From Prochlorococcus marinus CUG1416 (lineage in GTDB: Bacteria > Cyanobacteriota > Cyanobacteriia > PCC-6307 > Cyanobiaceae): 64,000 nt of DNA. The stretch lies in contig NZ_JAAORM010000004.1 of NCBI RefSeq assembly GCF_017695965.1, forward strand, positions 1 to 64,000. The letters run 5' to 3'. Made by a program: the position numbers and the translations under genes. This document shows, in pieces, positions 1 through 64,000 of the stretch (position 1 is its first letter; each line of letters opens with the position of its first letter). The notes beneath the pieces were generated by a model. The model saw nothing but the letters and a program-made list of their open reading frames with translations. It did not search any database and had not been told where the DNA came from.

Positions 1-205
1 TCTAATTTTGCCTCTTCTTCTTTTGTTTCTTCTTTAACTTCACTTTTTTTGGGTTCCTCTAATTTTGCCTCTGCTTCTTTTGTTTCTTCTTTAACTTCAT
101 CTTTTTCTGGTTCCTCTAATTTTGCCTCTGCTTCTTTTGTTTCTTCTTTAACTTCATCTTTTTCTGGTTCCTCTAATTTTGCCTCTGCTTCTTTTGTTTC
201 TTCTT
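1..205. repeat. 57-bp in-frame tandem repeat inside the Tat-like gene
   Basis: Units begin at 1, 58 and 115, with a partial fourth at 172-205. The period is exactly 57 bases, or 19 codons. Units 2-4 are almost identical, while unit 1 differs by a few bases and runs off the edge. The repeat stays in frame with the minus-strand gene and encodes a charged, probably helical or disordered tail. Direct contiguity without spacers rules out a CRISPR. Confidence 0.9.
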
Positions 206-335
206 CACTTAAAAGGAATTTTAGTAATTTTTTTAATAATAATAAACCTTTTTCAATTCTTTGCGGACCTAAAATTGAGAGCAAAACAATTAAAATTATG
301 AATATTTCTGGTGAATTTAAACCAAATAGTTTCAT
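1..335 (-). CDS. TatA/Hcf106-like membrane protein with acidic/basic tandem repeats (partial, 3' end off window)
   Basis: Reading leftward from ATG at 335, the protein opens with MKLFGLNSPEIF, one hydrophobic helix, then LGPQRIEKG and a Leu/Lys amphipathic stretch. This is the order of TatA/TatB proteins (short N-terminus with PE, one membrane helix, a FGP-type hinge, amphipathic helix). The usual Phe before Gly-Pro is Leu here. From about residue 44 it becomes a 19-residue repeat rich in Glu and Lys (EEPEKDEVKEETKEAEAKL), about 3.5 copies before the window edge. Two ATGs just upstream (353 and 347) run directly into a TAA, which fixes the start. Role is inferred: a divergent twin-arginine translocase component or a protein derived from one. 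The true C-terminus is not visible. Confidence 0.6.
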   Translation of the reverse strand, partial: MKLFGLNSPEIFIILIVLLSILGPQRIEKGLLLLKKLLKFLLSEEETKEAEAKLEEPEKDEVKEETKEAEAKLEEPEKDEVKEETKEAEAKLEEPKKSEVKEETKEEEAKL

Positions 336-382
336 TATTTTTTACATTCTCATTATATTTTAGTACATGTTTAATATTAAAT

Positions 383-775
383 CTAATTATTCTCAAAAGT
401 TGGTAAATAAAGATCTCTATTTGATGCAATTACGCCCTCCTCTTTAAAAAATATTTCTAATTCTTTTAAATCATTTATATCTACAAATTCTCCACAATTA
501 TTTATTATATTGTTATGAGTAAATTCCCACAGATTGTCCAAATATTCATCATCATCTGGAAAAGCTGCAAATTTTAAATATGTATTATTTAAAGCATATT
601 CACTAGCAAATTCAGAATCTAATCCTTCTCTTTTAGCATCACAATAAACATTAGCAAATCTTTTACCTACGGATGTCTGAGCACTTGATAAATCCAAATT
701 AACTTGGATTGCTTTTACATTTATTGGAACAATAAAAATGATTATTGGAAGGATAATATATATTAAATTAAACAA
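383..775 (-). CDS. Small secreted protein, unknown
   Basis: A 130-residue protein with a clear N-terminal hydrophobic signal (MFNLIYIILPIIIFIVPINVKA) followed by an acidic, soluble domain containing two Cys (in VYCDAK and NNCGEF). No family is recognised. The Cys pair and export signal suggest a periplasmic or lumenal disulfide-bonded protein, but that is inference. It lies alone between the Tat-like gene and dus, with about 175 bases of AT-rich spacer on the dus side. Confidence 0.6.
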   Translation of the reverse strand: MFNLIYIILPIIIFIVPINVKAIQVNLDLSSAQTSVGKRFANVYCDAKREGLDSEFASEYALNNTYLKFAAFPDDDEYLDNLWEFTHNNIINNCGEFVDINDLKELEIFFKEEGVIASNRDLYLPTFENN

Positions 776-950
776 GTAATAATTTCCTTTTTTAGAATAT
801 GAATTAAATATAAACTAGCAAAAAAAGTAATGAATTAGGTTTATTTAAATAAATGCACTTATTAAAATTTAAATAAATAAAGTCATAAATATAAAGTCAA
901 CTCTTTAACAGAATTTATATTAAATTAAGATATTATAAATCTAAAATTAT

Positions 951-1958
951 ATGTCTTCAAATATAAAGCTAAAAGGAAAAGGTATTACCAGGATAATTAA
1001 AAGTAAGGTAATGCTATCGCCTCTAGCAGGCGTTACAGATAACATTTTTAGGCGACTTGTTCGTAAATGGGCACCTAACTCTTTACTTTTTACAGAAATG
1101 ATAAATGCTACAAGTCTTAAAAAAGGATTTGGCACAAAAAAACTCAATCAAATAGTTTTAGAAGAAGGTCCAGTAGGAGTACAAATATTTGATAATAGAC
1201 CACATGCTGTTTCCGAAGCTGCAAAACAAGCTGAAGACTTTGGAGCTTTTTTAATTGATATAAATATGGGATGTCCAGTAAAAAAGATTGCAAAGAAAGG
1301 AGGAGGCAGTGCTTTAATTAAAGATCGTAAACTAGCAATAGAATTAGTAAAAAAAGTAGTAAAGGCTGTCAAAATCCCGGTAACAGTAAAAACACGGCTC
1401 GGATGGGATAGTAAAGAAGAAAATATAGAGGATTTTTTATTTAAGCTTCAAGATGCAGGAGCAACGATGATCACACTACATGGAAGAACTAGAAAGCAGG
1501 GATTTTCAGGTAAGTCAGATTGGGAAATGATCGGACGACTTAAGAATTTATTGGAAATTCCAGTAATTGCTAATGGAGATATCAAAAATCCAGAAGATGC
1601 TATTAATTGCTTAAAAAAAACAAATGCTGATGGTGTAATGATTGGACGAGGGATTTTAGGATCCCCATGGAAATTAGGAGAAATAGATTATGCAATTAGA
1701 CAAATTAAAAATTTCAAAGAACCAAACCTAGAGCAAAAACTATATTTAATTATTGAGCATCTTGATGAGTTAATCAAAGAAAAAGGAGATCACGGCTTGT
1801 TAATAGCTAGGAAACATATTTCTTGGACATGCAAAGATTTTAAAGGTGCTTCAAATTTACGAAACAATTTGGTTAGAGCTGTTGATAAAAATGAAGTTAA
1901 AAATTTAATAAATAAAATGATTAAAACTTTGAATAATGAGAAAAATACATTAACTTAA
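951..1958 (+). CDS. dus: tRNA-dihydrouridine synthase (Dus family)
   Basis: FMN-dependent reduction of uridines in the tRNA D-loop. The 335-residue length is normal for the family. The N-terminal TIM barrel begins at KVMLSPLAGVTD (about 20-30). The catalytic Cys is C108 in INMGCPVKK, followed by KKGGGSAL. The second half carries TLHGRTRKQGFSG and VIANGDI, then MIGRG near 230, the FMN phosphate-binding part. The C-terminal helical tRNA-binding domain is present. DusB-type by overall layout. A small DUF2470 gene follows 18 bases downstream on the same strand. Confidence 0.93.
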   Translation: MSSNIKLKGKGITRIIKSKVMLSPLAGVTDNIFRRLVRKWAPNSLLFTEMINATSLKKGFGTKKLNQIVLEEGPVGVQIFDNRPHAVSEAAKQAEDFGAFLIDINMGCPVKKIAKKGGGSALIKDRKLAIELVKKVVKAVKIPVTVKTRLGWDSKEENIEDFLFKLQDAGATMITLHGRTRKQGFSGKSDWEMIGRLKNLLEIPVIANGDIKNPEDAINCLKKTNADGVMIGRGILGSPWKLGEIDYAIRQIKNFKEPNLEQKLYLIIEHLDELIKEKGDHGLLIARKHISWTCKDFKGASNLRNNLVRAVDKNEVKNLINKMIKTLNNEKNTLT

Positions 1959-1976
1959 AATAAATTCATTCTCCAA

Positions 1977-2231
1977 ATGAAAATAATTAGTAAAGAAACA
2001 AGTAAAAGAGTTTGTGATCATATGAACAATGATCATCTTGATTCGGTTCACAAATATCTTATTCATTATGGGAAGATATCAAACTTTGAGAATGCTCATA
2101 TGGAAGAAATTAATAACATTTATATTAAAATCAAATACGATGGGCAATCAGCAATTATAAATTTTAAAAATGAAATATCTGAAGAAGAGATTCATTCAAC
2201 TTTAGTATCAATGATTAAAGAGATTAAATAA
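1977..2231 (+). CDS. DUF2470 domain small protein
   Basis: An 84-residue protein that is essentially one DUF2470 domain: VCDHMNNDHLDSVHKYLIHYG near the start, an A-x-M segment and an II-x-F strand follow. In larger proteins this domain forms the C-terminal part of HugZ-type heme-binding or heme-degrading proteins. As a stand-alone unit it is common in cyanobacteria, where its job is not settled. The closely spaced His pair (HMNNDH) is the family hallmark. Probably co-transcribed with dus. Confidence 0.75.
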   Translation: MKIISKETSKRVCDHMNNDHLDSVHKYLIHYGKISNFENAHMEEINNIYIKIKYDGQSAIINFKNEISEEEIHSTLVSMIKEIK

Positions 2232-2257
2232 CAAGAAATATTTTTATAAGAAAAAAT

Positions 2258-2479
2258 CTAATTATTATTTTCATAATAATTAGTAATTTTTTTGCATTCT
2301 TCAAATGAAAGCATACTTAATCTAGAAGATGCTTTAAATTTTAAAATTGCACATACGGCTAATAAATCAGAACTATCAATATTAAGTGCTTCAGAAAGCT
2401 CTAGAACCCTAAGACCTTTCATTAGTAAGAAAAAAAGTTTTTTTACATCATAAAGAACTTTGAAGTCAATGGGCTGCAT
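2258..2479 (-). CDS. Small protein resembling the IF2 N-terminal helical domain
   Basis: 73 residues. The central part (LRVLELSEALNIDSSDLLAVC..., then a hydrophobic/basic segment and S-x-LS-EE) follows the pattern of the small IF2_N helical domain (LA-x-LG-I-S-S-x-EL---, then ---LS-EE---I). The match is by eye and weak. Its ATG overlaps the end of the upstream secreted-protein gene by 14 bases in a different frame, so the two are probably translated from one transcript. Function unknown. Confidence 0.5.
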   Translation of the reverse strand: MQPIDFKVLYDVKKLFFLLMKGLRVLELSEALNIDSSDLLAVCAILKFKASSRLSMLSFEECKKITNYYENNN

Positions 2480-2705
2480 TTTTTCCTAAACCTGCAACGA
2501 ATGGAAATGTTTGTTCATCACCAAATATATCTTCTGCAGAAGAATTAGAAATATTAATTTTTTTATTATTATCAGGCTTAATGACTTCAATTTCATTAGA
2601 AATATCATCTTTAATGTTATTTCCAATTTCTTTTGCTAATAAATTATTCGTATTAGAAAATATTGAAAAAACTAATACAAATAAAAACAAAATAATTCTT
2701 TTCAT
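2466..2705 (-). CDS. Small secreted protein, unknown
   Basis: 79 residues with an N-terminal export signal (MKRIILFLFVLVFSIFSNTNNLLAKE, likely cleaved after LLA) and an Asn/Asp/Glu/Lys-rich low-complexity mature part ending in FPFVAGLGKNAAH. No family recognised. First gene of a two-gene unit with the IF2_N-like small protein, which it overlaps by 14 bases. Confidence 0.55.
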   Translation of the reverse strand: MKRIILFLFVLVFSIFSNTNNLLAKEIGNNIKDDISNEIEVIKPDNNKKINISNSSAEDIFGDEQTFPFVAGLGKNAAH

Positions 2706-2805
2706 AAAAATAATTTATCTAATACTATCCTCTTATGCCAATAAAGTTATTTAGAAAAAAATGATTTTTTCAAAACAAATCTAAATAAATCAAGGTGAAA
2801 AATAT

Positions 2806-3042
2806 TCATCTGCCCAACTTATTTCTATTTTTGAATCTAATTAAAAAATAAAGACCTACTAATAAAAGAATTGCTAAGGAGTACTGATTAAGAAAAACAT
2901 AAACTATATAAACGAGAAATGGGAATAAGCAGGCCCTCTTGAAATTTAATTTCTGGTCTTTTGTCATTTTTTTCCAATTTAAATATTCTTCCCATTGAAA
3001 AATCTTCTTCATTTTTCTACCCCTATTATTACGATTAAACAT
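2806..3042 (-). CDS. Small membrane protein, unknown
   Basis: 78 residues (68 if the internal ATG at MKKIFQWEEY is used, which is the more natural-looking start). A basic soluble N-terminus (WEEYLNWKKMTKDQK) is followed by two closely spaced hydrophobic helices (FPFLVYIVYVFL, then LAILLLVGLYFLI) and a basic tail. No family recognised. It stands alone, divergent from the thioesterase gene. Confidence 0.5.
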   Translation of the reverse strand: MFNRNNRGRKMKKIFQWEEYLNWKKMTKDQKLNFKRACLFPFLVYIVYVFLNQYSLAILLLVGLYFLIRFKNRNKLGR

Positions 3043-3150
3043 AAATTTATAAATATAGTTTTGGTGATTCTTATATTAATAAAGAATAATAATCTACGAT
3101 ATCAGAATTAGCTTTTTTTTCATTGATTAAAAATATTTTTTAAATAAAAA

Positions 3151-3570
3151 ATGAACTCAAAACCATCTTGGAAAATAGAAAAAATTGTTTTACCTCAACA
3201 TGCAGACCATGCAGGAGTAATGTGGCACGGTACATATTTTAATTGGCTTGAAGAAAGCCGAATAAATGCACTTTTAGAAGTAGGTATAAGTTATTTCGAA
3301 CTAACTAAAAAAGGCTTAGATTTACCTTTAATCAATACTTCAATAAAATATAAATCTCCATTATTTCTTGGTGAAAAAATAACACTCGAGAGTGAATTCA
3401 ATATTGAAAAAAGTCCTAGGATAAATGTAATTTCAAAATTTCTTAGCAAGGAAAATGAAATCTTAACCATTGCTGAAGTCAATTTAGTCTTAATAAATAA
3501 ACTGAATTTTTCTATAATAAGAAAAAGACCAGATTTCCTATCTGAAGCCTTTAATAAATTAAACGGTTGA
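3151..3570 (+). CDS. Acyl-CoA thioesterase, hotdog fold (YbgC/4HBT family)
   Basis: 139 residues. LPQHADHAGVMWHGTYFNWLEE at 14-35 is the hallmark of 4-hydroxybenzoyl-CoA/YbgC-type thioesterases, with D19 as the expected catalytic acid and the helix starting at the HGTYF turn. The hydrophobic hotdog strands follow (IKYKSPLFLGEKITLE...). Substrate cannot be read from the sequence. The DHNA-CoA hydrolase of phylloquinone synthesis belongs to the same fold and is an alternative, but the N-terminal motif here looks more like general YbgC/FadM enzymes. Confidence 0.75.
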   Translation: MNSKPSWKIEKIVLPQHADHAGVMWHGTYFNWLEESRINALLEVGISYFELTKKGLDLPLINTSIKYKSPLFLGEKITLESEFNIEKSPRINVISKFLSKENEILTIAEVNLVLINKLNFSIIRKRPDFLSEAFNKLNG

Positions 3571-3612
3571 AATTATTATTCGCTACTTGAACGATTTATT
3601 AAATTATTAATT

Positions 3613-3810
3613 ATGAATATATTTCAAGTTATTGACTCTTACCAATATGAAATGGAATCAAGATATCAAGAAAAATCAATGCTTACAAATCTTTTTACAG
3701 AGCACAAATTCATAGGCTGGTTAGGATTGTTTATAGTGTTTTTCTCTATCTTTTCAATTTTTGTTTTTCAATTTCTTGAGTGGGAAAGTAATGACAATAA
3801 TAAAAGTTAG
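3613..3810 (+). CDS. Single-helix membrane protein, unknown
   Basis: 65 residues: a polar, Tyr/Glu/Gln-rich N-terminal 30 residues, one strong transmembrane helix (FIGWLGLFIVFFSIFSIFVF) and an acidic tail. No family recognised. It follows the thioesterase by 42 bases on the same strand. Confidence 0.5.
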   Translation: MNIFQVIDSYQYEMESRYQEKSMLTNLFTEHKFIGWLGLFIVFFSIFSIFVFQFLEWESNDNNKS

Positions 3811-3850
3811 GAAGATTTAATGCTTATAATTCAACTGAAAGACTTAAAAA

Positions 3851-4102
3851 ATGGCTATCTACTTAAAAATAACAAATCCTACAGAGGTTGTTAAAAAAAA
3901 GACCTCAAAATGGCTGACAGACATCACACCTGAAAGGATTGATAGAAAATTGGTCGAAGATGAAGTAATAAAAGGCATTATCGAGCAATTAACATTAGAG
4001 GGTATAAAAGGAGAAATATCAGCAATTAATGGTTTTGAAGTAAATGAATCTTCAGTAATAACAAAAAATAATTTTGTTATAAGAAAAACAAAAACTTTTT
4101 AG
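3851..4102 (+). CDS. Small soluble protein, unknown
   Basis: 83 residues, mixed alpha/beta composition, no signal or membrane helix, no Cys. The opening (MAIYLKITNPTEVVKKKTSKW) is basic. No family is recognised. The next gene starts 20 bases downstream, so it may share a transcript with the Mrr-type nuclease gene. Confidence 0.5.
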   Translation: MAIYLKITNPTEVVKKKTSKWLTDITPERIDRKLVEDEVIKGIIEQLTLEGIKGEISAINGFEVNESSVITKNNFVIRKTKTF

Positions 4103-4122
4103 ATCGAGAATAAAAATCTTTA

Positions 4123-4992
4123 ATGAAATTTTTTTTTATTTTAATTATTTTTATCATTTTTTTAATTTTTATAATTGCAAGGGATTGTCAAATTAAAAAG
4201 AAAAGGTTTAGATTAAATAATGCCTTAAATTCAAATTTCTTTATTCAAACAATTAATAATTTAATAGAAGAAAACAAATACAATTTATTAGAGGAAAGGA
4301 TTAGATTAAGGGAAATAGATGCTTACGGTAACGAGGATTATAAAAAATGGATTGGCAATCCACCTCTTGATGAGAAAGCTATAGAGATCAATATATATAA
4401 TGGTTCCAAGCGATTTAAAGAGGGTATACCATACTTTTGGGAAAAAATAATTTTAAAAAAATTTGGAAGTATGGAATTATTTTTCGAAAAGTGGAGATCT
4501 TATTGTGATGAGAATCCTACTATTGATGATGAGATAATTGGATCCATTAGAAATCTTGAAAATGAAGATTGGTTTGTATTCATAGCAAGTCAAATAGAGA
4601 AATCATGCCTAAACCTAATAGAAAATGATTATTCAAAAAAAATTAACGAAAGCTATAAAAAAGGTATTAAATTTGAAAATCATTGCATGAAAATCCTCAA
4701 ACAATATGGCTGGGAAGTTAAAGAAACCCCTAATACTGGAGATCAAGGGGTTGACTTAATTGCGTCAATAAATGATTTAAGAATATGTATTCAATGCAAA
4801 GATCATGAAAAAGCTATTGGAAATAAAGCAGTGCAGGAAATTTCAGCTGGTAAATTATTTTGGAAAGGTACACATGCAATAATAGTCTCAAAATCTGGCT
4901 TTACAAAGTCTGCCCATCAACTAGCAAAATCAAATAAAGTAAAACTAATCAATGAATATCAATTGAAAGATATAGAAAAGTTTATTCTTTAA
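4123..4992 (+). CDS. Membrane-anchored Mrr-type restriction endonuclease-like protein
   Basis: 289 residues in three parts: an N-terminal membrane helix (MKFFFILIIFIIFLIFIIA), a charged middle region (about 25-175) without a recognised domain, and a C-terminal Mrr catalytic domain (about 178-289). The PD-(D/E)xK-like active site is visible as E185 (GIKFENH), D211 (GDQGVDLIA) and Q224-C-K226 (IQCK), with the usual spacing. Members of this family cut DNA, often modified DNA, but membrane-tethered forms in cyanobacteria are uncharacterised. No methyltransferase is adjacent. Nuclease activity is inferred from intact catalytic residues. Confidence 0.78.
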   Translation: MKFFFILIIFIIFLIFIIARDCQIKKKRFRLNNALNSNFFIQTINNLIEENKYNLLEERIRLREIDAYGNEDYKKWIGNPPLDEKAIEINIYNGSKRFKEGIPYFWEKIILKKFGSMELFFEKWRSYCDENPTIDDEIIGSIRNLENEDWFVFIASQIEKSCLNLIENDYSKKINESYKKGIKFENHCMKILKQYGWEVKETPNTGDQGVDLIASINDLRICIQCKDHEKAIGNKAVQEISAGKLFWKGTHAIIVSKSGFTKSAHQLAKSNKVKLINEYQLKDIEKFIL

Positions 4993-4997
4993 ACACT

Positions 4998-5402
4998 CTA
5001 CAACAATTGTGTTAAGCCCTCTTTGTACAGCAAAAGTGTAGTAAAAATCCCTGAGGCCCACATTAAACCTCTAGCTGTTGGGATATTAAATATATAGGCA
5101 CCAATATATAAAAAACGGAAAATAGGATGGATCAATGCTGCAATTATTGAAATATTAGAGTCAGTTAAAGTAATCAAACAAAGAAGACATGCCGGAGCAT
5201 GTAGGGAAATACTTTCCCAACAATTTTGATGACACCAAACTGCTCTTTTACCAAAAGAAGGTAATTCGTCGAATAAGGCCCTTGGAGCAGACATATTTTC
5301 AATAGAATATCCTGCTTTAACTCTCCCTAAAGTTAATGGAATAATAGATAATAAAACAACACCAACTGATAGACAAAGACTCCAGGCAAAAGCTACTTGC
5401 AT
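4998..5402 (-). CDS. MAPEG family membrane protein
   Basis: 134 residues with four predicted membrane helices. The loop KRAVWCHQNCWESISLHAPA is the family's R-A-x-x-N-x-x-E signature, and HPIFRFLYIGAYIFNIPTARG is the second conserved stretch (R-x-x-Y...Y). Eukaryotic MAPEG members are glutathione-dependent membrane enzymes. The bacterial proteins of this short form are mostly uncharacterised. Converges with the Mrr gene, ending 5 bases from its stop. Confidence 0.75.
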   Translation of the reverse strand: MQVAFAWSLCLSVGVVLLSIIPLTLGRVKAGYSIENMSAPRALFDELPSFGKRAVWCHQNCWESISLHAPACLLCLITLTDSNISIIAALIHPIFRFLYIGAYIFNIPTARGLMWASGIFTTLLLYKEGLTQLL

Positions 5403-5523
5403 ATGATTTAAATAATATTTATTAGCTTAATTATTGCAGCAAGTTATCGTGATAAATGAAAAATCATTACCATAGATAAAACTTCGCAAAAAATGCTGTA
5501 ATTTATATTAAAAAAAATCATTT

Positions 5524-5649
5524 ATGGATATTTCAAAGATAGTTTTAATTTTTGGCACAAGTTTACTAATATATTTTGCTTTTCTGTTTTTAGGATTTTT
5601 TCTTAAGAATAAAAATTTAAAAGCACAGAATCTAAAAAAAGAAGAATAG
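5524..5649 (+). CDS. 41-residue single-helix membrane peptide
   Basis: An intact 42-codon frame beginning MDISKIVLIFGTSLLIYFAF, one long hydrophobic helix followed by a basic tail (KNKNLKAQNLKKEE). The size and layout resemble the many one-helix accessory subunits of photosynthetic membranes, but there is no recognisable motif. Support is the clean start, the helix and the charge pattern only. Confidence 0.4.
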   Translation: MDISKIVLIFGTSLLIYFAFLFLGFFLKNKNLKAQNLKKEE

Positions 5650-5781
5650 ATTATTAATTCCACAAAAATTTAATATTTTTCTCTATATTTTTATATCTTT
5701 TTGGATATATTTGATGGAAATAAAATTTGATCCAAATAATAATTAGTGATAATAGAAATTTCATGAAAGAGTTGCTGATAC

Positions 5782-6075
5782 ATGAAAAAATTTTATAAAT
5801 TTCTTAAAAGTTTTCTATTTATATCATTTTGGCTTATTTTATCCTCATTTTTAACCCAATATTGGAATACCTTTCATTGGGAATATATTTACTTAAACTT
5901 CAGAATTATATTTGATAAAGAATTTTGGTTTATTGTAGAAAAAATTCTTTTAGGATTTGATATTGGTTACTGGTTAGAAGATGCACTAAAATTCTTAAGT
6001 TATGAAATACCTAAAGAATCTTTTAAATATTTTCCAATTTATTTCTTTTTAAAGTCTATTTGGATAAATAATTAA
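5782..6075 (+). CDS. Small hydrophobic/aromatic protein, unknown
   Basis: 97 residues, very rich in Phe, Trp and Tyr. One N-terminal membrane helix (FLFISFWLILSSFL) is followed by amphipathic aromatic segments (NTFHWEYIYLNF, FDIGYWLEDALKF). No family recognised. Flanked by AT-rich spacer on both sides; the 221 bases after it (6076-6296) show nothing I can support. Confidence 0.45.
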   Translation: MKKFYKFLKSFLFISFWLILSSFLTQYWNTFHWEYIYLNFRIIFDKEFWFIVEKILLGFDIGYWLEDALKFLSYEIPKESFKYFPIYFFLKSIWINN

Positions 6076-6296
6076 TTTATATTTCTAAAAGATTTTAATA
6101 AATTGCTTAAAATTCTTGAATCAAGTCGATGATTTTATTTTTCTTAAAGTAAATAAAGTACCTTCATCAAGTCTGTAGATTAAATGTATTTATAGTTAAG
6201 AAAGTTGTTTCTAACCACCCTTTTTTTAATTACTAATCTCATTCATAACACAAATCTTATCTGCACTTTTTAGATATAAAGAATCAAATTTAATAA

Positions 6297-6677
6297 TTGA
6301 TCTTCGAATTCCATTTAATAAACGCCAAGTATAAAGCTAAGGATAAATACTCACCTCCATATGCTATATTCTACCCAGAATATGTTGATTTGATGACAAA
6401 GAGCTATTGGCTAAAGAAAATTTCAATCCCAAATGCTGAATTATTTCTGGAATATATAAGAACAGTTTTGCCATGGATTAAATCTGTGGGAGGAGTAATA
6501 GTAAAAAGAGATTTAATCCAAGAATCAACCTCAAATGAATGGGATGGAGGGCAGCTTGGATTAGTAATAGAATTCGAATCAAAATTTGCTGCTAAAAAAG
6601 CATTTTATTCTGAAGTATTTCAGAAATATCTCCAGTCGAGAGATTTAATGGAACTTGTTACTATAAGCACTCTTTAA
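6297..6677 (+). CDS. DUF1330-like protein (dimeric ferredoxin-like fold)
   Basis: 126 residues. The layout follows DUF1330: a Y-P-E-Y segment before a helix, a GG-x-x-VKRD strand, then GLVIEFESKFAAKKAFYSEVF (strand followed by the A-x-x-x-Y/F helix). These are small soluble dimeric alpha/beta proteins, some proposed to be oxygenase-like, with no settled function. The match is by pattern only. The frame begins ATG ATC TTC; an upstream RBS is not evident. Confidence 0.55.
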   Translation: MIFEFHLINAKYKAKDKYSPPYAIFYPEYVDLMTKSYWLKKISIPNAELFLEYIRTVLPWIKSVGGVIVKRDLIQESTSNEWDGGQLGLVIEFESKFAAKKAFYSEVFQKYLQSRDLMELVTISTL

Positions 6678-6813
6678 AAAATCAAACATGCTGATCACAG
6701 AAAAACATCTTATAAGTATTTATTACTATTAAATTATTTATGTAATATTTATAACTTCATTACCAATTGGATATTTTGCAAAATTGTTAGTGTAAAAGCA
6801 ATTAGTTAATCAA

Positions 6814-6993
6814 ATGAACTACTCAACAGAAAAAGATGATTATTTGATGACAACTCCATATACAAAAAAAATTCAACAGAAATTTGAAAAGGTTAAGTCT
6901 TTTTTAGAGCAAAATGGATTTAACCCTTCATCAGAGAGCTTAATTCAAGATATTGTTAGTTCAGAAGAATATATTGCTAAAAATGGTTTGTAG
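6814..6993 (+). CDS. 59-residue soluble protein, unknown
   Basis: Clean 60-codon frame starting MNYSTEKDDYLMTTPYTKK, helical and charged throughout, no signal or membrane segment. Ends five bases before the convergent end of the psb34-like gene. No family recognised. Confidence 0.45.
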   Translation: MNYSTEKDDYLMTTPYTKKIQQKFEKVKSFLEQNGFNPSSESLIQDIVSSEEYIAKNGL

Positions 6994-6997
6994 AAAA

Positions 6998-7177
6998 TCA
7001 AAAGATATTTAGAGTCCTTAAGTAATAAAAACCGCCTATTAAAAAAGGTAATAATATTCCAATAAATAAAAATATAGATTTCTTTGATTCGCCTTCTGAT
7101 ATGGGATTAATTTCTGGCTCTATTGCAAAACCATTCTGTCTACCACCGCTTTCGGTTGTATAACCTTTTTTATTCAT
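6998..7177 (-). CDS. psb34: Psb34-like photosystem II assembly protein (ssl1498 family)
   Basis: 59 residues. The N-terminal motif GYTTESGGRQNGFAIEPEI (5-23) matches the cyanobacterial ssl1498 family signature (YTTE-x-GGR-x-NNFA-x-EP), and one membrane helix (IFLFIGILLPFLIGGFYYL) follows. In other cyanobacteria this family is Psb34, a one-helix subunit seen on PSII assembly intermediates and related to the light-harvesting-like proteins. One variation: the usual N-N-F-A is N-G-F-A here. It converges on the 59-residue gene upstream. Assignment is by motif and size. Confidence 0.75.
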   Translation of the reverse strand: MNKKGYTTESGGRQNGFAIEPEINPISEGESKKSIFLFIGILLPFLIGGFYYLRTLNIF

Positions 7178-7262
7178 AAGAAAAATAATATATGCAGATT
7201 ATCTCATGTAAAAACTTATTTAAAAAAATTTTTTACATTTAGAATTATACAAATTTCTATAT

Positions 7263-7397
7263 CTAATAATTGATTTCTATCTGAGATTTCAATTTAGCAG
7301 CTTTTTTTAAAAGCCCAACAACTTCCTTACGGCCAGTAGCAAATTCAGCCTTATTGAGTAACTCACTATATTTTTTTGTGATTTCTCTATGATTCAT
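7263..7397 (-). CDS. 44-residue basic helical peptide, unknown
   Basis: Clean 45-codon frame starting MNHREITKKYSELLNKAEF, continuing as an amphipathic basic helix to KLKSQIEINY. No membrane helix and no recognised family. The regular helical heptads and codon use like the neighbours make it plausible as a real gene. Confidence 0.45.
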   Translation of the reverse strand: MNHREITKKYSELLNKAEFATGRKEVVGLLKKAAKLKSQIEINY

Positions 7398-7483
7398 TTT
7401 TAGTATTAACTTAAATTAATTATAAAGTTACTAAAAATATTTTTTGTATAAAAGATATCAAAATAGATTTCTAATAGCTATAT

Positions 7484-7781
7484 CTATTTAAAGCAACCTT
7501 TCTTCTTTGGTTTAATCTCTTCTTTAATAACTTCTTTTTCCCTCACAAATAATCCCTTTTTTTTACTGGTTAATTCTCCTCAACAGGTTTTGATTTTCTA
7601 TTAAATAAACCTTTATTAGACTCTTTTTTAATTGATTATTTTGTGTCGGAAATCTTTGTTTGTTTAGGATTTAATTTTGAATTTTTGTTTTTTTTCTGAG
7701 AATAAAGATTGAAAAAATAAAACCAAAAACAACAAAGAAGACTAATGCCTGTACTAAAGCAATTCCAAGATTATCAAAAAT
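7484..7781 (-). pseudogene. Decayed 3' part of a membrane protein gene
   Basis: Directly after the TAA ending the 61-residue gene at 7782, and in the same frame, the minus strand reads a typical membrane helix (DNLGIALVQALVFFVVFGFI) and RKK. A shift at a run of eight A then leads to a Lys/Asn-rich tail with in-frame stops, including KGLFNRKSKPVEEN. A further shift gives KKKGLFVREKEVIKEE and ends KKKGCFK. Three frames are used in turn, with at least two frameshifts and one or two stops. Related repeat units (GLF-x-R---V-EE) appear in both late pieces. Most simply, a gene of the form signal-helix-charged repeat tail that has been broken. Confidence 0.55.
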
Positions 7782-7967
7782 TTAAGCCTCAACTTTATAT
7801 AGTAATTCATTTTCTTTCGCATCTATACATTTTTTATCATCAGACAAGCATTCAATTTCTGCCTTCTTCTCTGTATGAGAACTGCAGCCACCTGCATTAG
7901 CAGTAAATATTGGAAACAAAGATAGTGAGCCTAAAATTAAGGCACATGAGGTATTAAAAGGTTTCAT
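7782..7967 (-). CDS. Small secreted Cys-containing protein, probably the 5' fragment of a broken gene
   Basis: 61 residues: signal peptide (MKPFNTSCALILGSLSLFPIFTANA) and a short mature part GGCSSHTEKKAEIECLSDDKKC with three Cys. The stop codon follows ...YKVEA and is immediately followed, in frame, by a membrane helix and charged tail (see 7484-7781). Either the secreted peptide is functional by itself, or it is the surviving N-terminus of a longer membrane protein. The mature start GGC-x-x-H resembles the one at 21554-21787. Confidence 0.55.
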   Translation of the reverse strand: MKPFNTSCALILGSLSLFPIFTANAGGCSSHTEKKAEIECLSDDKKCIDAKENELLYKVEA

Positions 7968-8043
7968 AAATTTTTATTATGGAAAAATAATTTCGCAATT
8001 GCGAAAATAATCTTTTCTTCAAAAATTGAATCCTTTTTTATGA

Positions 8044-8220
8044 CTATTTGTAGTAGTTCACTAAGTCAGTAATCAATATTGCTAATAATGAAAAACCTAA
8101 AATAAATGGTAAATATGGATATTTACTCAATATTTCATTAAATTTATTTTTCGATGTTTTTTCCTTTTTCTTTTCTCTAGGCGGCAAGCCTAACTCTTCT
8201 CTTCTCTTAGCTTCTCCCAT
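8044..8220 (-). CDS. DUF2839-like small membrane protein
   Basis: 58 residues starting MGEAKRREELGLPPREKKK, a start typical of cyanobacterial DUF2839-type proteins (MGEAKRR-x-x-LG-LPPR), then a basic linker and one membrane helix (PYLPFILGFSLLAILITDLV). An in-frame ATG 24 bases upstream (8244) would add MVLNTIKI, but the conserved MGEAKRR makes 8220 the better start. Function unknown. Confidence 0.7.
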   Translation of the reverse strand: MGEAKRREELGLPPREKKKEKTSKNKFNEILSKYPYLPFILGFSLLAILITDLVNYYK

Positions 8221-8345
8221 AATTTTAATAGTATTTAAAACCATTTTAAACGTTTAAAAATAGTAATGTATTATCTGAGATTTGAATTATTAATGGTTAA
8301 TTAAATATATATTTTGGATATATTTAAATTAAATAAAAACAAAAA

Positions 8346-8453
8346 ATGATAGAAGTTGTTTGGTCAGTAAATATAATGATTGCAATTCTGATTATCGGAG
8401 TTGCTTGGATTCTTTACTACATATTCACTTATGATCAGAAATTCAGTTCCTAG
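8346..8453 (+). CDS. 35-residue single-helix membrane peptide
   Basis: Clean frame MIEVVWSVNIMIAILIIGVA..., one helix and a short polar tail (YDQKFSS). It ends four bases before the ATG of the Nif11-like gene, suggesting one transcript. No family recognised. Confidence 0.45.
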   Translation: MIEVVWSVNIMIAILIIGVAWILYYIFTYDQKFSS

Positions 8454-8457
8454 ATAA

Positions 8458-8640
8458 ATGTCACATAAAGATCTAAGTAATTTTTTAAAAAAGATAGAAC
8501 AACTTAATCAAATTGCTGAGCTTATTAAAAATAATCCAAGTAAAAAGTTATCCCTTTCAAAATGCAAGAATCATGATGAGGTAATTAGATTAACCTCTGC
8601 ATGGGGTTTTGATATTGGTAAAAGGTGGGGAGAATATTAA
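8458..8640 (+). CDS. Nif11-like domain small protein
   Basis: 60 residues made up almost entirely of a Nif11-like leader domain: LSNFLKKIEQLNQIAELI, a short variable stretch, then DEVIRLTSAWGFDIGKRW. The last part fits the family's A-x-x-x-GF-x-x-x-x-x pattern. The domain occurs as the leader of some peptide natural products, but here no modifying enzyme or Gly-Gly core follows. A stand-alone role is more likely and is unknown. Confidence 0.6.
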   Translation: MSHKDLSNFLKKIEQLNQIAELIKNNPSKKLSLSKCKNHDEVIRLTSAWGFDIGKRWGEY

Positions 8641-8726
8641 TTGAATTTTTTTTACCAGCATTATTAAAATTGTCATCAAATTCAAATTAAATTCCTAAGA
8701 TTAATGAGTATTCTTCTATTGGAGTT

Positions 8727-9497
8727 ATGAGAGAAATTGAAGAAATAAAAACAAATATATATAAGATAGCTGCTGTTACAGATAGAGGGCAACGACTAAA
8801 TAAATTAGTTGCACCTATTTATGAGGAAAAAGCAAATGAAATTGAGGATTTGATTGAATCTCTTAAAAGTTTTAATTTCGAAATATCAGAACAATCATTG
8901 TCTGGGGAATGGGAATTGATTTTTTCTAATGTTGAATTATTCCGTAGTTCTCCTTTCTTCCTTGCTATTGAAAAGGCATTAAATGATGAATTTAAAAGTA
9001 ATCTTTTTTTTAAATTGCATCAATTGCAAGTTGGGTCCTTTGGAATATCTACTATTGGGAGAATTGCTCAAAAGATTGATTTTGATAAAAAAGAATTCAC
9101 ATCCACCTTTGACACTATAATATTTGGGCTTACAACAATTCCCATATTAGGTTGGTTCAAACTTTTACCTACTTTTGGTGGAAGAGTAATAACCCTAGCA
9201 AATGATTTGGTTTTAAAAAATAATTTGCTTGATATGAACTTACAAAAGACAAAAGTTTCCAAAGTTGATGGACTTAATAAGATTCCATTCTTTAGTAAAT
9301 TATTGATGGATAGATGGTATCCAGTAAAAGAAGTATGGAATAAGTTACCTTGGAATAAAGAATCACCAAATTGTCAGGTCTCAATTATATATTTAGACGA
9401 AGAAATGAGAATTATGCAGGATATTTATGGGTCTATTTTTATTTATATAAGGCCTTCAATTTCTTTATTGAGTCCAGATAAATTATCAAATAATTAA
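8727..9497 (+). CDS. PAP/fibrillin family protein (plastid lipid-associated)
   Basis: 256 residues. The N-terminal helix region (DRGQRLNKLVAPIYEEKANEIEDLIESL) is followed by LSGEWELIFSNVELFRSSPFF, the signature opening of the PAP/fibrillin lipocalin-like barrel, and a C-terminal I-Y-L-D-E-E-x-R-I-x-x-x-x-YG-x-x-F-I-Y motif. Family members associate with thylakoid membranes or lipid droplets and bind small lipids, and are tied to stress tolerance of photosystems. Soluble, no signal peptide. Monocistronic on the plus strand. Confidence 0.85.
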   Translation: MREIEEIKTNIYKIAAVTDRGQRLNKLVAPIYEEKANEIEDLIESLKSFNFEISEQSLSGEWELIFSNVELFRSSPFFLAIEKALNDEFKSNLFFKLHQLQVGSFGISTIGRIAQKIDFDKKEFTSTFDTIIFGLTTIPILGWFKLLPTFGGRVITLANDLVLKNNLLDMNLQKTKVSKVDGLNKIPFFSKLLMDRWYPVKEVWNKLPWNKESPNCQVSIIYLDEEMRIMQDIYGSIFIYIRPSISLLSPDKLSNN

Positions 9498-9633
9498 TTT
9501 AAAAGACTGACTAATATTCTTAGTGATTTTTAGAGTAAATCTATAAAAAATATTTATCTTAAAGATTAATTAATAAAGACATCTCGCATGTCAAACAAGA
9601 ATAGGTTATGTTCATAGTGAACAATTTTTTATT

Positions 9634-9948
9634 ATGCTTAGGAATCAAGAAAAAAACTCACTCGTTAGAGGAATATTTTTAATAGGTGGATGGGGCTTAG
9701 GCTTAGACAGATTCTATGAAGGAGATAAAAAAGGTGGTTTTTTATCAATCATAGGATGGAGTATCACATTTTTTAGCTTTCTCTTTCTTAAATGTTCAGG
9801 ATATAAATATGTTGATGGAGCAAAAAGTTATTCAGAATATTCCCCTAATCCTTTAATAGTATTACCTTTAATTGCAGGAGCATATGGTGGCTTTCTAATA
9901 ATTAAGAAGGCATTTAGATTAGCAAAGCAATTTGAGAATGCTGAATAA
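9634..9948 (+). CDS. TM2 domain-like membrane protein
   Basis: 104 residues. GGWGLGLDRFYEGDKKGGFL (18-37) follows the TM2 pattern (G-x-G-x-x-RFY-x-G-x-x-x-x-G), with two helices around it and a third near the C-terminus (PLIVLPLIAGAYGGFLII). The Asp before Arg-Phe-Tyr replaces the more common His or Ala. Function of bacterial TM2 proteins is mostly unknown. Confidence 0.65.
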   Translation: MLRNQEKNSLVRGIFLIGGWGLGLDRFYEGDKKGGFLSIIGWSITFFSFLFLKCSGYKYVDGAKSYSEYSPNPLIVLPLIAGAYGGFLIIKKAFRLAKQFENAE

Positions 9949-9966
9949 AACTACTAGTAGATAAAT

Positions 9967-10128
9967 TCAAGATAATAATCCAGTCCCTTTCAAATAAAAT
10001 TTAAATAAAAGAATTACTAAAATATTTAATATTGCTAAAGCTAATAAACCATTTCTATTCTTTACATCTAACTTTTTAACCAAATTAGAAAGATAAATAA
10101 CTGGATTTTCAGGCTCTTTATTATCCAA
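9967..10128 (-). CDS. 53-residue C-tail-anchored protein, TTG start
   Basis: Open frame with no ATG: the only plausible start after the preceding in-frame TGA is TTG at 10128, giving MDNKEPENPVIYLSNLVKKL. A short acidic-basic N-terminus precedes one membrane helix (LLALAILNILVILLFKFYL) and a short tail. No family recognised. The helix and codon use support a real gene; the start is inferred. Confidence 0.45.
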   Translation of the reverse strand: MDNKEPENPVIYLSNLVKKLDVKNRNGLLALAILNILVILLFKFYLKGTGLLS

Positions 10129-10224
10129 ATTTTTTTTAGAAATTAATTTAAAAAGAAAATATCACAGTTTCATTTTAAGAGTCAAAATTGTAAAGATGAA
10201 CATACAAAAAGAAATAAATAATTT

Positions 10225-10599
10225 CTAACCCAATATTCCTGCATTTCTTAAAAACGCTTTACCAATATTACCGATCGCTAGAAATACAGACAAATTAATT
10301 AAAAGGATTATTAATAATGCCAACATTTTATGGTTTGGATTAGTAGAAATGCCATCAAATCCTTTATTAAGAATTCTCATAAAAAGTGAGTCATCTTTTT
10401 TTATTTTTTGTTTATCGGAATCAAGCTTTACTTTTTCTTCTAAAGAATCTTGATTACTCGCTGTCTCTAGAAATTCTTTAAATGCCTTAACATTCTCTTC
10501 TTTTTTATTCTCTTCATTAAGATCTGTATTGTCTTCAGTCAAATTTGGGCCCTTTTCGATTGAATTATTTTCCTCAGGATTAAGTTTTGAGTCTTCCAA
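10225..10599 (-). CDS. Acidic protein with C-terminal membrane anchor, unknown
   Basis: 124 residues: about 70 residues of Glu/Asn/Lys-rich, probably disordered sequence, then an amphipathic part and one C-terminal membrane helix (MLALLIILLINLSVFLAIG). Layout resembles the neighbouring 53-residue protein (charged N-part, C-terminal anchor) but no shared motif is visible. Function unknown. Confidence 0.5.
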   Translation of the reverse strand: MEDSKLNPEENNSIEKGPNLTEDNTDLNEENKKEENVKAFKEFLETASNQDSLEEKVKLDSDKQKIKKDDSLFMRILNKGFDGISTNPNHKMLALLIILLINLSVFLAIGNIGKAFLRNAGILG

Positions 10600-10634
10600 A
10601 ATAATAGTAAATGCTAGAAGTATATTACACCATT

Positions 10635-10667
10635 AAAAAAACCCACTCGATTAATGGAAGAGAGGGT
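10635..10667 (-). terminator. Possible minus-strand intrinsic terminator
   Basis: On the minus strand ACCCTCTC and GAGTGGGT can pair (8 bp, one mismatch) around an 11-base loop and are followed by seven T. No minus-strand gene is visible directly upstream (10668-10778), so it would end either an unseen small RNA or an antisense transcript. Confidence 0.4.
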
Positions 10668-10778
10668 TAGCTAAGGTTAAAGCTCTTATCTTAATAATAA
10701 TTTATTTTAATTAAATTTGCGGTAGTAGCATAATGAAGTTTTAATTTAGTTTATATTCAAGGTGATTTTTTATTACAT

Positions 10779-10985
10779 ATGTTAGATGCGAATACTAAAA
10801 AAGCCTGTAAAGATGATCCCTCAATAAGAGAAATTAAAATTAGAAATATAGAACACGCTATTGAACAATCAGAATTAATGATAAAAGAATCAAAAATGAG
10901 CCAAGAAGAATTAATCTTCTTAAAAAGAAAAATATCAGACTCAAGACAGGATTTAGAGATACTTTATTTAATGAAAATTCAATGA
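10779..10985 (+). CDS. Small helical protein, unknown
   Basis: 68 residues, strongly helical and charged with heptad-like spacing (IREIKIRNIEHAIEQSELMI), a candidate coiled coil. One Cys, no membrane helix. No family recognised. Confidence 0.5.
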   Translation: MLDANTKKACKDDPSIREIKIRNIEHAIEQSELMIKESKMSQEELIFLKRKISDSRQDLEILYLMKIQ

Positions 10986-11101
10986 ATATAATATTTTTTA
11001 ATCTTTAAAAAGCATTGATTTTTGCTAAGAAAATTAATTTGAATATTTGAAGACTTATAAAGTTTAAAGGTAATATAGGAATTTTTATAAAGGTACTTGT
11101 A

Positions 11102-11203
11102 ATGTCTAAAAATAATTTATATATTCCTTTAAAGGTTGTTCCATCCATCTTTATTTCAATTACTGCTAGTGCAATAACAGCAGCTACATATGTAATTACC
11201 TAG
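11102..11203 (+). CDS. 33-residue membrane peptide
   Basis: Clean frame MSKNNLYIPLKVVPSIFISI followed by a small-residue helix (TASAITAATYVIT). Ala/Ser/Thr-rich helix with no charge. No family recognised; kept because of its clean start and helix. Confidence 0.35.
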   Translation: MSKNNLYIPLKVVPSIFISITASAITAATYVIT

Positions 11204-11267
11204 CTCTATCTGTTATATGAAGTTTTTAGATATTAAATAAATTAAAATATTTGTAATAACTAATTAT

Positions 11268-11510
11268 ATGAATAAAGTCAAAATAGCAATTTTTACAATA
11301 TCAATAATTATATTTTCCCTTATTGGGATTAAAAAATTAATTTATATAAATCAAGTTAAGGATTTAAAAAATCAAGAAGAAATAATCTTAAATAAAACCA
11401 TAGGTGTTTTAAATGAATGCTTCGATCTAGAAAATAAAAATAAAAGAACTCTTAATAAATCAATTGAATTAATTGAGTATTGCTTAGATGAATATGGATA
11501 TAAAAACTGA
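11268..11510 (+). CDS. Small membrane-anchored protein, unknown
   Basis: 80 residues: N-terminal membrane helix (KIAIFTISIIIFSLIGI), then a charged helical part with two Cys (NECFDLENK and IEYCLDEYGY). Type II membrane topology is likely. No family recognised. Confidence 0.5.
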   Translation: MNKVKIAIFTISIIIFSLIGIKKLIYINQVKDLKNQEEIILNKTIGVLNECFDLENKNKRTLNKSIELIEYCLDEYGYKN

Positions 11511-11638
11511 TTTCAAAACTTGAATGATTACTTTCCTTAATACTCCACTAATATTTAAATAAAAATTTTTTGATCAATAAACTTGTTATGTTCCAAAATT
11601 TTTTTATTAATAATATTTTCCTAATTTAATTTTTTCAA

Positions 11639-12046
11639 ATGACTAAAGTGAAATGTTCTTATTTAGGAAATTTAAACTGTGAAGCTATTCATCTACAATC
11701 TGGAAGTTTTATTAGAACGGATGCACCTTTAGATCACTGTGGCAAAGGTGAAAGTTTTTCCCCTACTGATTTATTAGCAACATCTCTAGGTACTTGCCTG
11801 CTAACCATTATGGCAATCAAAGCTAAATCGAAAGGATTTGATTTGAAAGGTATATATTTAAATATTGAAAAAATAATGACACAAAATAGCGAGAGGAAGA
11901 TAAAAGAACTAATAATAGATATTTTTATACCAGAGCGCACTTCTAATGAAACTATTGATTTTTTGAAAAAAGCTTCCAAAGAATGTCCAGTTACAAGAAA
12001 TTTATCTCAAGAAATATATATTAAAATAAGTTGGCATATTGAATAA
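11639..12046 (+). CDS. OsmC family protein
   Basis: 135 residues with the OsmC/Ohr-type layout: an N-terminal strand pair, FSPTDLLATSLGTCLLTIMAIKAKSKG (the helix carrying the first redox Cys, in G-T-C) and KKASKECPVTRNLS with the second Cys (ECPV). OsmC-type proteins are thiol peroxidases acting on organic hydroperoxides. Both Cys are present here, so activity is expected. OsmC versus the YhfA subgroup cannot be settled by eye. Confidence 0.85.
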   Translation: MTKVKCSYLGNLNCEAIHLQSGSFIRTDAPLDHCGKGESFSPTDLLATSLGTCLLTIMAIKAKSKGFDLKGIYLNIEKIMTQNSERKIKELIIDIFIPERTSNETIDFLKKASKECPVTRNLSQEIYIKISWHIE

Positions 12047-12076
12047 GTCTCAGAAATAGTAATTACATAAAAAATA

Positions 12077-12187
12077 ATGAAATACTTTATTGGAATAATC
12101 ATTTTGTTATTTGGAATATATATAATGACAGTTTTGGCATTAAAGACTAGATATACAAGAAAAAGACTTTCCAAAGGAAAAAAGTAA
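12077..12187 (+). CDS. 36-residue single-helix membrane peptide
   Basis: Clean frame MKYFIGIIILLFGIYIMTVLAL then a strongly basic tail (KTRYTRKRLSKGKK). One helix, cytoplasmic basic end. It starts 30 bases after the OsmC-family gene on the same strand. No family recognised. Confidence 0.45.
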   Translation: MKYFIGIIILLFGIYIMTVLALKTRYTRKRLSKGKK

Positions 12188-12255
12188 ATCTTTTAAATTT
12201 TTATTGAATATCAAGGAAATAGATTTATTTTTTACTAAAAAATTAGGGGCTTATT

Positions 12256-12546
12256 TTAGTTATATTTTTTCACTATATTTTGATCAACCAAACTAATTAA
12301 TGGCATCATGAAATTTACATTTATCCCAACAGTGCACCATGCATAAATAATAAGAAAAATTATTTTAATATATAAATTAGGGGGTAAGGTGAAAAATATT
12401 TTGAAAAACCCTCCAATGAATAATACCAATATTCCAATTTGCAAAAGACCTTTGATGATCCATATAAGTCCATTTTTTTTAATGTTTATATAAAACCAGA
12501 AAAAAACAAAACTAGTTAAAAATAAATATATAAGATTTATGATCAT
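12256..12546 (-). CDS. Three-helix membrane protein, unknown
   Basis: 96 residues, mostly hydrophobic: helices near 3-20, 28-50 and 58-78, with little soluble sequence (short C-terminus LVDQNIVKKYN). No family recognised. Confidence 0.5.
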   Translation of the reverse strand: MIINLIYLFLTSFVFFWFYINIKKNGLIWIIKGLLQIGILVLFIGGFFKIFFTLPPNLYIKIIFLIIYAWCTVGINVNFMMPLISLVDQNIVKKYN

Positions 12547-12684
12547 CTTTTTAAAGAAAATCTAATAAATTTGCCATTATCAAGGCATAATGGTAATTAT
12601 CACTTTTTTATCTGCGAATTTTTATTTAAAATGGAAAAATTATACAAAAAACAATAAAATAAAAGTTGTTTTTAACTTTTTATC

Positions 12685-13068
12685 CTAAAACATTTTCGAT
12701 TTTAGTAAATCAACTCTTTTTTGATTAACTCCTAAATCACTTTCTCCAACTCTTGATTCAGATCTTATTGATAAGATGTTTGATTTAGGTAAAAAGAATA
12801 CTTCTAAGTCGTCTACATACTTCATCCATTTACTGGTTGCCTCAGCATGAAGATAATCGCCATCAATTTCTACAATCTCAGTTCGTGGAGTGTTTTCTAT
12901 AAATGTTTTAATCTCTTCAAAAGGTTCCTCTATATTGTTAACCTCCCATTCCTCTCGTACACAATGAGCAATCTCTACACAAGGTTTTAGTTCTACATGT
13001 GAGGCAAATGATGAAGAAGGGAATAAAAAGCTTGAACTAATTAAAATTGCTAAAAAAAGTATTTTCAT
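12685..13068 (-). CDS. DUF1499 family secreted protein
   Basis: 127 residues from the ATG at 13068 (MKILFLAIL...; an upstream ATG at 13086 adds only MLNLLL). A signal peptide ends near SSFAS. The mature part carries the DUF1499 pattern: PCVEIAHCVREEW (paired Cys), F-E-E-I-K, PRTEIVEIDGDYLHAEATS, a DDLEVFFL strand, then RSESRVGESDLGVNQKRV. Widespread in cyanobacteria and plastids; function unknown. Confidence 0.85.
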   Translation of the reverse strand: MKILFLAILISSSFLFPSSSFASHVELKPCVEIAHCVREEWEVNNIEEPFEEIKTFIENTPRTEIVEIDGDYLHAEATSKWMKYVDDLEVFFLPKSNILSIRSESRVGESDLGVNQKRVDLLKSKMF

Positions 13069-13196
13069 TAACAAAAGATTTAACAAGACATAATCTAACT
13101 AATCAAATTACTAATTTGTAATGATGTTTCTCATTATTTTTGAAAAAATATCTATTTTTTTATATTCAGGATTTAATATGTATTTCTAATAATCCA

Positions 13197-13294
13197 AAAA
13201 AAAAAGATCCCTCAGAGAGAGATCTTTTTAAAATTGATTTATATCAAGTGTTTCCTTGTTTCCACTGAAATAAATCAATTCCTCCTACACACAA
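13197..13294 (-). ncRNA. yfr2: Yfr2-family small RNA
   Basis: On the minus strand a long hairpin (arms 13234-13250 and 13263-13278) displays GGAAACAAGGAAACA in its loop, the repeated GGAAACA that marks the Yfr2-5 family of picocyanobacteria. A downstream stem (13 bp with one mismatch, arms in 13201-13229) runs into about ten T, a strong intrinsic terminator. The 5' segment TGTGTGTAGGAGGAAT can pair with the Yfr1 core. The 5' end is estimated. It lies in the gene-free stretch between the DUF1499 gene and 13559. Confidence 0.75.
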
Positions 13295-13371
13295 ATTTAA
13301 TATCACACCTAAATTCAAAATATGTAATACCTAATAGACCTCTATCTTAACTGTCACATCGCATAAAATAC

Positions 13372-13442
13372 AAAAAGTACTCAGACATTGCTGTCGAGTA
13401 CTTTTAAAGTTATCAGAAAAAAGTGTGTGAGGAGTTTCTGAT
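13372..13442 (-). ncRNA. Candidate small RNA carrying the Yfr1 core motif
   Basis: Two hairpins on the minus strand. The first has an 8-bp stem (13435-13442 with 13412-13419) and presents CTCCTCACACAC in its loop. The 14-base block ACTCCTCACACACT (13422-13435) is identical to the core of Yfr1 at 41.3 kb. The second has arms AAAAGTACTCGACA and TGTC-T-GAGTACTTTT closed by a GCAA tetraloop, then a T-rich run: an excellent terminator. TAGATT upstream could be a -10 element. It sits about 78 bases upstream of the Yfr2-like RNA on the same strand. No protein frame explains it. Confidence 0.6.
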
Positions 13443-13558
13443 GTATTTAATCTACTTCGTAGGTAATTTAAAAGGCTACAGTATAAATTACTAATTATTT
13501 AAATCTTTCAGAAAAATTTGTCGTTGATGAAAAAAATATTCATAAAAATAAAAAATCC

Positions 13559-13705
13559 ATGAAAAACATTTACAAAAAAATCATTTTTATTATTTCGGTA
13601 ATTGCTCTTTTTTCATTAATAGTGGGTGTTGTCAAATATTCTCTTACTTATATTGAAAATAATCCAGAAAAATACTTACCTACACAAAAGCAAGACAAAA
13701 ATTAA
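13559..13705 (+). CDS. 48-residue membrane-anchored peptide
   Basis: Clean frame MKNIYKKIIFIISVIALFSL..., one membrane helix followed by YIENNPEKYLPTQKQDKN, a polar tail. Type II topology likely. No family recognised. Two more small genes follow on the same strand. Confidence 0.45.
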   Translation: MKNIYKKIIFIISVIALFSLIVGVVKYSLTYIENNPEKYLPTQKQDKN

Positions 13706-13770
13706 GTATAAATTCACTTCTAAAAATCTATAAAGTGTCTTAAATATGTTTTACATAGACAGCTTGAGTC

Positions 13771-13914
13771 ATGAAAATCAAAAATACTTCAGTTCTTAAA
13801 CAGAATAATATTCATTTAATTCAATTGAAAAATAAGCATAAATATCAAATACTTGAGAATTACTGGAAGAAAAGAAAGAAAGAATGTGAAAAAAATCTTT
13901 CAAAATTTTGCTAA
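13771..13914 (+). CDS. 47-residue basic peptide, unknown
   Basis: Frame MKIKNTSVLKQNNIHLIQLK to KKECEKNLSKFC, very Lys-rich with two Cys near the end and no membrane helix. It ends 9 bases before the next ATG. No family recognised; could bind nucleic acid by charge, but this is a guess. Confidence 0.4.
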   Translation: MKIKNTSVLKQNNIHLIQLKNKHKYQILENYWKKRKKECEKNLSKFC

Positions 13915-13923
13915 CCAAAAATT

Positions 13924-14172
13924 ATGAATTTTATTTTATCTTTTTTATTAGCTTCTGTAATGTGGGTGCAAGTTCCTCAATGGGAAGCTGACTGGTCAAA
14001 ATGTGCTGTAGATGTTCCCGATTCATCATGTCACTGGTACGTAGCTGCTCCCGATAATACCTTTGGGGAAGGATTTAATTGGGAAAATGCTCCTTGGTTT
14101 GATGCTAACGGATTGCAGGATGTAGCTAAGATTGAGAAAGAATCTGTAGTAGAAAAGCTTCAAAATAACTAA
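13924..14172 (+). CDS. Small secreted Trp-rich protein, unknown
   Basis: 82 residues with a short signal-like N-terminus (MNFILSFLLASVMWVQV) and a mature part rich in Trp (EADWSKCAVD, CHWYVAAPDN, NWENAPWFDANG) with two Cys, then a helical tail. The composition is much less AT-driven than the neighbouring small genes, which suggests selection on the protein. No family name recognised. Confidence 0.6.
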   Translation: MNFILSFLLASVMWVQVPQWEADWSKCAVDVPDSSCHWYVAAPDNTFGEGFNWENAPWFDANGLQDVAKIEKESVVEKLQNN

Positions 14173-14258
14173 AGTTTCTATTTCATCAATTAACTTTTAA
14201 AAGTATTTAAATCTAGCTGCTTAGTCGTTAACTTTTGATTAATTGAAAAAATTTTTTT

Positions 14259-14405
14259 ATGCGTTTCAAAGTAAGTCTCAAAAAAAATGGAAAAGTATTT
14301 GATGAAGTTGTTATAGCTAATAATAAAAAAGAGGCTATGGAAGTAGCTTTAAAAAACAATCCAGAAGCTCAAGCATTAAACTCTGACTGGACATTTAAGA
14401 TTTAA
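14259..14405 (+). CDS. 48-residue soluble protein, unknown
   Basis: Frame MRFKVSLKKNGKVFDEVVIA, then NNKKEAMEVALKNNPEAQAL and SDWTFKI. The strand-strand-helix-strand layout resembles small domains in which a helix of K-E-A-x-x-x-A type packs on a sheet. Its TAA ends at 14405, one base before the convergent znuB stop, so the two genes abut tail to tail. Confidence 0.55.
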   Translation: MRFKVSLKKNGKVFDEVVIANNKKEAMEVALKNNPEAQALNSDWTFKI

Positions 14406-15191
14406 TTATTTGCGAAGTTTAGGAATCAAAAGAGATGCGACACAAATAACACTAATTGCAGGCCCAGGCGACAAATTAAAGACTATAGAGAGAATAAACC
14501 CCAGAAGTGAGATGCATAATCCAAAAAATGAAGACCTCATCATTGCAATTCTTAAACTATGAGCCTTATTTAGCCCTAACAAAGTTGGGGTAGAAAGGAG
14601 AGCAATTACAAGAATTACTCCCACTGCTGACATTGAACTAACAATTACTAATGCCGTTGTAAAACTCAAAGCAAGATTTAATAAAGAAACGTTTATACCA
14701 CTCGCGGATGCACCTTCTGGATCCAATCCCACATAAACAACCTTTTCATATCCAAAAGTCATTAAAAGTATAAATACTAAAAAAGCAATTATTGTTCTAA
14801 GTAAATCTCCAAAATTTGCTGTCAATAAATCGCCAAATAATACTGCCTCCAAATCAATCCTTATTCCGAGTAGAGGGATAATAAGGACTCCAAACCCAAG
14901 CATTCCGGCTAATATTGTATTCATTATTGCTTCATAGTTTTCACTATTTTTATTAGTTAAACTTTCCGCAATTACAGAACCTAAAAGACCACTGATAACC
15001 CCACCAATTGAAGGATGAATTCCAAGCGCTAAGGCTAAAGCAAGTCCTGGTAAAACGCAGTGAGAAATTAAATTTACTTGAAGTAATCTCCTATGTGTTA
15101 TTAATACAGTTCCCATCGCTGGACATAGAATTCCTGAAAAAATAGTTATTATTAAAGGAACAAGCCACCAACTGCTATTAATAAAAGACAT
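14406..15191 (-). CDS. znuB: Zinc ABC transporter permease (ZnuB type)
   Basis: 261 residues with about eight membrane helices, ABC-3 permease family (zinc/manganese importers). The early LITHRRLLQVNLISHCVLPGLALALALG is the typical cytoplasmic coupling region (L-x-x-x-S-H-x-x-L-P-G). Forms the channel of a ZnuABC importer with ZnuC and ZnuA. Specificity for Zn is inferred from zur and the His-rich ZnuA next door. It is separated from znuC by zur on the opposite strand; only 17 bases separate its start from that of zur. Confidence 0.88.
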   Translation of the reverse strand: MSFINSSWWLVPLIITIFSGILCPAMGTVLITHRRLLQVNLISHCVLPGLALALALGIHPSIGGVISGLLGSVIAESLTNKNSENYEAIMNTILAGMLGFGVLIIPLLGIRIDLEAVLFGDLLTANFGDLLRTIIAFLVFILLMTFGYEKVVYVGLDPEGASASGINVSLLNLALSFTTALVIVSSMSAVGVILVIALLSTPTLLGLNKAHSLRIAMMRSSFFGLCISLLGFILSIVFNLSPGPAISVICVASLLIPKLRK

Positions 15192-15208
15192 TAATCTAAA
15201 GATTCGGT

Positions 15209-15643
15209 ATGATCAAAAATACGGGACAAAAAAAGATTTCGGAAACAATGGTAACTAAGCCTGACATTACCAAAAGACAAGAGCAACTTCTTGAAGAACT
15301 TAATAAATGTGATGATGAACTGAGCGGTCAAGAGTTGCATAGACAATTGATTGAAAGCGGAAAAGCTATGGGACTGACAACTGTTTACAGGAATCTTCAA
15401 GTTCTTATAAAGCATGGTTTAATACGTTCTAGACATCTCCCAACAGGAGAGGTTCTTTACACTCCCGTAGATAGAGACATTCATCATTTGACTTGTGTTC
15501 AATGTGGTGAGACATCAAAAATGAAAGGGTGCCCTGTAAAAGATATTCATACACCCAAAACAAATCCAAAGAAATTCCAATTGTTGTTTCATACCCTGGA
15601 GTATTTCGGACTTTGCCAGAACTGCTATCAAGCACAAAGTTAA
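15209..15643 (+). CDS. zur: Fur-family zinc regulator (Zur)
   Basis: 144 residues (131 if the second ATG, MVTKPDITKRQ at 15248, is the start). N-terminal winged helix with GLTTVYRNLQVLIKHGLI, then the metal domain: HHLTCVQCG (C96, C99) and LCQNCY (C136, C139) form the structural zinc site, with the H-H pair as part of a sensing site. Placement among znuABC makes zinc-responsive repression more likely than iron. Runs opposite to znuB (17-base divergent gap) and converges on znuC (14-base gap). Confidence 0.85.
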   Translation: MIKNTGQKKISETMVTKPDITKRQEQLLEELNKCDDELSGQELHRQLIESGKAMGLTTVYRNLQVLIKHGLIRSRHLPTGEVLYTPVDRDIHHLTCVQCGETSKMKGCPVKDIHTPKTNPKKFQLLFHTLEYFGLCQNCYQAQS

Positions 15644-15657
15644 AACTAAATATTTTT

Positions 15658-16428
15658 TTAATCACAACAATTATTATCCTCAATTGAGCTGATATTTATA
15701 TCATCTAATTTATCTTTTATAGAAGCAGGGCTTCCAGAGGCCAATACAGCTTTATCCAAAACAATAACTTGATCATAACTATTTAACGAGGAACCCCAAT
15801 CATGACTGCTTACCATTAAAGAAAGACCCGCATCTGCAAGTTGACGAACAATTTTTAGAAAATCGTCCTTTGCAGGTGGATCTAAAGCTGCACAAGGTTC
15901 ATCAAGAAGGTAAATTTTTGCTGGAGACATTAATGTTTTGGCTAATAAAGCTCTTTGTTGTTGTCCACCAGATAAAGAATCAAGCCTTCTGTTAGCAATA
16001 TTTGCAATGCCGACTCTTTGCATTGTGGCCTCCAATTCACAACATTTATTAATCCATGCATTAGGGTTGGCAAGAAGAGCTTTTATTTGAAAAGGACTAC
16101 TACTTTTTGATTTTGAGTATTTTATTTGTCCTAATGAAACTAGTTTTTCTACAGTTATTGGAAATTTCCAATTCATAGAGCTTCTTTGTGGCATAAGTGA
16201 GACTTGAGATCTTTGTCTAATTAACTTCTCCCCGTCAATTGTTATCTGGCCATTATCCGGAATACATTGTCCCTGCAATATTCTTAAAAGAGTAGATTTG
16301 CCAGCTCCATTTGGACCAACTAGCGCTGTTAGAGTTCCAGGTTTAATCTCAACCGATACCTTACTTAAAACTGGCTTATTTTTTTTTGTGTATGAATAGG
16401 TTAAATTTTCAGCGACTAAAGTAGCCAT
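15658..16428 (-). CDS. znuC: Zinc ABC transporter ATPase (ZnuC type)
   Basis: 256 residues. Walker A GPNGAGKST (38-46), Q-loop in SLMPQRSS, signature LSGGQQQRALLAK, Walker B IYLLDEPCAALD, and H-loop SSHDWG are all intact. Energises zinc import through ZnuB. C-terminal end is Asp/Asn-rich with NNCCD, two adjacent Cys that might bind metal. The start faces znuA across a 135-base divergent promoter region containing a Zur-box-like palindrome. Confidence 0.9.
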   Translation of the reverse strand: MATLVAENLTYSYTKKNKPVLSKVSVEIKPGTLTALVGPNGAGKSTLLRILQGQCIPDNGQITIDGEKLIRQRSQVSLMPQRSSMNWKFPITVEKLVSLGQIKYSKSKSSSPFQIKALLANPNAWINKCCELEATMQRVGIANIANRRLDSLSGGQQQRALLAKTLMSPAKIYLLDEPCAALDPPAKDDFLKIVRQLADAGLSLMVSSHDWGSSLNSYDQVIVLDKAVLASGSPASIKDKLDDINISSIEDNNCCD

Positions 16429-16527
16429 TAATTAATCTTTAAAAAAGTCACTTTTTAAGCTTACCAATAATACAAGTTTCATATTGTTTTCACAACATTT
16501 GATGACTTAACTTGCTTTAAATAATGA

Positions 16528-16542
16528 AAATGATTATCATTT
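16528..16542. promoter_or_regulatory. Zur-box-like palindrome between znuC and znuA
   Basis: AAATGATTATCATTT is a perfect 7-1-7 palindrome of the Fur/Zur type (core TGATtATCA), with partial extension on both sides. It ends 21 bases upstream of the znuA ATG and 100 bases upstream of the divergent znuC start, so it could control both. With zur next door, zinc-dependent repression is the natural reading. No binding data can be seen here. Confidence 0.75.
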
Positions 16543-16563
16543 CAAAGTATTTAATAATTTTTT

Positions 16564-18024
16564 ATGTCAATTTTGAAAAGACTTTTAACAAATAAAACAA
16601 GTTCAAGTAATTCAATTATCAAAAATTCCGTGATAGCAGGAACAATAATATTTTCTGGTTTTGGGCAGGATGTTTTGGCTAAAGGAAAGTCATACGTAGC
16701 AGTAGAACCACTAGTTTGTGATTTAGTTAAATCAATTGCATTACCCTCTGACGAAGTTACATGCTTAGTAGATAGAAAGCAGGATGTTCATGACTTTAAG
16801 ATCAATCCAAGACAAGCTCAATTACTTAACAACGCCGATAAAGTATTCACTCTTGGTAAAGAAATGACTCCAAGTATGAGGAATTGGGAAAGCAAAAAGC
16901 AAACTGTTGTTGTAGGTGTTAGTGCAATAGATGTAGATGACCACTCTGATCATGGAGGTCACGACGATCACTCTGATCATGGAGGACATGATGATCACGC
17001 TGAAGGAGCTTTCGAGTGGGCAGGTAAATTCCAGTTATCTAAAGGGTCCTATAAATGGTCATTTGAAAAAGTCGATGGCGAATATGCAGATCCTGCAATG
17101 AAGATGGTGATTCTCAAATCTAATGATATAGAAGGGTCTGAAGATTTAGCTAAAGAATTATTAGGATCTAAAGACTCAATAAGCAAGAAAAATAATGATA
17201 CTTTGATCGTAAGTAATAAAGCTTTTATTCTTAACTTTGATCAAAGAAAAGAAAGCACTGTTTTTAACGTGGATATCAAAGAAGATGGTCAATATATATT
17301 TTTTACTGAACACATGCCTTTTGAGTTTGAATCAACTCAACACTTTTTTAAAGACGTTTTAAATAGTGATGTCGAACCAATAGCACAATTACCAGATGAA
17401 GGTGAGGGGCATCATCACCATCATGACCATGGAGGTCTAGATCCACATGTATGGCATGATCCACATAACATCATAAAAATGGGAGATGTTATAAGCAAAA
17501 GTTTAAAGAAAGATATTTCTGTTTTTAATAGAGGGGACAGAAAACTAATTAATGAAAGATTTGAAAAGGCTGATTCTATCTTGGAAGACTTGGATAGTTG
17601 GATCGTCGAACAAGTAGGCTCTATTCCTGAGGAGAACAGAGTAATTGTGTCTAAACACAAGGCGATGGAATACTACGGTGATGCTTTTGGTTTTGAAACC
17701 ATTAGTTTACTTGACTTTCTTGGAGACTCCTCAAGCTTAAGGCCAGAAAATATAAAGTCTGTACTTAAAGAACTTAAAGAAGATAATGTTTTGGCTCTTT
17801 TCCCAGAGCAAAAACCTGCTTCCAAACTGTTAAGAAATCTAAGCAGACAAAGTTCTATTCCTATTTCTTCTGATCAAATATTTGTTGATGGATTGATGAT
17901 GGATGGGAATACTGTTTCAGTAGCTGTACACAACACTTGTACAATTGTTGATTCATTAGGTGGAAGCTGTGATAAAGAATCTGGCTCCAATCTTGAGTCT
18001 GAATGGTACAAGCTTTCAGATTAA
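16564..18024 (+). CDS. znuA: Zinc-binding periplasmic protein ZnuA with inserted domain and His-rich loops
   Basis: 486 residues, well above the usual 300-350. A signal peptide ends near LAKG (about 40). The cluster A-I binding fold is split: N-lobe with H76 (DVHDFKINP), then a His/Asp loop built of a tandem HSDHGGHDD repeat (126-145), an insert of about 105 residues (150-256, FEWAG to FEF), a second His run (283-289), and the C-lobe from GLDPHVWHDP (291-300) with H365 (SKHKAMEYYGDAFG). The insert resembles residues 221-325 of the downstream GTPase. Expressed from the Zur-box promoter; probable zinc import. Confidence 0.9.
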   Translation: MSILKRLLTNKTSSSNSIIKNSVIAGTIIFSGFGQDVLAKGKSYVAVEPLVCDLVKSIALPSDEVTCLVDRKQDVHDFKINPRQAQLLNNADKVFTLGKEMTPSMRNWESKKQTVVVGVSAIDVDDHSDHGGHDDHSDHGGHDDHAEGAFEWAGKFQLSKGSYKWSFEKVDGEYADPAMKMVILKSNDIEGSEDLAKELLGSKDSISKKNNDTLIVSNKAFILNFDQRKESTVFNVDIKEDGQYIFFTEHMPFEFESTQHFFKDVLNSDVEPIAQLPDEGEGHHHHHDHGGLDPHVWHDPHNIIKMGDVISKSLKKDISVFNRGDRKLINERFEKADSILEDLDSWIVEQVGSIPEENRVIVSKHKAMEYYGDAFGFETISLLDFLGDSSSLRPENIKSVLKELKEDNVLALFPEQKPASKLLRNLSRQSSIPISSDQIFVDGLMMDGNTVSVAVHNTCTIVDSLGGSCDKESGSNLESEWYKLSD

Positions 18025-18101
18025 AATTTTCTAATAAAAACGGTTTTCATTTCTTATTATTACTATTATTAAAATATTGTTTATTTAGTAAAAATCAGTA
18101 A

Positions 18102-19451
18102 ATGAGTATCAATGATAAAGTTCCCGTTACTATTCTCACTGGATTTTTAGGTTCAGGGAAGACTACTTTGCTTAATAGAATATTGAGTGAAGAGCACGGG
18201 AAAAGAATAGCCGTAATTGAGAATGAATACGGTGAAGTAGGTATAGATCAAGGGCTCGTAATTAATGCCGATGAAGAAGTGTTTGAGATGTCAAACGGGT
18301 GCATTTGTTGTACTGTTCGCGGCGATTTAATAAGAGTCCTTGGCAACCTTATGAAAAGAAGAGATAAGTTTGACTATGTTTTAGTAGAAACGACAGGATT
18401 AGCAGATCCTGGACCAGTTGCTCAGACATTTTTCATGGATGAAGAAATTAGTTCTGAATTTACTCTTGATGGAATTGTAACTTTAGTTGATGCTGCTCAT
18501 ATTGATCAGCAGCTAGGAAGGAGTGATGAAAGTTCAGAACAAGTAGCATTTGCAGATGTTCTGGTCCTTAATAAAACTGATTTAGTCTCTGATGATGCAC
18601 TAGATACTCTTGAATCGAGATTGAGAGATATGAACCGAATGACTCGAATTATTCGAGCCGAGAATGCCAAAGTGCCAATTGAAACAGTCTTAAATCTAAG
18701 TGCATTTGATCTCGATCAGATCCTTAAACGCAGACCAACATTTCTTGAACCAGAATATCCTTTTGAATGGACAGGTGTTTACGATCTTGATGCAGGTAAA
18801 TATGAATTAATGCTAGAAGAAGGACCAGATCCAGAAATGTCCCTAGTAGCTCTCGCTAACCAAGGCGAGAGTGAGGAGGAACTTAAAGATGGTGCTGAAT
18901 CCTCCGTAAGACTTTATGCAGAAAAAGCTAATACTCTAGAACCTGGAAATACTATCCCATATGGAGAACATATAAATCTCAAATTGGAGGATAAAGGAAA
19001 TAAATCCTTCATCCTGAACATAGAAAAGCCATTAAAAATAGGTTTGTTTACACAGCACACTGCAGAAGAATTCAATATGAAAGTCATTAAAAGTGACGAA
19101 AATAAAGAGATTCCATTTAATACTGAAAGGTTCTGGCAAGCAGAGCATGAACATGATGATGAAGTAGGGTCAATTGCTATAGAGCGTTTTGGAGATGTTG
19201 ACCCAGAAAAACTAAATACTTGGATGGGAAGGCTTCTCTCAGAAAAAGGAGTTGATATATTCAGAACTAAAGGTTTCATAAGTTACTCAGGTAACCCAAG
19301 GCGAATAGTTTTCCAGGGAGTACACATGTTATTTACTGCACAACCTGATAAAGAATGGGGTAACGAAACTCGTAGAAATCAACTTGTTTTTATCGGTAGA
19401 AATCTAAATGAGAAAGAGATGCAAGAAGGCTTTGATAAATGCCTGATATAG
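18102..19451 (+). CDS. COG0523 (CobW/ZNG-type) GTPase, probable zinc metallochaperone, with insert
   Basis: 449 residues. G3E GTPase motifs intact: GFLGSGKTTLLN (14-25), ENEYGEVGID (40-49), the metal-binding CICC (67-70), ETTGLADP (96-103) and NKTD (157-160). CobW C-terminal domain from about 355 (ERFGDVDPEKLNTW) to the end. Between them, residues 221-325 form an insert (FEWTG...FTQHTAEEF) similar to the one in ZnuA, followed by a metal-suited EHEHDDE. Location after znuA points to zinc delivery when zinc is scarce. Its last 13 bases overlap the WD40 gene. Confidence 0.88.
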   Translation: MSINDKVPVTILTGFLGSGKTTLLNRILSEEHGKRIAVIENEYGEVGIDQGLVINADEEVFEMSNGCICCTVRGDLIRVLGNLMKRRDKFDYVLVETTGLADPGPVAQTFFMDEEISSEFTLDGIVTLVDAAHIDQQLGRSDESSEQVAFADVLVLNKTDLVSDDALDTLESRLRDMNRMTRIIRAENAKVPIETVLNLSAFDLDQILKRRPTFLEPEYPFEWTGVYDLDAGKYELMLEEGPDPEMSLVALANQGESEEELKDGAESSVRLYAEKANTLEPGNTIPYGEHINLKLEDKGNKSFILNIEKPLKIGLFTQHTAEEFNMKVIKSDENKEIPFNTERFWQAEHEHDDEVGSIAIERFGDVDPEKLNTWMGRLLSEKGVDIFRTKGFISYSGNPRRIVFQGVHMLFTAQPDKEWGNETRRNQLVFIGRNLNEKEMQEGFDKCLI

Positions 19452-20512
19452 AACCATTTAGCCCGAGAGGCATGTTCCACGAGGGATGGACAGCTGAAGT
19501 TAGTGATTATGCCATAGCATGTGGCTGGTCTCTTAAAGGGAAACAATTTATTGTTGGCGACGTGGCAGGTGGTATTTTTGCTTTCGAAGGAGATACTGGA
19601 AAAATTATTTGGGAAAAAGAAAATACTCACTCTGGTGGTCTACTAGCAATGGCAATTCATCCAGAGGGTGAAATTTTTGCAACATCAGGTCAGGATGGAA
19701 ATGTTCAAATTTGTAATTGCCATGAAGGTAAAGTTATTAAAACACTTGATCTTGGCAAAGGTTGGGTAGAACACCTCAAGTGGTCTAATGACGGTTTATT
19801 TCTAGCGATAGCTTCCTCAAAAAAAGTATATGTTTTTAATGAAATTGGTGAAGAGAAATGGATCTCAGAAGACCATCCAAGCACAGTAAGTGCAATAACA
19901 TGGTCAAATAGAAATGAGCTAGCAACTGCTTGCTATGGAAGAGTGACATTCTTTGACATAGTTAATAATAAAACTAATCAAAAACTCGAATGGCAAGGAT
20001 CATTGGTATCTATGGAATTAAGTCCTGATGGAGATATAGTTGCCTGCGGTAGTCAAGACAATTCAGTTCATTTTTGGAGAAGATCAACAGGAATGGATGC
20101 TGAAATGACGGGGTATCCTGGGAAACCAAGTCACCTTTCTTTTGATGACAGTGGAAAATTACTAGCAACTAGTGGAAGTGAAAGAATTACAGTATGGAGC
20201 TTTATAGGAAATGGTCCAGAGGGGACTATGCCAGGAGAGCTATGTCACCATACAGAACCCATTTCGAGCCTAGCCTTTTCAAATAAAGGTATGCTTGTAG
20301 CCTCAGGATCTAGAGATGGTTCTGTTGTCGCAAGTTTTCTAAAAAAAGACGGTAATGGAGACCCTGTTGGGGCTGCATTCGCGGGAGATTTAGTAGGGGC
20401 AATATCCTGGAGACCTGATGATTGTGCACTTGCAGCAGTTAATGCAAAAGGTGTTGTAAATGTATGGAAATTTAAAGTTCGTACAAACCTTTTTTCTAAG
20501 GGATTTAAATAA
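19439..20512 (+). CDS. WD40 repeat protein linked to the zinc GTPase
   Basis: 357 residues, a full beta-propeller of about seven blades. Repeats are visible as S-x-D/H-x-x-x-VxxxxW spacing, for example HPEGEIFATSGQDGNVQI, LSPDGDIVACGSQDNSVHFW and SNKGMLVASGSRDGSVV. No signal peptide. Starts inside the end of the COG0523 gene (13-base overlap), so the two are translationally coupled and may act together, for instance as a docking platform or chaperone partner. Its function in zinc handling is inferred from position only. Confidence 0.85.
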   Translation: MPDIEPFSPRGMFHEGWTAEVSDYAIACGWSLKGKQFIVGDVAGGIFAFEGDTGKIIWEKENTHSGGLLAMAIHPEGEIFATSGQDGNVQICNCHEGKVIKTLDLGKGWVEHLKWSNDGLFLAIASSKKVYVFNEIGEEKWISEDHPSTVSAITWSNRNELATACYGRVTFFDIVNNKTNQKLEWQGSLVSMELSPDGDIVACGSQDNSVHFWRRSTGMDAEMTGYPGKPSHLSFDDSGKLLATSGSERITVWSFIGNGPEGTMPGELCHHTEPISSLAFSNKGMLVASGSRDGSVVASFLKKDGNGDPVGAAFAGDLVGAISWRPDDCALAAVNAKGVVNVWKFKVRTNLFSKGFK

Positions 20513-20530
20513 AAGGACAAATTTATAAAA

Positions 20531-20686
20531 TTACCAATAGTTAGCTTTTAAATGTCTCTCCATACAAATTACCTCACAGTCATTATCTATCCCTTTTGGG
20601 TGAATATCGCAATATGAAAGGCATTGAAAATATTCATCTATTGGATTTGATTTTTCAGTTTTGATATCTTCTTTTGAATTTCTCAT
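20531..20686 (-). CDS. 51-residue Cys-rich soluble protein, unknown
   Basis: Clean frame MRNSKEDIKTEKSNPIDEYF then QCLSYCDIHPKG, DNDCEVICMERHLK. Four Cys in two C-x3-C pairs with His nearby are a plausible metal (zinc) or disulfide site. No signal peptide. Converges with the WD40 gene, 18 bases apart. The location beside the zinc cluster is suggestive but unproven. Confidence 0.55.
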   Translation of the reverse strand: MRNSKEDIKTEKSNPIDEYFQCLSYCDIHPKGIDNDCEVICMERHLKANYW

Positions 20687-20867
20687 AAAAGATTTCCTCA
20701 ATTATTTAAAATTAAGATAGACGAATTGAATAACAAAAGAAATAAGCAAAACTTACTAAAAACATTGCAAAAAAATTAACGAGATTGATTACCACTTTCG
20801 GACATTTTTAATTAAAAAGCAATGCGTATAAAAACGGATTGAATTTAGAGAAATATTTTATTAATTT
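20687..20867. other. Intergenic stretch without a supported gene
   Basis: AT-rich. The minus strand holds a 9-codon start (MSESGNQSR then TAA near 20808) followed out of frame by a hydrophobic segment (MFLVSFAYFFCYSIRLS). This may be a broken small membrane gene, but the frame needs two indels and I do not call it. The segment likely holds the promoter of the unit starting near 20880. Confidence 0.4.
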
Positions 20868-20873
20868 TATATT
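20868..20873 (+). promoter_or_regulatory. Possible -10 element of the 20880-21190 unit
   Basis: TATATT, with the predicted transcript start about seven bases later and a perfect AGGAGG Shine-Dalgarno at 20884-20889. No convincing -35 is visible at normal spacing, as is common in these genomes. Confidence 0.35.
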
Positions 20874-20898
20874 GTTGAGTTCTAGGAGGTCTTTCAAA

Positions 20899-20931
20899 AT
20901 GATCGATAGCCTGCCTGAAATTTCGGAATAA
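20899..20931 (+). other. 10-codon leader-type mini-ORF with strong RBS
   Basis: ATG at 20899 is preceded, 9 bases back, by AGGAGG, the most perfect ribosome-binding site noticed in the window. It encodes MIDSLPEISE and stops. A small TTCGG/CCGAA hairpin overlaps the stop. The strong RBS on a ten-residue frame recalls a leader peptide. Confidence 0.35.
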
Positions 20932-20972
20932 ACCGAACTAATTTAATTAACTGCTCCAATTATTTTTTATTA

Positions 20973-21062
20973 ATGCCTAAGCTTCCTTCTTCTGCATCGT
21001 TTAGGTGCCCTTTAAGAAACAAGCTTAATTCTAGAGTTTTTGCCCCAGTTAAAGACAATTAG
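20973..21062 (+). CDS. Candidate 29-residue peptide
   Basis: Frame MPKLPSSASFRCPLRNKLNS then RVFAPVKDN. Basic, one Cys, not AT-driven in composition. No ribosome-binding site is visible. It lies between the 10-codon mini-ORF and a strong terminator, so it may be a real small protein or part of a structured RNA. Confidence 0.3.
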   Translation: MPKLPSSASFRCPLRNKLNSRVFAPVKDN

Positions 21063-21157
21063 TTAATTTTGTTGAGCATTAGCTTAATAGTAGTTATTAA
21101 CAAGGATCCATGATTTAGGTGCGTTATTAACTTCATAAGAAAAAATAAGTAAAAGAT

Positions 21158-21190
21158 AAAAGAGGGCTTATTAAAGCCCTCTTTTTTTAT
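21158..21190. terminator. Strong intrinsic terminator
   Basis: Perfect 12-bp stem (AAAAGAGGGCTT with AAGCCCTCTTTT) around a four-base ATTA loop, then a T run. The A run on the other side makes it potentially bidirectional. It ends 62 bases upstream of the zinc-ribbon gene and follows no full-size gene on the plus strand, so it probably ends the short unit starting near 20880. Confidence 0.85.
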
Positions 21191-21252
21191 AAAAAATTAG
21201 ATGACATTATTCTTTTTTTACAGATAATGATTAAAAAGACAAAATTAAAAAT

Positions 21253-21528
21253 ATGGTTAGATATTATTGCCCCTATTGCAATCCTAAATATCAATTTCAA
21301 AAACAATCCTCAAATGGCACTTTGATTTGTGGCTTGTGTGGAGAGGATCTTGTAAAAAAACCATTTATTAGGTTAAATCAGATAATTGCTTTAGTTGCTG
21401 CTTCTTCATTACTTCTTCCATTAATATATACTTTTATTTTTTTAATTAAAAATCAAATCAATCCCCCTAATAAAAATTATCAAGCAAATAAGAAATCTTT
21501 GATAATCATCAAAGATAAAATTTCATAA
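21253..21528 (+). CDS. Zinc-ribbon membrane protein, unknown
   Basis: 91 residues: an N-terminal zinc ribbon with CPYC (6-9) and CGLC (26-29), then one membrane helix (IIALVAASSLLLPLIYTFIF) and a short charged tail. The paired CxxC knuckles strongly suggest a bound zinc. Similar small ribbons occur in picocyanobacteria; function unknown. Confidence 0.65.
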   Translation: MVRYYCPYCNPKYQFQKQSSNGTLICGLCGEDLVKKPFIRLNQIIALVAASSLLLPLIYTFIFLIKNQINPPNKNYQANKKSLIIIKDKIS

Positions 21529-21553
21529 AGCAAGTTGAAATAATTTCAGGAGG

Positions 21554-21787
21554 TCAACCTCTACAAAGAGACTTATTTAAACATGAATTTTTACTCTCAA
21601 TATCCATTTGATCGTTGAAATTATTTAAAATTTTTTCATTATTAATTACGTGAACTTTTTGTCCACAATGTTCCTTGCAACCACCGTTAAATAAATTGTG
21701 TGCATATAAAGTAGGAATATTTGTTATTAGTACAAGAAAAATTAATTTAAACAATTGATAAAAATTAGATTTTATTTTTAATATCAT
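21554..21787 (-). CDS. Small secreted Cys-rich protein, unknown
   Basis: 77 residues. Signal peptide (FKLIFLVLITNIPTLYA), then HNLFNGGCKEHCGQKVHV and a C-terminal SCLNKSLCRG: four Cys in two pairs in the mature protein. The NGGC-x-x-H start resembles the mature end of the protein at 7782-7967. Disulfide-bonded periplasmic or lumenal protein is inferred. Confidence 0.55.
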   Translation of the reverse strand: MILKIKSNFYQLFKLIFLVLITNIPTLYAHNLFNGGCKEHCGQKVHVINNEKILNNFNDQMDIESKNSCLNKSLCRG

Positions 21788-21818
21788 TTTTCCAAAATTA
21801 GTATGTAAATAATACCAG

Positions 21819-22055
21819 TTAACTCCAAGGAGTGTTTATAAGACCCCAAATATCGAAGAAGAAAAATAAAACTGCAATAACTACAAGATCCCAAGCTCTT
21901 TCCCTAAAAGCCCAAGGCGCAATAAAAACTTCCCCAAGTCCATGAAGTGCCGCTCCTACGGGTAAATGATCAAGGACCAGCAAACTATGAGAGAGAATAA
22001 AAAGAAAGCTTGCGAAATATCTAAAAAAAACAAATTGCCAATTACCAGAACTCAT
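21819..22055 (-). CDS. Small membrane protein, unknown
   Basis: 78 residues with two or three hydrophobic helices and a well-kept polar stretch between (LPVGAALHGLGEVFIAPWAFRERAW). The Pro/Trp/Arg-rich loop and modest AT bias suggest strong conservation. Small membrane proteins of this kind are often linked to photosynthesis in this group, but no motif allows a name. Confidence 0.55.
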   Translation of the reverse strand: MSSGNWQFVFFRYFASFLFILSHSLLVLDHLPVGAALHGLGEVFIAPWAFRERAWDLVVIAVLFFFFDIWGLINTPWS

Positions 22056-22182
22056 AGTTTTAGATTTTTAAGAAATATACTTCAATGAACAAAATAATGA
22101 AATAGATCAACTTAAGAAATATTTTTTTTTGTAGCTATAAATACGAATTAAGATTCGAAGCTAAAGTAAAAGTTATAAAACG

Positions 22183-23625
22183 ATGAAATATATGTTTTCA
22201 AGTTATCGTCCTAAAAATAGTTTTGATGAATACTTTAAGGACAATGTTAATTCTGCTAGAGAAATATTAATTCCACTTCTGTCTTCTTTAGATAATATGG
22301 GTCTCGAAGAATTAAATAGAAATCATTCAGCAGCAAAAAAATTATTATTAAGACATGGTGCAACTTTCAGACTAAACGATACTGGTTTAAAAGGTACGGA
22401 GAGAATATTACCTTTTGATCCACTTCCAAGAATAATAAGTAAAGATGATTGGTTAATATTAGAAAAAGGTCTTAAACAAAGGCTTGAGGCAATTGATTTA
22501 TTTCTTGATGATATTTATAATTCCCAAAATATTATTAATGACGGAATAATACCAAGAGAGTTAATAGAGAGTTCTGATGGTTGGCGGCCGCAGATGATAG
22601 GTTTCAAGCCTCCATTGAATAAATGGTGTCAGATTTCAGGACTTGATTTAATAAGGGACAGAAAAGGTGATTGGCATGTTTTAGAAGATAATTTAAGGTG
22701 TCCTTCTGGGGTTGCTTATTTCTTAGAAAATAGATTAGTTATGAAAAATATTTTCCCTAATCTTTTCTCTGGAAGAATAGTAAAGCCAATTGATGAATAT
22801 CCATCATATCTTTTAAAAACTCTTCAAGAGCTAGCTGTTTGGACAGACACACCTAAGATAGTTCTACTAACTCCAGGAATTTTTAACAGTGCTTATTTTG
22901 AACATAGTTATTTAGCTCAAGAAATGGGTATACAACTAGTTCAGGGTCATGACTTAGTTTGTAATGATGATTATGTATATTTAAAAACTACATCTGGGTT
23001 AAAAAGGGTGGATGTCATTTACAGACGAATTGATGATGATTTCTTAGATCCTTTAAATTTTAGAAAAGATTCCTGCCTTGGTGTGAGCGGATTACTTAAT
23101 GTTTTCAAGGCAGGTCATGTTGCTTTAGCAAACGCCCCCGGTACAGGCATAGCAGATGACAAAATGATTTATTCTTTTGTTCCAAAAATGATTAAATATT
23201 ATCTTGATGAAGAAATTATTATTAAAAATGTAGAAACATATATTTGTCATTACCAAAAGGATCAAGAATATGTTCTAGAAAATTTACCAAAACTTGTTGT
23301 TAAGTCTGTTTCTGAAGCTGGCGGCTATGGAATGTTAATTGGGCCTCAATCTACAAGCAGTGAGATAGAAGAATTCGCTAATAAAATTAGAAAAAATCCT
23401 AGAAATTTCATAGCCCAACCAACATTAGAATTATCTACTGTTCCATCTTTATGTGATGGAGAACTATATCCATGTCATGTTGATTTAAGACCATATATAT
23501 TGAGAGGTAAAGATTCATGGGTTAGCCCAGGTGGGCTTACGAGAGTAGCATTAAAAAAAGGATCATTAGTCGTCAACTCTTCTCAAGGTGGGGGATGCAA
23601 AGATACATGGGTTGTAGGAAAATAA
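22183..23625 (+). CDS. Circularly permuted ATP-grasp protein
   Basis: 480 residues, COG2308-type (DUF404/DUF407). Recognised from the N-terminal YRPKNSFDEYF, GLKQRLEAIDLFLDDIY, VLEDNLRCPSGVAY, VIYRRIDDDFLDPL and the C-terminal VVKSVSEAGGYGMLIGP with HVDLRPYIL. Family members are predicted to make peptide-like bonds with ATP. Two bases before the alpha-E gene, and followed by a transglutaminase-like gene: the standard three-gene neighbourhood in many bacteria. The product of this pathway is not established. Confidence 0.9.
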   Translation: MKYMFSSYRPKNSFDEYFKDNVNSAREILIPLLSSLDNMGLEELNRNHSAAKKLLLRHGATFRLNDTGLKGTERILPFDPLPRIISKDDWLILEKGLKQRLEAIDLFLDDIYNSQNIINDGIIPRELIESSDGWRPQMIGFKPPLNKWCQISGLDLIRDRKGDWHVLEDNLRCPSGVAYFLENRLVMKNIFPNLFSGRIVKPIDEYPSYLLKTLQELAVWTDTPKIVLLTPGIFNSAYFEHSYLAQEMGIQLVQGHDLVCNDDYVYLKTTSGLKRVDVIYRRIDDDFLDPLNFRKDSCLGVSGLLNVFKAGHVALANAPGTGIADDKMIYSFVPKMIKYYLDEEIIIKNVETYICHYQKDQEYVLENLPKLVVKSVSEAGGYGMLIGPQSTSSEIEEFANKIRKNPRNFIAQPTLELSTVPSLCDGELYPCHVDLRPYILRGKDSWVSPGGLTRVALKKGSLVVNSSQGGGCKDTWVVGK

Positions 23626-23626
23626 T

Positions 23627-24568
23627 ATGCTTTTAAGTCGTGTAGCAGAATCTCTTTATTGGATCAATCGTTATTTAGAACGTGCCGAAAATATATCTCG
23701 TTTCGTGGAAGTAAGTGAAGCTATGTCATTAGATTGTCCACCAGGAAGTGCAGAACCTTGGCTCCCATTAATAGATGCTTCAAGTGACAGAGAATCGTTT
23801 GATAAAAGATTCCCGGAGAAAAAACCTGATGACGTTATTAATTTTTTAATAAGAGATCGTTTAAATCCAAACAGCATAATTTCTTGCATTCAATTGGCAA
23901 GAGAAAACGCACGACAAATAAGAGATGTAATGACCTCAGAAATGTGGGAACAAATTAATATTTTATACTGGAATATGCAAGAAGGAGAAACAATATGGAA
24001 TAAGCCAAGACAAGAACAATTAAGTGAAATAAGGAGGGAATGTCAGCTTTTTTATGGAATTACAGATGCGACTCTAAGCAAAGACCTTTCTTGGAGATTT
24101 AGCATTCTTGGAAGATTAATAGAAAGAGCTGACAAAACGTCTAGGATTTTAGATGTGAAATATTATTTACTTCTTCCCAGCTTAGATAAACTTGGAGGAG
24201 TTCTTGATGAGTTGCAATGGATTGCTCTTTTACGCTCAGCTGGTGCTTATCAAATGTTTAGGAAAGCAGAGCAAAATTCTATAAAGCCTAATTCAGTTGC
24301 AAGATTTCTTTTACTTGATCCAATTTTCCCTAGATCAGTAAGATACTGTTTAGACGGGATTAGCAATACTCTTAAAATGATAGATTCGGCTCCACCTCCT
24401 GAAAACCCTTCTGAATTAGAGTGCATGAGAGGTTTGCTAAAAGCAAAATGGAGTTATATCAGAATTGAAGATATAATCAATGATGGTTTACATGAGGCAA
24501 TCGATTCATTGCAAATTGATTTAAATAAATTAAATGATCTCATTCAAGAAAAATATTTTATTAATTAA
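23627..24568 (+). CDS. Alpha-E domain protein
   Basis: 313 residues, COG2307/DUF403, almost all alpha-helical. Hallmarks: LLSRVAESLYWINRYLERAENISRFVEV at the N-terminus, ENARQIRDVMTSEMWEQIN, and RLIERADKTSRILDVKYY. It always accompanies circularly permuted ATP-grasp proteins. It probably acts with the ATP-grasp enzyme as a scaffold or partner subunit. Two-base spacing from the upstream gene indicates one transcript. Confidence 0.9.
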   Translation: MLLSRVAESLYWINRYLERAENISRFVEVSEAMSLDCPPGSAEPWLPLIDASSDRESFDKRFPEKKPDDVINFLIRDRLNPNSIISCIQLARENARQIRDVMTSEMWEQINILYWNMQEGETIWNKPRQEQLSEIRRECQLFYGITDATLSKDLSWRFSILGRLIERADKTSRILDVKYYLLLPSLDKLGGVLDELQWIALLRSAGAYQMFRKAEQNSIKPNSVARFLLLDPIFPRSVRYCLDGISNTLKMIDSAPPPENPSELECMRGLLKAKWSYIRIEDIINDGLHEAIDSLQIDLNKLNDLIQEKYFIN

Positions 24569-24579
24569 GAATTTTATTA

Positions 24580-25437
24580 ATGAGAATTAAATACATTCAC
24601 AAACTTGAATATAAATATGAAGCCCCTGTTCAATTAGGCGAGCATAGATTGTGTATAAAGCCGAGGTCAAATGGATTTCAAAAGTTGAAAAATTTTGAAT
24701 TAACAATTACCCCAGAACCAGAAATTATTTATCCATTACTTGCTGCCAGTGGCGAAGAGATTAATCGAATTAGATTCAACGGATTAACAGATAAATTAAT
24801 TATTGAATCCATTAGCGAAGTTGAAACTATTAAACATCCAAACATTATTGATGGGGTTAAAGATAGAGATTTAACATTACCTTTTTGTAGGAGCATTATT
24901 AACAGAGATTTACAGGGTGCATTAGAAGGGTGGATGCCAAATGGACAACATGATCCTTCTGCCGTTGAACTCGCCCAAGAAGCTTTAGCAGGAAGTATCA
25001 ATAACGCATTATCATTTACTTACCAACTAATAGAGATAATTCAAGATCGGGTTAAATATACCAAAAGACATACAGGTCCAGCATGGCCAGCGAGCAGAAC
25101 AATTAGGGAGCGTATAGGTTCATGCAGAGATTTAGCAATGTTGATGGTTGAATCTTGTAGGTCAATTGGTATACCAAGTAGGTTTGTAAGTGGTTATCAT
25201 TTTGAAGAGCCTTTACCTTCTGATTTAGATCTTCATGCTTGGGCTGAATTATATATTCCAGGTGCGGGTTGGAGAGGTTTTGATCCAAGCGGCAAGGGAT
25301 TAATAGATGAAAGATATTTAACATTGGTATCCTCTTCCAAATCTAATTTAACTTCTGTAGTAACAGGTAATTTTATAGGAAAAAATAATCTAGAAAATAC
25401 ATTGTCATGGGAAATTAAACCTATTGAGCTCAAATAA
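24580..25437 (+). CDS. Transglutaminase-like Cys protease/transferase
   Basis: 285 residues. An N-terminal beta domain (transglutaminase-like N) is followed by the catalytic domain with the Cys-His-Asp triad visible: C182 in GSCRDLAMLMVESCR, H219 in DLHAWAELYIPG and D235 in GFDPSGKG. Third gene of the ATP-grasp/alpha-E unit, 11 bases after its neighbour. Expected to cleave or transfer a peptide-type bond; substrate unknown. Confidence 0.88.
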   Translation: MRIKYIHKLEYKYEAPVQLGEHRLCIKPRSNGFQKLKNFELTITPEPEIIYPLLAASGEEINRIRFNGLTDKLIIESISEVETIKHPNIIDGVKDRDLTLPFCRSIINRDLQGALEGWMPNGQHDPSAVELAQEALAGSINNALSFTYQLIEIIQDRVKYTKRHTGPAWPASRTIRERIGSCRDLAMLMVESCRSIGIPSRFVSGYHFEEPLPSDLDLHAWAELYIPGAGWRGFDPSGKGLIDERYLTLVSSSKSNLTSVVTGNFIGKNNLENTLSWEIKPIELK

Positions 25438-25575
25438 ACCTTTAAACATATATTTAATTTCACCTTCTAAAAATTAGAAAAAAAAGATAATTAAAAATAT
25501 GTTTCTTTTTTAGTGTAAGTTGATACGTTCAAGGATATATATATCTGTTTTCATTTGTTTAATCTTTAAAGTAAA

Positions 25576-26097
25576 TTGAACTCAAGTTTAGAAATTCCAG
25601 TTATCAAACCAAACAAATCCAAAATGTTTGACTTGATAAGTTATGAAAAATTTCGTGATACAAAGGATGTCAGATTTTTTGATATTAGTATTAATGAATC
25701 AAATTATAGAGATCTAGTTATTCATAGTGGTCCCGCAGTTAGTCCCCCAAATGAGAGCAAATTTAATAATTGGCAATTTTACATACATCACAATCAAGAA
25801 GATAATCTATTGGCTATCTCTGGGGGAAGAACATTTTTTCTTGTTAATTTTGGGTGGGACTATCCTTTTTATAAAGTTAGATTAGAATCTTGCGGGTATA
25901 TTTTAAGAATACCTAGAGGAACTTTTCATAGATCAGTATCTGATGAAAACGGTTCCATAGTTTTAAATCAAGCTATAAGAGATAAAGGCGGCACTGTAGA
26001 ATCTGAATTCAAGGTTACGAATAGTAAAGACAACAAAAAACTACTTGATTGTATAACTAACTTAGAACCAAGATTTAAAATCTATAGTGTTAAATAA
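25576..26097 (+). CDS. Cupin-like protein, unknown
   Basis: 173 residues if it starts at the TTG at 25576, or 157 from the ATG at 25624 (MFDLISYEKF); I cannot decide between them. Soluble and beta-rich, with a late segment GYILRIPRGTFHRSVSDENGSIVL that looks like the second cupin motif (P-x-G-x-x-H). No metal-binding His cluster is complete. Function unknown. Confidence 0.5.
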   Translation: MNSSLEIPVIKPNKSKMFDLISYEKFRDTKDVRFFDISINESNYRDLVIHSGPAVSPPNESKFNNWQFYIHHNQEDNLLAISGGRTFFLVNFGWDYPFYKVRLESCGYILRIPRGTFHRSVSDENGSIVLNQAIRDKGGTVESEFKVTNSKDNKKLLDCITNLEPRFKIYSVK

Positions 26098-26180
26098 TCT
26101 TAAAAAGGACTTCCAAATTTAAACGTCAATTAAAATAATTATCTAATTGTTATAAAATAAAATTATTGAAATAATTTGGT

Positions 26181-26699
26181 ATGAAATTTTCTAGTTTTTT
26201 AAAATATTTTTTATGCATAACTTTTTCTTTATTAGTTTTATCTTCTCCAGTTTATGCCGGGGCAAATGTTGCTGTTAAAGGAGAGGGAGATGAAGTTCCA
26301 AGTTATGTAAGATCCGATATTACAGGATATGATTTCCATGGAGAGGATCTTCATTTGTCCTCCATAGCTGGAGCCGTTGCGAGAGACGCAGATTTTAGTG
26401 ACGTTGATTTACATGGTACTACATTAACCCTATCTGATTTAAAAGGTTCCAATTTAAATGGAATTAACCTTACAGATACTCTTTCTGATCGAGTTAACTT
26501 CCAAAAAACAGACCTTAGAAATTCTGTCTTAGTGAATATGATTGCATCAGGTAGCAGTTTTGCAGGGGCTCAAATAGAAGGCGCAGATTTTTCTTATGCG
26601 ATTCTTGACAGCGAAGATCAAAGAAATCTTTGTAAAATTGCCGATGGTGTTAATCCAACTACAGGCGTTTCAACAAGAGAAAGTCTTGAGTGTAGTTAG
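26181..26699 (+). CDS. Lumenal pentapeptide repeat protein
   Basis: 172 residues with a cleavable signal (...LLVLSSPVYAG) and a run of pentapeptide units of A(D/N)LxX type: YDFHGEDLHLSS, ADFSDVDLHGTTL, SNLNGINLTDT, VNFQKTDLRNSVL, SSFAGAQIEGADFSYA. The protein should fold as a right-handed quadrilateral beta-helix, probably in the thylakoid lumen. C-terminal part carries two Cys (DQRNLCKIAD and LECS), consistent with lumenal redox control. Function of this family is not settled. Confidence 0.85.
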   Translation: MKFSSFLKYFLCITFSLLVLSSPVYAGANVAVKGEGDEVPSYVRSDITGYDFHGEDLHLSSIAGAVARDADFSDVDLHGTTLTLSDLKGSNLNGINLTDTLSDRVNFQKTDLRNSVLVNMIASGSSFAGAQIEGADFSYAILDSEDQRNLCKIADGVNPTTGVSTRESLECS

Positions 26700-26709
26700 A
26701 AAGTTAAAA

Positions 26710-27063
26710 TCATAAATAAACTCTCTTACCGTTATTAAATTTATAAATTTTTTGTTCATCGTCTTGAAATATCATTTCACCATTTAACTTAGACTTTCTA
26801 AATTTCGTAAGTCTTGCTCTATGTATATTGGATTTTCTATTTATATTATCTTCGTTATCATGAATTCCAATATAAATATTTATATTCGGGTCTGAGAAGG
26901 TTTTTTCTTCCTCCCTTAAAAAAATTCTTTCAATATTTGATTGAGTACTCTGCAGTTTATTTTTAAATTTGTTTAATTTTATGTTTTTTGTTTTCTTAGT
27001 ATTAATTTTTTTATAGACCAAAAATATAATTACAAAAATTAAAAAAACTAAAACTTTGTTCAT
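26710..27063 (-). CDS. Membrane-anchored basic protein, unknown
   Basis: 117 residues: N-terminal helix (MNKVLVFLIFVIIFLVYKK), then a Lys/Asn-rich region and a C-terminal part with a beta pattern (EMIFQDDEQKIYKFNNGKRVYL). No family recognised. The 63-residue gene at 27068 lies upstream on the same strand with a 4-base gap. Confidence 0.45.
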   Translation of the reverse strand: MNKVLVFLIFVIIFLVYKKINTKKTKNIKLNKFKNKLQSTQSNIERIFLREEEKTFSDPNINIYIGIHDNEDNINRKSNIHRARLTKFRKSKLNGEMIFQDDEQKIYKFNNGKRVYL

Positions 27064-27067
27064 TCAA

Positions 27068-27259
27068 CTATTTAATTTTTATTTTTATATCTACGCCTAA
27101 GTTACTTTTAGTAGTTAATATTTCTTTTTTTAAGATTCCATAAGTAAAAATTTTTGATAAAGTTTTCAAAGATTTAAAAACTATAAAAACAGTAACTAAA
27201 AAGAAAACAATAAGGTTATCTATAAGAATATTTTTATTTTTATTTTCTAAGTTGCTCAT
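27068..27259 (-). CDS. Small membrane protein, unknown
   Basis: 63 residues, one helix (LIVFFLVTVFIVFKSL) in a basic, Lys-rich protein. Clean ATG start. No family recognised. Probably co-transcribed with the 117-residue gene downstream. Confidence 0.4.
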   Translation of the reverse strand: MSNLENKNKNILIDNLIVFFLVTVFIVFKSLKTLSKIFTYGILKKEILTTKSNLGVDIKIKIK

Positions 27260-27275
27260 GAAAGTGTTAATTCAA

Positions 27276-28145
27276 TTATTTATCATCATTATTTGCATAT
27301 GGGCCAAAAAATTCACTGGCGTCTCTTCCCATTACTTTAGCAAGATTTAAACTTTTATCTATATCCCAATTAGATGCCATTCCATAAAGAATACCCGCAG
27401 CAAAAGAATCGCCACATCCATAAGAATCAACCTTTAATCTTTTGTTTTTAAGAGCCTTATATCTTCCTCCAGGAAATATTATGCCTCCATTCTCACCCTC
27501 GGTTTTGATAGTATATTTGGGTTTTAAGGATAATTCAGAAAAAGAAAAAACTTCCCCTGGATCAAGATTACTGCCTATTAATCCATCTAAAAGGACATTT
27601 GATTTATTAATTGTATTTAATCCCACCCTTGGTGTTGTACATAGTTTTGAAGCTGATCTAGCCATTTTAAAAATCTCTGAATCAGATGCAGTAATAAAAA
27701 TTCCGTCCATTTTTTGTAAAATCTTCCATTCTAACTTGTCTTTATGAGTTGGAGCTAACCTTTCTCCAATAACTGTTATTGCTCTTTCACCTTGTGAGTC
27801 AATTAAACTAAATCCTCTTCTAGTTGGTTTATCACGCCAGGCTACATGCAACTTAATTCCCATATTTGAGAGAATTTTGAAACACTTATCTCCATAATCA
27901 TCATTACCTAATGAAGTAAAAAAATGAATTTGATTTAAAGTTAAATCAGAAAGTATTTTCGCGATAATAGAGCCACCACCAGCTGGATATTCAATAGACT
28001 TTTTAGAATGAGAGATAATTCCTGGCTTCGGCAATTTATCGACTCTTAAGAAATTTATCCACTCAATATGGCCAACTACCGCAAAATTCAAATTCCCTTT
28101 TTTAGATTTATATTCTTCAATTTTATTATTCTTTTCAACAGCCAT
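27276..28145 (-). CDS. PfkB family carbohydrate kinase
   Basis: 289 residues, ribokinase fold. The N-terminal GHIEWINFLRVDKLPKPG and PAGGGSIIAKILSDL match the first PfkB motif region. The second, catalytic motif is VDSYGCGDSFAAGILYG with the base Asp in CGDS. Substrate unknown: a sugar or nucleoside. Members of this family often lack close functional neighbours; here an unrelated DUF2834 gene starts divergently 41 bases away. Confidence 0.88.
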   Translation of the reverse strand: MAVEKNNKIEEYKSKKGNLNFAVVGHIEWINFLRVDKLPKPGIISHSKKSIEYPAGGGSIIAKILSDLTLNQIHFFTSLGNDDYGDKCFKILSNMGIKLHVAWRDKPTRRGFSLIDSQGERAITVIGERLAPTHKDKLEWKILQKMDGIFITASDSEIFKMARSASKLCTTPRVGLNTINKSNVLLDGLIGSNLDPGEVFSFSELSLKPKYTIKTEGENGGIIFPGGRYKALKNKRLKVDSYGCGDSFAAGILYGMASNWDIDKSLNLAKVMGRDASEFFGPYANNDDK

Positions 28146-28186
28146 AAGCCTTTAAATACTATTATTAAAAGAAATCTTTTTGACAA

Positions 28187-28555
28187 GTGAATTCATTTAA
28201 CATTTTAAAAGATAATAAACAGATACTATCTTATCTTTACCTTTTTCTATCATTTTTAGGAGCTATCCTTCCAATGATGGCAAATTTCGAATTTGCTAGG
28301 GAATATGGAAATAGTTTTGATATCAATAACTTCATTTCTTTAGCGAATGCCAACCCGGCAGCTCAGTCAATTTCTAGAGACTTATTAGTAGGTGCAAGCG
28401 CAATTTTTATATGGATAGTAAATGAATCAAAAAAACTAAACATGAAAAATATGTGGGTTGTTTACATTGGAACTTTTCTTATTGCATTTGCATTCTCAGC
28501 ACCTTTTTTCTTATTTCTAAGAGAGCGAAGAATTATTGAATTAGAACAAATTTAA
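28187..28555 (+). CDS. DUF2834-like membrane protein
   Basis: 122 residues from a GTG at 28187 (MNSFNILKDNKQIL...). The first ATG further in would cut into helix 1, so the GTG is preferred. About three membrane helices, with PMMANFEFAREYG and NPAAQSISRDLLVGASAIFIWI as the polar, conserved parts, in line with DUF2834. Function unknown. Confidence 0.6.
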   Translation: MNSFNILKDNKQILSYLYLFLSFLGAILPMMANFEFAREYGNSFDINNFISLANANPAAQSISRDLLVGASAIFIWIVNESKKLNMKNMWVVYIGTFLIAFAFSAPFFLFLRERRIIELEQI

Positions 28556-28570
28556 ATTTTTAAAGATTAA

Positions 28571-29800
28571 TTAAAATAATCTCTTAAATAGGACTGTAAA
28601 GATTATAAAGCAAGCAAATGAAATAGATAGCCAAATTACTGAAGCATAACCAAATAGATCTAATATACGTCCCGAAATAAATGGTCCAATAAAATACCCC
28701 ATAGCGAAACATTGTGATAATAGAGCAAGTGCAAAACCTTTTTTGTTTGAAGGAGCTATTCTGAAAACTACATCTGTTGATGTTGGAAGAAATGAAGCAG
28801 TGCCCAAACTAACTAATATCAATGAAAAAGAAATCAAAAATAAAGCTGGAATATTGAAATAACTAGAAATAAATAATAAAAATGAAGCAAAAGAGAAGTT
28901 TATCAAACTAAATTTCAACCCAAATAATCTACCTTTTTTTGATATCCAAGACCCAATAGGCCATTGTAAAAACAACAATAAAATTAACTGAATAGAAATT
29001 ATAAGACTAATAATTTCTTTGCTTAATGCATTGCGATATACTCCACCTTTAACAAGATCCAGTGGCAAAGTTACTTGAATCAAAGCTAAAGAGGTAGTTA
29101 TCAATAAAATAGAAAAAATTATTATTGTTGAATTTTTATTCCATTTCAATTGTTCCTGGTTAACTGGATCTACTAATTTTTTTTGGAAATTTTCTAAGTT
29201 TCTTTTAATAGAAGAACTATTTCTAGATATTAAATATGTGATAACTAACATGCAAAATATATCATTTATAAAAACCGATTTGGAGTATAAAAGATTAGTC
29301 ATAACCCCCCCTAAGAATACCCCTAGAAATATTCCTAAAGCCTCCGAACTTCTAACAAGAGCATATGCTTTGCGTGTTTCGATAGGATGGCAAAAATATG
29401 GCACCCCGAACTCGGCAGCAGGCCAATATATTCCTGCAGAAGCGCCAACAAATGATTGTCCAATTATGTACAAAAAAGTATCTCTTGAAAAAATGAGGCA
29501 TAAACTAGCGGCAATACTTAGTATGGAAGAACTAACTATTGGAAATTGTATTTTCCCTGTTTTGTTAAGATAATTACCTGTAAAGACTCTTGTTACGGTT
29601 CCAATTATTGCTGAAATGGTAAACCCCAAGCCAATATCTGTTGCTGATAATCCTATGTTATTAAAAATAAGTGATGTTAAATAAATAACACCTCCTGCTC
29701 CAAATGCGGCGTAAAATCTTATCTTGGTTATTAACCTCAAATGATATGGAAATTGAATCCACCAATTTTTGCTAATTTGTAAACTATTTAAACTAATCAC
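28571..29800 (-). CDS. MFS transporter
   Basis: 409 residues with about 12 helices, major facilitator superfamily. Conserved cytoplasmic loops appear after helix 2 (GFTISAIIGTVTRVFTGNYLNKTG) and helix 8 (GSWISKKGRLFGLKFS). The substrate cannot be told from the sequence. The GTG at 29800 lies only two bases from the divergent GTG at 29803, so control regions of the two genes must overlap their coding starts. Internal starts are possible but would cost an N-terminal segment (NWWIQFPYHLRL). Confidence 0.82.
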   Translation of the reverse strand: MISLNSLQISKNWWIQFPYHLRLITKIRFYAAFGAGGVIYLTSLIFNNIGLSATDIGLGFTISAIIGTVTRVFTGNYLNKTGKIQFPIVSSSILSIAASLCLIFSRDTFLYIIGQSFVGASAGIYWPAAEFGVPYFCHPIETRKAYALVRSSEALGIFLGVFLGGVMTNLLYSKSVFINDIFCMLVITYLISRNSSSIKRNLENFQKKLVDPVNQEQLKWNKNSTIIIFSILLITTSLALIQVTLPLDLVKGGVYRNALSKEIISLIISIQLILLLFLQWPIGSWISKKGRLFGLKFSLINFSFASFLLFISSYFNIPALFLISFSLILVSLGTASFLPTSTDVVFRIAPSNKKGFALALLSQCFAMGYFIGPFISGRILDLFGYASVIWLSISFACFIIFTVLFKRLF

Positions 29801-29802
29801 AA

Positions 29803-31353
29803 GTGAAATACATTTTTATAATTTTTTTTAGTTTTTGTGGTTTATTTTTTAATAATGGTTTAAAGGCTGCTGAAAAGATAAATATTAAGTTTGAAGAGAT
29901 GGAAATCCCTCTTACTATAGAACAATTATCAAAATTAGAAAAATACAAAGATGATTCAACAGAATTGGTAGATTGGCTAAAAAAAAATGGATTAGTAAGA
30001 GTTTTTGAATTATCAAAATTTTTAGAATTTCCAGTTTTCAAGGAAGAGGGATTGAATAGAGAAATATTAAGAAGTTGGATAGGGCGTAAAATTCTTACAG
30101 AATTAAGCAAAAGCATTAAAGTCCCAAATGACAATAATGGGACAGAAATTTATAACACTATAGAAATTTTGTTAGATCAAAAAAAAGAAGTTTCAACTTT
30201 AGAAATCATAAAGGCATTACCATCAGATGAAATTTCACTAGATATTGATAATTTAATTTTAATAATTTCATCATGGAAAAATGAATTATCAATGCAACAA
30301 GAACTTTTATCCAAATTAAATAAACTTGAAAGAACGAACCAAAATGCTTTTAAAAATACTGAAATAAAATCAACTAAAGATCTAATAAAAATTGATAAAA
30401 AAATTTATGCCCCTCACCGAGTGAAACCTGTTGAAATTGAAATATGGAAAAGCAATAAAATAAATAATGATAAAGAACTGATAATTTTTATGCCAGGACT
30501 TGGAGGTGAAATTAATAATTTCAAATGGATAGGCAACGAATTGGCTAGAAGAGGTTGGCCAATATTATTTATTGATCATAGAGGGAGTAATTTAGAATCA
30601 TTTATAGAAGTACTCGAAGGTAAGGAAACAATCCCAGGAAGTGCAGACTTTTTCTTATATAGAATTAAAGATTTAGATGCTGTATTAAAAGCTCATGAAA
30701 ATGGAGAATTTGGTTTACCTAATAATTCTTATATTTTAATGGGGCATTCACTTGGTGCTCTAATAGCACTTTTATATGAAGGCAATAAACCTTCTTATCA
30801 ACTAGAGGACAAATGTGATTCAGCATTAAAAGACTTTGCGGTAACAAATTTATCTAAATTACTTCAATGTCAGTTGAGCGAAATGCCATTCCCTAAGAAA
30901 AATAACACTAATAAGGCCAGTGCGATAATAGGTTTTAATTCATTTGGCAGTTTATTATGGCCAAAAGAAAATAGTACAGGCATTAAAACACCAACTCTTC
31001 TAATAGGTGGTACCTATGACCTTATTACACCGTTAATGAATGAACAATTTAGAGTTTTTTCTGCTTTAAATAATCCATCAAATAGATTTCTAATTATTGA
31101 AGGAGCAAGTCATTTCTCTCCAATAAGAATTAATAAAAGTTATGAAGGAAATAATGACGTTTTCAAAATAAGTGAATCTTTTATTGGTTCAGAGCCAATA
31201 TTAGTACAAGATTTATCTGCGAAATTTATAGTTGAATTTTTAAAAAATATTAAAGACCAAAAGATTCCTTCTGTAGTTAAAAACCAAAGAGATTTGGGAC
31301 TTGATTTCCATCTTTTAGATCTTGAGACAATAAAAGAAATTTCCGAAAATTAG
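29803..31353 (+). CDS. Secreted alpha/beta hydrolase with DUF1400 N-terminus
   Basis: 516 residues. A signal peptide (MKYIFIIFFSFCGLFFNNGLKA) supports the GTG start. Residues about 25-170 resemble the cyanobacterial DUF1400 helical domain found before such hydrolases. The hydrolase follows with GLGG (oxyanion region), FIDHRGSN, the nucleophile GHSLG (S316 in 314-318), an acid candidate in GGTYDLITP and the His in EGASHFSP. Probably a periplasmic or lumenal lipase/esterase, PAF-acetylhydrolase-like. Its end overlaps the convergent permease gene by four bases. Confidence 0.85.
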   Translation: MKYIFIIFFSFCGLFFNNGLKAAEKINIKFEEMEIPLTIEQLSKLEKYKDDSTELVDWLKKNGLVRVFELSKFLEFPVFKEEGLNREILRSWIGRKILTELSKSIKVPNDNNGTEIYNTIEILLDQKKEVSTLEIIKALPSDEISLDIDNLILIISSWKNELSMQQELLSKLNKLERTNQNAFKNTEIKSTKDLIKIDKKIYAPHRVKPVEIEIWKSNKINNDKELIIFMPGLGGEINNFKWIGNELARRGWPILFIDHRGSNLESFIEVLEGKETIPGSADFFLYRIKDLDAVLKAHENGEFGLPNNSYILMGHSLGALIALLYEGNKPSYQLEDKCDSALKDFAVTNLSKLLQCQLSEMPFPKKNNTNKASAIIGFNSFGSLLWPKENSTGIKTPTLLIGGTYDLITPLMNEQFRVFSALNNPSNRFLIIEGASHFSPIRINKSYEGNNDVFKISESFIGSEPILVQDLSAKFIVEFLKNIKDQKIPSVVKNQRDLGLDFHLLDLETIKEISEN

Positions 31354-32375
31354 TACTCTATTCGTGGATCTAAATATGCGATTAAAATATCCACAAAGAG
31401 ATTTAAAGAGACTATAAGCATAGAGGTAAAAATTACAATGCCTTGAACTAAGGTATAGTCTCTTTGAGAAATAGCTTCATGTAATCTTAAAGCTATACCT
31501 GGCCATGAAAAAGTTACCTCAAACAATAGAGCACCTCCTGCTAATGAGGCCATAGTCAAGCCAGAAATAGTGACAATTGGCAACAGAGCATTAGGCAATG
31601 CATGGTTTAAAAATATTTTTTTCCTTGATATTCCTCTACATATAGCAGCATTTACATAATCACTTTTTAATGTCTTATCCAAATTTACTCTTAATGAGCG
31701 GCTGAATATACCACTTAATAAAAAGCCAAGTGTAATCGAAGGAAGTGCGAGATGATAAAGACTATCTTTCAAAGCAATAATATTATTTGAAAGAATACTA
31801 TCTAAAACTAGAAAACCTGTAATTTGAGGTTGTTGCTGAAATATTGGAAATCTACCTCCAATTGGGGAAATACTAAAAAATACAGAAAATAATAATTGCG
31901 CTAACATTGCACCCCAAAAAGGAGGGATCGCATAGGTAGCAATTCCTAATATTCTCGCAATATAATCAGTCTTTTTCCCTCTATTTCTTAAGCCAATTAA
32001 TCCCAATGGGAATCCTATTAGTGTGGCACTTAATATTGAAAAGAATCCAAGCTCAAGACTTGCAGGCAATGATTTAATAATAATATTTAGGACTGGCTCT
32101 TGGGTACTAAGAGATTGGCCAAAATCTAAGTGCAATATATTTTTAATATATGAAAAATATTGATTTATTAAAGGTTCATTTAGCCCCAATTTATTTCTTA
32201 GAAATTCCCTAGAGATCTCATCTGCACCAGATCCAAGTATGGCATCGACAGGATCGCCAGGAGCTACTCTTAATAAAATAAAAACTAATGAAGAAATTAT
32301 CCATAACATTATCGGTATTAATGAAATTTTTAATAAGGAATAATTTAGTAGTTTATTTAAATTTCTACTCATCAA
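31350..32375 (-). CDS. Peptide/nickel-type ABC transporter permease (DppB family)
   Basis: 341 residues, about six helices. N-terminal LLRVAPGDPVDAILGSGADEISREFLRNKLGLNEPLINQYF is the diagnostic DppB/OppB periplasmic loop start. The coupling loop is in the region ARILGIATYAIPPFWGAMLAQ, and C-terminal LDPRIEY is typical. Overlaps the upstream binding-protein gene by 11 bases. No DppC permease or DppD/F ATPase is next to it, so these must be elsewhere or absent. Likely import of peptides or a metal chelate. Confidence 0.85.
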   Translation of the reverse strand: MMSRNLNKLLNYSLLKISLIPIMLWIISSLVFILLRVAPGDPVDAILGSGADEISREFLRNKLGLNEPLINQYFSYIKNILHLDFGQSLSTQEPVLNIIIKSLPASLELGFFSILSATLIGFPLGLIGLRNRGKKTDYIARILGIATYAIPPFWGAMLAQLLFSVFFSISPIGGRFPIFQQQPQITGFLVLDSILSNNIIALKDSLYHLALPSITLGFLLSGIFSRSLRVNLDKTLKSDYVNAAICRGISRKKIFLNHALPNALLPIVTISGLTMASLAGGALLFEVTFSWPGIALRLHEAISQRDYTLVQGIVIFTSMLIVSLNLFVDILIAYLDPRIEY

Positions 32376-33936
32376 TTAACTCAAGATCACTCAAGGAAAT
32401 TATTCCTGCACCATTAAAAATAGGTTTTGATATTTTATTTTGAGACCATGCTTTTTGAGAGGATATCCAAATAGGAATATAAGGTATTGAACTTGCTGCT
32501 GTTTTTTCAATTTCAACAAGATTTTCTAATCTTTTAATTCCACTTGTTTTTTCACTCTCAAGAAATAAACTTTCCACTTTATTAGATCCCCAAAAACTAC
32601 CGCTGTACAATGATTCTCCCTTTTTACATATGCCATCAACTATTTCATTACAACTTAAAAGAGGGGTGAGATAGGCCTCTGGATCTGAATAAGCCCCAGT
32701 CCAATCGAGAAGAACTGCTGTATAAATTCCTAAACTTAGATTCTTATAAACTGTTGTAGATTCCACCCCATTTAGTTCAATATCAATACAATCTTTCAAA
32801 GAACTTTTAATTTCTTCTTGCCATGTCAGGGCAATAAGCTTGTCAGCTGGTACATTCGATCTATAAGTAAGAGGTATTTTCAGAATATTTCCATTACAAT
32901 AATTTTCTTTTTGCAATAACCTTCTCGCTTCTAAATAATTATATTTAGGCCATAGTTCATGATTCTCTTTTTTTAATATCGGAGGAATAATTGATCTAGA
33001 TGGCTTCCTTAATCCATAACTTACTTTCTCACTAATTAATTTTCTATTAAGACTTTTTGCCAAAGCCAGTCTTAAATTAAGGTTACTTAAGGGATAAGAA
33101 CTCGTTTTGAGGCTTATAAAACTTAATTCAGTGAAAGGGCTATTACCTTCTTTAAACTGTTTCTTTTTACTTAAAGTATTAAGACTGTTTCTCTGACTAT
33201 CATCAATAGAATTTGATAATAGCACGTCAATTTGTTTACTTTTTAAAGCCCCAAACAGAGAAGATGAATTTGAATATCCCACAAATTTAATGCCCTTATT
33301 TAATGGCTTGTCACCCCAATAATTCAAATTTGGATCAATTGATTGAACTTCATTAGAAAAGCTAGTCAGCACATACTTGCCAGTACCAACGAATTTTTCA
33401 TTTAGAAACTTATCAGAATATTCTTTGTAAAATGTAGGAGATATTGGAGTTAAATTTACTGATGTAAGTAAACCATTTAAAGAACTTGATGGTTTATTCA
33501 AATTTATTATGACTGAATATTCACTTGGCGTTTCTATTGATTTAATCTTATTTCCTAAGATATAATTCATCGTTCCAATTCTTTTGAATCTATCAAAAGT
33601 AAACTTTATTGCATTTGAATTAAATGGAGTTCCATCGTGAAAAAAAACATTTTTTCTTAAATTGATAATTATTTGAAGTCTATCCTTTGAAATAATTGGC
33701 ATCCCCGATGCCAATTCAGGTATTAATTCACCCTTAGAATTTAATTCATATAATGTGTCTCCCAGAGAACTAATTAATTGAATTGCTTTAAGAGTATTAG
33801 CTCTAGCTGGATCTAAAGATTCAATTTTTCCAGAACTTGCTACTATAATTTTTTTAGATATTCTTTTTGAGCCGCAAGAAGTCTGTAAAAAAGAAATTAA
33901 AATAATAAATATTGATAAAACAACTTTTTTTCTCAT
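32365..33936 (-). CDS. Solute-binding lipoprotein of peptide/nickel ABC transporter (SBP_bac_5)
   Basis: 523 residues. N-terminal signal ends in LQTSC (C21), a weak lipobox because Gln replaces the usual Leu/Val at -3. The family's opening follows: SLDPARANTLKAIQLISSLGDTLYE, and FHDGTPFNSNAIKFTFDRF further on. Binds peptides or related ligands outside the cytoplasmic membrane and hands them to the DppB-type permease encoded immediately downstream. Ligand unknown. Confidence 0.85.
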   Translation of the reverse strand: MRKKVVLSIFIILISFLQTSCGSKRISKKIIVASSGKIESLDPARANTLKAIQLISSLGDTLYELNSKGELIPELASGMPIISKDRLQIIINLRKNVFFHDGTPFNSNAIKFTFDRFKRIGTMNYILGNKIKSIETPSEYSVIINLNKPSSSLNGLLTSVNLTPISPTFYKEYSDKFLNEKFVGTGKYVLTSFSNEVQSIDPNLNYWGDKPLNKGIKFVGYSNSSSLFGALKSKQIDVLLSNSIDDSQRNSLNTLSKKKQFKEGNSPFTELSFISLKTSSYPLSNLNLRLALAKSLNRKLISEKVSYGLRKPSRSIIPPILKKENHELWPKYNYLEARRLLQKENYCNGNILKIPLTYRSNVPADKLIALTWQEEIKSSLKDCIDIELNGVESTTVYKNLSLGIYTAVLLDWTGAYSDPEAYLTPLLSCNEIVDGICKKGESLYSGSFWGSNKVESLFLESEKTSGIKRLENLVEIEKTAASSIPYIPIWISSQKAWSQNKISKPIFNGAGIISLSDLELIDE

Positions 33937-33953
33937 ATTTCTTAAGTACTTAA

Positions 33954-34205
33954 TTATTCTGAAGAATTATTTGAGCAAAAAATTTGTAAGGTTATTTGAC
34001 TTATTTCTACAGCAAACGTTTTTTTAGAATTACAGGCAAAAGGCCACTCTCTCACCCAACAAATTTCTTTACCAATATTTATACCAATTACTTGAAAAGT
34101 CTTATTGCTATTTTTAATTTTTACACAAGCGCCTTTGTAAAGTTTTTCAGAACAAATTAAATTATTTTTTTTATTTTTATTGTCTAATAGTTTTGAATAA
34201 ATCAT
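33954..34205 (-). CDS. Small beta-rich protein, unknown
   Basis: 83 residues, soluble, with a beta-barrel-like pattern (LYKGACVKIKNS, TFQVIGINIGKEICWVREWPF, TFAVEISQITLQ) reminiscent of small SH3-type folds. Four Cys. 17 bases upstream of the binding-protein gene on the same strand. No family recognised. Confidence 0.5.
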   Translation of the reverse strand: MIYSKLLDNKNKKNNLICSEKLYKGACVKIKNSNKTFQVIGINIGKEICWVREWPFACNSKKTFAVEISQITLQIFCSNNSSE

Positions 34206-34274
34206 TAAGGTCCAAAATCATACACTTACTTTCTTCGGTTTAACAAGCTATAAAGAAATTTGCAAACTATTTTT

Positions 34275-35576
34275 TTAAATACAACTTAATTGACTTGCAA
34301 TAATTATTACTTCATTTAGCGAATTTATTTCATCTTTAGATTTCTCAAAATCTCCATTATTCACCTCATGAGTAATAACGACAATTTCAGCTTTGTCCTC
34401 ACTTGCATCTAGTTGAACAATCGATTCAATGGATACATTATTTTTTCCAAAAATATCTCCAATCTTTCCTATTACACCTGGACTATCAAGACAAATTATT
34501 CTAAGGTAATTTTTTTTATTTATTTGCGAAGATCCAATGATATGACATTTTCTCCAGAAATCGAAAGATAATAATGGATCGATTGAATTATTATTTTTTA
34601 CTGAGGCGGCATGCAGATTTAATATATCTGATACTACAGATGCAGCAGTTGGGCCACTCCCTGCACCTGGACCATACAACATTATCTCTCCAAGAGGATA
34701 AGCCTCTATTAATAAAGCATTATTAACTCCCTTTACTGTTGCCAATGGATGAGATTTTGGAATTAAAGAGGGTCCTACCCAAATATTTAAAGCAAGTGAT
34801 TTATTATTATTAATCTGTCCCCTTTCGGAGAGCGCTAAAAGTTTTATTTCAAATCCTAATTTATTGGCATATTCGATATCCTTGAGATTAATTTTACTTA
34901 TGCCTTCAGTATTTATCTCATCTCTTTGAATTTTCCCACCAAATGCAAGTTCACTAAGAATTGAAATCTTATCAGCCGCATCATGGCCCTCAACATCTGC
35001 AGTTGGATCAAATTCTGCATAACCAAGGCTTTGGGCCAATTTCAAGGTTTCCCTATAATCAGCTTTCTCATTTGTCATCTTAGAAAGAATAAAATTTGTT
35101 GTTCCATTTATTATCCCAACCATTTTTTTTATGCTATTACTTTTTAATGATCTTTTTAAGGGTTCAATTATGGGAATTCCACCACAAACTGCCGCCTCTG
35201 ACAATATATAAACTCCTTCTTTAGATGCAGTTTTATATATTTCTTCGCCATATCTTGCAATGACTGCTTTATTTGCGGTAACAACAGATTTACCTAACTT
35301 TAATGATTGCAGAATAATATCTTTTGCCAAATCAACCCCACCCATTACTTCAACAATTACATCTATAGAGGGGTCATTAATTAATTTAAATGGATCATCA
35401 GTTAATAAATTATTATCCAGCTCAATATCCCTTTTTTTATTAAGATCTTTAACTGCTATTTTTGCAATTTCTATTTCCTTTAAAATTGGATGTGAATCAA
35501 CTTCAGAACTTAATATTTTATAAATCCCTGAACCTACAGTTCCAAAACCTACAATCCCAATTCTGCATTTTCTCAT
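34275..35576 (-). CDS. hom: Homoserine dehydrogenase
   Basis: 433 residues, monofunctional. Rossmann start GIVGFGTVGSGI, VVEVMGGVDLA, VTANKAVIA with the substrate Lys region, the catalytic GIINGTTNFILSKM and SLGYAEFDPTADVEGHDAA, then a C-terminal ACT domain (YLRIICLDSPGVIGKIGDIF) that allows feedback by threonine. Reduces aspartate semialdehyde to homoserine for Thr, Met and Ile. Next on the strand is sufE. Confidence 0.95.
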   Translation of the reverse strand: MRKCRIGIVGFGTVGSGIYKILSSEVDSHPILKEIEIAKIAVKDLNKKRDIELDNNLLTDDPFKLINDPSIDVIVEVMGGVDLAKDIILQSLKLGKSVVTANKAVIARYGEEIYKTASKEGVYILSEAAVCGGIPIIEPLKRSLKSNSIKKMVGIINGTTNFILSKMTNEKADYRETLKLAQSLGYAEFDPTADVEGHDAADKISILSELAFGGKIQRDEINTEGISKINLKDIEYANKLGFEIKLLALSERGQINNNKSLALNIWVGPSLIPKSHPLATVKGVNNALLIEAYPLGEIMLYGPGAGSGPTAASVVSDILNLHAASVKNNNSIDPLLSFDFWRKCHIIGSSQINKKNYLRIICLDSPGVIGKIGDIFGKNNVSIESIVQLDASEDKAEIVVITHEVNNGDFEKSKDEINSLNEVIIIASQLSCI

Positions 35577-35620
35577 TTTTTATTTCTTTTAACTTTGAGT
35601 TTAATTTTATATTATTAGAC

Positions 35621-36040
35621 CTACAAAAATTGATTTGCTAGAGACTGCATTTTCAAAAATATATTTAAAAAACCATTTGATCGTGAAGGTGTTAAGCTTG
35701 CTTTCAAACCAGTATCTTCAATAAATTTCTTATCTATTTTAATAACTTCTTTTGGGGTTAATTCATTTAAACCAGTAATTAAAAATGCCAATAAACCCTT
35801 TGTTATTAGGGCATCAGAATATCCTTCCCAAAATAATTTACCGCTTTTAATATTTGCCTTAACAAAAACTTCTGAAACGCATCCCTTAACTTTATTTTCT
35901 TCAACAAGGATTTCACTATCTGGTTCTTTCAATTTTTTGCCTAACCACAAAATGTATTCATATTTTCTTTTTGGATCTTCTGATTTCTTCAACTTTTCTA
36001 CTAATTTTGATAAATTATTGTATTTTTCCTGATTTTCCAT
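35621..36040 (-). CDS. sufE: SufE family sulfur acceptor
   Basis: 139 residues. SufE fold with the active Cys C54 in VKGCVSEVFV. The helix KYEYILWLGKKLK precedes it and LNELTPKEVIKID follows, both typical. Accepts persulfide from a SufS-type cysteine desulfurase for Fe-S cluster building. The desulfurase is not in the window. Confidence 0.9.
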   Translation of the reverse strand: MENQEKYNNLSKLVEKLKKSEDPKRKYEYILWLGKKLKEPDSEILVEENKVKGCVSEVFVKANIKSGKLFWEGYSDALITKGLLAFLITGLNELTPKEVIKIDKKFIEDTGLKASLTPSRSNGFLNIFLKMQSLANQFL

Positions 36041-36078
36041 TTTTAAAACTATAAATTAATCACTTTGTTAATTTCCTA

Positions 36079-36636
36079 TTATACAAATATTTCTTTTTCT
36101 GTGATAAATCCCGATAAAGGAATATCCCACTCAGCTCTGGTTAATGGAATCGTACTTACACAATTAGAAGTTAATACTCCAATGCATGGAACATTTCTCC
36201 AATCATTATTTCTCCTTAATTTATCAAAATAACCTCCTCCATAACCTAATCTTGTTAAATTTTTATCAACGGAAAGACAAGGAACAAGTATCATGGTTAT
36301 CTGCAAATGACTTAATGGGGAAGAGTTATTTGGACTTAGTATCCCCTCAGAATCTTTGGTAAGGGGCTTTTCATCCCATGGATAAAATAACAACTCTTTT
36401 TTACCTTTACATCTAGGCAAAGCTAAAGTAAATTTTTTCTTGAGACTTCTTATATCTACTTCATTTTTCAGAGGCCAATATATTGCTATATAACCAATAT
36501 TTTTATATCCCTTAACAAATGAATCAACAAATAATCTTACATTCTTTTTTACATTTTCTCTTTGATTAAGAGAAATCCCATCTCTTAGTTTCCTAAACGA
36601 ATCCCTCTCCAATTTCTTATTTTCAAAGATCGTCAT
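36079..36636 (-). CDS. 5-formyltetrahydrofolate cyclo-ligase
   Basis: 185 residues. ATP-dependent conversion of 5-formyl-THF to 5,10-methenyl-THF. Hallmarks: RDSFRKLRDGIS at the N-terminus (basic substrate loop), the VPCLSVDKNLTRLGYGGGYFDKL motif, with the Gly-rich ATP-binding loop, and the late I-x-V-x-x-x-x-V-S-x-I-P-x-x-x-x-D-I-P. Gap of 9 bases to ruvC on the same strand. Confidence 0.9.
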   Translation of the reverse strand: MTIFENKKLERDSFRKLRDGISLNQRENVKKNVRLFVDSFVKGYKNIGYIAIYWPLKNEVDIRSLKKKFTLALPRCKGKKELLFYPWDEKPLTKDSEGILSPNNSSPLSHLQITMILVPCLSVDKNLTRLGYGGGYFDKLRRNNDWRNVPCIGVLTSNCVSTIPLTRAEWDIPLSGFITEKEIFV

Positions 36637-36645
36637 ATTAAATTC

Positions 36646-37119
36646 TCAGTTAAAGCCATCCTCATTTAGTTTTGTGAGTGCTATAGCCAATGCATCTGCT
36701 GAATCATCAGGTTTGGGAGGTTTGTTAAGCTCTAAGTTATACATAACAGCATCAAGAATATCTTTCTTAGATGCCTTTCCAGACCCAGCAATTGTTAATT
36801 TTATCTGAGCAGGTGAATATTCACTAACATGAATTTTTTTAGAGGCTAATACCATCATAATCACGCCTCTAGCCTGCACCACACTAATGGTGGTGCTTGA
36901 CCTGTAAAAGAAAAATTTTTCTACCGCCGCTGCAGTTGGATTCCAATGATTTATTAGTTCATTAAGATCTTGGAATATCTCATAAAGTCTATCTTCTTCT
37001 TTTTTATCTTTAGCTGTCTCAATAACGCCGCAATCTAATAATATCTTTCTTTCATTTTCTATTTCAATTATTCCATAACCAACTCTAGCTAATCCAGGGT
37101 CGATCCCAATTATTCTCAC
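36646..37119 (-). CDS. ruvC: Holliday junction resolvase RuvC
   Basis: 157 residues. RNase H-type fold with the catalytic Asp in [14 protein letters not shown], the catalytic Glu in [18 protein letters not shown] and [12 protein letters not shown] with the C-terminal acidic pair. Cuts four-way junctions after RuvAB branch migration. It starts five bases downstream of the end of chlI on the same strand. Confidence 0.95.
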
Positions 37120-37124
37120 TTTTA

Positions 37125-38213
37125 TTAAGCTTCAGCAGACAATTGAAATTTTGAAAGATTTTCTTTTTCATCTAAATCGAATACTTTACAAAAAGCTTGG
37201 ATGACTCTTTCACCTGAATCAACTTGTTCTAGAGGATCTTTTCTTAGTCTATGTCTTAAAGAACAAGAAATAACTCTTGCTATGTCATCTTCTTGCACTT
37301 CAGTTCTGCCCTCAAAGGCTGCAATTGCCCTTGCAGATCTATTTGTAACAATATCTCCACGTAAACCATCAACATCTAGTTCTCCGCAAATAGCAGATAT
37401 ATTCAATCTTAGGTCATCGTCCATTTGAACAGAATTTAATATTTCTTGTGCTTTAATTACCTTTTGTTGAAGTTCATCCTGTTGTTTCTCAACACTCAAT
37501 GAAAACTCATCAGGATTATCGTCAAAAGAAGTTCTTTGATCTACTACTTGAACTCTTAATTCAGCATCTCTAACTGTCTTAACCTCAACACTCATTCCAA
37601 ACCTATCCAATAGTTGAGGCCTTAATTCACCTTCTTCTGGATTGCCTGAACCAATAAGGACAAACCTCGCAGGATGTCGAACTGACACTCCTTCCCTTTC
37701 AACTGTATTCCATCCGGAAGCAGCCGAATCTAGAAGTACATCAACCAAATGATCATCAAGTAAATTCACTTCATCAACGTATAGTAAACCCCTATTAGCT
37801 TTAGCCAACAATCCTGGTTCGAATGCCTTAACACCTTCACTCAAAGCTTTCTCTATATCAATAGTTCCACAAAGCCTGTCTTCAGTAGCTCCTAAAGGTA
37901 AATCAACCATAGGTACTTGTTTTTGTATACTCTCTAGATTTTCTCCTTGAACAATTTTTTCAAAAACTTCTTTACTCTGCAAATCAGGATCGATCAAAGA
38001 ACTATTATATTGATCGTCTTTAACAACTTCTATTGCTGGCAACAAATCGGCTAAAGCTCTAATTGTAGTAGACTTTCCAGTCCCTCTATCACCCATTATC
38101 ATAACTCCTCCAATTCTTGGATCAATAACATTTAACAAGAGTGCTAATTTCATTTCTTCCTGACCAATTACAGCTGTAAAAGGGAAAACTCTTCTTTTCT
38201 TTGTTGTAGTCAC
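37125..38213 (-). CDS. chlI: Magnesium chelatase subunit ChlI
   Basis: 362 residues, AAA+ ATPase. [21 protein letters not shown] at the N-terminus, Walker [10 protein letters not shown], Walker [11 protein letters not shown], sensor [16 protein letters not shown] and the C-terminal [22 protein letters not shown]. Inserts Mg into protoporphyrin IX together with ChlD and ChlH, the first step committed to chlorophyll. Highly conserved, less AT-biased than small neighbours. ChlD and ChlH are not in this window. Confidence 0.95.
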
Positions 38214-38329
38214 AGTTTTAGTATTCTTTGATATTCAAATAATCAATAGATGTTACTTCAGAAAATGTTTTTAGTAAATATCCCATCGAATTAAAGCAAC
38301 AAGTTAACAATAACTAATCAAATTTATAC

Positions 38330-39082
38330 CTACTTATTTTTTTTTGAATTGTTCAAAAACCAGTTTATTTGATGGACAATTCCTCTTAAAACATTTATTT
38401 CGTGAATTGATGTATTTGCCCTATAAATATAATTCTTAAATTTACCTATTTTTGCTTTAGAGGTATGCTTAAGAAGATAACCAACTCCCAGAAGCATTTC
38501 CTCTATCTCCACAAATGAATCATGTATTTGTTTTGATGATGCAAGATTAAAAACTTCTAATTCCTTATTGATGTTTCCTTTGGAGGATTTATTAAATTCA
38601 TACAAAACTATTGAAACTGCGTGTGAGAGATTCAAAGAAGGGTAATTCTGAGAAGTAGGGATATTGAAAGTCTTATTTGCCAGAAGTAATTCATCATTAG
38701 TTAAACCTCTATCTTCTCTTCCAAATATAATTGCTAAATTATTTATCTTTTTATAAGATAAAACCCAATTAAATATATCTTCAGAAGATGCAAACCCCGA
38801 ATCTTTACTTACATCAATCCTTCCACAAGATGCGAGGACTAAATCACAATCAAAAATTGCTTTTTTAAGATCATCAAAAATCTTACAATTATAAAGATAT
38901 TTTTTACCTTTAAGGGCCATTTTTTTTGCTTCTGAAGAAAAAATATCGCATTTTGGAGAAACAATTCTTAATTCTTCAACTTCAAAGTTGGAGCATAATC
39001 TTGCAACACTCCCAACATTTAAAGGACCATTTGGTTCAACTAATATGACCTTTAAATTAAAAAGATTTTTCTGCAAAATCAT
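38330..39082 (-). CDS. SPOUT RNA methyltransferase (TrmJ/LasT type)
   Basis: 250 residues. Knot-fold motifs: VEPNGPLNVGSVARLCSNFEVEELRIV, then LAIIFGREDRGLTNDEL (SAM-binding) and NYPSLNLSHAVSIVLYE, the knotted C-terminal motif. The TrmJ-type 2'-O-methyltransferases act on tRNA position 32. A hydrophobic-basic C-terminal helix domain is present. Overlaps the upstream cytochrome gene by four bases (ATGA), so they are translationally coupled. Confidence 0.85.
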   Translation of the reverse strand: MILQKNLFNLKVILVEPNGPLNVGSVARLCSNFEVEELRIVSPKCDIFSSEAKKMALKGKKYLYNCKIFDDLKKAIFDCDLVLASCGRIDVSKDSGFASSEDIFNWVLSYKKINNLAIIFGREDRGLTNDELLLANKTFNIPTSQNYPSLNLSHAVSIVLYEFNKSSKGNINKELEVFNLASSKQIHDSFVEIEEMLLGVGYLLKHTSKAKIGKFKNYIYRANTSIHEINVLRGIVHQINWFLNNSKKNK

Positions 39083-39465
39083 TCAAGGCTATGAAGGTAT
39101 TTTAATAAATTAGACATATTTTCAGGATCAATTTCAAAACTTGGCATTGGAGGAGTAAGGCCACCAGTAACTTGTTTTATTATCTCTTTATCATTCAAAC
39201 GTTGTGTTATTGAGTGTAAGTCTGGTCCCACTAATCCTCTTGCTGTAATTCCATGACATCCGACACAATTTGTCTTAAAAAGAGCATCTCCTTCCTTAGC
39301 AGAGCCATTAATTTGGAGAGTTTCAAGCATATATTTATTATCTTCATGATGATTCAAGAAAAATATCAAGAAACATATAAATAAAACAACAAAAACAATA
39401 AAAATCTTTTTCAAGAATTCTCTTTTATGATCTCTTTCTGCTGCAGATGATGAAGATGTTGACAC
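39079..39465 (-). CDS. cytM: Membrane-anchored cytochrome c (CytM-like)
   Basis: 128 residues: polar N-terminus, one uncleaved membrane helix ([16 protein letters not shown]), then a class I cytochrome c domain with heme motif CVGCH (C67, C70, H71), [12 protein letters not shown] and axial Met candidate M107 in PPMPSF. In cyanobacteria cytochrome M is a small, membrane-anchored heme protein thought to slow photosynthesis or respiration under stress. The assignment to CytM is by layout. Confidence 0.75.
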
Positions 39466-39520
39466 AAAAAATAGTCTCTATGTAACAATTGTGAATAAGA
39501 AATTTAAAAAAAGCAAAAAA

Positions 39521-39640
39521 ATGATCGAGCCTCTTCTATGTGGGATTGTTTTGGGGTTAGTTCCAATAACTCTTCTTGGATTATTCGTAAGTGCATGGAA
39601 TCAATACAGGAGAGGTTCTGGAATGTTGGACCTTGATTAA
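39521..39640 (+). CDS. petG: Cytochrome b6f subunit PetG
   Basis: 39 residues, [20 protein letters not shown] then [13 protein letters not shown] and an acidic end. This matches PetG of cyanobacteria and plastids (MIEPLL-GIVLGL, one helix, YRRG). It stabilises the cytochrome b6f complex. It is the only plus-strand gene among the minus-strand genes here, and its last 60 bases overlap the 3' end of rsmD on the other strand. The start is the first ATG after a run of A. Confidence 0.95.
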
Positions 39641-40216
39641 AAATGTTAATCTTGACTGTCCATAATCTCTAACATCTATAATTTCCCATAAAGTACTTTT
39701 TTTAATATACAGGTTTGGAGAATGTTCACAAATAACTATTGAATCTTTTTTCAAAAAATTACAATTAAATATTTGAATTAAAACTAATTCATGGAAATTG
39801 ACATCATATGGCGGGTCTAAATAAACAAAATCAAATTTTAATTTATTTAAATCCATAATTTTTGATGATAAGTTTCTCTCGTAATTTGGTTTTGTCCAGT
39901 TCAAAACATCTTTACAAATAACATCAATATCATTTTTTCTTACTTCGATATCTTGCAACGAAAGTAGATTTTTTAAACAAATTTTTGAGTTGTTTTTGTT
40001 TTTTTCAATTGCAATAATTTTTCTTGCACCATGATTATATGCTTCACAAGATATGGCCCCAGTTCCACTAAATAAATCTAACCAGTTACTATTTTCAACT
40101 CTATTATTCAATATATTAAATATAGCCTCCCTAACTCTTAAAGTTGTAGGTCTTGTGGAAATATTTTTTGGACTTTGGAGTCTTTTACCTCCAATTAATC
40201 TTAAGTTTGTCTTCAT
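39581..40216 (-). CDS. rsmD: 16S rRNA (guanine966-N2)-methyltransferase RsmD
   Basis: 211 residues. [11 protein letters not shown] at the N-terminus, [18 protein letters not shown]-binding [14 protein letters not shown] and catalytic DPPY (in VYLDPPYDV). Methylates G966 of 16S rRNA. The C-terminal 17-20 residues (after RLTFLIK) extend past the usual end of the family and overlap petG on the opposite strand. Sits beside hisH in the same direction. Confidence 0.92.
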
Positions 40217-40229
40217 CAGTAATTATCAG

Positions 40230-40847
40230 TTATTGAATATTACTAAGCCATCTTCTCAAAAGTTTTTCTCCGGTTTTACCAGATTTTTCTGGATGAAATT
40301 GACAGGCCAATAAATTATCATTCTCAATAATCGCTGTTAATTTTTCAGAACCATAATTAACCTGAGCTGCAATAATATTGAAGTCATCTGGGATTGCATG
40401 ATAGGAATGTACAAAATAGACCCAATTATTTAGTTCTTCTAGCTCTAATAAAGTATTTGTTTTTGTAGGTAAAAGTTTGCACCAACCCATGTGAGGGATT
40501 CTTTGATTGATGATATAAGGTATTTTTTGTATTTTTCCGTTTAAAATTCCAAGTCCTTGAACTTTTCCTTCATCACTAGATTCAAAAAGGAGTTGAAGAC
40601 CTAAACAAATTCCTAAAAAAGACTTCCCAGTATTAATCCAGTTTTTCAAATCAGTTATCAAATCCGTATTTATAAGATTAATCATTGCAGGATCAAATGC
40701 TCCAACTCCGGGAAGTATTATCGCCTTACAATCCTTTGATTCATTAAAGTTTTTAATTAATAGTATTTCTTCTCCAAGACTTTCTAGAGATTTTGTTACG
40801 GAATGAATGTTACCCATCCCGTAGTCTATAAGTCCAATTTTATGCAA
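40230..40847 (-). CDS. hisH: Imidazole glycerol phosphate synthase glutaminase subunit HisH
   Basis: 205 residues. Class I glutamine amidotransferase: LIDYGMGNIHSV, ILPGVGAFDPAM, the Cys nucleophile in FLGICLGLQLLFE, YFVHSYHA and the His-Glu of QFHPEKSG. Works with HisF in histidine and purine-linked synthesis. HisF is not seen in the window. Confidence 0.95.
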   Translation of the reverse strand: MHKIGLIDYGMGNIHSVTKSLESLGEEILLIKNFNESKDCKAIILPGVGAFDPAMINLINTDLITDLKNWINTGKSFLGICLGLQLLFESSDEGKVQGLGILNGKIQKIPYIINQRIPHMGWCKLLPTKTNTLLELEELNNWVYFVHSYHAIPDDFNIIAAQVNYGSEKLTAIIENDNLLACQFHPEKSGKTGEKLLRRWLSNIQ

Positions 40848-40857
40848 AGCTCTTTAT

Positions 40858-41181
40858 TTATAAATGCTTAGTTAAAGTGCTGGAAAGAGTTGCTTTTGGG
40901 ACAGCTCCAACAACAGTATCAACCTTTTGACCTCCTTTAAAGATCATTAATGTTGGAATACTTCTAATTCCATATTGACTCGCAACATTTGGGTTTTCAT
41001 CTGTATTTAATTTAAAAACTTTAATTTTCCCTTCAAAGTCTTTTGAGATTTCTTCTACAACTGGTGCAACCATCCTACATGGGCCACACCATGGTGCCCA
41101 AAAATCAACCAATACTGGTAGATCACTTTGCAGTACATCCTTGTCAAATGAAGAATCAGTTACGGCTGGAGCTGATGACAT
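40858..41181 (-). CDS. trxA: Thioredoxin
   Basis: 107 residues, m-type thioredoxin: [15 protein letters not shown] with redox Cys C32 and C35, the cis-Pro in [13 protein letters not shown] and the C-terminal helix. Reduces target disulfides including Calvin-cycle and peroxiredoxin partners. 10 bases upstream of hisH. The Yfr1 small RNA lies upstream, in the same direction, ending 92 bases before the start. Confidence 0.95.
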
Positions 41182-41272
41182 AATTTACGTATTCCTTTTA
41201 GAAAATTTAGCAGGCAAATCTTTTAAGTGATGATTTCATTACAGATAAAATAAGATAAGTAACAAAATATCT

Positions 41273-41327
41273 AAAAAAGCCCGACTAATCGGGCGATTTA
41301 GTGTGTGAGGAGTATGGGGTTTCCCCC
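41273..41327 (-). ncRNA. yfr1: Yfr1 small RNA
   Basis: Minus strand: 5' hairpin GGGGGAAACCCC, then unpaired ATACTCCTCACACACTAAAT (with the invariant ACTCCTCACAC core), then a perfect GC-rich terminator GCCCGATTAGTCGGGC and six T. Structure, motif and location between guaB and trxA are exactly those of Yfr1, a short abundant small RNA of Prochlorococcus and other cyanobacteria that represses outer-membrane protein mRNAs by its CUCCUCACAC segment. Confidence 0.95.
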
Positions 41328-41411
41328 ATCGTTTAATAATAACTCCTAATGCGAAAATTGTTCAATTAAATGCTTAATTAACTAAGTTTTTATAATTTTA
41401 CTCAAAATAAA

Positions 41412-42587
41412 CTATTTACCCATCCCAATCTGCTGAGCTTTTTGATAAACCTTACCCTCTGTTAGAAGAGATGGTGCAATAACTATTTCAACCTCTTGCA
41501 TTTCTTTAATGTTTTTAGCCCCAAGGGTACTCATTGAAGTTCTAATAGCACCTAATAAATTATGTGTACCATCATCAAGTAAGGCAGGTCCTTTAATTAT
41601 CCTTTCTAATGATCCTGTAGACCCAACTTCTATTCTTGTACCCCTTGGCAATAAAGGACTGGGAGTAGCCATACCCCAGTGAAATCCTTTACCTGGAGCA
41701 TTTGAGGATTTAGCTATTGGCGAGCCAATCATTACAGCATCTGCACCACATGCTAAACATTTACAAATATCTCCTCCGGTCACAATTCCTCCATCCCCGA
41801 TAATAGGAATATAACGACCACTTTCTCTAAAATAATCATCTCTTGCAGAACTACAATCAGCAATTGCAGTTGCTTGAGGGATTCCAATACCCAATACACC
41901 TCTTGAAGTACATGCTGCTCCAGGGCCTATACCAACCATTAATCCTGCTACTCCAGCATGCATAAGAAGTTTGGCAACTTCATAAGTAACACAATTGCCA
42001 GCTACAACTGGGACTTTCATAGATTTACAGAGATCTTTGATATTTAAGGTTTCTTTACCTTCCATACCAAGATGCTCAGTAGAAACGACGGTTCCTTGAA
42101 GGAAAAATAAATCTATATTGGAATTATTAAGGGTTTCTTTAAATTTAATGGCCGCCTGGGGAGTCCCACTAAAGGCAGCAATACCTCCTTTTTCTTTAAC
42201 CTCATTTATTCTTTTTAAAATCAATTCCTCCTTAACGGATTCACTGTATATCCTCTGCATTAATGGAACAAAATCATTTTTCCCGACTGATGCTATTTGA
42301 TTTAATATTTTATCAGGATTTTCATATCGTGTTTGTATGCCCTCCATATTAATAACACCAAGGGCACCTAATTTGGTAAGTTCTACAGCCGTATTAACAT
42401 CAACGACGCTGTCCATAGCACTAGCCACAATTGGAACTTCTCTCTTTAAATCACCTAAGAACCATGAAGGATCAGTCAAATCGTAATCAAGTGTTCTTTC
42501 TCCAGGGACTAAAGCTATTTCATCAATGCCATAAGCCCTTCTGACTTTTTTGTTTAAACCAAGTTCAATATTCACGGAATTTTTCAT
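41412..42587 (-). CDS. guaB: IMP dehydrogenase-related protein (GuaB3 type)
   Basis: 391 residues. TIM barrel of the IMPDH/GMPR superfamily without a CBS insert: KKVRRAYGIDEIALVPGERTL at the N-terminus, ASAMDSVVDV, VVAGNCVTYE, GIGPGAACTSRGVLGIG containing the catalytic Cys loop, and GDGGIVTGGDICKCLACGADAVMIGSPIA. Its length and lack of CBS domains fit the GuaB3 subgroup of cyanobacteria and actinobacteria rather than canonical GuaB of about 490 residues. Divergent from gyrA. Confidence 0.88.
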   Translation of the reverse strand: MKNSVNIELGLNKKVRRAYGIDEIALVPGERTLDYDLTDPSWFLGDLKREVPIVASAMDSVVDVNTAVELTKLGALGVINMEGIQTRYENPDKILNQIASVGKNDFVPLMQRIYSESVKEELILKRINEVKEKGGIAAFSGTPQAAIKFKETLNNSNIDLFFLQGTVVSTEHLGMEGKETLNIKDLCKSMKVPVVAGNCVTYEVAKLLMHAGVAGLMVGIGPGAACTSRGVLGIGIPQATAIADCSSARDDYFRESGRYIPIIGDGGIVTGGDICKCLACGADAVMIGSPIAKSSNAPGKGFHWGMATPSPLLPRGTRIEVGSTGSLERIIKGPALLDDGTHNLLGAIRTSMSTLGAKNIKEMQEVEIVIAPSLLTEGKVYQKAQQIGMGK

Positions 42588-42754
42588 TTATTCTGATTAA
42601 ATTAACAACTAAAGGGGTAATAAGCCAAGGTTTATTCAAAAACAACAGTTTTTTTTTTTATTTGTGTGTAAATGTGAGTATTTGGGAATTAAATATATCT
42701 TTTTTTTTATTCATTCTGACAATCAGCGATTATTATTAAATAAAGGTTTTTTGT

Positions 42755-45367
42755 ATGTCTGATATTGTAGATTCCGGGAACTCTGGATTAAGCGAAGATA
42801 ACGATCGAATTATTCAGACCGACTTGAGAAATGAGATGTCTCGCTCTTATCTAGAGTATGCAATGAGCGTCATAGTTGGTCGTGCGCTTCCAGATGCAAG
42901 GGATGGATTAAAGCCTGTTCATAGAAGAATTCTTTATGCAATGTATGAACTTGGGTTAACTAGCGGCAGGCCTTACAGAAAATGTGCAAGAGTTGTTGGG
43001 GAAGTACTTGGCAAATACCACCCCCATGGTGACACTGCTGTTTATGATGCTTTGGTTAGGATGGCTCAGGATTTTTCTATGAGGATGCCACTTATAGATG
43101 GTCATGGAAATTTTGGTTCGGTAGATAACGACCCTCCCGCAGCCATGAGATATACAGAATCTCGTCTACAGTCTCTTACAGATGAAAGTTTATTAGAGGA
43201 TATTGAATCTGAAACTGTAGATTTTGCTGATAACTTTGATGGTTCTCAACAAGAGCCTACAGTTTTACCTGCAAGAATCCCTCAACTACTTTTAAATGGG
43301 TCATCTGGAATAGCCGTAGGAATGGCAACTAATATTCCACCACATAATTTAGGAGAAGTAATCAATGGGCTCAAATCAATAATCAAAACTCCTTCGATTG
43401 AAGATAAAGAACTTTTTGAAATAATTAAGGGTCCTGATTTTCCCACTGGAGGTCAAATCTTAGGAAGAGATGGCATCAGAGAAACTTTCAAAACAGGAAG
43501 AGGTTCAATAACTATGAGAGGTGTAGCAAATATTGAGCAAATCAAATCAGCTGGTAGAGCTGAAAAAGATGCAGTAATAATTACGGAACTCCCCTTTCAA
43601 ACTAACAAAGCGGGTTTGATAGAAAGAATTGCAGATATGGTTAATGAAAAAAGATTAGAAGGGATTTCTGATATTAGAGATGAAAGTGATCGAGATGGCA
43701 TGAGAATTGTTATCGAGTTAAAAAGAGATGCCTATCCACAAGTAGTATTAAATAATTTATTTAAGTTAACCCCGCTACAAAATAACTTTAGTGCGAATAT
43801 TCTAGCTCTCGTTAATGGAGAGCCCTCGACGCTCTCACTTAGAAAAATGTTAGATGTATTTCTAGATTTTAGAGTAGAGACAATAAGGCGAAGAACGCGA
43901 TTTTTATTAAAAAAGGCAGAAGAAAGAGATCATATTGTGAAGGGTCTTTTATTAGCTTTAGGTGTGCTAGATGAAATTATCAATCTAATAAGATCAGCGA
44001 AAGATTCAACTTCAGCTCGAGAACAATTACAAACTGATCATGAATTATCTTCCATACAAGCAGACGCAATTTTACAAATGCAGTTAAGAAGATTAACAGC
44101 TCTTGAGGCCGATAAAATCAAATCAGAACATGATGAATTAACAAAAAAAATCGAACAATATCAGCAAATATTAAATAGTAATGAAAGAATTTTTGAAATT
44201 ATTCTTGAAGAACTTAATAAAATAGATGAAAGATTCTCATCTCCCAGGAAAACAGAGATATTAGATCTAGGCGGTGGATTAGATGATATTGATCTCATAG
44301 CTAATGACAGATCAGTAGTTCTATTAACTGAAGCAGGTTATTTAAAGAGGATGCCTATTAATGAGTTTGAATCTACCAGTCGTGGTTCAAGGGGTAAAGC
44401 TGGCACAAAAACCCAAGAAGATGATGACGTGAAACTATTTATAAGCTGTAACGATCATGATACTCTTTTGCTTTTCAGTGATAGAGGAGTAGCTTATGCT
44501 CTCCCAGCATATAGAGTCCCTATGAGCAGCAGAACAGCAAAAGGTACTCCATCTGTTCAACTTCTTCCAATCCCTAGAGAAGAAAAGATAACTTCACTAG
44601 TTGCTGTGGATTCTTTTGTCGACGATAGTTATTTATTAATGTTAACCAAGGCTGGCTTTATTAAAAGAACTGCACTTTCTGCTTTCTCAAAAATTCGATC
44701 AAATGGATTAATAGCAATTAATCTTGAGGATGGAGATGCCCTAACTTGGGTCAGATTATCAAAAGAAGGTGATAGTGTTTTAATTGGATCAAAAACAGGA
44801 ATGGCAATTCATTTCAGACTAGATATCAATGAATTAAGGCCACTTGGTAGGACAGCAAGAGGGGTTAAATCAATGAACTTGAGAGAAAGAGACAATCTAG
44901 TTTCCATGGACGTTTTAACATCTGATTTAGTTGATCAATTGGCTAAGATTGAGGATCTGACTAAAGAAACTGATGAAAATCTTGAAGTTAATTCTTCAGA
45001 TGGTCCCTGGGTATTAATAGCCAGTGCATTTGGACTAGGAAAGAGAGTACCTGTAACTCAGTTTAGATTACAAAAAAGAGCAGGCATGGGCTTAAGAGCG
45101 ATAAAATTCAGAATTAATGATGATGTACTGGTCTGTTTGAAGGTACTTGGCGAGGGAGAAGAATTACTTCTCGTAACCGAAAAAGGTGTAATAGTTAGAA
45201 CAAACGCAGATAAAATTTCTCAGCAATCCAGAGCGGCTACTGGAGTAAAATTGCAAAGACTAGATGAAGGTGATCATTTATCAGAAGTGGTATTAGTTCC
45301 TCGTGAACAAATAGAGGAAACAGACCAACTTAGCTCAGATGAAGAGAATGAAAAGACCAATGGCTAA
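42755..45367 (+). CDS. gyrA: DNA gyrase subunit A
   Basis: 870 residues. [33 protein letters not shown] at the N-terminus, the catalytic Tyr Y133 in [10 protein letters not shown], then the C-terminal beta-pinwheel made of repeats such as [14 protein letters not shown] and [13 protein letters not shown]. The GyrA box (QRRGGKG) appears in weak form as [11 protein letters not shown], as it does in many cyanobacterial proteins, but the supercoiling type cannot be told from this alone. Lycopene cyclase follows after 9 bases. Confidence 0.96.
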
Positions 45368-45376
45368 TTAAATAAT

Positions 45377-46588
45377 ATGGAAATACTTGATATTTTAATT
45401 TTAGGTTCTGGTCCTGCAGCATTATGTTTAGCTTCAGAATTAGCCAGACAGGATCTAAATATAAAGGGAATATCAACTAAATCTCCAAATGAAAAATGGG
45501 AAAATACATATGGTATATGGGCATCTGAATTAGAGGAATTAGGATTAGAGTCTTTGTTATCTCACAGATGGTGTAAAACAGTTAGTTTTTTTGGGAATGG
45601 AGAAAATAAAAAGGGTGATACTCCGACAAAACATAACTACGATTATGGTTTAATAAATCAAGACGCCTTTCAAAATGAACTTTTGAAAAAATGTAAAGGA
45701 ATTGAATGGTTAAATGAAACAGCAAAAGAAATTAGAGAAAAAAATAAACTATCTGAGGTAATTTGTTTATCAGGTCTAAGAATAAAGGCGAGATTAGTTA
45801 TTGACGCAAGTGGTCATAAAAGTAATTTTGTAAAAAGACCAGTTCAAAATGAAATCGCTCAACAAGCTGCATATGGGATTGTGGGTAAATTTTCATCGCC
45901 ACCAGTTAATAAAGAACAGTTTGTTTTAATGGATTTTCGTCCAAATCATTTAAATAATGAAGAAAAATTATCTTCTCCTTCCTTTCTTTATGCAATGGAT
46001 CTAGGAAATGGAACTTTTTTTGTTGAAGAAACATCATTAGCTAGTTATCCGGCATTATCGCAAGAAAATCTAAAAGAAAGACTTTTCAAAAGACTGAATA
46101 GTAAGGGTATTAAGGTAAATGAAATTTTTCATGAAGAGAAATGCCTTTTCCCAATGAATTTACCCCTCCCATTTAAAAAACAGTTTGTACTTGGTTTTGG
46201 AGGGGCCGCAAGTATGGTGCATCCTGCATCAGGCTACATGATCGGATCTTTATTAAGAAGGGCTCCACTCCTTGCAGAAAAATTGGCGATCTTTTTAAAA
46301 GAACCTCATCTAAGTTCTCTAGAGCTAGCAACAAAAGGTTGGGATATCCTATGGCCTTACGAGTTAACACAAAGGCATAAACTTTACCAATATGGTCTAA
46401 GAAGATTAATGAGTTTTGACGAAAGTAGATTAAGAAGCTTTTTTTCAAATTTCTTTAGATTATCTACGAATGAATGGGTGGGTTTTCTTACTAATACACT
46501 TCCACTTCCAAAACTAATTTACGTAATGAGTAAGATGTTTATAAATTCACCTTTAAAAGTAAAACTAGGAATGCTTAAGTTAAATTAG
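45377..46588 (+). CDS. crtL: Lycopene cyclase (CrtL type)
   Basis: 403 residues. N-terminal dinucleotide motif DILILGSGPAALCLASELA, then NEKWENTYGIWASELEELGL, DYGLINQDAFQNELLKKC, VIDASGHKSNFV, and FGGAASMVHPASGYMIGSLL later. These are the plant/cyanobacterial CrtL motifs. Forms beta (and in some clades epsilon) ionone rings in lycopene, leading to zeaxanthin and alpha-carotene pigments of Prochlorococcus. The neighbourhood with gyrA suggests CrtL-b, but the sequence does not settle it. Confidence 0.9.
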   Translation: MEILDILILGSGPAALCLASELARQDLNIKGISTKSPNEKWENTYGIWASELEELGLESLLSHRWCKTVSFFGNGENKKGDTPTKHNYDYGLINQDAFQNELLKKCKGIEWLNETAKEIREKNKLSEVICLSGLRIKARLVIDASGHKSNFVKRPVQNEIAQQAAYGIVGKFSSPPVNKEQFVLMDFRPNHLNNEEKLSSPSFLYAMDLGNGTFFVEETSLASYPALSQENLKERLFKRLNSKGIKVNEIFHEEKCLFPMNLPLPFKKQFVLGFGGAASMVHPASGYMIGSLLRRAPLLAEKLAIFLKEPHLSSLELATKGWDILWPYELTQRHKLYQYGLRRLMSFDESRLRSFFSNFFRLSTNEWVGFLTNTLPLPKLIYVMSKMFINSPLKVKLGMLKLN

Positions 46589-46593
46589 TATTT

Positions 46594-48177
46594 TTATTTT
46601 CGCCAATCATCAATATTAATATCTGGGAAAACATTATCCTCTTCCTCAATATCTTCAAGAAATTTTAAATTAATATTGGAATGATTTTTAATCATTCCAA
46701 TTAATTTCCAGAACCTGAACAAGTGTCTTTCTATCCTTTCCTTTGCAAGTTCAGTTGTAGTTCCAGCTCTTAGGATAAAACTCCAATCAGAGGACTCAGA
46801 GAGAAGTAATTCTCTTGCTGCTTGCTTGAAAAATCTTTGAGATAAGTCATCATCAAAATTTATCGAGCATAAATCAACAAAAGTAGAGCCTGCTTTTGTG
46901 ATTTCGGGAACGATCCATGCATTTGCATCATTAATCCAGTAATCATGGTAACCACCTTGGCCCCAGCTTGATGGAGATGGATCACAAATTTGAAGATTTG
47001 GCTTTTGAAGTAAAAATTCTTTTAAATTTGTAAGCTTAATTGAATATTTACTGGAGTTCATTAAAATATTTTTAATAAAAAAAGGGCCCTCATACCACCA
47101 ATGACCAAATAACTCTGCATCAAATGGAGCTACCAATAAGGGATTAAAGGAAGAAGATAAAGTTAATTTTTCTAATTGTTTGGATCTCGCAAGAAGATAA
47201 GCATCAGCATGTTCTGCCGCCTTCTTTTTGGCTTGATTTTCTAAGTAAAACTCCTTTTCCCCTAATGGCACGTTTTCATCAGTAATCTTATGAAACTTTA
47301 AACCCAAAGGTCTTTTAGTTGAGATACCTTTCTTTTGGAGCTTAGAGATAGGTAATTCCCAACCCAAATCTTTATGAAATTCCCTGTAAACTTTATCGCC
47401 TGGGAATCCTTCCTTAGCAGACCAAACGGGCAAGGTTGACTCACTATCTCTACCGAAGAATGCAACTCCTTTTTTAGAACATATTGGGGCATATACACCA
47501 TACCTAGGTCTTGGAGCAGCATTTAGGATCCCATGACCGTCTAAGATTGCATATCTAATTCCAGAATTAAATAATATTTCATCTAAATTTTCATAATATG
47601 CACATTCAGGCAACCAAATACCTAAGGGCTTAGTTCCAAAAATATTTTCATGGCTCTTAATGGCTGTTTTAATTTGTCCGTTAACAGTTTCAGGATTCTC
47701 TCTTAATATTGGTAAATATCCATGTGTAGCGGCACAAGTAAGAATATCTAAATTTCCAGATTTATTTAAAGCATTAAACTTCTCAATTAAGTTTCCAGAA
47801 CATTCTTGCCAATATAAGTATTTCTCATCGAGATTCTTAGTTAAAAATGCTGAGGCATTTTTTTCCTTACCTTCTAAATCATTCAAGAAATCATTCCTTG
47901 TTTTAATCCAGATTGGGAAAGTGTCTTGAATTTGTTTATTATCTAGAAGTGATAATAATGTTGGAGACAAACTAATAGTAAGTTTTGTATTTAGAGGATT
48001 TTCTTTTTTAGAGGATTCTATTGCTTGAAGGAGTGGTATATAGCATTCCAAAATGGCCTGAAATAACCAATCCTCTTCTAAAGAGTTTTTTTCATTTTTC
48101 CTTACATAAGGAAGATGAGCATGTAAAACTATCGCTAACTGACCTAAGATATTTTTGTTTGGGTATTGCCCATTCAT
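46594..48177 (-). CDS. Glycoside hydrolase family 57 (branching enzyme type)
   Basis: 527 residues. GH57 barrel: VLHAHLPYVRK near residue 18, the nucleophile Glu E191 in GIWLPECAYY, VAPFDAELFGHWWYEG with the acid Asp, and the C-terminal helical bundle. Fits the DUF1957-bearing 1,4-alpha-glucan branching subgroup, acting on glycogen-type polymer. Converges with the lycopene cyclase gene, 5 bases apart. Confidence 0.9.
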   Translation of the reverse strand: MNGQYPNKNILGQLAIVLHAHLPYVRKNEKNSLEEDWLFQAILECYIPLLQAIESSKKENPLNTKLTISLSPTLLSLLDNKQIQDTFPIWIKTRNDFLNDLEGKEKNASAFLTKNLDEKYLYWQECSGNLIEKFNALNKSGNLDILTCAATHGYLPILRENPETVNGQIKTAIKSHENIFGTKPLGIWLPECAYYENLDEILFNSGIRYAILDGHGILNAAPRPRYGVYAPICSKKGVAFFGRDSESTLPVWSAKEGFPGDKVYREFHKDLGWELPISKLQKKGISTKRPLGLKFHKITDENVPLGEKEFYLENQAKKKAAEHADAYLLARSKQLEKLTLSSSFNPLLVAPFDAELFGHWWYEGPFFIKNILMNSSKYSIKLTNLKEFLLQKPNLQICDPSPSSWGQGGYHDYWINDANAWIVPEITKAGSTFVDLCSINFDDDLSQRFFKQAARELLLSESSDWSFILRAGTTTELAKERIERHLFRFWKLIGMIKNHSNINLKFLEDIEEEDNVFPDINIDDWRK

Positions 48178-48404
48178 ATTTTTTATAATTTATGCCTAAA
48201 ATTCTATAAAAAATCAAGATTAACCTTTTATAAAAGGGAAGCTTAATTCTTAATAAGAATACTTTAATAAAATAAATATTTTATTTTTTTTTCAATATTT
48301 TAACCAATATTGTTAAGTAATAATCCTATTGCAAATTTTAATTGAATAAAAATCTAGTCAATTTTTTTTAATTAGCTTAATATAAGTTTAAGTAATTACT
48401 GTTT

Positions 48405-50045
48405 ATGTCCAAAGATCCTGGAAGAATTTTGATCTTTGATACAACTCTTCGAGATGGAGAGCAATCTCCTGGTGCCAGTTTAAATCTTGAAGAAAAACTT
48501 GCTATCGCCCATCAATTAGCAAGATTGGGAGTAGATGTTATTGAGGCTGGATTCCCTTTTGCAAGTCCCGGAGATTTTAAAGCTGTTAATAAAATTGCTG
48601 GTGCTGTAGGGAAAGAAAATGGTCCCATAATATGTGGTTTAGCTAGAGCTTCAAAGGGCGACATAAAAGCATGTTATGAAGCAGTGAGTCCAGCTCCCAT
48701 GAAAAGAATACATACTTTTATTGCAACAAGTGATATCCATCTAAAACATAAACTTAAAAAATCCAGAAAAGATGTTCTTCAAATAGTTCCAGAAATGGTT
48801 AATTATGCAAAATCATTGGTAGATGATATTGAGTTTTCTTGTGAAGATGCCTCAAGGAGTGATCCTGATTTTTTATATGAAGTAATTCAACTAGCAATCT
48901 CTGCAGGAGCGACAACCATAAATATCCCAGATACTGTTGGATTTACAACCCCTACTGAATTTGGTAAATTAATTGCCGATATAAATAAAAATGTTCCAAA
49001 TATTGATGAGGCAGTAATATCTGTTCATGGTCATAATGATTTAGGTTTAGCAGTTGCCAATTTTCTAGAGGCAGTAAAAAATGGAGCAAGACAATTAGAA
49101 TGTACGATTAATGGAATTGGAGAAAGAGCAGGAAATGCCTCTCTAGAAGAATTAGTAATGGCATTGCATGTAAGGAAAAGCTTTTTTAATAGTTTTTTCA
49201 AAAGAAATCCAGATTCACCAACGCCTCTTACAGCTATAAGAACAAAAGAGATAACAAAAACCTCTAGGCTCGTTTCCAACCTAACTGGAATGACAGTTCA
49301 ACCTAATAAAGCAATTGTGGGAGCTAACGCTTTTGCACATGAATCAGGAATTCATCAGGATGGAGTCTTAAAAAATAGACTAACTTACGAAATTATCGAT
49401 GCAAAAACTGTAGGTTTGAGTGACAACAAAATATCCTTGGGAAAACTTAGTGGAAGAAGTGCAGTAAGAGCAAGATTAGAAGAGATGGGATATGACTTAA
49501 ATAGGGAGGATTTGAATGACGCTTTTGCTCGTTTTAAGGATTTAGCTGATAGGAAAAGAGAAATTACTGATAGAGACTTAGAAGCAATTGTTAGTGAACA
49601 AGTACAGCTTCCAGAAGCTAAATTTCAATTAAGTCTTGTACAAGTAAGTTGCGGTAACGCATCTAAACCTACAGCCACCATCACTCTTCTAAACACTGAA
49701 GATAATACTGAGGATACTGCTGTATCAATAGGGACTGGACCTGTTGATGCTGTATGCAAGGCTTTAAATAAATTAGCTAAAGTTCCTAATGAATTAATTG
49801 AATTTTCTGTAAAGTCGGTAACAGAAGGTATTGATGCGTTGGGCGAAGTAACAATAAGAATAAGAAGGGATAATAAGATATATTCTGGTCATTCTGCGGA
49901 CACGGATGTTGTTGTTGCAGCTGCAACTGCTTACGTTAATGCTATAAATAGGCTTGTATTTTCTGAGAAAAAAAATTCAATTCACCCACAGTTTGATAAT
50001 TTAGAAAATTCCGAAAAAACATTTATATCTAATCCTGCAAATTAA
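48405..50045 (+). CDS. leuA: 2-isopropylmalate synthase
   Basis: 546 residues. First enzyme of leucine synthesis. [23 protein letters not shown] at the N-terminus, [15 protein letters not shown] with the metal-binding His pair, [28 protein letters not shown], and the C-terminal LeuA regulatory dimer domain (about 400-530) for leucine feedback. Preceded by a 227-base AT-rich spacer without a supported gene. Confidence 0.96.
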
Positions 50046-50126
50046 AATATTTCTTAGGATTATTAAGTAGCTTTAAAAACAGTCTCGTCATACTGTAGAT
50101 TAATCAAATAGTTAAAGCAGTAAATA

Positions 50127-50522
50127 ATGAGGGAAAGGGTAATTGGATATTGGACTTTAGCCTGGTTAGGATTGATTTCCAACATAATTGCTCTACCATT
50201 CATAACTTTAATCATTATATACGTACCTCCACTGAGAGCTGCCAACATTACGTTAGCCAGTAGCCTTGGCTGGCCTGCAGCGATAGTTGGGATAGTTGCA
50301 TCTTCTGCTCTATTAGCAGAGAGAAAATGGGGTGTTACATTGACACTAGTATCACTATCAATGGTGATTGCTGGAACGGCACCATATTCTATTGTTAGAT
50401 TAATAAGGCTAAAAGAAGGTATTTTTGGAATTGGTAGTTTTACCTTTTTAATTACTTTGCTTAGCATCATGGCCCTCTTATATTGGTGTAACCCAAAACA
50501 TAGAAGAACTATTAGGCTATAG
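50127..50522 (+). CDS. Four-helix membrane protein, unknown
   Basis: 131 residues with about four helices (WLGLISNIIALPFITLIIIYV, then helices near 40-60, 65-82 and 108-122) and basic cytoplasmic ends. Conserved-looking polar spots: VPPLRAANITL, LLAERKWG. A 135-codon open frame on the other strand overlaps it but looks like a shadow. No family recognised. Confidence 0.65.
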   Translation: MRERVIGYWTLAWLGLISNIIALPFITLIIIYVPPLRAANITLASSLGWPAAIVGIVASSALLAERKWGVTLTLVSLSMVIAGTAPYSIVRLIRLKEGIFGIGSFTFLITLLSIMALLYWCNPKHRRTIRL

Positions 50523-50534
50523 AATAAAAATTAA

Positions 50535-52007
50535 CTAAGAAAAAGTATTATTCTTGCTAGTTGGATACTGAATTCTTCTATGTCTAATTCTTCTCCACAC
50601 ATTCAAGAATGCCCTTTTTATTAAAAAAATTTCTCCTTTCGATAAATTACTATCGTCTAATTGCCCATCTTTCTGACGCGAGTAGATAATATTAGATATT
50701 GTTTCCAAAGCTTCTTTATCCGATGCATTAATATTCATAGCTCTTAGTGCTGCTTCACATCCATCTGCAAGCATTAAAATAGCTGTTTCTTTTGACTGAG
50801 GAATAGGGCCTTTGTATCTAAAATAATATTCATCAATGTTGAGATTTTTTTCTTTAGCTTTTTGAAAAAAATATCCCATTTTTAAGGTACCTTGATGTTC
50901 AGGGATAAAATTAGTTATCAGTTTAGGTAGTCTATTTTTTCTTGCAAATTTCAATCCTTCATCAACGTGTGCCTGTAATACTTCTGCACTTTTAATCGGA
51001 TCATCTAATTCGTCATGCGGATTTTTTGAACCATCCTGATTTTCGATAAACCAATTAGGTGCATGTAATTTACCAACATCATGATATAAAGCGCCAGTTT
51101 TAATTAGATCAATATCACCACCAATCATTCTTGTTGCTTCCTCTGCTAAACCACATATAAGTAAGGTATGTTCAAAAGTACCAGGAGCTTCAAGAGACAA
51201 TCTTCTAATTAGAGGTTTCTCCTTATCAGCCAATTCGAGTAATCTTGCTTTAGTTAATAATCCGAATATTGATTCAAAAATAGGAATAAATAAAATAGTA
51301 AAAAGCATTACTATTGCCAATAATAAGGAATCAGAAAATAAATTTCCTTTTGCTAAAACAAAATCTTGCTTATTAATAAGAGATATTTCATCTTTACCAA
51401 TCAATATCCATTGACTCAAGAACGATCCTATGGGGACAAAAATTGATAGCTGAAGTAACTGAGCTCTACTTCTTATTCTTCCTCCAAGTAGAGATACTAC
51501 TGAAGCGCAAACTAATAAAATAAAAAATATATTATTATTTATAGCAAATGCTGGGTCTGGCCAACTAAAGCTTGCTATTGATACCCAAGCTAATGCTGTT
51601 ATGCTTCCCATTCCTTGAGATATTATTAATGCAGGTGGAATTATAATAGCTAATGGACTTACGGTTGAAGCAAAGGCTAATTTCGTGGCTTGTACTGCTA
51701 AAAGAAGAGTAATGATCAAGAAGATCTGTCTTGAAGAAATTGTGGGATTCTCTTTTTTTGAAACTAATATCAAAATTCCTGAACTAAAAAGTATTTCAGT
51801 AAAGGTCAAAAGCCAAGAAAAAATATCTGCGGAATTTAAAGGCGAGATAAGAAGTAGTTTATAAGAAGAAATTATTGAAATTAAAATGCATACTAAAAAA
51901 ATTATGAGATTATCTATTCTTGTAATTTTAATTGGTTGTTTTACAGGAAATTGACTTCGCCTCCAAAGATAAAACAGTTTCTTTAATGTAGTTGTGATGT
52001 TTTGCAC
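50535..52007 (-). CDS. Membrane HD-domain phosphohydrolase (PgpH-like, no sensor domain)
   Basis: 490 residues: about seven N-terminal membrane helices (30-250), then a cytoplasmic HD domain. Metal site visible as H280 (APGTFEHTLL), HD 309-310 (LYHDVGKL), later His in PEHQG. This arrangement equals PgpH/7TM-HD proteins, which in Gram-positive bacteria hydrolyse cyclic di-AMP, but the large extracytoplasmic 7TMR-HDED sensing domain is absent. Cyclic-nucleotide hydrolysis is a family inference. Confidence 0.8.
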   Translation of the reverse strand: MQNITTTLKKLFYLWRRSQFPVKQPIKITRIDNLIIFLVCILISIISSYKLLLISPLNSADIFSWLLTFTEILFSSGILILVSKKENPTISSRQIFLIITLLLAVQATKLAFASTVSPLAIIIPPALIISQGMGSITALAWVSIASFSWPDPAFAINNNIFFILLVCASVVSLLGGRIRSRAQLLQLSIFVPIGSFLSQWILIGKDEISLINKQDFVLAKGNLFSDSLLLAIVMLFTILFIPIFESIFGLLTKARLLELADKEKPLIRRLSLEAPGTFEHTLLICGLAEEATRMIGGDIDLIKTGALYHDVGKLHAPNWFIENQDGSKNPHDELDDPIKSAEVLQAHVDEGLKFARKNRLPKLITNFIPEHQGTLKMGYFFQKAKEKNLNIDEYYFRYKGPIPQSKETAILMLADGCEAALRAMNINASDKEALETISNIIYSRQKDGQLDDSNLSKGEIFLIKRAFLNVWRRIRHRRIQYPTSKNNTFS

Positions 52008-52081
52008 AGAATATAAATAAATCTATTTGAATAATTTAAAATTATAGGCATGCTAGGTGTAAAAAGGAGATGTTTTTCTAA

Positions 52082-52978
52082 ATGTCATTAAAATTAGACG
52101 GTAAAAAATTATCTCTTGAAATTGAAGAAAGATTATTTGATTATATCTCTAGTAATAAAAAAATTGCAAAAAGAGCTCCAGGTTTAGCTGTAATAAGAAT
52201 AGGTGAAGACCCTGCTAGTGGTGTTTACGTTAATAACAAGGAAAAAGCATGTTCAAGGATTGGAATAAAGAGCTTTATCTTTCATCTAAAAGATAGTGTA
52301 GAGCAAAAAGAAGTTGAACAATTGATAATCAAACTTAATTCTGATAAGGATATTGATGGAATGTTGCTACAACTTCCCATCCCAAAGAAGTTTGATGAGC
52401 AAAAACTGATCAGTCATATTAATCCAGGCAAAGATGTAGATGGATTAAATGAGATGAACATCGGCAAATTAGTGAAAAATGAGCCTGCGATGAGATCATG
52501 CACACCAGCAGGAATTATTAACTTATTAAGATCCCAAAATATTACAATTGAAGGTAAGAAAATTGTTGTTATCGGAAGAAGTTTGCTTGTTGGAAAACCC
52601 CTATCGCTTATGTTGTTGAATCTAAATGGCACGGTAACAATGACTCATTCAAAAACATTAAATTTGAATAAAGTCTGTAGAGAAGCCGATATTCTAATTG
52701 CGGCCGCAGGAAAACCCAATCTTGTAGATTCGAGTTTTGTGAAAGAAGGAGCAGTAATTATTGATGTTGGAATACATAGATTAAAAAGTTCCGATAAAAA
52801 TCAAACCAGATTATGTGGAGATGTATTATTAGAAGATGTCATTTCTAAAGTATTTGCTTATACACCTGTACCAGGAGGTGTTGGACCAATGACAGTAACA
52901 ATGTTACTTGTAAATACTATTTTTAGCTGGCAAAAACAATTTGGTTTATCATCAACTCTTAATGACCTTTTGCCATAA
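52082..52978 (+). CDS. folD: Methylenetetrahydrofolate dehydrogenase/cyclohydrolase FolD
   Basis: 298 residues. Motifs: [21 protein letters not shown], the catalytic Lys in that segment, [46 protein letters not shown] and [11 protein letters not shown]. Converts 5,10-methylene-THF to 10-formyl-THF with NADP. Start follows an AAAAAGGAG run, an unusually good Shine-Dalgarno. Confidence 0.96.
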
Positions 52979-53015
52979 ACTCCAAGATGAAAATTTTCTT
53001 TACTAAAGGTATAAA

Positions 53016-53918
53016 ATGACTGAAGTTGTAAGTAGTATTTCTGATTTTGAAAAATATCTTAAAAACACAAAAAAGGTTGTAGAAGAAGCACTTGATTTTT
53101 CCTTGGGCCCTGAGAATCCAGAAATTTTAAGAGAATCAATGAGATATTCCCTTTTAGCTGGAGGGAAAAGAATACGTCCAATTTTATGTTTAGCATCTTG
53201 CTCACTCGCTGGAGGAGAACCCTCTCTTGCTGTTCCTACTGCAGTAGCAATAGAAATGATACATACAATGTCCTTGATTCATGATGATCTGCCCGCGATG
53301 GATAATGATGACCTGAGGAGAGGTAGGCCGACAAATCATAAAGTATATGGAGATGCAATAGCTATTCTTGCAGGCGATGCTTTATTAACCAGGGCCTTTG
53401 AAATGGTCTCTTTAAGAAGCCCTGGAGTAGATCCAAATAGATTATTAAATGTAATTGGCGAATTATCCCTAGTAGCTGGTGCACCAGGCCTAGTCGGGGG
53501 GCAAGTTGTTGATTTGGAATGCGAAGGCAAAGAAGTCGACCTTAAAACTCTCGAATATATTCATCTTCATAAGACTGGGGCATTATTAAAGGCTTGCGTA
53601 AGAACAGGCGCGATGATAGCAGGCGCTAACGAAAAACTATTACAAGCTCTAACAACATATGCAGAGGGAATTGGTTTAGCCTTCCAAATAATAGATGATA
53701 TTCTTGATTTAACTTCAAGCAGTGAAAAGCTTGGTAAAACTGCAGGCAAAGATCTTTTAGCTGACAAAACTACTTACCCTAAATTACTTGGAATGGAGGA
53801 GTCAAAGAAAAGAGCATTTGACTTAGTTGAAAAAGCAAAAAAAGCAATTGAACCTTGGGGTGCAGATGCAAATTATTTAATATCGTTAGCCGACTTTATT
53901 ACAAATAGAGACAGATAA
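53016..53918 (+). CDS. crtE: Geranylgeranyl diphosphate synthase
   Basis: 300 residues, short-chain trans-prenyltransferase. First Asp motif [21 protein letters not shown] with DDxxxxD, second [22 protein letters not shown] and the [24 protein letters not shown] near the C-terminus. Makes GGPP for carotenoids and phytyl chains of chlorophyll. Downstream of folD by 37 bases and followed 14 bases later by a PAP2-like gene. Confidence 0.93.
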
Positions 53919-53932
53919 TTAGTTTTAATTTT

Positions 53933-54412
53933 ATGTCTGATTTCTTTTCCTTTTTTAATAATTCAGTTCTTTTCTGGAGCTTATTATCCTGTTTACTAGC
54001 TCAATTTTTTAAAATTTTATTCAATTTCTTTTCAACTGGAGAGATAAGGTTTGGGATTATGTTCGAAACGGGTGGTATGCCTTCTAGTCATTCCGCCTTA
54101 ATAACTGGTGCTGCATCTGGGATAGGTTATGAATTGGGATTTGATAGCTCAATATTCGCATTATCAGTTGCTGTAGCACTAATAGTTATGTATGACGCCA
54201 GTGGTGTTAGAAAATCAGCTGGGATTCAAGCTGCAGAAATCAATAAACTATCAAAAAAACTAGACCCTAAATCTGAATTACTCTTAAAAGAAACCCTGGG
54301 CCATACAAAAATTGAGGTCATGGTGGGGAGTTTTTTAGGACCATTAATTACTTTGCCTGGAATGTTTTTTTTAGGTTCTCCTCTCAAAATATTTAATTTG
54401 ATAATAAATTAG
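53933..54412 (+). CDS. Divergent PAP2 family membrane protein (DUF212)
   Basis: 159 residues, several helices. The divergent PAP2 motif shows in ETGGMPSSHSALITGAASGIGYELGFDS and MYDASGVRKSAGIQAAEIN, then LGHTKIEVMVGSFLG. Likely a phosphatase of lipid-linked phosphates or a related membrane protein. Its position after crtE suggests prenyl-phosphate metabolism. Overlaps the end of the convergent cobB gene by four bases. Confidence 0.88.
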   Translation: MSDFFSFFNNSVLFWSLLSCLLAQFFKILFNFFSTGEIRFGIMFETGGMPSSHSALITGAASGIGYELGFDSSIFALSVAVALIVMYDASGVRKSAGIQAAEINKLSKKLDPKSELLLKETLGHTKIEVMVGSFLGPLITLPGMFFLGSPLKIFNLIIN

Positions 54413-55800
54413 GAATCCTTTGAAAAACTAAGTTGGGTTGCATCTATAAAGTTTTTTGCGACTTCCGGAGAACTTGGTAAATGTAAGTGAATCCAACTTG
54501 CATGTAATTTTTCATCAAAATAACCTTCATTTTTGTATTCAGTTTTCCAAGATTTAATTTTCCATGGAGAAGAAAGTTTCTTATGATGCTCAGCTTTTCC
54601 TAAATCAAGTTCAGATAAATTATTCTCAATTTCCCAATAATGAAATTCATGTCCTCTAATTAATTGATTTTGTTTAATGATCGGAGTATCTTTTAAACCC
54701 TCAATGTATCTATAACCTACTGAAAGTTTACTTTTTTTTGATCTAAAAGGCAGGATGCCACTCATTTTATGATAATTACCATTTTCATCTTTTATAAAGT
54801 CTCCTAAAATCATCATCCCTCCGCACTCTGCATATATAAATCTATTTTTGCGGAATTTCCTTAACGAATTTAAGCTTTTTTTAGAATTACTTATATGATC
54901 AGCATATTTTTCAGGAAAACCTCCCGGAATAATTAAAGAAGAAGCCTCATTAGGGATTTCTTCATCATCATAAATACTCCATGAAATCAATGGTATGCCT
55001 ATTTCACTCAAAAACTCCTTGGTTTCGGGGTATTGAAAATGAAAGATTTTATCTTCTGCAATGGCGATGGGTTTACTTTTGTCTATTATAAAATCTTCAA
55101 AACTGACAGAATTAAATATTTTCTTTTGAGGAGATTTTAGGAATTTAATAAGAGAAAACACATTAAGATTTCTTGCGGCAAAATTTGCAAAATATTCAAC
55201 ATCAATTTCTTTATCATTATCCAATGGAGATATCAAACCTAAATTAGCTTTGTTTAAAGTTATTTTTGAATCAGATGGTAAAAAACCAAGAATTTCGAAA
55301 TCTTCATTTTTAAAAACTTCTTTGATTAATTTTTTATGTCTATCTGAATTAACGTTGTTAAATATAATTCCTGCTATTGATAACTTACTATCGAAGTCTC
55401 TAAAACCTCGAACAGTCGCCAAAAGAGAAGCTACTTGACCTCTAGCATTAACAATAAAAATTACTGGAGCATTGAGAAGTTTAGAGATATTTGCTGTACT
55501 GGAATAGGTTGTTGCCCCTAATCCATCAAATAGACCCATTGCTCCTTCAATTAATGAGAATTCATATTTCAAAGAATGTTTAAAGAAGCTTGATTGAACC
55601 CATTCCTCACCACTTAAAAAAATATCTAAATTCCTACAAATCGGTTGGCCAATTGAACTAAGTTGTTGTTGATCAAGATAATCTGGGCCAACCTTGAAAG
55701 TTTGTATCTTTATACCTTTTGAGAACGCCCAACAAGATATCAAAAGCGATAATGTAGTTTTACCACTATCACTTGAAGGAGAAGATATTACACAAGGCAT
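54409..55800 (-). CDS. cobB: Cobyrinate a,c-diamide synthase
   Basis: 463 residues. P-loop-like N-terminus SSPSSDSGKTTLSLLI, VGPDYLD, then EGAMGLFDG, and a C-terminal glutamine amidotransferase with the Cys in YAECGGMMILG and SLIIPGGFPEKY. Amidates cobyrinic acid in cobalamin synthesis. 3 bases downstream of opcA, so transcribed with zwf-opcA. Prochlorococcus makes pseudocobalamin and keeps this pathway. Confidence 0.92.
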   Translation of the reverse strand: MPCVISSPSSDSGKTTLSLLISCWAFSKGIKIQTFKVGPDYLDQQQLSSIGQPICRNLDIFLSGEEWVQSSFFKHSLKYEFSLIEGAMGLFDGLGATTYSSTANISKLLNAPVIFIVNARGQVASLLATVRGFRDFDSKLSIAGIIFNNVNSDRHKKLIKEVFKNEDFEILGFLPSDSKITLNKANLGLISPLDNDKEIDVEYFANFAARNLNVFSLIKFLKSPQKKIFNSVSFEDFIIDKSKPIAIAEDKIFHFQYPETKEFLSEIGIPLISWSIYDDEEIPNEASSLIIPGGFPEKYADHISNSKKSLNSLRKFRKNRFIYAECGGMMILGDFIKDENGNYHKMSGILPFRSKKSKLSVGYRYIEGLKDTPIIKQNQLIRGHEFHYWEIENNLSELDLGKAEHHKKLSSPWKIKSWKTEYKNEGYFDEKLHASWIHLHLPSSPEVAKNFIDATQLSFSKDS

Positions 55801-55803
55801 TTA

Positions 55804-57105
55804 TTAGTTATTAAAACCATTAAATATTTGAAGGGCTATTTTAATAGAATTTTCGAAAAGAGGACTTGTATTACCTCTACTACTTCCCAATAATTTACTA
55901 ACATCATACTCTGATGTAGAAAAAGAATTTGGAACAACTTGTTCTATTAATTCCATATTAGCCATTCCCCCTGCTTCAAGTCTCATACATTCCACTGATT
56001 CACAGCCAAGTATTACACAAGTGTTATTTTTTTGAACCTCACTAATTTTTGAAATCAACCTCAATCCAATAACTTGTCCTAAATGAATACTTGGATTTCC
56101 TAAAGATAAGGGATTAATTGATGCAGAAATTATTTCGCCATTGATTCTTTCAAACTCTATTTTTGTTGATTCTTTATCCCTTTCAACTCTTAAAAAAGAC
56201 CAACCAAGTTTATCGCAAAGCCATGAAATCAAAAACAAAGATTGAATCATATGATCTCCTGCGATATCAATGTCAATATCAGTAATATGATCTAAAATCG
56301 GCCTCCTCGAAGGCGGATCAAATATCATTGCCAATGATTCCCTCCAATTTTTCAACCTAACCCAATTCAAATCATTAATAGCTTTATTTGAATTATTTAA
56401 TTGATCTAAAACTTTTAAACATCTGTTAGGCGATCCAAGAGCAGTATCAATGATTAACCTTAGACCATAATTAGTAAAATATTCGAAGATTTCAGGAGAT
56501 TCATCCAAGCTTCCATTCCACCACAACCATAAAGGTAATTCATCAATAGATAATTCATCAATTATTTTTAATCCTTTATTGGATATTGAGGCTGAGTCCC
56601 CCCTAATAACAACTAAGTCCCCACATATAGGTTGCAAAGCTGGAGTGTCACTTAATGGACAATAAGCTGATACAAAAGTTTTGATATCTGAATTTTTATT
56701 TAACGTTGGCGCTAGAGTTATTAATCTTCTTGGGTTCAATGTACTTATTGATGATTCAAAAAATTGTCCTCTAAAGTCTTCAAAGTCTTTATTAGATAAA
56801 TTTTCCTTCAACAAATTCAATAGCTCTTCACTATTAAGGGAAGTAGTGATAGGAAGTCCTTGATCTAATATAAATTTTTTAGCAACTTCAATTATCTCTG
56901 GACTTAAATTTCCAGTAATTGGTCCATTTACTAATCCTTTTTGAACCAAACATTGTTCTAGCCAAGCAGGCTGCCAGACTATTAATGTAAAAGTATTAGC
57001 CCCAGTATTATCTTTATTTTCTGAAATCCATAATTTATTAAGGTAATTAGAAATCTCCTGATAAGGTAGCTCTAATGGGGTTTGGAGTGTTAGTTGAGGT
57101 TTCAT
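55804..57105 (-). CDS. opcA: Glucose-6-phosphate dehydrogenase assembly protein OpcA
   Basis: 433 residues. Cyanobacterial OpcA, an allosteric activator of Zwf. Recognised by its place directly after zwf (two bases), length, and parts such as TFTLIVWQPAWLEQCLVQKG, PLWLWWNG and CVILGCESVECMRLEAGGMANMELIEQVV. No catalytic motif is expected. Two Cys near VILGCESVEC sit close together and could be redox-sensitive, which is a guess. Confidence 0.93.
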   Translation of the reverse strand: MKPQLTLQTPLELPYQEISNYLNKLWISENKDNTGANTFTLIVWQPAWLEQCLVQKGLVNGPITGNLSPEIIEVAKKFILDQGLPITTSLNSEELLNLLKENLSNKDFEDFRGQFFESSISTLNPRRLITLAPTLNKNSDIKTFVSAYCPLSDTPALQPICGDLVVIRGDSASISNKGLKIIDELSIDELPLWLWWNGSLDESPEIFEYFTNYGLRLIIDTALGSPNRCLKVLDQLNNSNKAINDLNWVRLKNWRESLAMIFDPPSRRPILDHITDIDIDIAGDHMIQSLFLISWLCDKLGWSFLRVERDKESTKIEFERINGEIISASINPLSLGNPSIHLGQVIGLRLISKISEVQKNNTCVILGCESVECMRLEAGGMANMELIEQVVPNSFSTSEYDVSKLLGSSRGNTSPLFENSIKIALQIFNGFNN

Positions 57106-57107
57106 TT

Positions 57108-58631
57108 TTAAGGTCTCCTCCAGAAGATATTATCTTTTGAAAGTAATTGATCAGACTCAGGAGGTCCCCATGTCATAGATTCATAATTATAAATAGGTAA
57201 CTTCCAAGGAGAATTATCCATCAATTCTATTAATGGCGTATAAAGTTTCCAAGCTGCCTCTACTTCATCACTTCGAGTAAATAAGGTTGGGTCAGAAAGC
57301 ATTGCATCAGCTAATAATCTTACATAGCCTTCATCTGAGGGTTCTCCAAATGATGCATCATAAGAAAATTCCATCTCAACAGGTCTTGATTTCATTCCAG
57401 AACCTGGGGATTTTACCTCAAATTTGAAAGTAGCACCTTCATTTGGCTGAATTCTAAGGATAAGTTGATTTGGGGCAGGATTTATTATTGTTGATTCAAA
57501 TAAATGAACAGGAACGTCTTTAAAAGTCAAGACTATTTCTCCAAGTCTTTTAGGTAGTCTTTTCCCTGTTCTCAAATAAAAAGGGACCCCTTGCCAACGC
57601 CAGTTATCAACAAACACTTTTGTCGCAATATAAGTTTCTGTTGTGCTATTACAATTAACACCCTCTTCCTGCCTATATCCTTTAAGTCGATTTGAGATAT
57701 TTCCTCCATCTCCATATTGACCTCTTATGCAACAATTCCAAGGTTCATTTTCGTCAGCAAGTTTTGAAGCTTGAAGAACCTTAGCTTTTTCATTTCTTAT
57801 TGCTTCTGGTTCAAACTTTCCAGGAGGTTCCATAGCAGTAACAGCAAGCATCTGAGTCATATGATTTTGAAGCATATCTCTTAAGGCACCAGAGCTTTCG
57901 TAATAACCAGCTCTATCTTCAACACCCACTGTTTCAGATGAAGTAATTTGAACACTTGATATATAATTTCTGTTCCAAATTGGTTCAAAAATAGTGTTAG
58001 CAAACCTCATAACAAGAATATTTTGAACTGTCTCTTTACCTAAATAATGATCAATCCTATAAATCTGACTTTCTTCTGCACAACTTTGAACGATCTTATT
58101 CAATTTTTTTGCACTTGAATAATCTCTTCCAAAAGGTTTTTCAATCACTAAACGACTTTTCTTAGGGTCATCTAAAAGGCCAGCTGCTTTAAGAGCTTTA
58201 CATCCACTTGCATAGAAATTCGGAGATACTGATAAATAAAATGTTCTATTCCCATGAGTAGCTTGTGTTTTATCAATTTCATTTAATCTTTTAGAAAGCC
58301 TTACGACATGATCAATTTGTTGTAAGTCAACTGGTTCGTAGAAAAGATAATTAGAAAATTGTTCCCACTCCCTTTCTTTACCAGATATTTGATTGGATAG
58401 CTTTACTTTCATCTTTTCTCTAAACTCATTATCAGTCCAAGGTCTTCTTGCACAACCAACTATTCCAAATTCACTAGGAATTCTTCTTTGCAAATAGAGT
58501 TCAAATAAGGCTGGTATTAATTTTCTATGAGTAAGGTCTCCACTAGCACCAAAGATTACTAAGCATTGTGGAGATATGACTCTTTCCTGTCGTAAACCTA
58601 ATCTAAGAGGATTACTTAAAGTTGAAGGCAT
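57108..58631 (-). CDS. zwf: Glucose-6-phosphate 1-dehydrogenase
   Basis: 507 residues. NADP-binding VIFGASGDLTHRKLIPALFEL, active-site RIDHYLGKETVQN with catalytic His, and RTGKRLPKRLGEIVLTF. First enzyme of the oxidative pentose phosphate pathway, the main source of NADPH in the dark. First gene of the zwf-opcA-cobB operon. Confidence 0.96.
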   Translation of the reverse strand: MPSTLSNPLRLGLRQERVISPQCLVIFGASGDLTHRKLIPALFELYLQRRIPSEFGIVGCARRPWTDNEFREKMKVKLSNQISGKEREWEQFSNYLFYEPVDLQQIDHVVRLSKRLNEIDKTQATHGNRTFYLSVSPNFYASGCKALKAAGLLDDPKKSRLVIEKPFGRDYSSAKKLNKIVQSCAEESQIYRIDHYLGKETVQNILVMRFANTIFEPIWNRNYISSVQITSSETVGVEDRAGYYESSGALRDMLQNHMTQMLAVTAMEPPGKFEPEAIRNEKAKVLQASKLADENEPWNCCIRGQYGDGGNISNRLKGYRQEEGVNCNSTTETYIATKVFVDNWRWQGVPFYLRTGKRLPKRLGEIVLTFKDVPVHLFESTIINPAPNQLILRIQPNEGATFKFEVKSPGSGMKSRPVEMEFSYDASFGEPSDEGYVRLLADAMLSDPTLFTRSDEVEAAWKLYTPLIELMDNSPWKLPIYNYESMTWGPPESDQLLSKDNIFWRRP

Positions 58632-58741
58632 ATTTTTAATATTCTTATTTTTAAAATCCTCTTTTTTTCGAAGATTAGCTACATATTGTGTCTAAACCAA
58701 AAAGTATCTCGAGGGATAAACTTAAACTTAAATATAAAGCG

Positions 58742-59854
<1,113 letters not shown>

Positions 59855-60033
59855 TTAGTTTTCTTTATATAAAAGATTATCAATTTGTAGTTTAATTTGT
59901 AGTGATTTTATAAAAATGGTTACGTTTTGAGATCGGAATAAATAAATAAAATTATTTTTATTTTTCAATATTTGATGTTTTTATCTGTATAGTTACACAG
60001 AAATAATTTTTTATCTCATTAAAAAATTTATTT

Positions 60034-60579
60034 ATGATTAATCCTCAAGAATCAGTAGATCATTCAAAAAATAATGATTACAGGACAATTGAGCAAACGA
60101 TGGAAAAACTTTCTAACGGGACAAGAAGACTTGCAGCACAACTAACTACTTCTGCAAGTTTAGATTCTTTGTGGAATGTTTTAACAGATTATGATCGACT
60201 AAATCTCTACATACCAAATCTATTGTCAAGCAAAAAAATATATCAAAAGAACAATAATGTACATCTAAAACAAGTTGGGGCTCAAGATTTCCTTGGCATG
60301 AAATTTTCAGCTGAAGTAACTATCGATTTAATTGAAGATAAAGAGCTTGGCCTTTTAAAATTCAATTTAATTAAAGGAGATTTCAGAAAATTTGAAGGTC
60401 GTTGGAAAATCCAAAATATTAAAGATACTTCAAATAATTCATTAATTTACGATCTTACTGTTCAAGGTTGTCAGTGGATGCCTATAGGAATGATAGAGAA
60501 AAGACTTAAAAAAGACCTTTCAGAAAATTTGATAGCCGTCGATAAACAAGCAAAGTCATCAATAAACATCAAAAATTAG
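60034..60579 (+). CDS. SRPBCC/START-like lipid-binding protein
   Basis: 181 residues. SRPBCC (Bet v1/START-like) helix-grip fold: LAAQLTTSASLDSLWNVLTDYDRLNLYIPNLLSSKKI is the typical beginning, with VGAQDFLGMKFSAEVTIDLIE and YDLTVQGCQWMPIGMIEKRLKKDL at the end. Binds a hydrophobic ligand or acts as a cyclase-like protein. Function unknown in cyanobacteria. No signal peptide. Confidence 0.8.
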   Translation: MINPQESVDHSKNNDYRTIEQTMEKLSNGTRRLAAQLTTSASLDSLWNVLTDYDRLNLYIPNLLSSKKIYQKNNNVHLKQVGAQDFLGMKFSAEVTIDLIEDKELGLLKFNLIKGDFRKFEGRWKIQNIKDTSNNSLIYDLTVQGCQWMPIGMIEKRLKKDLSENLIAVDKQAKSSINIKN

Positions 60580-60596
60580 TTTAAAACTTTAAACAA

Positions 60597-60669
60597 TAGC
60601 CCCAAGGGGATTCGAACCCCTGTCGCCTCCGTGAAAGGGAGGTGTCCTAGGCCTCTAGACGATGGGGCC
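60597..60669 (-). tRNA. trnE: tRNA-Glu (UUC)
   Basis: 73 bases on the minus strand without encoded CCA. Acceptor arm GGCCCCA/TGGGGCT (one G-U), D-arm TCGTCTAGAGGCCTAGGA, anticodon arm CCTCC-CTTTCAC-GGAGG with anticodon TTC, T-arm CAGGGGTTCGAATCCCCT. It reads GAA/GAG and, as glutamyl-tRNA, also feeds tetrapyrrole synthesis. No integrase or repeat is adjacent, so no sign of a mobile element using it. Confidence 0.97.
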
Positions 60670-60710
60670 AGGTAATTAGCATAACAGCTTATTAAAAATT
60701 AAGAGTAAGG

Positions 60711-61829
60711 CTAGCCTTTCGTCAAGTATTGTTGCTCTTTGTTTTGTCCTTGCCACACAGGAACCGTGAAATGGAAGCACGAACCGACACCAACTTCAGA
60801 TACGACCCATATTCTTCCTCCATGGACTTGTACTATTCTCCTGCATACAGATAGTCCAATCCCAAATCCTGAAGTTCCTTCAGAAGTCTGTGGGAGCCTA
60901 ACTCTATCCAAGAAAATTCTTTTTTGTTCGCTCAAAGGAATCCCGACACCTTTGTCACAAATTGTTATTTCTACCCATTGATTTGTCTTATGGATCATTG
61001 TAATTTTTATTGACCCAGAGTCTTTAGAAAATTTAATAGCATTTTCAATTAAATTTAAAAATACTTGCCTCATTCTTCTTTGATCTGCAAATACACTTGG
61101 CAGATCAGAGGGAATATCAGTATCAATTTCAATATTCCTTAATCTCCAGAGTTTTTCTAATTCGAGTATTACTTCAGCACTAATATTACCCAAATCAATT
61201 TTTTGAGGATTAAATAATGCTTCCCATTTAGTTGTTCCAACCTCTAAAAGATCCTGAGATAAGAGTTCAATTTCTTCTAGACGTCTTTTAATCACATCTT
61301 GAAATTTTGAAATATCTATTTGTCCAAGTTTTTGACTTTGAACAGCCAACGTGGCTGCAGTTAAGGGGGTTCTCAGTTCATGCGCGACCATTCTTAATAA
61401 TCTTTCCTGAGATTCTATTCTTTTTGTTAATGTCTCATTTTCTTGTCTTAAAACAAGAAGTTCGTCTTCAAGAAGAAATTCTTTTTGAGTTCTTATTGAA
61501 TCAATTTTGGGTGGCTGCAAATTAATTCCCAGATTTTTTGTTAGGCCTTCCTCTCTCCACCTTGGCAACCATTTCTGCAACTGAGAGAAAATATTACTTC
61601 CAGCAAATATTTGCTTTGGAGCTGGGGAAACCTTTATAAGAGCAGGAATAGCAACTAATCTATGCAGTTCGAGTAATTCTGGTTGTTCTGTGGGCTCAGA
61701 AATCTGAAGAGATATCTCAAATTCACAATCATCTGATTCTAAATAAGCAATTAGGGACTTAATATCACTACTAGAAAGTTGATTTCTAGCTACTACAAGT
61801 ATTAATTTTAACTCTTTTTTATCATTCAA
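60711..61829 (-). CDS. sasA: Clock output histidine kinase SasA
   Basis: 372 residues. N-terminal KaiB-like thioredoxin-type sensor ([23 protein letters not shown], 8-30, through about 95), H-box with H150 in [15 protein letters not shown], dimer helices, then N-box [12 protein letters not shown]1 CDKGVGIP and G2 [18 protein letters not shown]. It senses KaiC through the KaiB-like domain and phosphorylates RpaA, passing clock time to gene expression. kai genes are not in the window. Confidence 0.93.
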
Positions 61830-61935
61830 ATGATTTCCTCTGAAGTGTTGAAAAGCTGTTAATCCTTATAAACACATTAAGATATTTATTTTTATTCTAC
61901 AGATAAGCTATGAAATAAATAGGACTTATTTATAT

Positions 61936-62478
61936 ATGGATGTTATTAATCAAAAGAAAAATCTAAATTTTGGCGATAATAATTCTCCTGAAATTAATTT
62001 GAATAGTAATTTAAAAAGATGGTTTTCAAGAAATATTGGATTATGGAAATCTAATAGAACATATTTTTTTGATGAAGTACAAAAAACATATAATTTATGC
62101 ATGAATATAAATATACAAGCTCTTGAGAATAAATCTGAATGGGAGTCGCACTATAAATTCACCTGGTATCCAGAAAAAAAATATAATTTCTTTGAGGAAA
62201 ATCCCCAATATAAAGAGCGTGGAGAAATGTGTGCATTCATAAAGGGACACCAACTTATGAGGGAAAATTTTTATTTAAGTAATGATGCAGGTATTTCAAA
62301 TATTAAGCAAGTTGATGAACACGAAATGATTTTTGAATCCTCTTATAAAGATTGGTATATTATTGAACATACAAGACTTGTAGATTTAGATAATTATAGA
62401 TTCAGGGTTATATATTCATGGAATAAAAACAAGTTAAAAATTGTAGAGAATCATCACGAAATAAAAATTATTAAGTAA
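61936..62478 (+). CDS. CpcS/CpeS-like lipocalin protein (phycobiliprotein lyase-like)
   Basis: 180 residues. RWFSRNIGLWKSNRTYFFD fits the start of the CpcS/CpeS/CpcT-type lyase barrel (F-x-x-x-x-G-x-W-x-S-x-R-x-x), and the rest has lipocalin-like strands (ESHYKFTWYPEKK, EMIFESSYKDWYIIEHTRLVDLDNYRFRVIYSW). In phycobilisome-containing relatives these attach bilin to phycobiliproteins; high-light Prochlorococcus keep only remnants. Assignment is tentative; the chromophore-binding residues cannot be verified by eye. Confidence 0.55.
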   Translation: MDVINQKKNLNFGDNNSPEINLNSNLKRWFSRNIGLWKSNRTYFFDEVQKTYNLCMNINIQALENKSEWESHYKFTWYPEKKYNFFEENPQYKERGEMCAFIKGHQLMRENFYLSNDAGISNIKQVDEHEMIFESSYKDWYIIEHTRLVDLDNYRFRVIYSWNKNKLKIVENHHEIKIIK

Positions 62479-62539
62479 GTCTTTTTATAGACTAATTTTA
62501 AAAAGAAAAATGTTATCTTGTATAAAAAATTATTAGTTA

Positions 62540-62980
62540 ATGGATATTAATTTTTATTCAAAAAGAATTCTTAAATTGTTAGGTATTAGCCTTTTTATAT
62601 CCTTCATATTTATAGAGATTAATACAATAAATAGACAAATCAAGGCCGAAAAAAATTTAATTGCTGCTTCTGAAAAAGATCTTTTCTTATATCGACAAAT
62701 GGGGGCATCTTATTTATGTATAGCTTCAAAAGCTGAAGTAGATTTTAAAAAAGGTCTTGGTATTGCTAGTGCTACCTTTGCAAATGTAATAATTGGCAAG
62801 CATGGAGGTGCTATTAAAGAATTAGGAAGCAAAAAACTTGACGAAAAAAAGTTATATAACGCAGGTACATTTCAGATTGTTGGAAGTGCTCTTAATATTT
62901 GCCCTGAAAGCATTCCAAAGAATATAAAAAATGATTATGAAAAAAGTTTAAAGAAACTTGTAAAGGAAAGCAAAAAATAA
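62540..62980 (+). CDS. Small membrane-anchored protein, unknown
   Basis: 146 residues with an N-terminal signal or anchor (LLGISLFISFIFIEI), then a soluble part with two Cys (SYLCIASKAEVDF and LNICPESIP) and a Gly/Ala-rich centre (LGIASATFANVIIGKHGGAIKELG). Probably exported and possibly disulfide-linked. No family recognised with certainty. Confidence 0.55.
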   Translation: MDINFYSKRILKLLGISLFISFIFIEINTINRQIKAEKNLIAASEKDLFLYRQMGASYLCIASKAEVDFKKGLGIASATFANVIIGKHGGAIKELGSKKLDEKKLYNAGTFQIVGSALNICPESIPKNIKNDYEKSLKKLVKESKK

Positions 62981-62998
62981 TTTTATTGAATTTATTCA

Positions 62999-63994
62999 TC
63001 ATCTGAACATTGAGCTAACGGAACTTTCTTCGTGTATTCTCCAAATAGCTTCACCAAGCATATTTGCTACAGAAAGGACTTTTAACTGTGGGAAATTATC
63101 ATTAACAATAACTGGTATGCTGTTAGTGACTATAACTTGTTCAAAAAGATCCTTAGTACTTAATCTTTCATAAGAAGGAGGAGAGAATACAGCATGTGAA
63201 GCACATGCAAATATTCTTTTAGCCCCTTCTTTTTTTAATAAATTAGCTCCAGAACAAATCGTGCCGCCCGTGTCTATCATGTCGTCTATAAGAATAGCCG
63301 TTTTACCTTTAACTTCTCCAATAACTGTAAGACTTTCAGCGATATTATGAGCTGATCTCCTTTTATCAATTATAGCCAAAGGAGCATCTTTCATTAATTT
63401 TGCGAATGCTCTTGCTCTCGCCACTCCGCCTACATCAGGAGAGACAACTACAACTTCCTCTAAATTTAAACTTTCTAAATAATCAATTAATACTGGTGAA
63501 CCGTAAATATGATCGCATGGTATATCAAAATAACCTTGTATTTGAGCTGAATGTAAATCCATAGCAAGAACTCTGTCAACTCCAGACTTCTCTAGTAAAT
63601 TAGCAGTTAGTTTTGCAGTTATAGATTCTCTGCCAGAAGTCTTTCTATCTGCCCTTGCATATCCAAAATAAGGTATTACTGCCGTTATTTGCCTGGCAGA
63701 GGCCCTTTTACAAGCATCAACCATAATCATAAGTTCCATTAAACTATCGTTTACAGGGGCGCATGTAGGTTGTATTAGAAACACATCGCAACCTCTAATA
63801 GATTGCTGAATCTGGACATAAAGTTCTCCATCAGCAAATCTTTTAGATACTAAAGGTACATTTTTAATCCCTAAGTATGATGCAATTTCTTCAGCTAGTT
63901 TAGGATTTGTTGTTCCACTTACTAGCCTTAATCTACTATTACTTAGATTAAAATTAGATTCTTTATTCTGCACTGCCGTGATAAAACTTGTCAC
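62999..63994 (-). CDS. prs: Ribose-phosphate pyrophosphokinase
   Basis: 331 residues from a GTG at 63994 (MTSFITAVQNKES). Hallmarks: RLVSGTTNPKLAEEIASYLGI, RFADGELYVQIQQSIRGCDVFLIQPT, DACKRASARQITAVIPYFGYARADRK, the PRPP-binding loop AILIDDMIDTGGTICSGA. Makes PRPP for nucleotide, His and Trp synthesis. The N-terminus is about 20 residues longer than in many homologues, so a downstream start is possible. It is the last gene, and only six bases of its upstream region are in the window. Confidence 0.94.
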   Translation of the reverse strand: MTSFITAVQNKESNFNLSNSRLRLVSGTTNPKLAEEIASYLGIKNVPLVSKRFADGELYVQIQQSIRGCDVFLIQPTCAPVNDSLMELMIMVDACKRASARQITAVIPYFGYARADRKTSGRESITAKLTANLLEKSGVDRVLAMDLHSAQIQGYFDIPCDHIYGSPVLIDYLESLNLEEVVVVSPDVGGVARARAFAKLMKDAPLAIIDKRRSAHNIAESLTVIGEVKGKTAILIDDMIDTGGTICSGANLLKKEGAKRIFACASHAVFSPPSYERLSTKDLFEQVIVTNSIPVIVNDNFPQLKVLSVANMLGEAIWRIHEESSVSSMFR

Positions 63995-64000
63995 GAAATT

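What the first reader, a model, noticed from the sequence alone, without database searches (positions are those of the whole stretch)
16564..19451. Shared insert domain in ZnuA and the COG0523 GTPase
ZnuA residues 150-256 and GTPase residues 221-325 both begin FEW[AT]G, carry a Y-x-x-x-x-x-x(G/A)-x-x-DP-x-M strand pattern, and end FT[EQ]H-x-x-x-EF, over nearly equal length (about 105 residues). Each is followed by a His/Glu-rich stretch. One protein is exported, the other cytoplasmic. A common module on the importer's binding protein and on the intracellular GTPase may be a zinc-sensing or zinc-handing-over domain that has not been described as such. I do not recognise it as a named family.
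Basis: partly seen in the sequence, partly recalled or inferred. Interest (0 to 1): 0.75.

Follow-up and report, generated by a model that had tools for sequence, protein, structure and literature searches.

The report
Shared unnamed domain on zinc-handling proteins
A marine cyanobacterium carries the same unnamed protein module plugged into its zinc-capturing protein outside the cell membrane and into a metal-handling GTPase inside the cell, and related modules sit in zinc- and nickel-associated proteins of bacteria and salt-loving archaea, so it may be a general metal-gripping part whose binding has yet to be tested.

Summary
ZnuA residues 150-256 and GTPase residues 221-325 are homologous along their whole length (profile-profile E 1.9e-14, 101 columns). 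Both are extra pieces in known folds: in the GTPase where E. coli YjiA has 5 residues, in ZnuA inside the His-rich loop. Relatives occur in haloarchaeal ZnuA-type proteins, haloarchaeal lipoprotein-like proteins (one after urease genes), an Alicyclobacillus membrane protein, and COG0523-type GTPases of cyanobacteria and Proteobacteria. Over 31 rows only E, D, H, E and F are invariant, and all 31 have at least two histidines within 45 residues downstream. The module entered the ZnuA loop at least twice. No Pfam, NCBIfam or PHROGs model credibly covers it. Best reading: an accessory metal-recruiting or hand-over domain that works like AdcA's second domain plus His loop. Metal binding is inferred, not shown. 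AlphaFold models (pLDDT 72 and 63) suggest a beta-sandwich but cannot fix fold or site. 'Sensing' has no support. The ZnuA copy is probably not a local copy of the neighbouring GTPase's module (AU p 0.020).

The parts
14406..15191 (-). znuB-like permease gene
   Evidence: ORF; identified by reading the sequence and by position, no family search run on it
15209..15643 (+). FUR-family regulator gene, probably zur
   Evidence: PF01475 E 2e-19
15658..16428 (-). znuC-like ATPase gene, divergent from znuA
   Evidence: ORF; identified by reading the sequence (ABC ATPase motifs, recalled)
16525..16539 (+). Zur-box-like palindrome TGAAAATGATTATCA between znuC and znuA
   Evidence: 1 mismatch to a consensus recalled from memory; the window as a whole has no excess of such sites at up to 3 mismatches (98 found, 96.6 expected), and one other site with 1 mismatch lies at 21468. 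A matching or similar palindrome occurs somewhere in 76 of 80 related loci; its place was printed for 10 of them, upstream of the module
16564..18024 (+). znuA, zinc-type ABC substrate-binding protein, 486 aa
   Evidence: PF01297 E 8e-44, two stretches
16684..16896 (+). ZnuA N-lobe piece (residues 41-111)
   Evidence: aligned to solved structure 4utp residues 32-102, weak on its own (11 bits, i-Evalue 1.2)
16936..16998 (+). Asp/His-rich tract before the module (about residues 125-145)
   Evidence: sequence
17011..17331 (+). the module in ZnuA (residues 150-256)
17407..17436 (+). GHHHHHDHGG tract after the module (residues 282-291)
   Evidence: sequence
17422..18021 (+). ZnuA C-lobe
   Evidence: residues 287-449 aligned to 4utp 131-287
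18102..19451 (+). COG0523/CobW-type GTPase gene, 449 aa
   Evidence: PF02492 E 2e-61 and PF07683 E 2e-24; YjiA is the only solved protein matched at E 1e-10 or better
18123..18653 (+). GTPase domain (residues 8-184) with the GCICC motif
18762..19076 (+). the module in the GTPase (residues 221-325), in the linker between the G domain and CobW_C
19137..19163 (+). QAEHEHDDE stretch after the module
19167..19445 (+). CobW_C domain
   Evidence: PF07683
19439..20512 (+). WD40-repeat protein gene, overlapping the GTPase gene by 13 bases
   Evidence: PF00400 E 4e-26

Best explanation
The two segments are copies of one protein domain of about 105 residues that no library tried here names. It acts as an accessory metal-recruiting and hand-over module: a divalent metal ion (zinc here; perhaps nickel or cobalt in other carriers) is held by the invariant Glu-2, Asp-27, His-101 and Glu-105, and the neighbouring His-containing tract takes the ion on to the main site of the host protein. 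In ZnuA it sits in the His-rich loop and would raise capture of scarce zinc in the periplasm; in the GTPase it sits between the G domain and CobW_C and would hold or pass the ion in the cytoplasm. Shown here: homology, positions, spread, invariant residues, His-containing flanks, at least two separate insertions into the same loop. Inferred: metal binding, which residues bind, direction of transfer.
For: End-to-end homology. Four of the five invariant residues over 31 rows from bacteria and archaea are metal-ligand types (binomial p 0.008 with columns taken as independent). Of 79 cyanobacterial-phylum hits cut by search coordinates, 76 keep all five; the other 3 are one broken fragment and two that my script cut at the wrong place. 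L164 has lost the conserved Trp yet keeps the Glu. Hosts: ZnuA, COG0523 GTPases, lipoprotein-like proteins (one after urease genes), a membrane protein whose C-part weakly matches MntP, near a gene annotated as a metal-sensitive regulator. At least 2 His within 45 residues downstream in 31 of 31 rows; His makes up 8.5 percent of the two flanks against 2.1 percent of the rest. The module entered the same ZnuA loop at least twice (AU p 0.0009). The znu cluster of Synechococcus WH8102 rises in a zur mutant (PMC9337993, passages). In AdcA a second domain and the His loop together aid zinc recruitment under restriction (PMC7858048 section 8).
Against: No metal binding was measured and no solved relative exists by sequence. 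Models are weak (pLDDT 72 and 63) and I could not read their coordinates, so the four residues are not shown to lie together. ZnuA proteins without the module exist in the same genus, so it is dispensable there. Upstream of the module only 13 of 31 rows have 2 or more His; in the GTPases the downstream tract is short (2-4 His), and His stretches are common in COG0523 proteins anyway, about 40 percent of them (PMC2770081, passages). Two carriers (L177, L178) have no plain metal neighbour. An invariant charged residue can also be structural.
Confidence: 0.55

Rival explanations
1. The module is a beta-sandwich docking or spacer domain that binds a partner protein or glycan; the invariant residues hold its fold, and metal is only incidental.
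For: Weak fold matches are to GOLD domains, carbohydrate-binding modules and other beta-sandwiches, which bind proteins or sugars (general knowledge). A WD40 protein gene follows the GTPase gene in several loci.
Against: One protein partner cannot easily serve an exported ZnuA and a cytoplasmic GTPase; most hosts and neighbourhoods are metal-related; the invariants are Glu, Asp, His, Glu and one Phe rather than mainly core residues.
Confidence: 0.22
2. The module is a zinc sensor or gate: metal binding changes the host's conformation to switch uptake or GTPase activity.
For: The His-rich loop of ZnuA has been proposed to be regulatory (Wei 2007, title only, seen in a reference list).
Against: Nothing here speaks for signalling; tandem copies in some ZnuA proteins fit capacity better than gating; not tested.
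Confidence: 0.1
3. The module binds an organic metal complex or metallophore rather than a bare ion.
For: Host proteins include importers that work where free metal is scarce; beta-sandwich folds often bind small molecules (both general knowledge).
Against: Would not readily explain a copy inside the cytoplasmic GTPase; metallophore genes were not looked for.
Confidence: 0.08
4. Origin rival: the ZnuA copy is a local duplication of the module of the neighbouring GTPase gene.
For: Genes are adjacent and co-oriented; a GTPase-length frame carries the module in 33 of the 33 genomes with a match, the ZnuA copy in fewer and only in the window's own family.
Against: The ZnuA module groups with haloarchaeal and membrane-protein modules (95/88) in the tree, and holding it with the GTPase modules of its own family is rejected, AU p 0.020. 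A looser grouping with all GTPase modules is not rejected (p 0.14), and branches are long.
Confidence: 0.12
5. Chance resemblance of two unrelated acidic beta-rich inserts.
For: Raw identity between the two kinds is only about 25-34 percent.
Against: 0 of 2000 shuffles, profile E 1.9e-14, and three separate single-sequence queries (lipoprotein, membrane-protein and GTPase module) recover the same 11 plasmid records, some rows at weak E-values up to 0.3.
Confidence: 0.01

Closest known systems
AdcA of Streptococcus (zinc SBP with His-rich loop plus a second domain)
   Same: An extra domain on a zinc substrate-binding protein together with a His-rich loop; there both aid zinc recruitment under restriction (PMC7858048 outline and section 8).
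   Different: In AdcA the second domain is C-terminal (AdcAC); here the module lies inside the loop, and the NCBIfam AdcA model matches only the ZnuA core, residues 278-422. That AdcAC is ZinT-like is recalled.
AztD / AztC
   Same: An accessory protein hands zinc to a cluster A-I binding protein, and the loop of that protein is needed (PMC6689063 passages).
   Different: AztD is a separate beta-propeller protein.
COG0523 GTPases (YjiA, CobW; subfamily 5 clusters with WD40 and znuABC genes)
   Same: Host of the second copy: G domain and CobW_C intact, GCICC motif, WD40 gene next to it (PMC2770081 passages).
   Different: YjiA lacks the module: residues 215-350 here stand where YjiA has 215-219. 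The passages of PMC2770081 that I saw do not mention it.
ZnuA / PF01297 substrate-binding proteins
   Same: Host of the first copy; PF01297 matches in two stretches.
   Different: About 175 residues (112-286) stand where solved relative 4utp has 28 (103-130).
GOLD and related beta-sandwich domains
   Same: Best, non-significant fold matches of the ZnuA-module model: GPR180 N-domain, SEC14-like and p24 GOLD domains, VIA Z 4.5-5.4.
   Different: No significant score and no sequence match; such Z values may mean only a common arrangement (note).

Membership tests
ZnuA (PF01297) | match over the curated cut-off | tested here: met
   150.5 bits against 29, two stretches
ZnuA (PF01297) | zinc binding and uptake | not testable with these tools
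   -
COG0523 GTPase | cobW nucleotide-binding domain plus CobW_C, GCxCC motif | tested here: met
COG0523 subfamily 5 | place in the COG0523 tree | not tested
   only the neighbouring WD40 and znuABC genes agree (PMC2770081 passages)
AdcA-type two-domain zinc SBP | AdcA model match including the C-terminal second domain | tested here: not met
   NCBIfam AdcA model matches only residues 278-422 at 41.7 bits against a cut-off of 700; the module gives no credible Pfam match. It may work like AdcA without being one.
GOLD domain | significant fold or sequence match | tested here: inconclusive
   Foldseek E 0.05-0.17, VIA Z up to 5.4, model pLDDT 72
a common module of ZnuA and the GTPase | homology over the full length | tested here: met
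metal-binding domain | metal-ligand-type residues conserved in all members | tested here: met
   E2, D27, H101, E105 invariant in 31 of 31 rows (rows were cut with patterns that required three of these four); 76 of 79 hits cut by coordinates, 3 explained
metal-binding domain | measured metal binding | not testable with these tools
   -

The most novel reading that the evidence does not exclude
A so far unnamed, mobile metal-acquisition domain with a Glu-Asp-His-Glu site that has been plugged repeatedly, beside His-containing tracts, into zinc-binding proteins of cyanobacteria and archaea, into lipoproteins and a transporter-like membrane protein, and into cytoplasmic COG0523 GTPases, so that metal is taken up and handed on with the same part on both sides of the membrane.
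Probability: 0.45. Interest if true: 0.75.

Novelty: new variant of a known kind. Interest (0 to 1): 0.6.

Why it matters
How marine picocyanobacteria of the open gyres live at very low zinc is called unknown in print (PMC9337993, abstract in the listing), and how COG0523 GTPases get their metal is little known. A testable domain on the importer's binding protein and on the intracellular GTPase would link the two and give four residues to mutate. It would also give a sequence handle on unannotated proteins: haloarchaeal lipoprotein-like proteins, and ZnuA and GTPase variants whose extra domain no library tried here covers.

Tried and rejected
Chance similarity: rejected. Known family: none at a credible level in Pfam, NCBIfam or PHROGs; PADLOC not tried. 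Solved relative by sequence: none (best E 0.39). Fold: Foldseek on the ZnuA model gave GOLD-like and many other beta-sandwiches, none at E 0.001 or better; the GTPase model gave mostly influenza haemagglutinins at E 0.05 and worse, which I take as noise of a poor model, with p24 GOLD at rank 36. Viral carriers: none found in viral contigs with three queries, none in phages with the ZnuA module alone. ZepA of Anabaena as the same thing: not supported; it is described as an Ig-like domain plus a domain of new fold, secreted (PMC10957091 passages). Diatom ZCRP-B: described as NikA-like (PMC9010474 passages). Weak matches of the ZnuA module to a roughly 1197-residue protein in Prochlorococcus (query residues about 37-89, E 0.002-0.1) were taken as chance; the profile scans (E up to 0.01) did not return them. 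The duplicated 873-residue ZnuA frame of G306 (L160, L215) holds a run of unknown residues and was not taken as a true two-copy protein. Literature: the listings of searches showed nothing on this domain; Barnett 2012 (PMC3323870), the paper I would expect to mention a ZnuA insert in marine cyanobacteria, is not held, so 'undescribed' is limited to these searches and libraries.

Sampling limits: the one genome-contig scan was filled by Prochlorococcus and close kin (80 of 280 relatives kept); carriers outside the cyanobacterial phylum come only from 11 plasmid records, so their true spread in Archaea, Firmicutes and Proteobacteria is unknown. In one search some rows are the same gene fetched twice (L205 and L035, L213 and L241, L224 and L240).
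Full report
What is there. The window lies in a small genome (1.67 Mb in 5 contigs) whose nearest named relatives are Prochlorococcus. znuB- and znuC-like genes run leftwards, a FUR-family gene and znuA rightwards, followed by a COG0523-type GTPase gene and a WD40 gene. A Zur-box-like palindrome lies between znuC and znuA (consensus recalled). The same or a similar palindrome occurs somewhere in 76 of 80 related loci; for the 10 loci whose hits were printed it lies about 540-570 bases before the module. In Synechococcus WH8102 the cluster synw0968-0973, with znuB, znuC and znuA, is up-regulated in a zur mutant, from which its authors infer repression by Zur; synw0972 and 0973 are called uncharacterized (PMC9337993 passages). 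That these two correspond to the GTPase and WD40 genes here is my assumption from gene order.

Homology of the two segments. The similarity is far above shuffles (0 of 2000), and profile comparison aligns the two families over 101 columns, first to last residue, at E 1.9e-14. Both are extra pieces in known folds. In the GTPase, residues 215-350 stand where YjiA has residues 215-219, in the linker between G domain and CobW_C. In ZnuA, residues 112-286 stand where the manganese-type relative 4utp has 103-130, and the module is bracketed there by two His-rich tracts (the N-lobe half of that alignment is weak on its own).

Spread. In the class-wide scan 33 of 388 genomes have the module. All 33 have it in a frame of GTPase length (449-473 residues; one of 680 that reads as a GTPase with extra upstream frame). 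ZnuA copies occur only in the window's own family, in genomes of 1.6-1.9 Mb. The gap is clean: the weakest match in the table has E 1.6e-13 and is a broken fragment. The phylum scan (30 of 386 genomes) adds four genomes of three other families, all with GTPase copies as read from the sequence. A tblastn of plasmid records with the ZnuA module brought in 8 records: haloarchaeal ZnuA-type proteins with the module in the His-rich loop (L174, L175, L180; L184 is a second place on a record), three haloarchaeal lipoprotein-like proteins, one of them directly after a run of urease genes in Natrinema, and an Alicyclobacillus membrane protein near a metal-sensitive regulator gene. Further queries added GTPases with a WD40 neighbour in Paraburkholderia and Pantoea. 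The lipoprotein label rests on a Cys after a hydrophobic start and is from reading, not a prediction. The Alicyclobacillus protein's host family is uncertain: only its C-terminal part gives a weak MntP match (E 0.0041, under the cut-off); an HxxxxDH-like motif as in nickel transporters is recalled.

Copy number in ZnuA. Within Prochlorococcus the ZnuA protein has no, one or two copies. On a tree of the ZnuA C-lobe (56 rows, 53 different), presence of the module needs at least 4 changes, which can be read as one gain and repeated losses, and the true two-copy proteins form one clade (97/95). Six genomes (G697, G709, G715, G723, G745, G763) hold two znuA-like genes, one of module-bearing length and one shorter (by frame length; modules checked for some).

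Origins. On the module tree the Prochlorococcus-family ZnuA modules group with haloarchaeal modules and the membrane-protein module (95/88), not with the GTPase next door. Forcing them together with the GTPase modules of their own family is rejected (AU p 0.020); forcing them with all GTPase modules is not (p 0.14). Branches are long and other taxa are thinly sampled, so this is a lead. On a tree of the host ZnuA C-lobes (16 rows), forcing the Prochlorococcus and haloarchaeal carriers into one clade is rejected (AU p 0.0009; the bootstrap had not settled and the haloarchaeal branch is very long): the same loop received the module at least twice, unless losses hide a single old event.

Invariant residues. 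In the 31-row alignment E2, D27, H101, E105 and F106 are invariant; W3, G5, L9, G12, Y14, P28 and L74 are nearly so. Four of five invariants are Asp, Glu or His, p 0.008 given the composition, with columns taken as independent. By relative entropy Trp-3, His-101 and Met-30 rank highest, and E2 and E105 only 17th and 18th. I checked that my cutting patterns, which required E2, H101, E105 and F106, had not made this up: of 79 cyanobacterial-phylum hits cut by search coordinates 76 carry all five; the other three are a broken fragment (L050) and two short-contig loci that the script cut at the wrong place and whose modules (L162, L163) do carry them. Many of the 76 are near copies. In L164 the Trp is replaced but the Glu stays.

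Structure. Both show strand-strand-strand-helix-strands in the same order, but the same rows were used for both. Foldseek finds nothing significant; the best matches of the ZnuA model are GOLD-like and other beta-sandwiches, those of the GTPase model mostly haemagglutinins. I could not measure distances between the four residues. E2 stands at the first strand's start, D27 follows the second strand, H101 and E105 follow a late strand, so they could meet at the neck of the domain, beside the His tracts; this is inference from strand order only.

Mechanism. Most likely an accessory metal module: an ion held by the four residues and passed along the flanking His tract to the host's own site. The nearest tested precedent is AdcA, where a second domain and the His loop are each dispensable but together matter for zinc under restriction (PMC7858048 section 8), and AztD, which hands zinc to AztC in a way that needs AztC's loop (PMC6689063 passages). 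ZnuA proteins without the module fit an aid rather than a necessity. That the same module serves proteins on both sides of the membrane argues for a ligand that both compartments share, an ion, rather than one partner protein. ZnuA's export and the GTPase's cytoplasmic place are from reading their N-termini. Sensing is possible but unsupported.

Known or new. No Pfam (2025), NCBIfam (June 2026) or PHROGs model credibly covers it, and the listings of paper searches showed nothing that describes it; the Barnett 2012 survey could not be read. A 2021 review says the annotated ZnuA cluster CK_2462 is almost absent from Prochlorococcus and that a further Zn-or-Mn binding protein, CK_1600, is unresolved (PMC8786288 section 11); whether the module-bearing ZnuA is CK_1600 I cannot tell. 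I rate it a new domain family of a known kind, accessory metal-recruiting domain, with metal binding still to be shown.

Noticed in passing
L032 1724-2464, L033 1735-2475, L204: ZnuA proteins of some Prochlorococcus genomes carry two tandem copies of the module (615-623 residue frames).
   Followed up: yes
L043, L044: In these genomes of the same genus the ZnuA lacks the module and has an Asp/His repeat instead.
   Followed up: partly
genomes G697, G709, G715, G723, G745, G763: Two znuA-like genes in one genome, one of module-bearing length and one shorter.
   Followed up: partly
L173 3467-4183: A second znuA in Haloarcula halophila is frame-shifted inside the module; an intact copy lies elsewhere on the same plasmid (L184).
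   Followed up: no
L181 about 4900-6360: The GTPase and WD40 pair of Pantoea soli looks decayed, in a cluster with a zigA gene, a nickel transporter gene and a FUR-type repressor gene.
   Followed up: no
L165 from 6588, L168: A second COG0523-like GTPase near this locus, with a very long His-Asn or His-Asp repeat and no module.
   Followed up: no
L160: The znuA frame of G306 holds a run of unknown residues with a repeated half, probably an assembly or masking effect.
   Followed up: no
L174 1-3083, L184 1-4066: Two haloarchaeal znu operons with the module lie behind two GTP-binding protein genes and a cobalt-factor II methyltransferase gene, a cobalt and zinc neighbourhood.
   Followed up: no
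window 22183-24568: Two neighbouring genes that read like a circularly permuted ATP-grasp protein and an alpha-E domain protein (recalled, not searched; ORFs).
   Followed up: no
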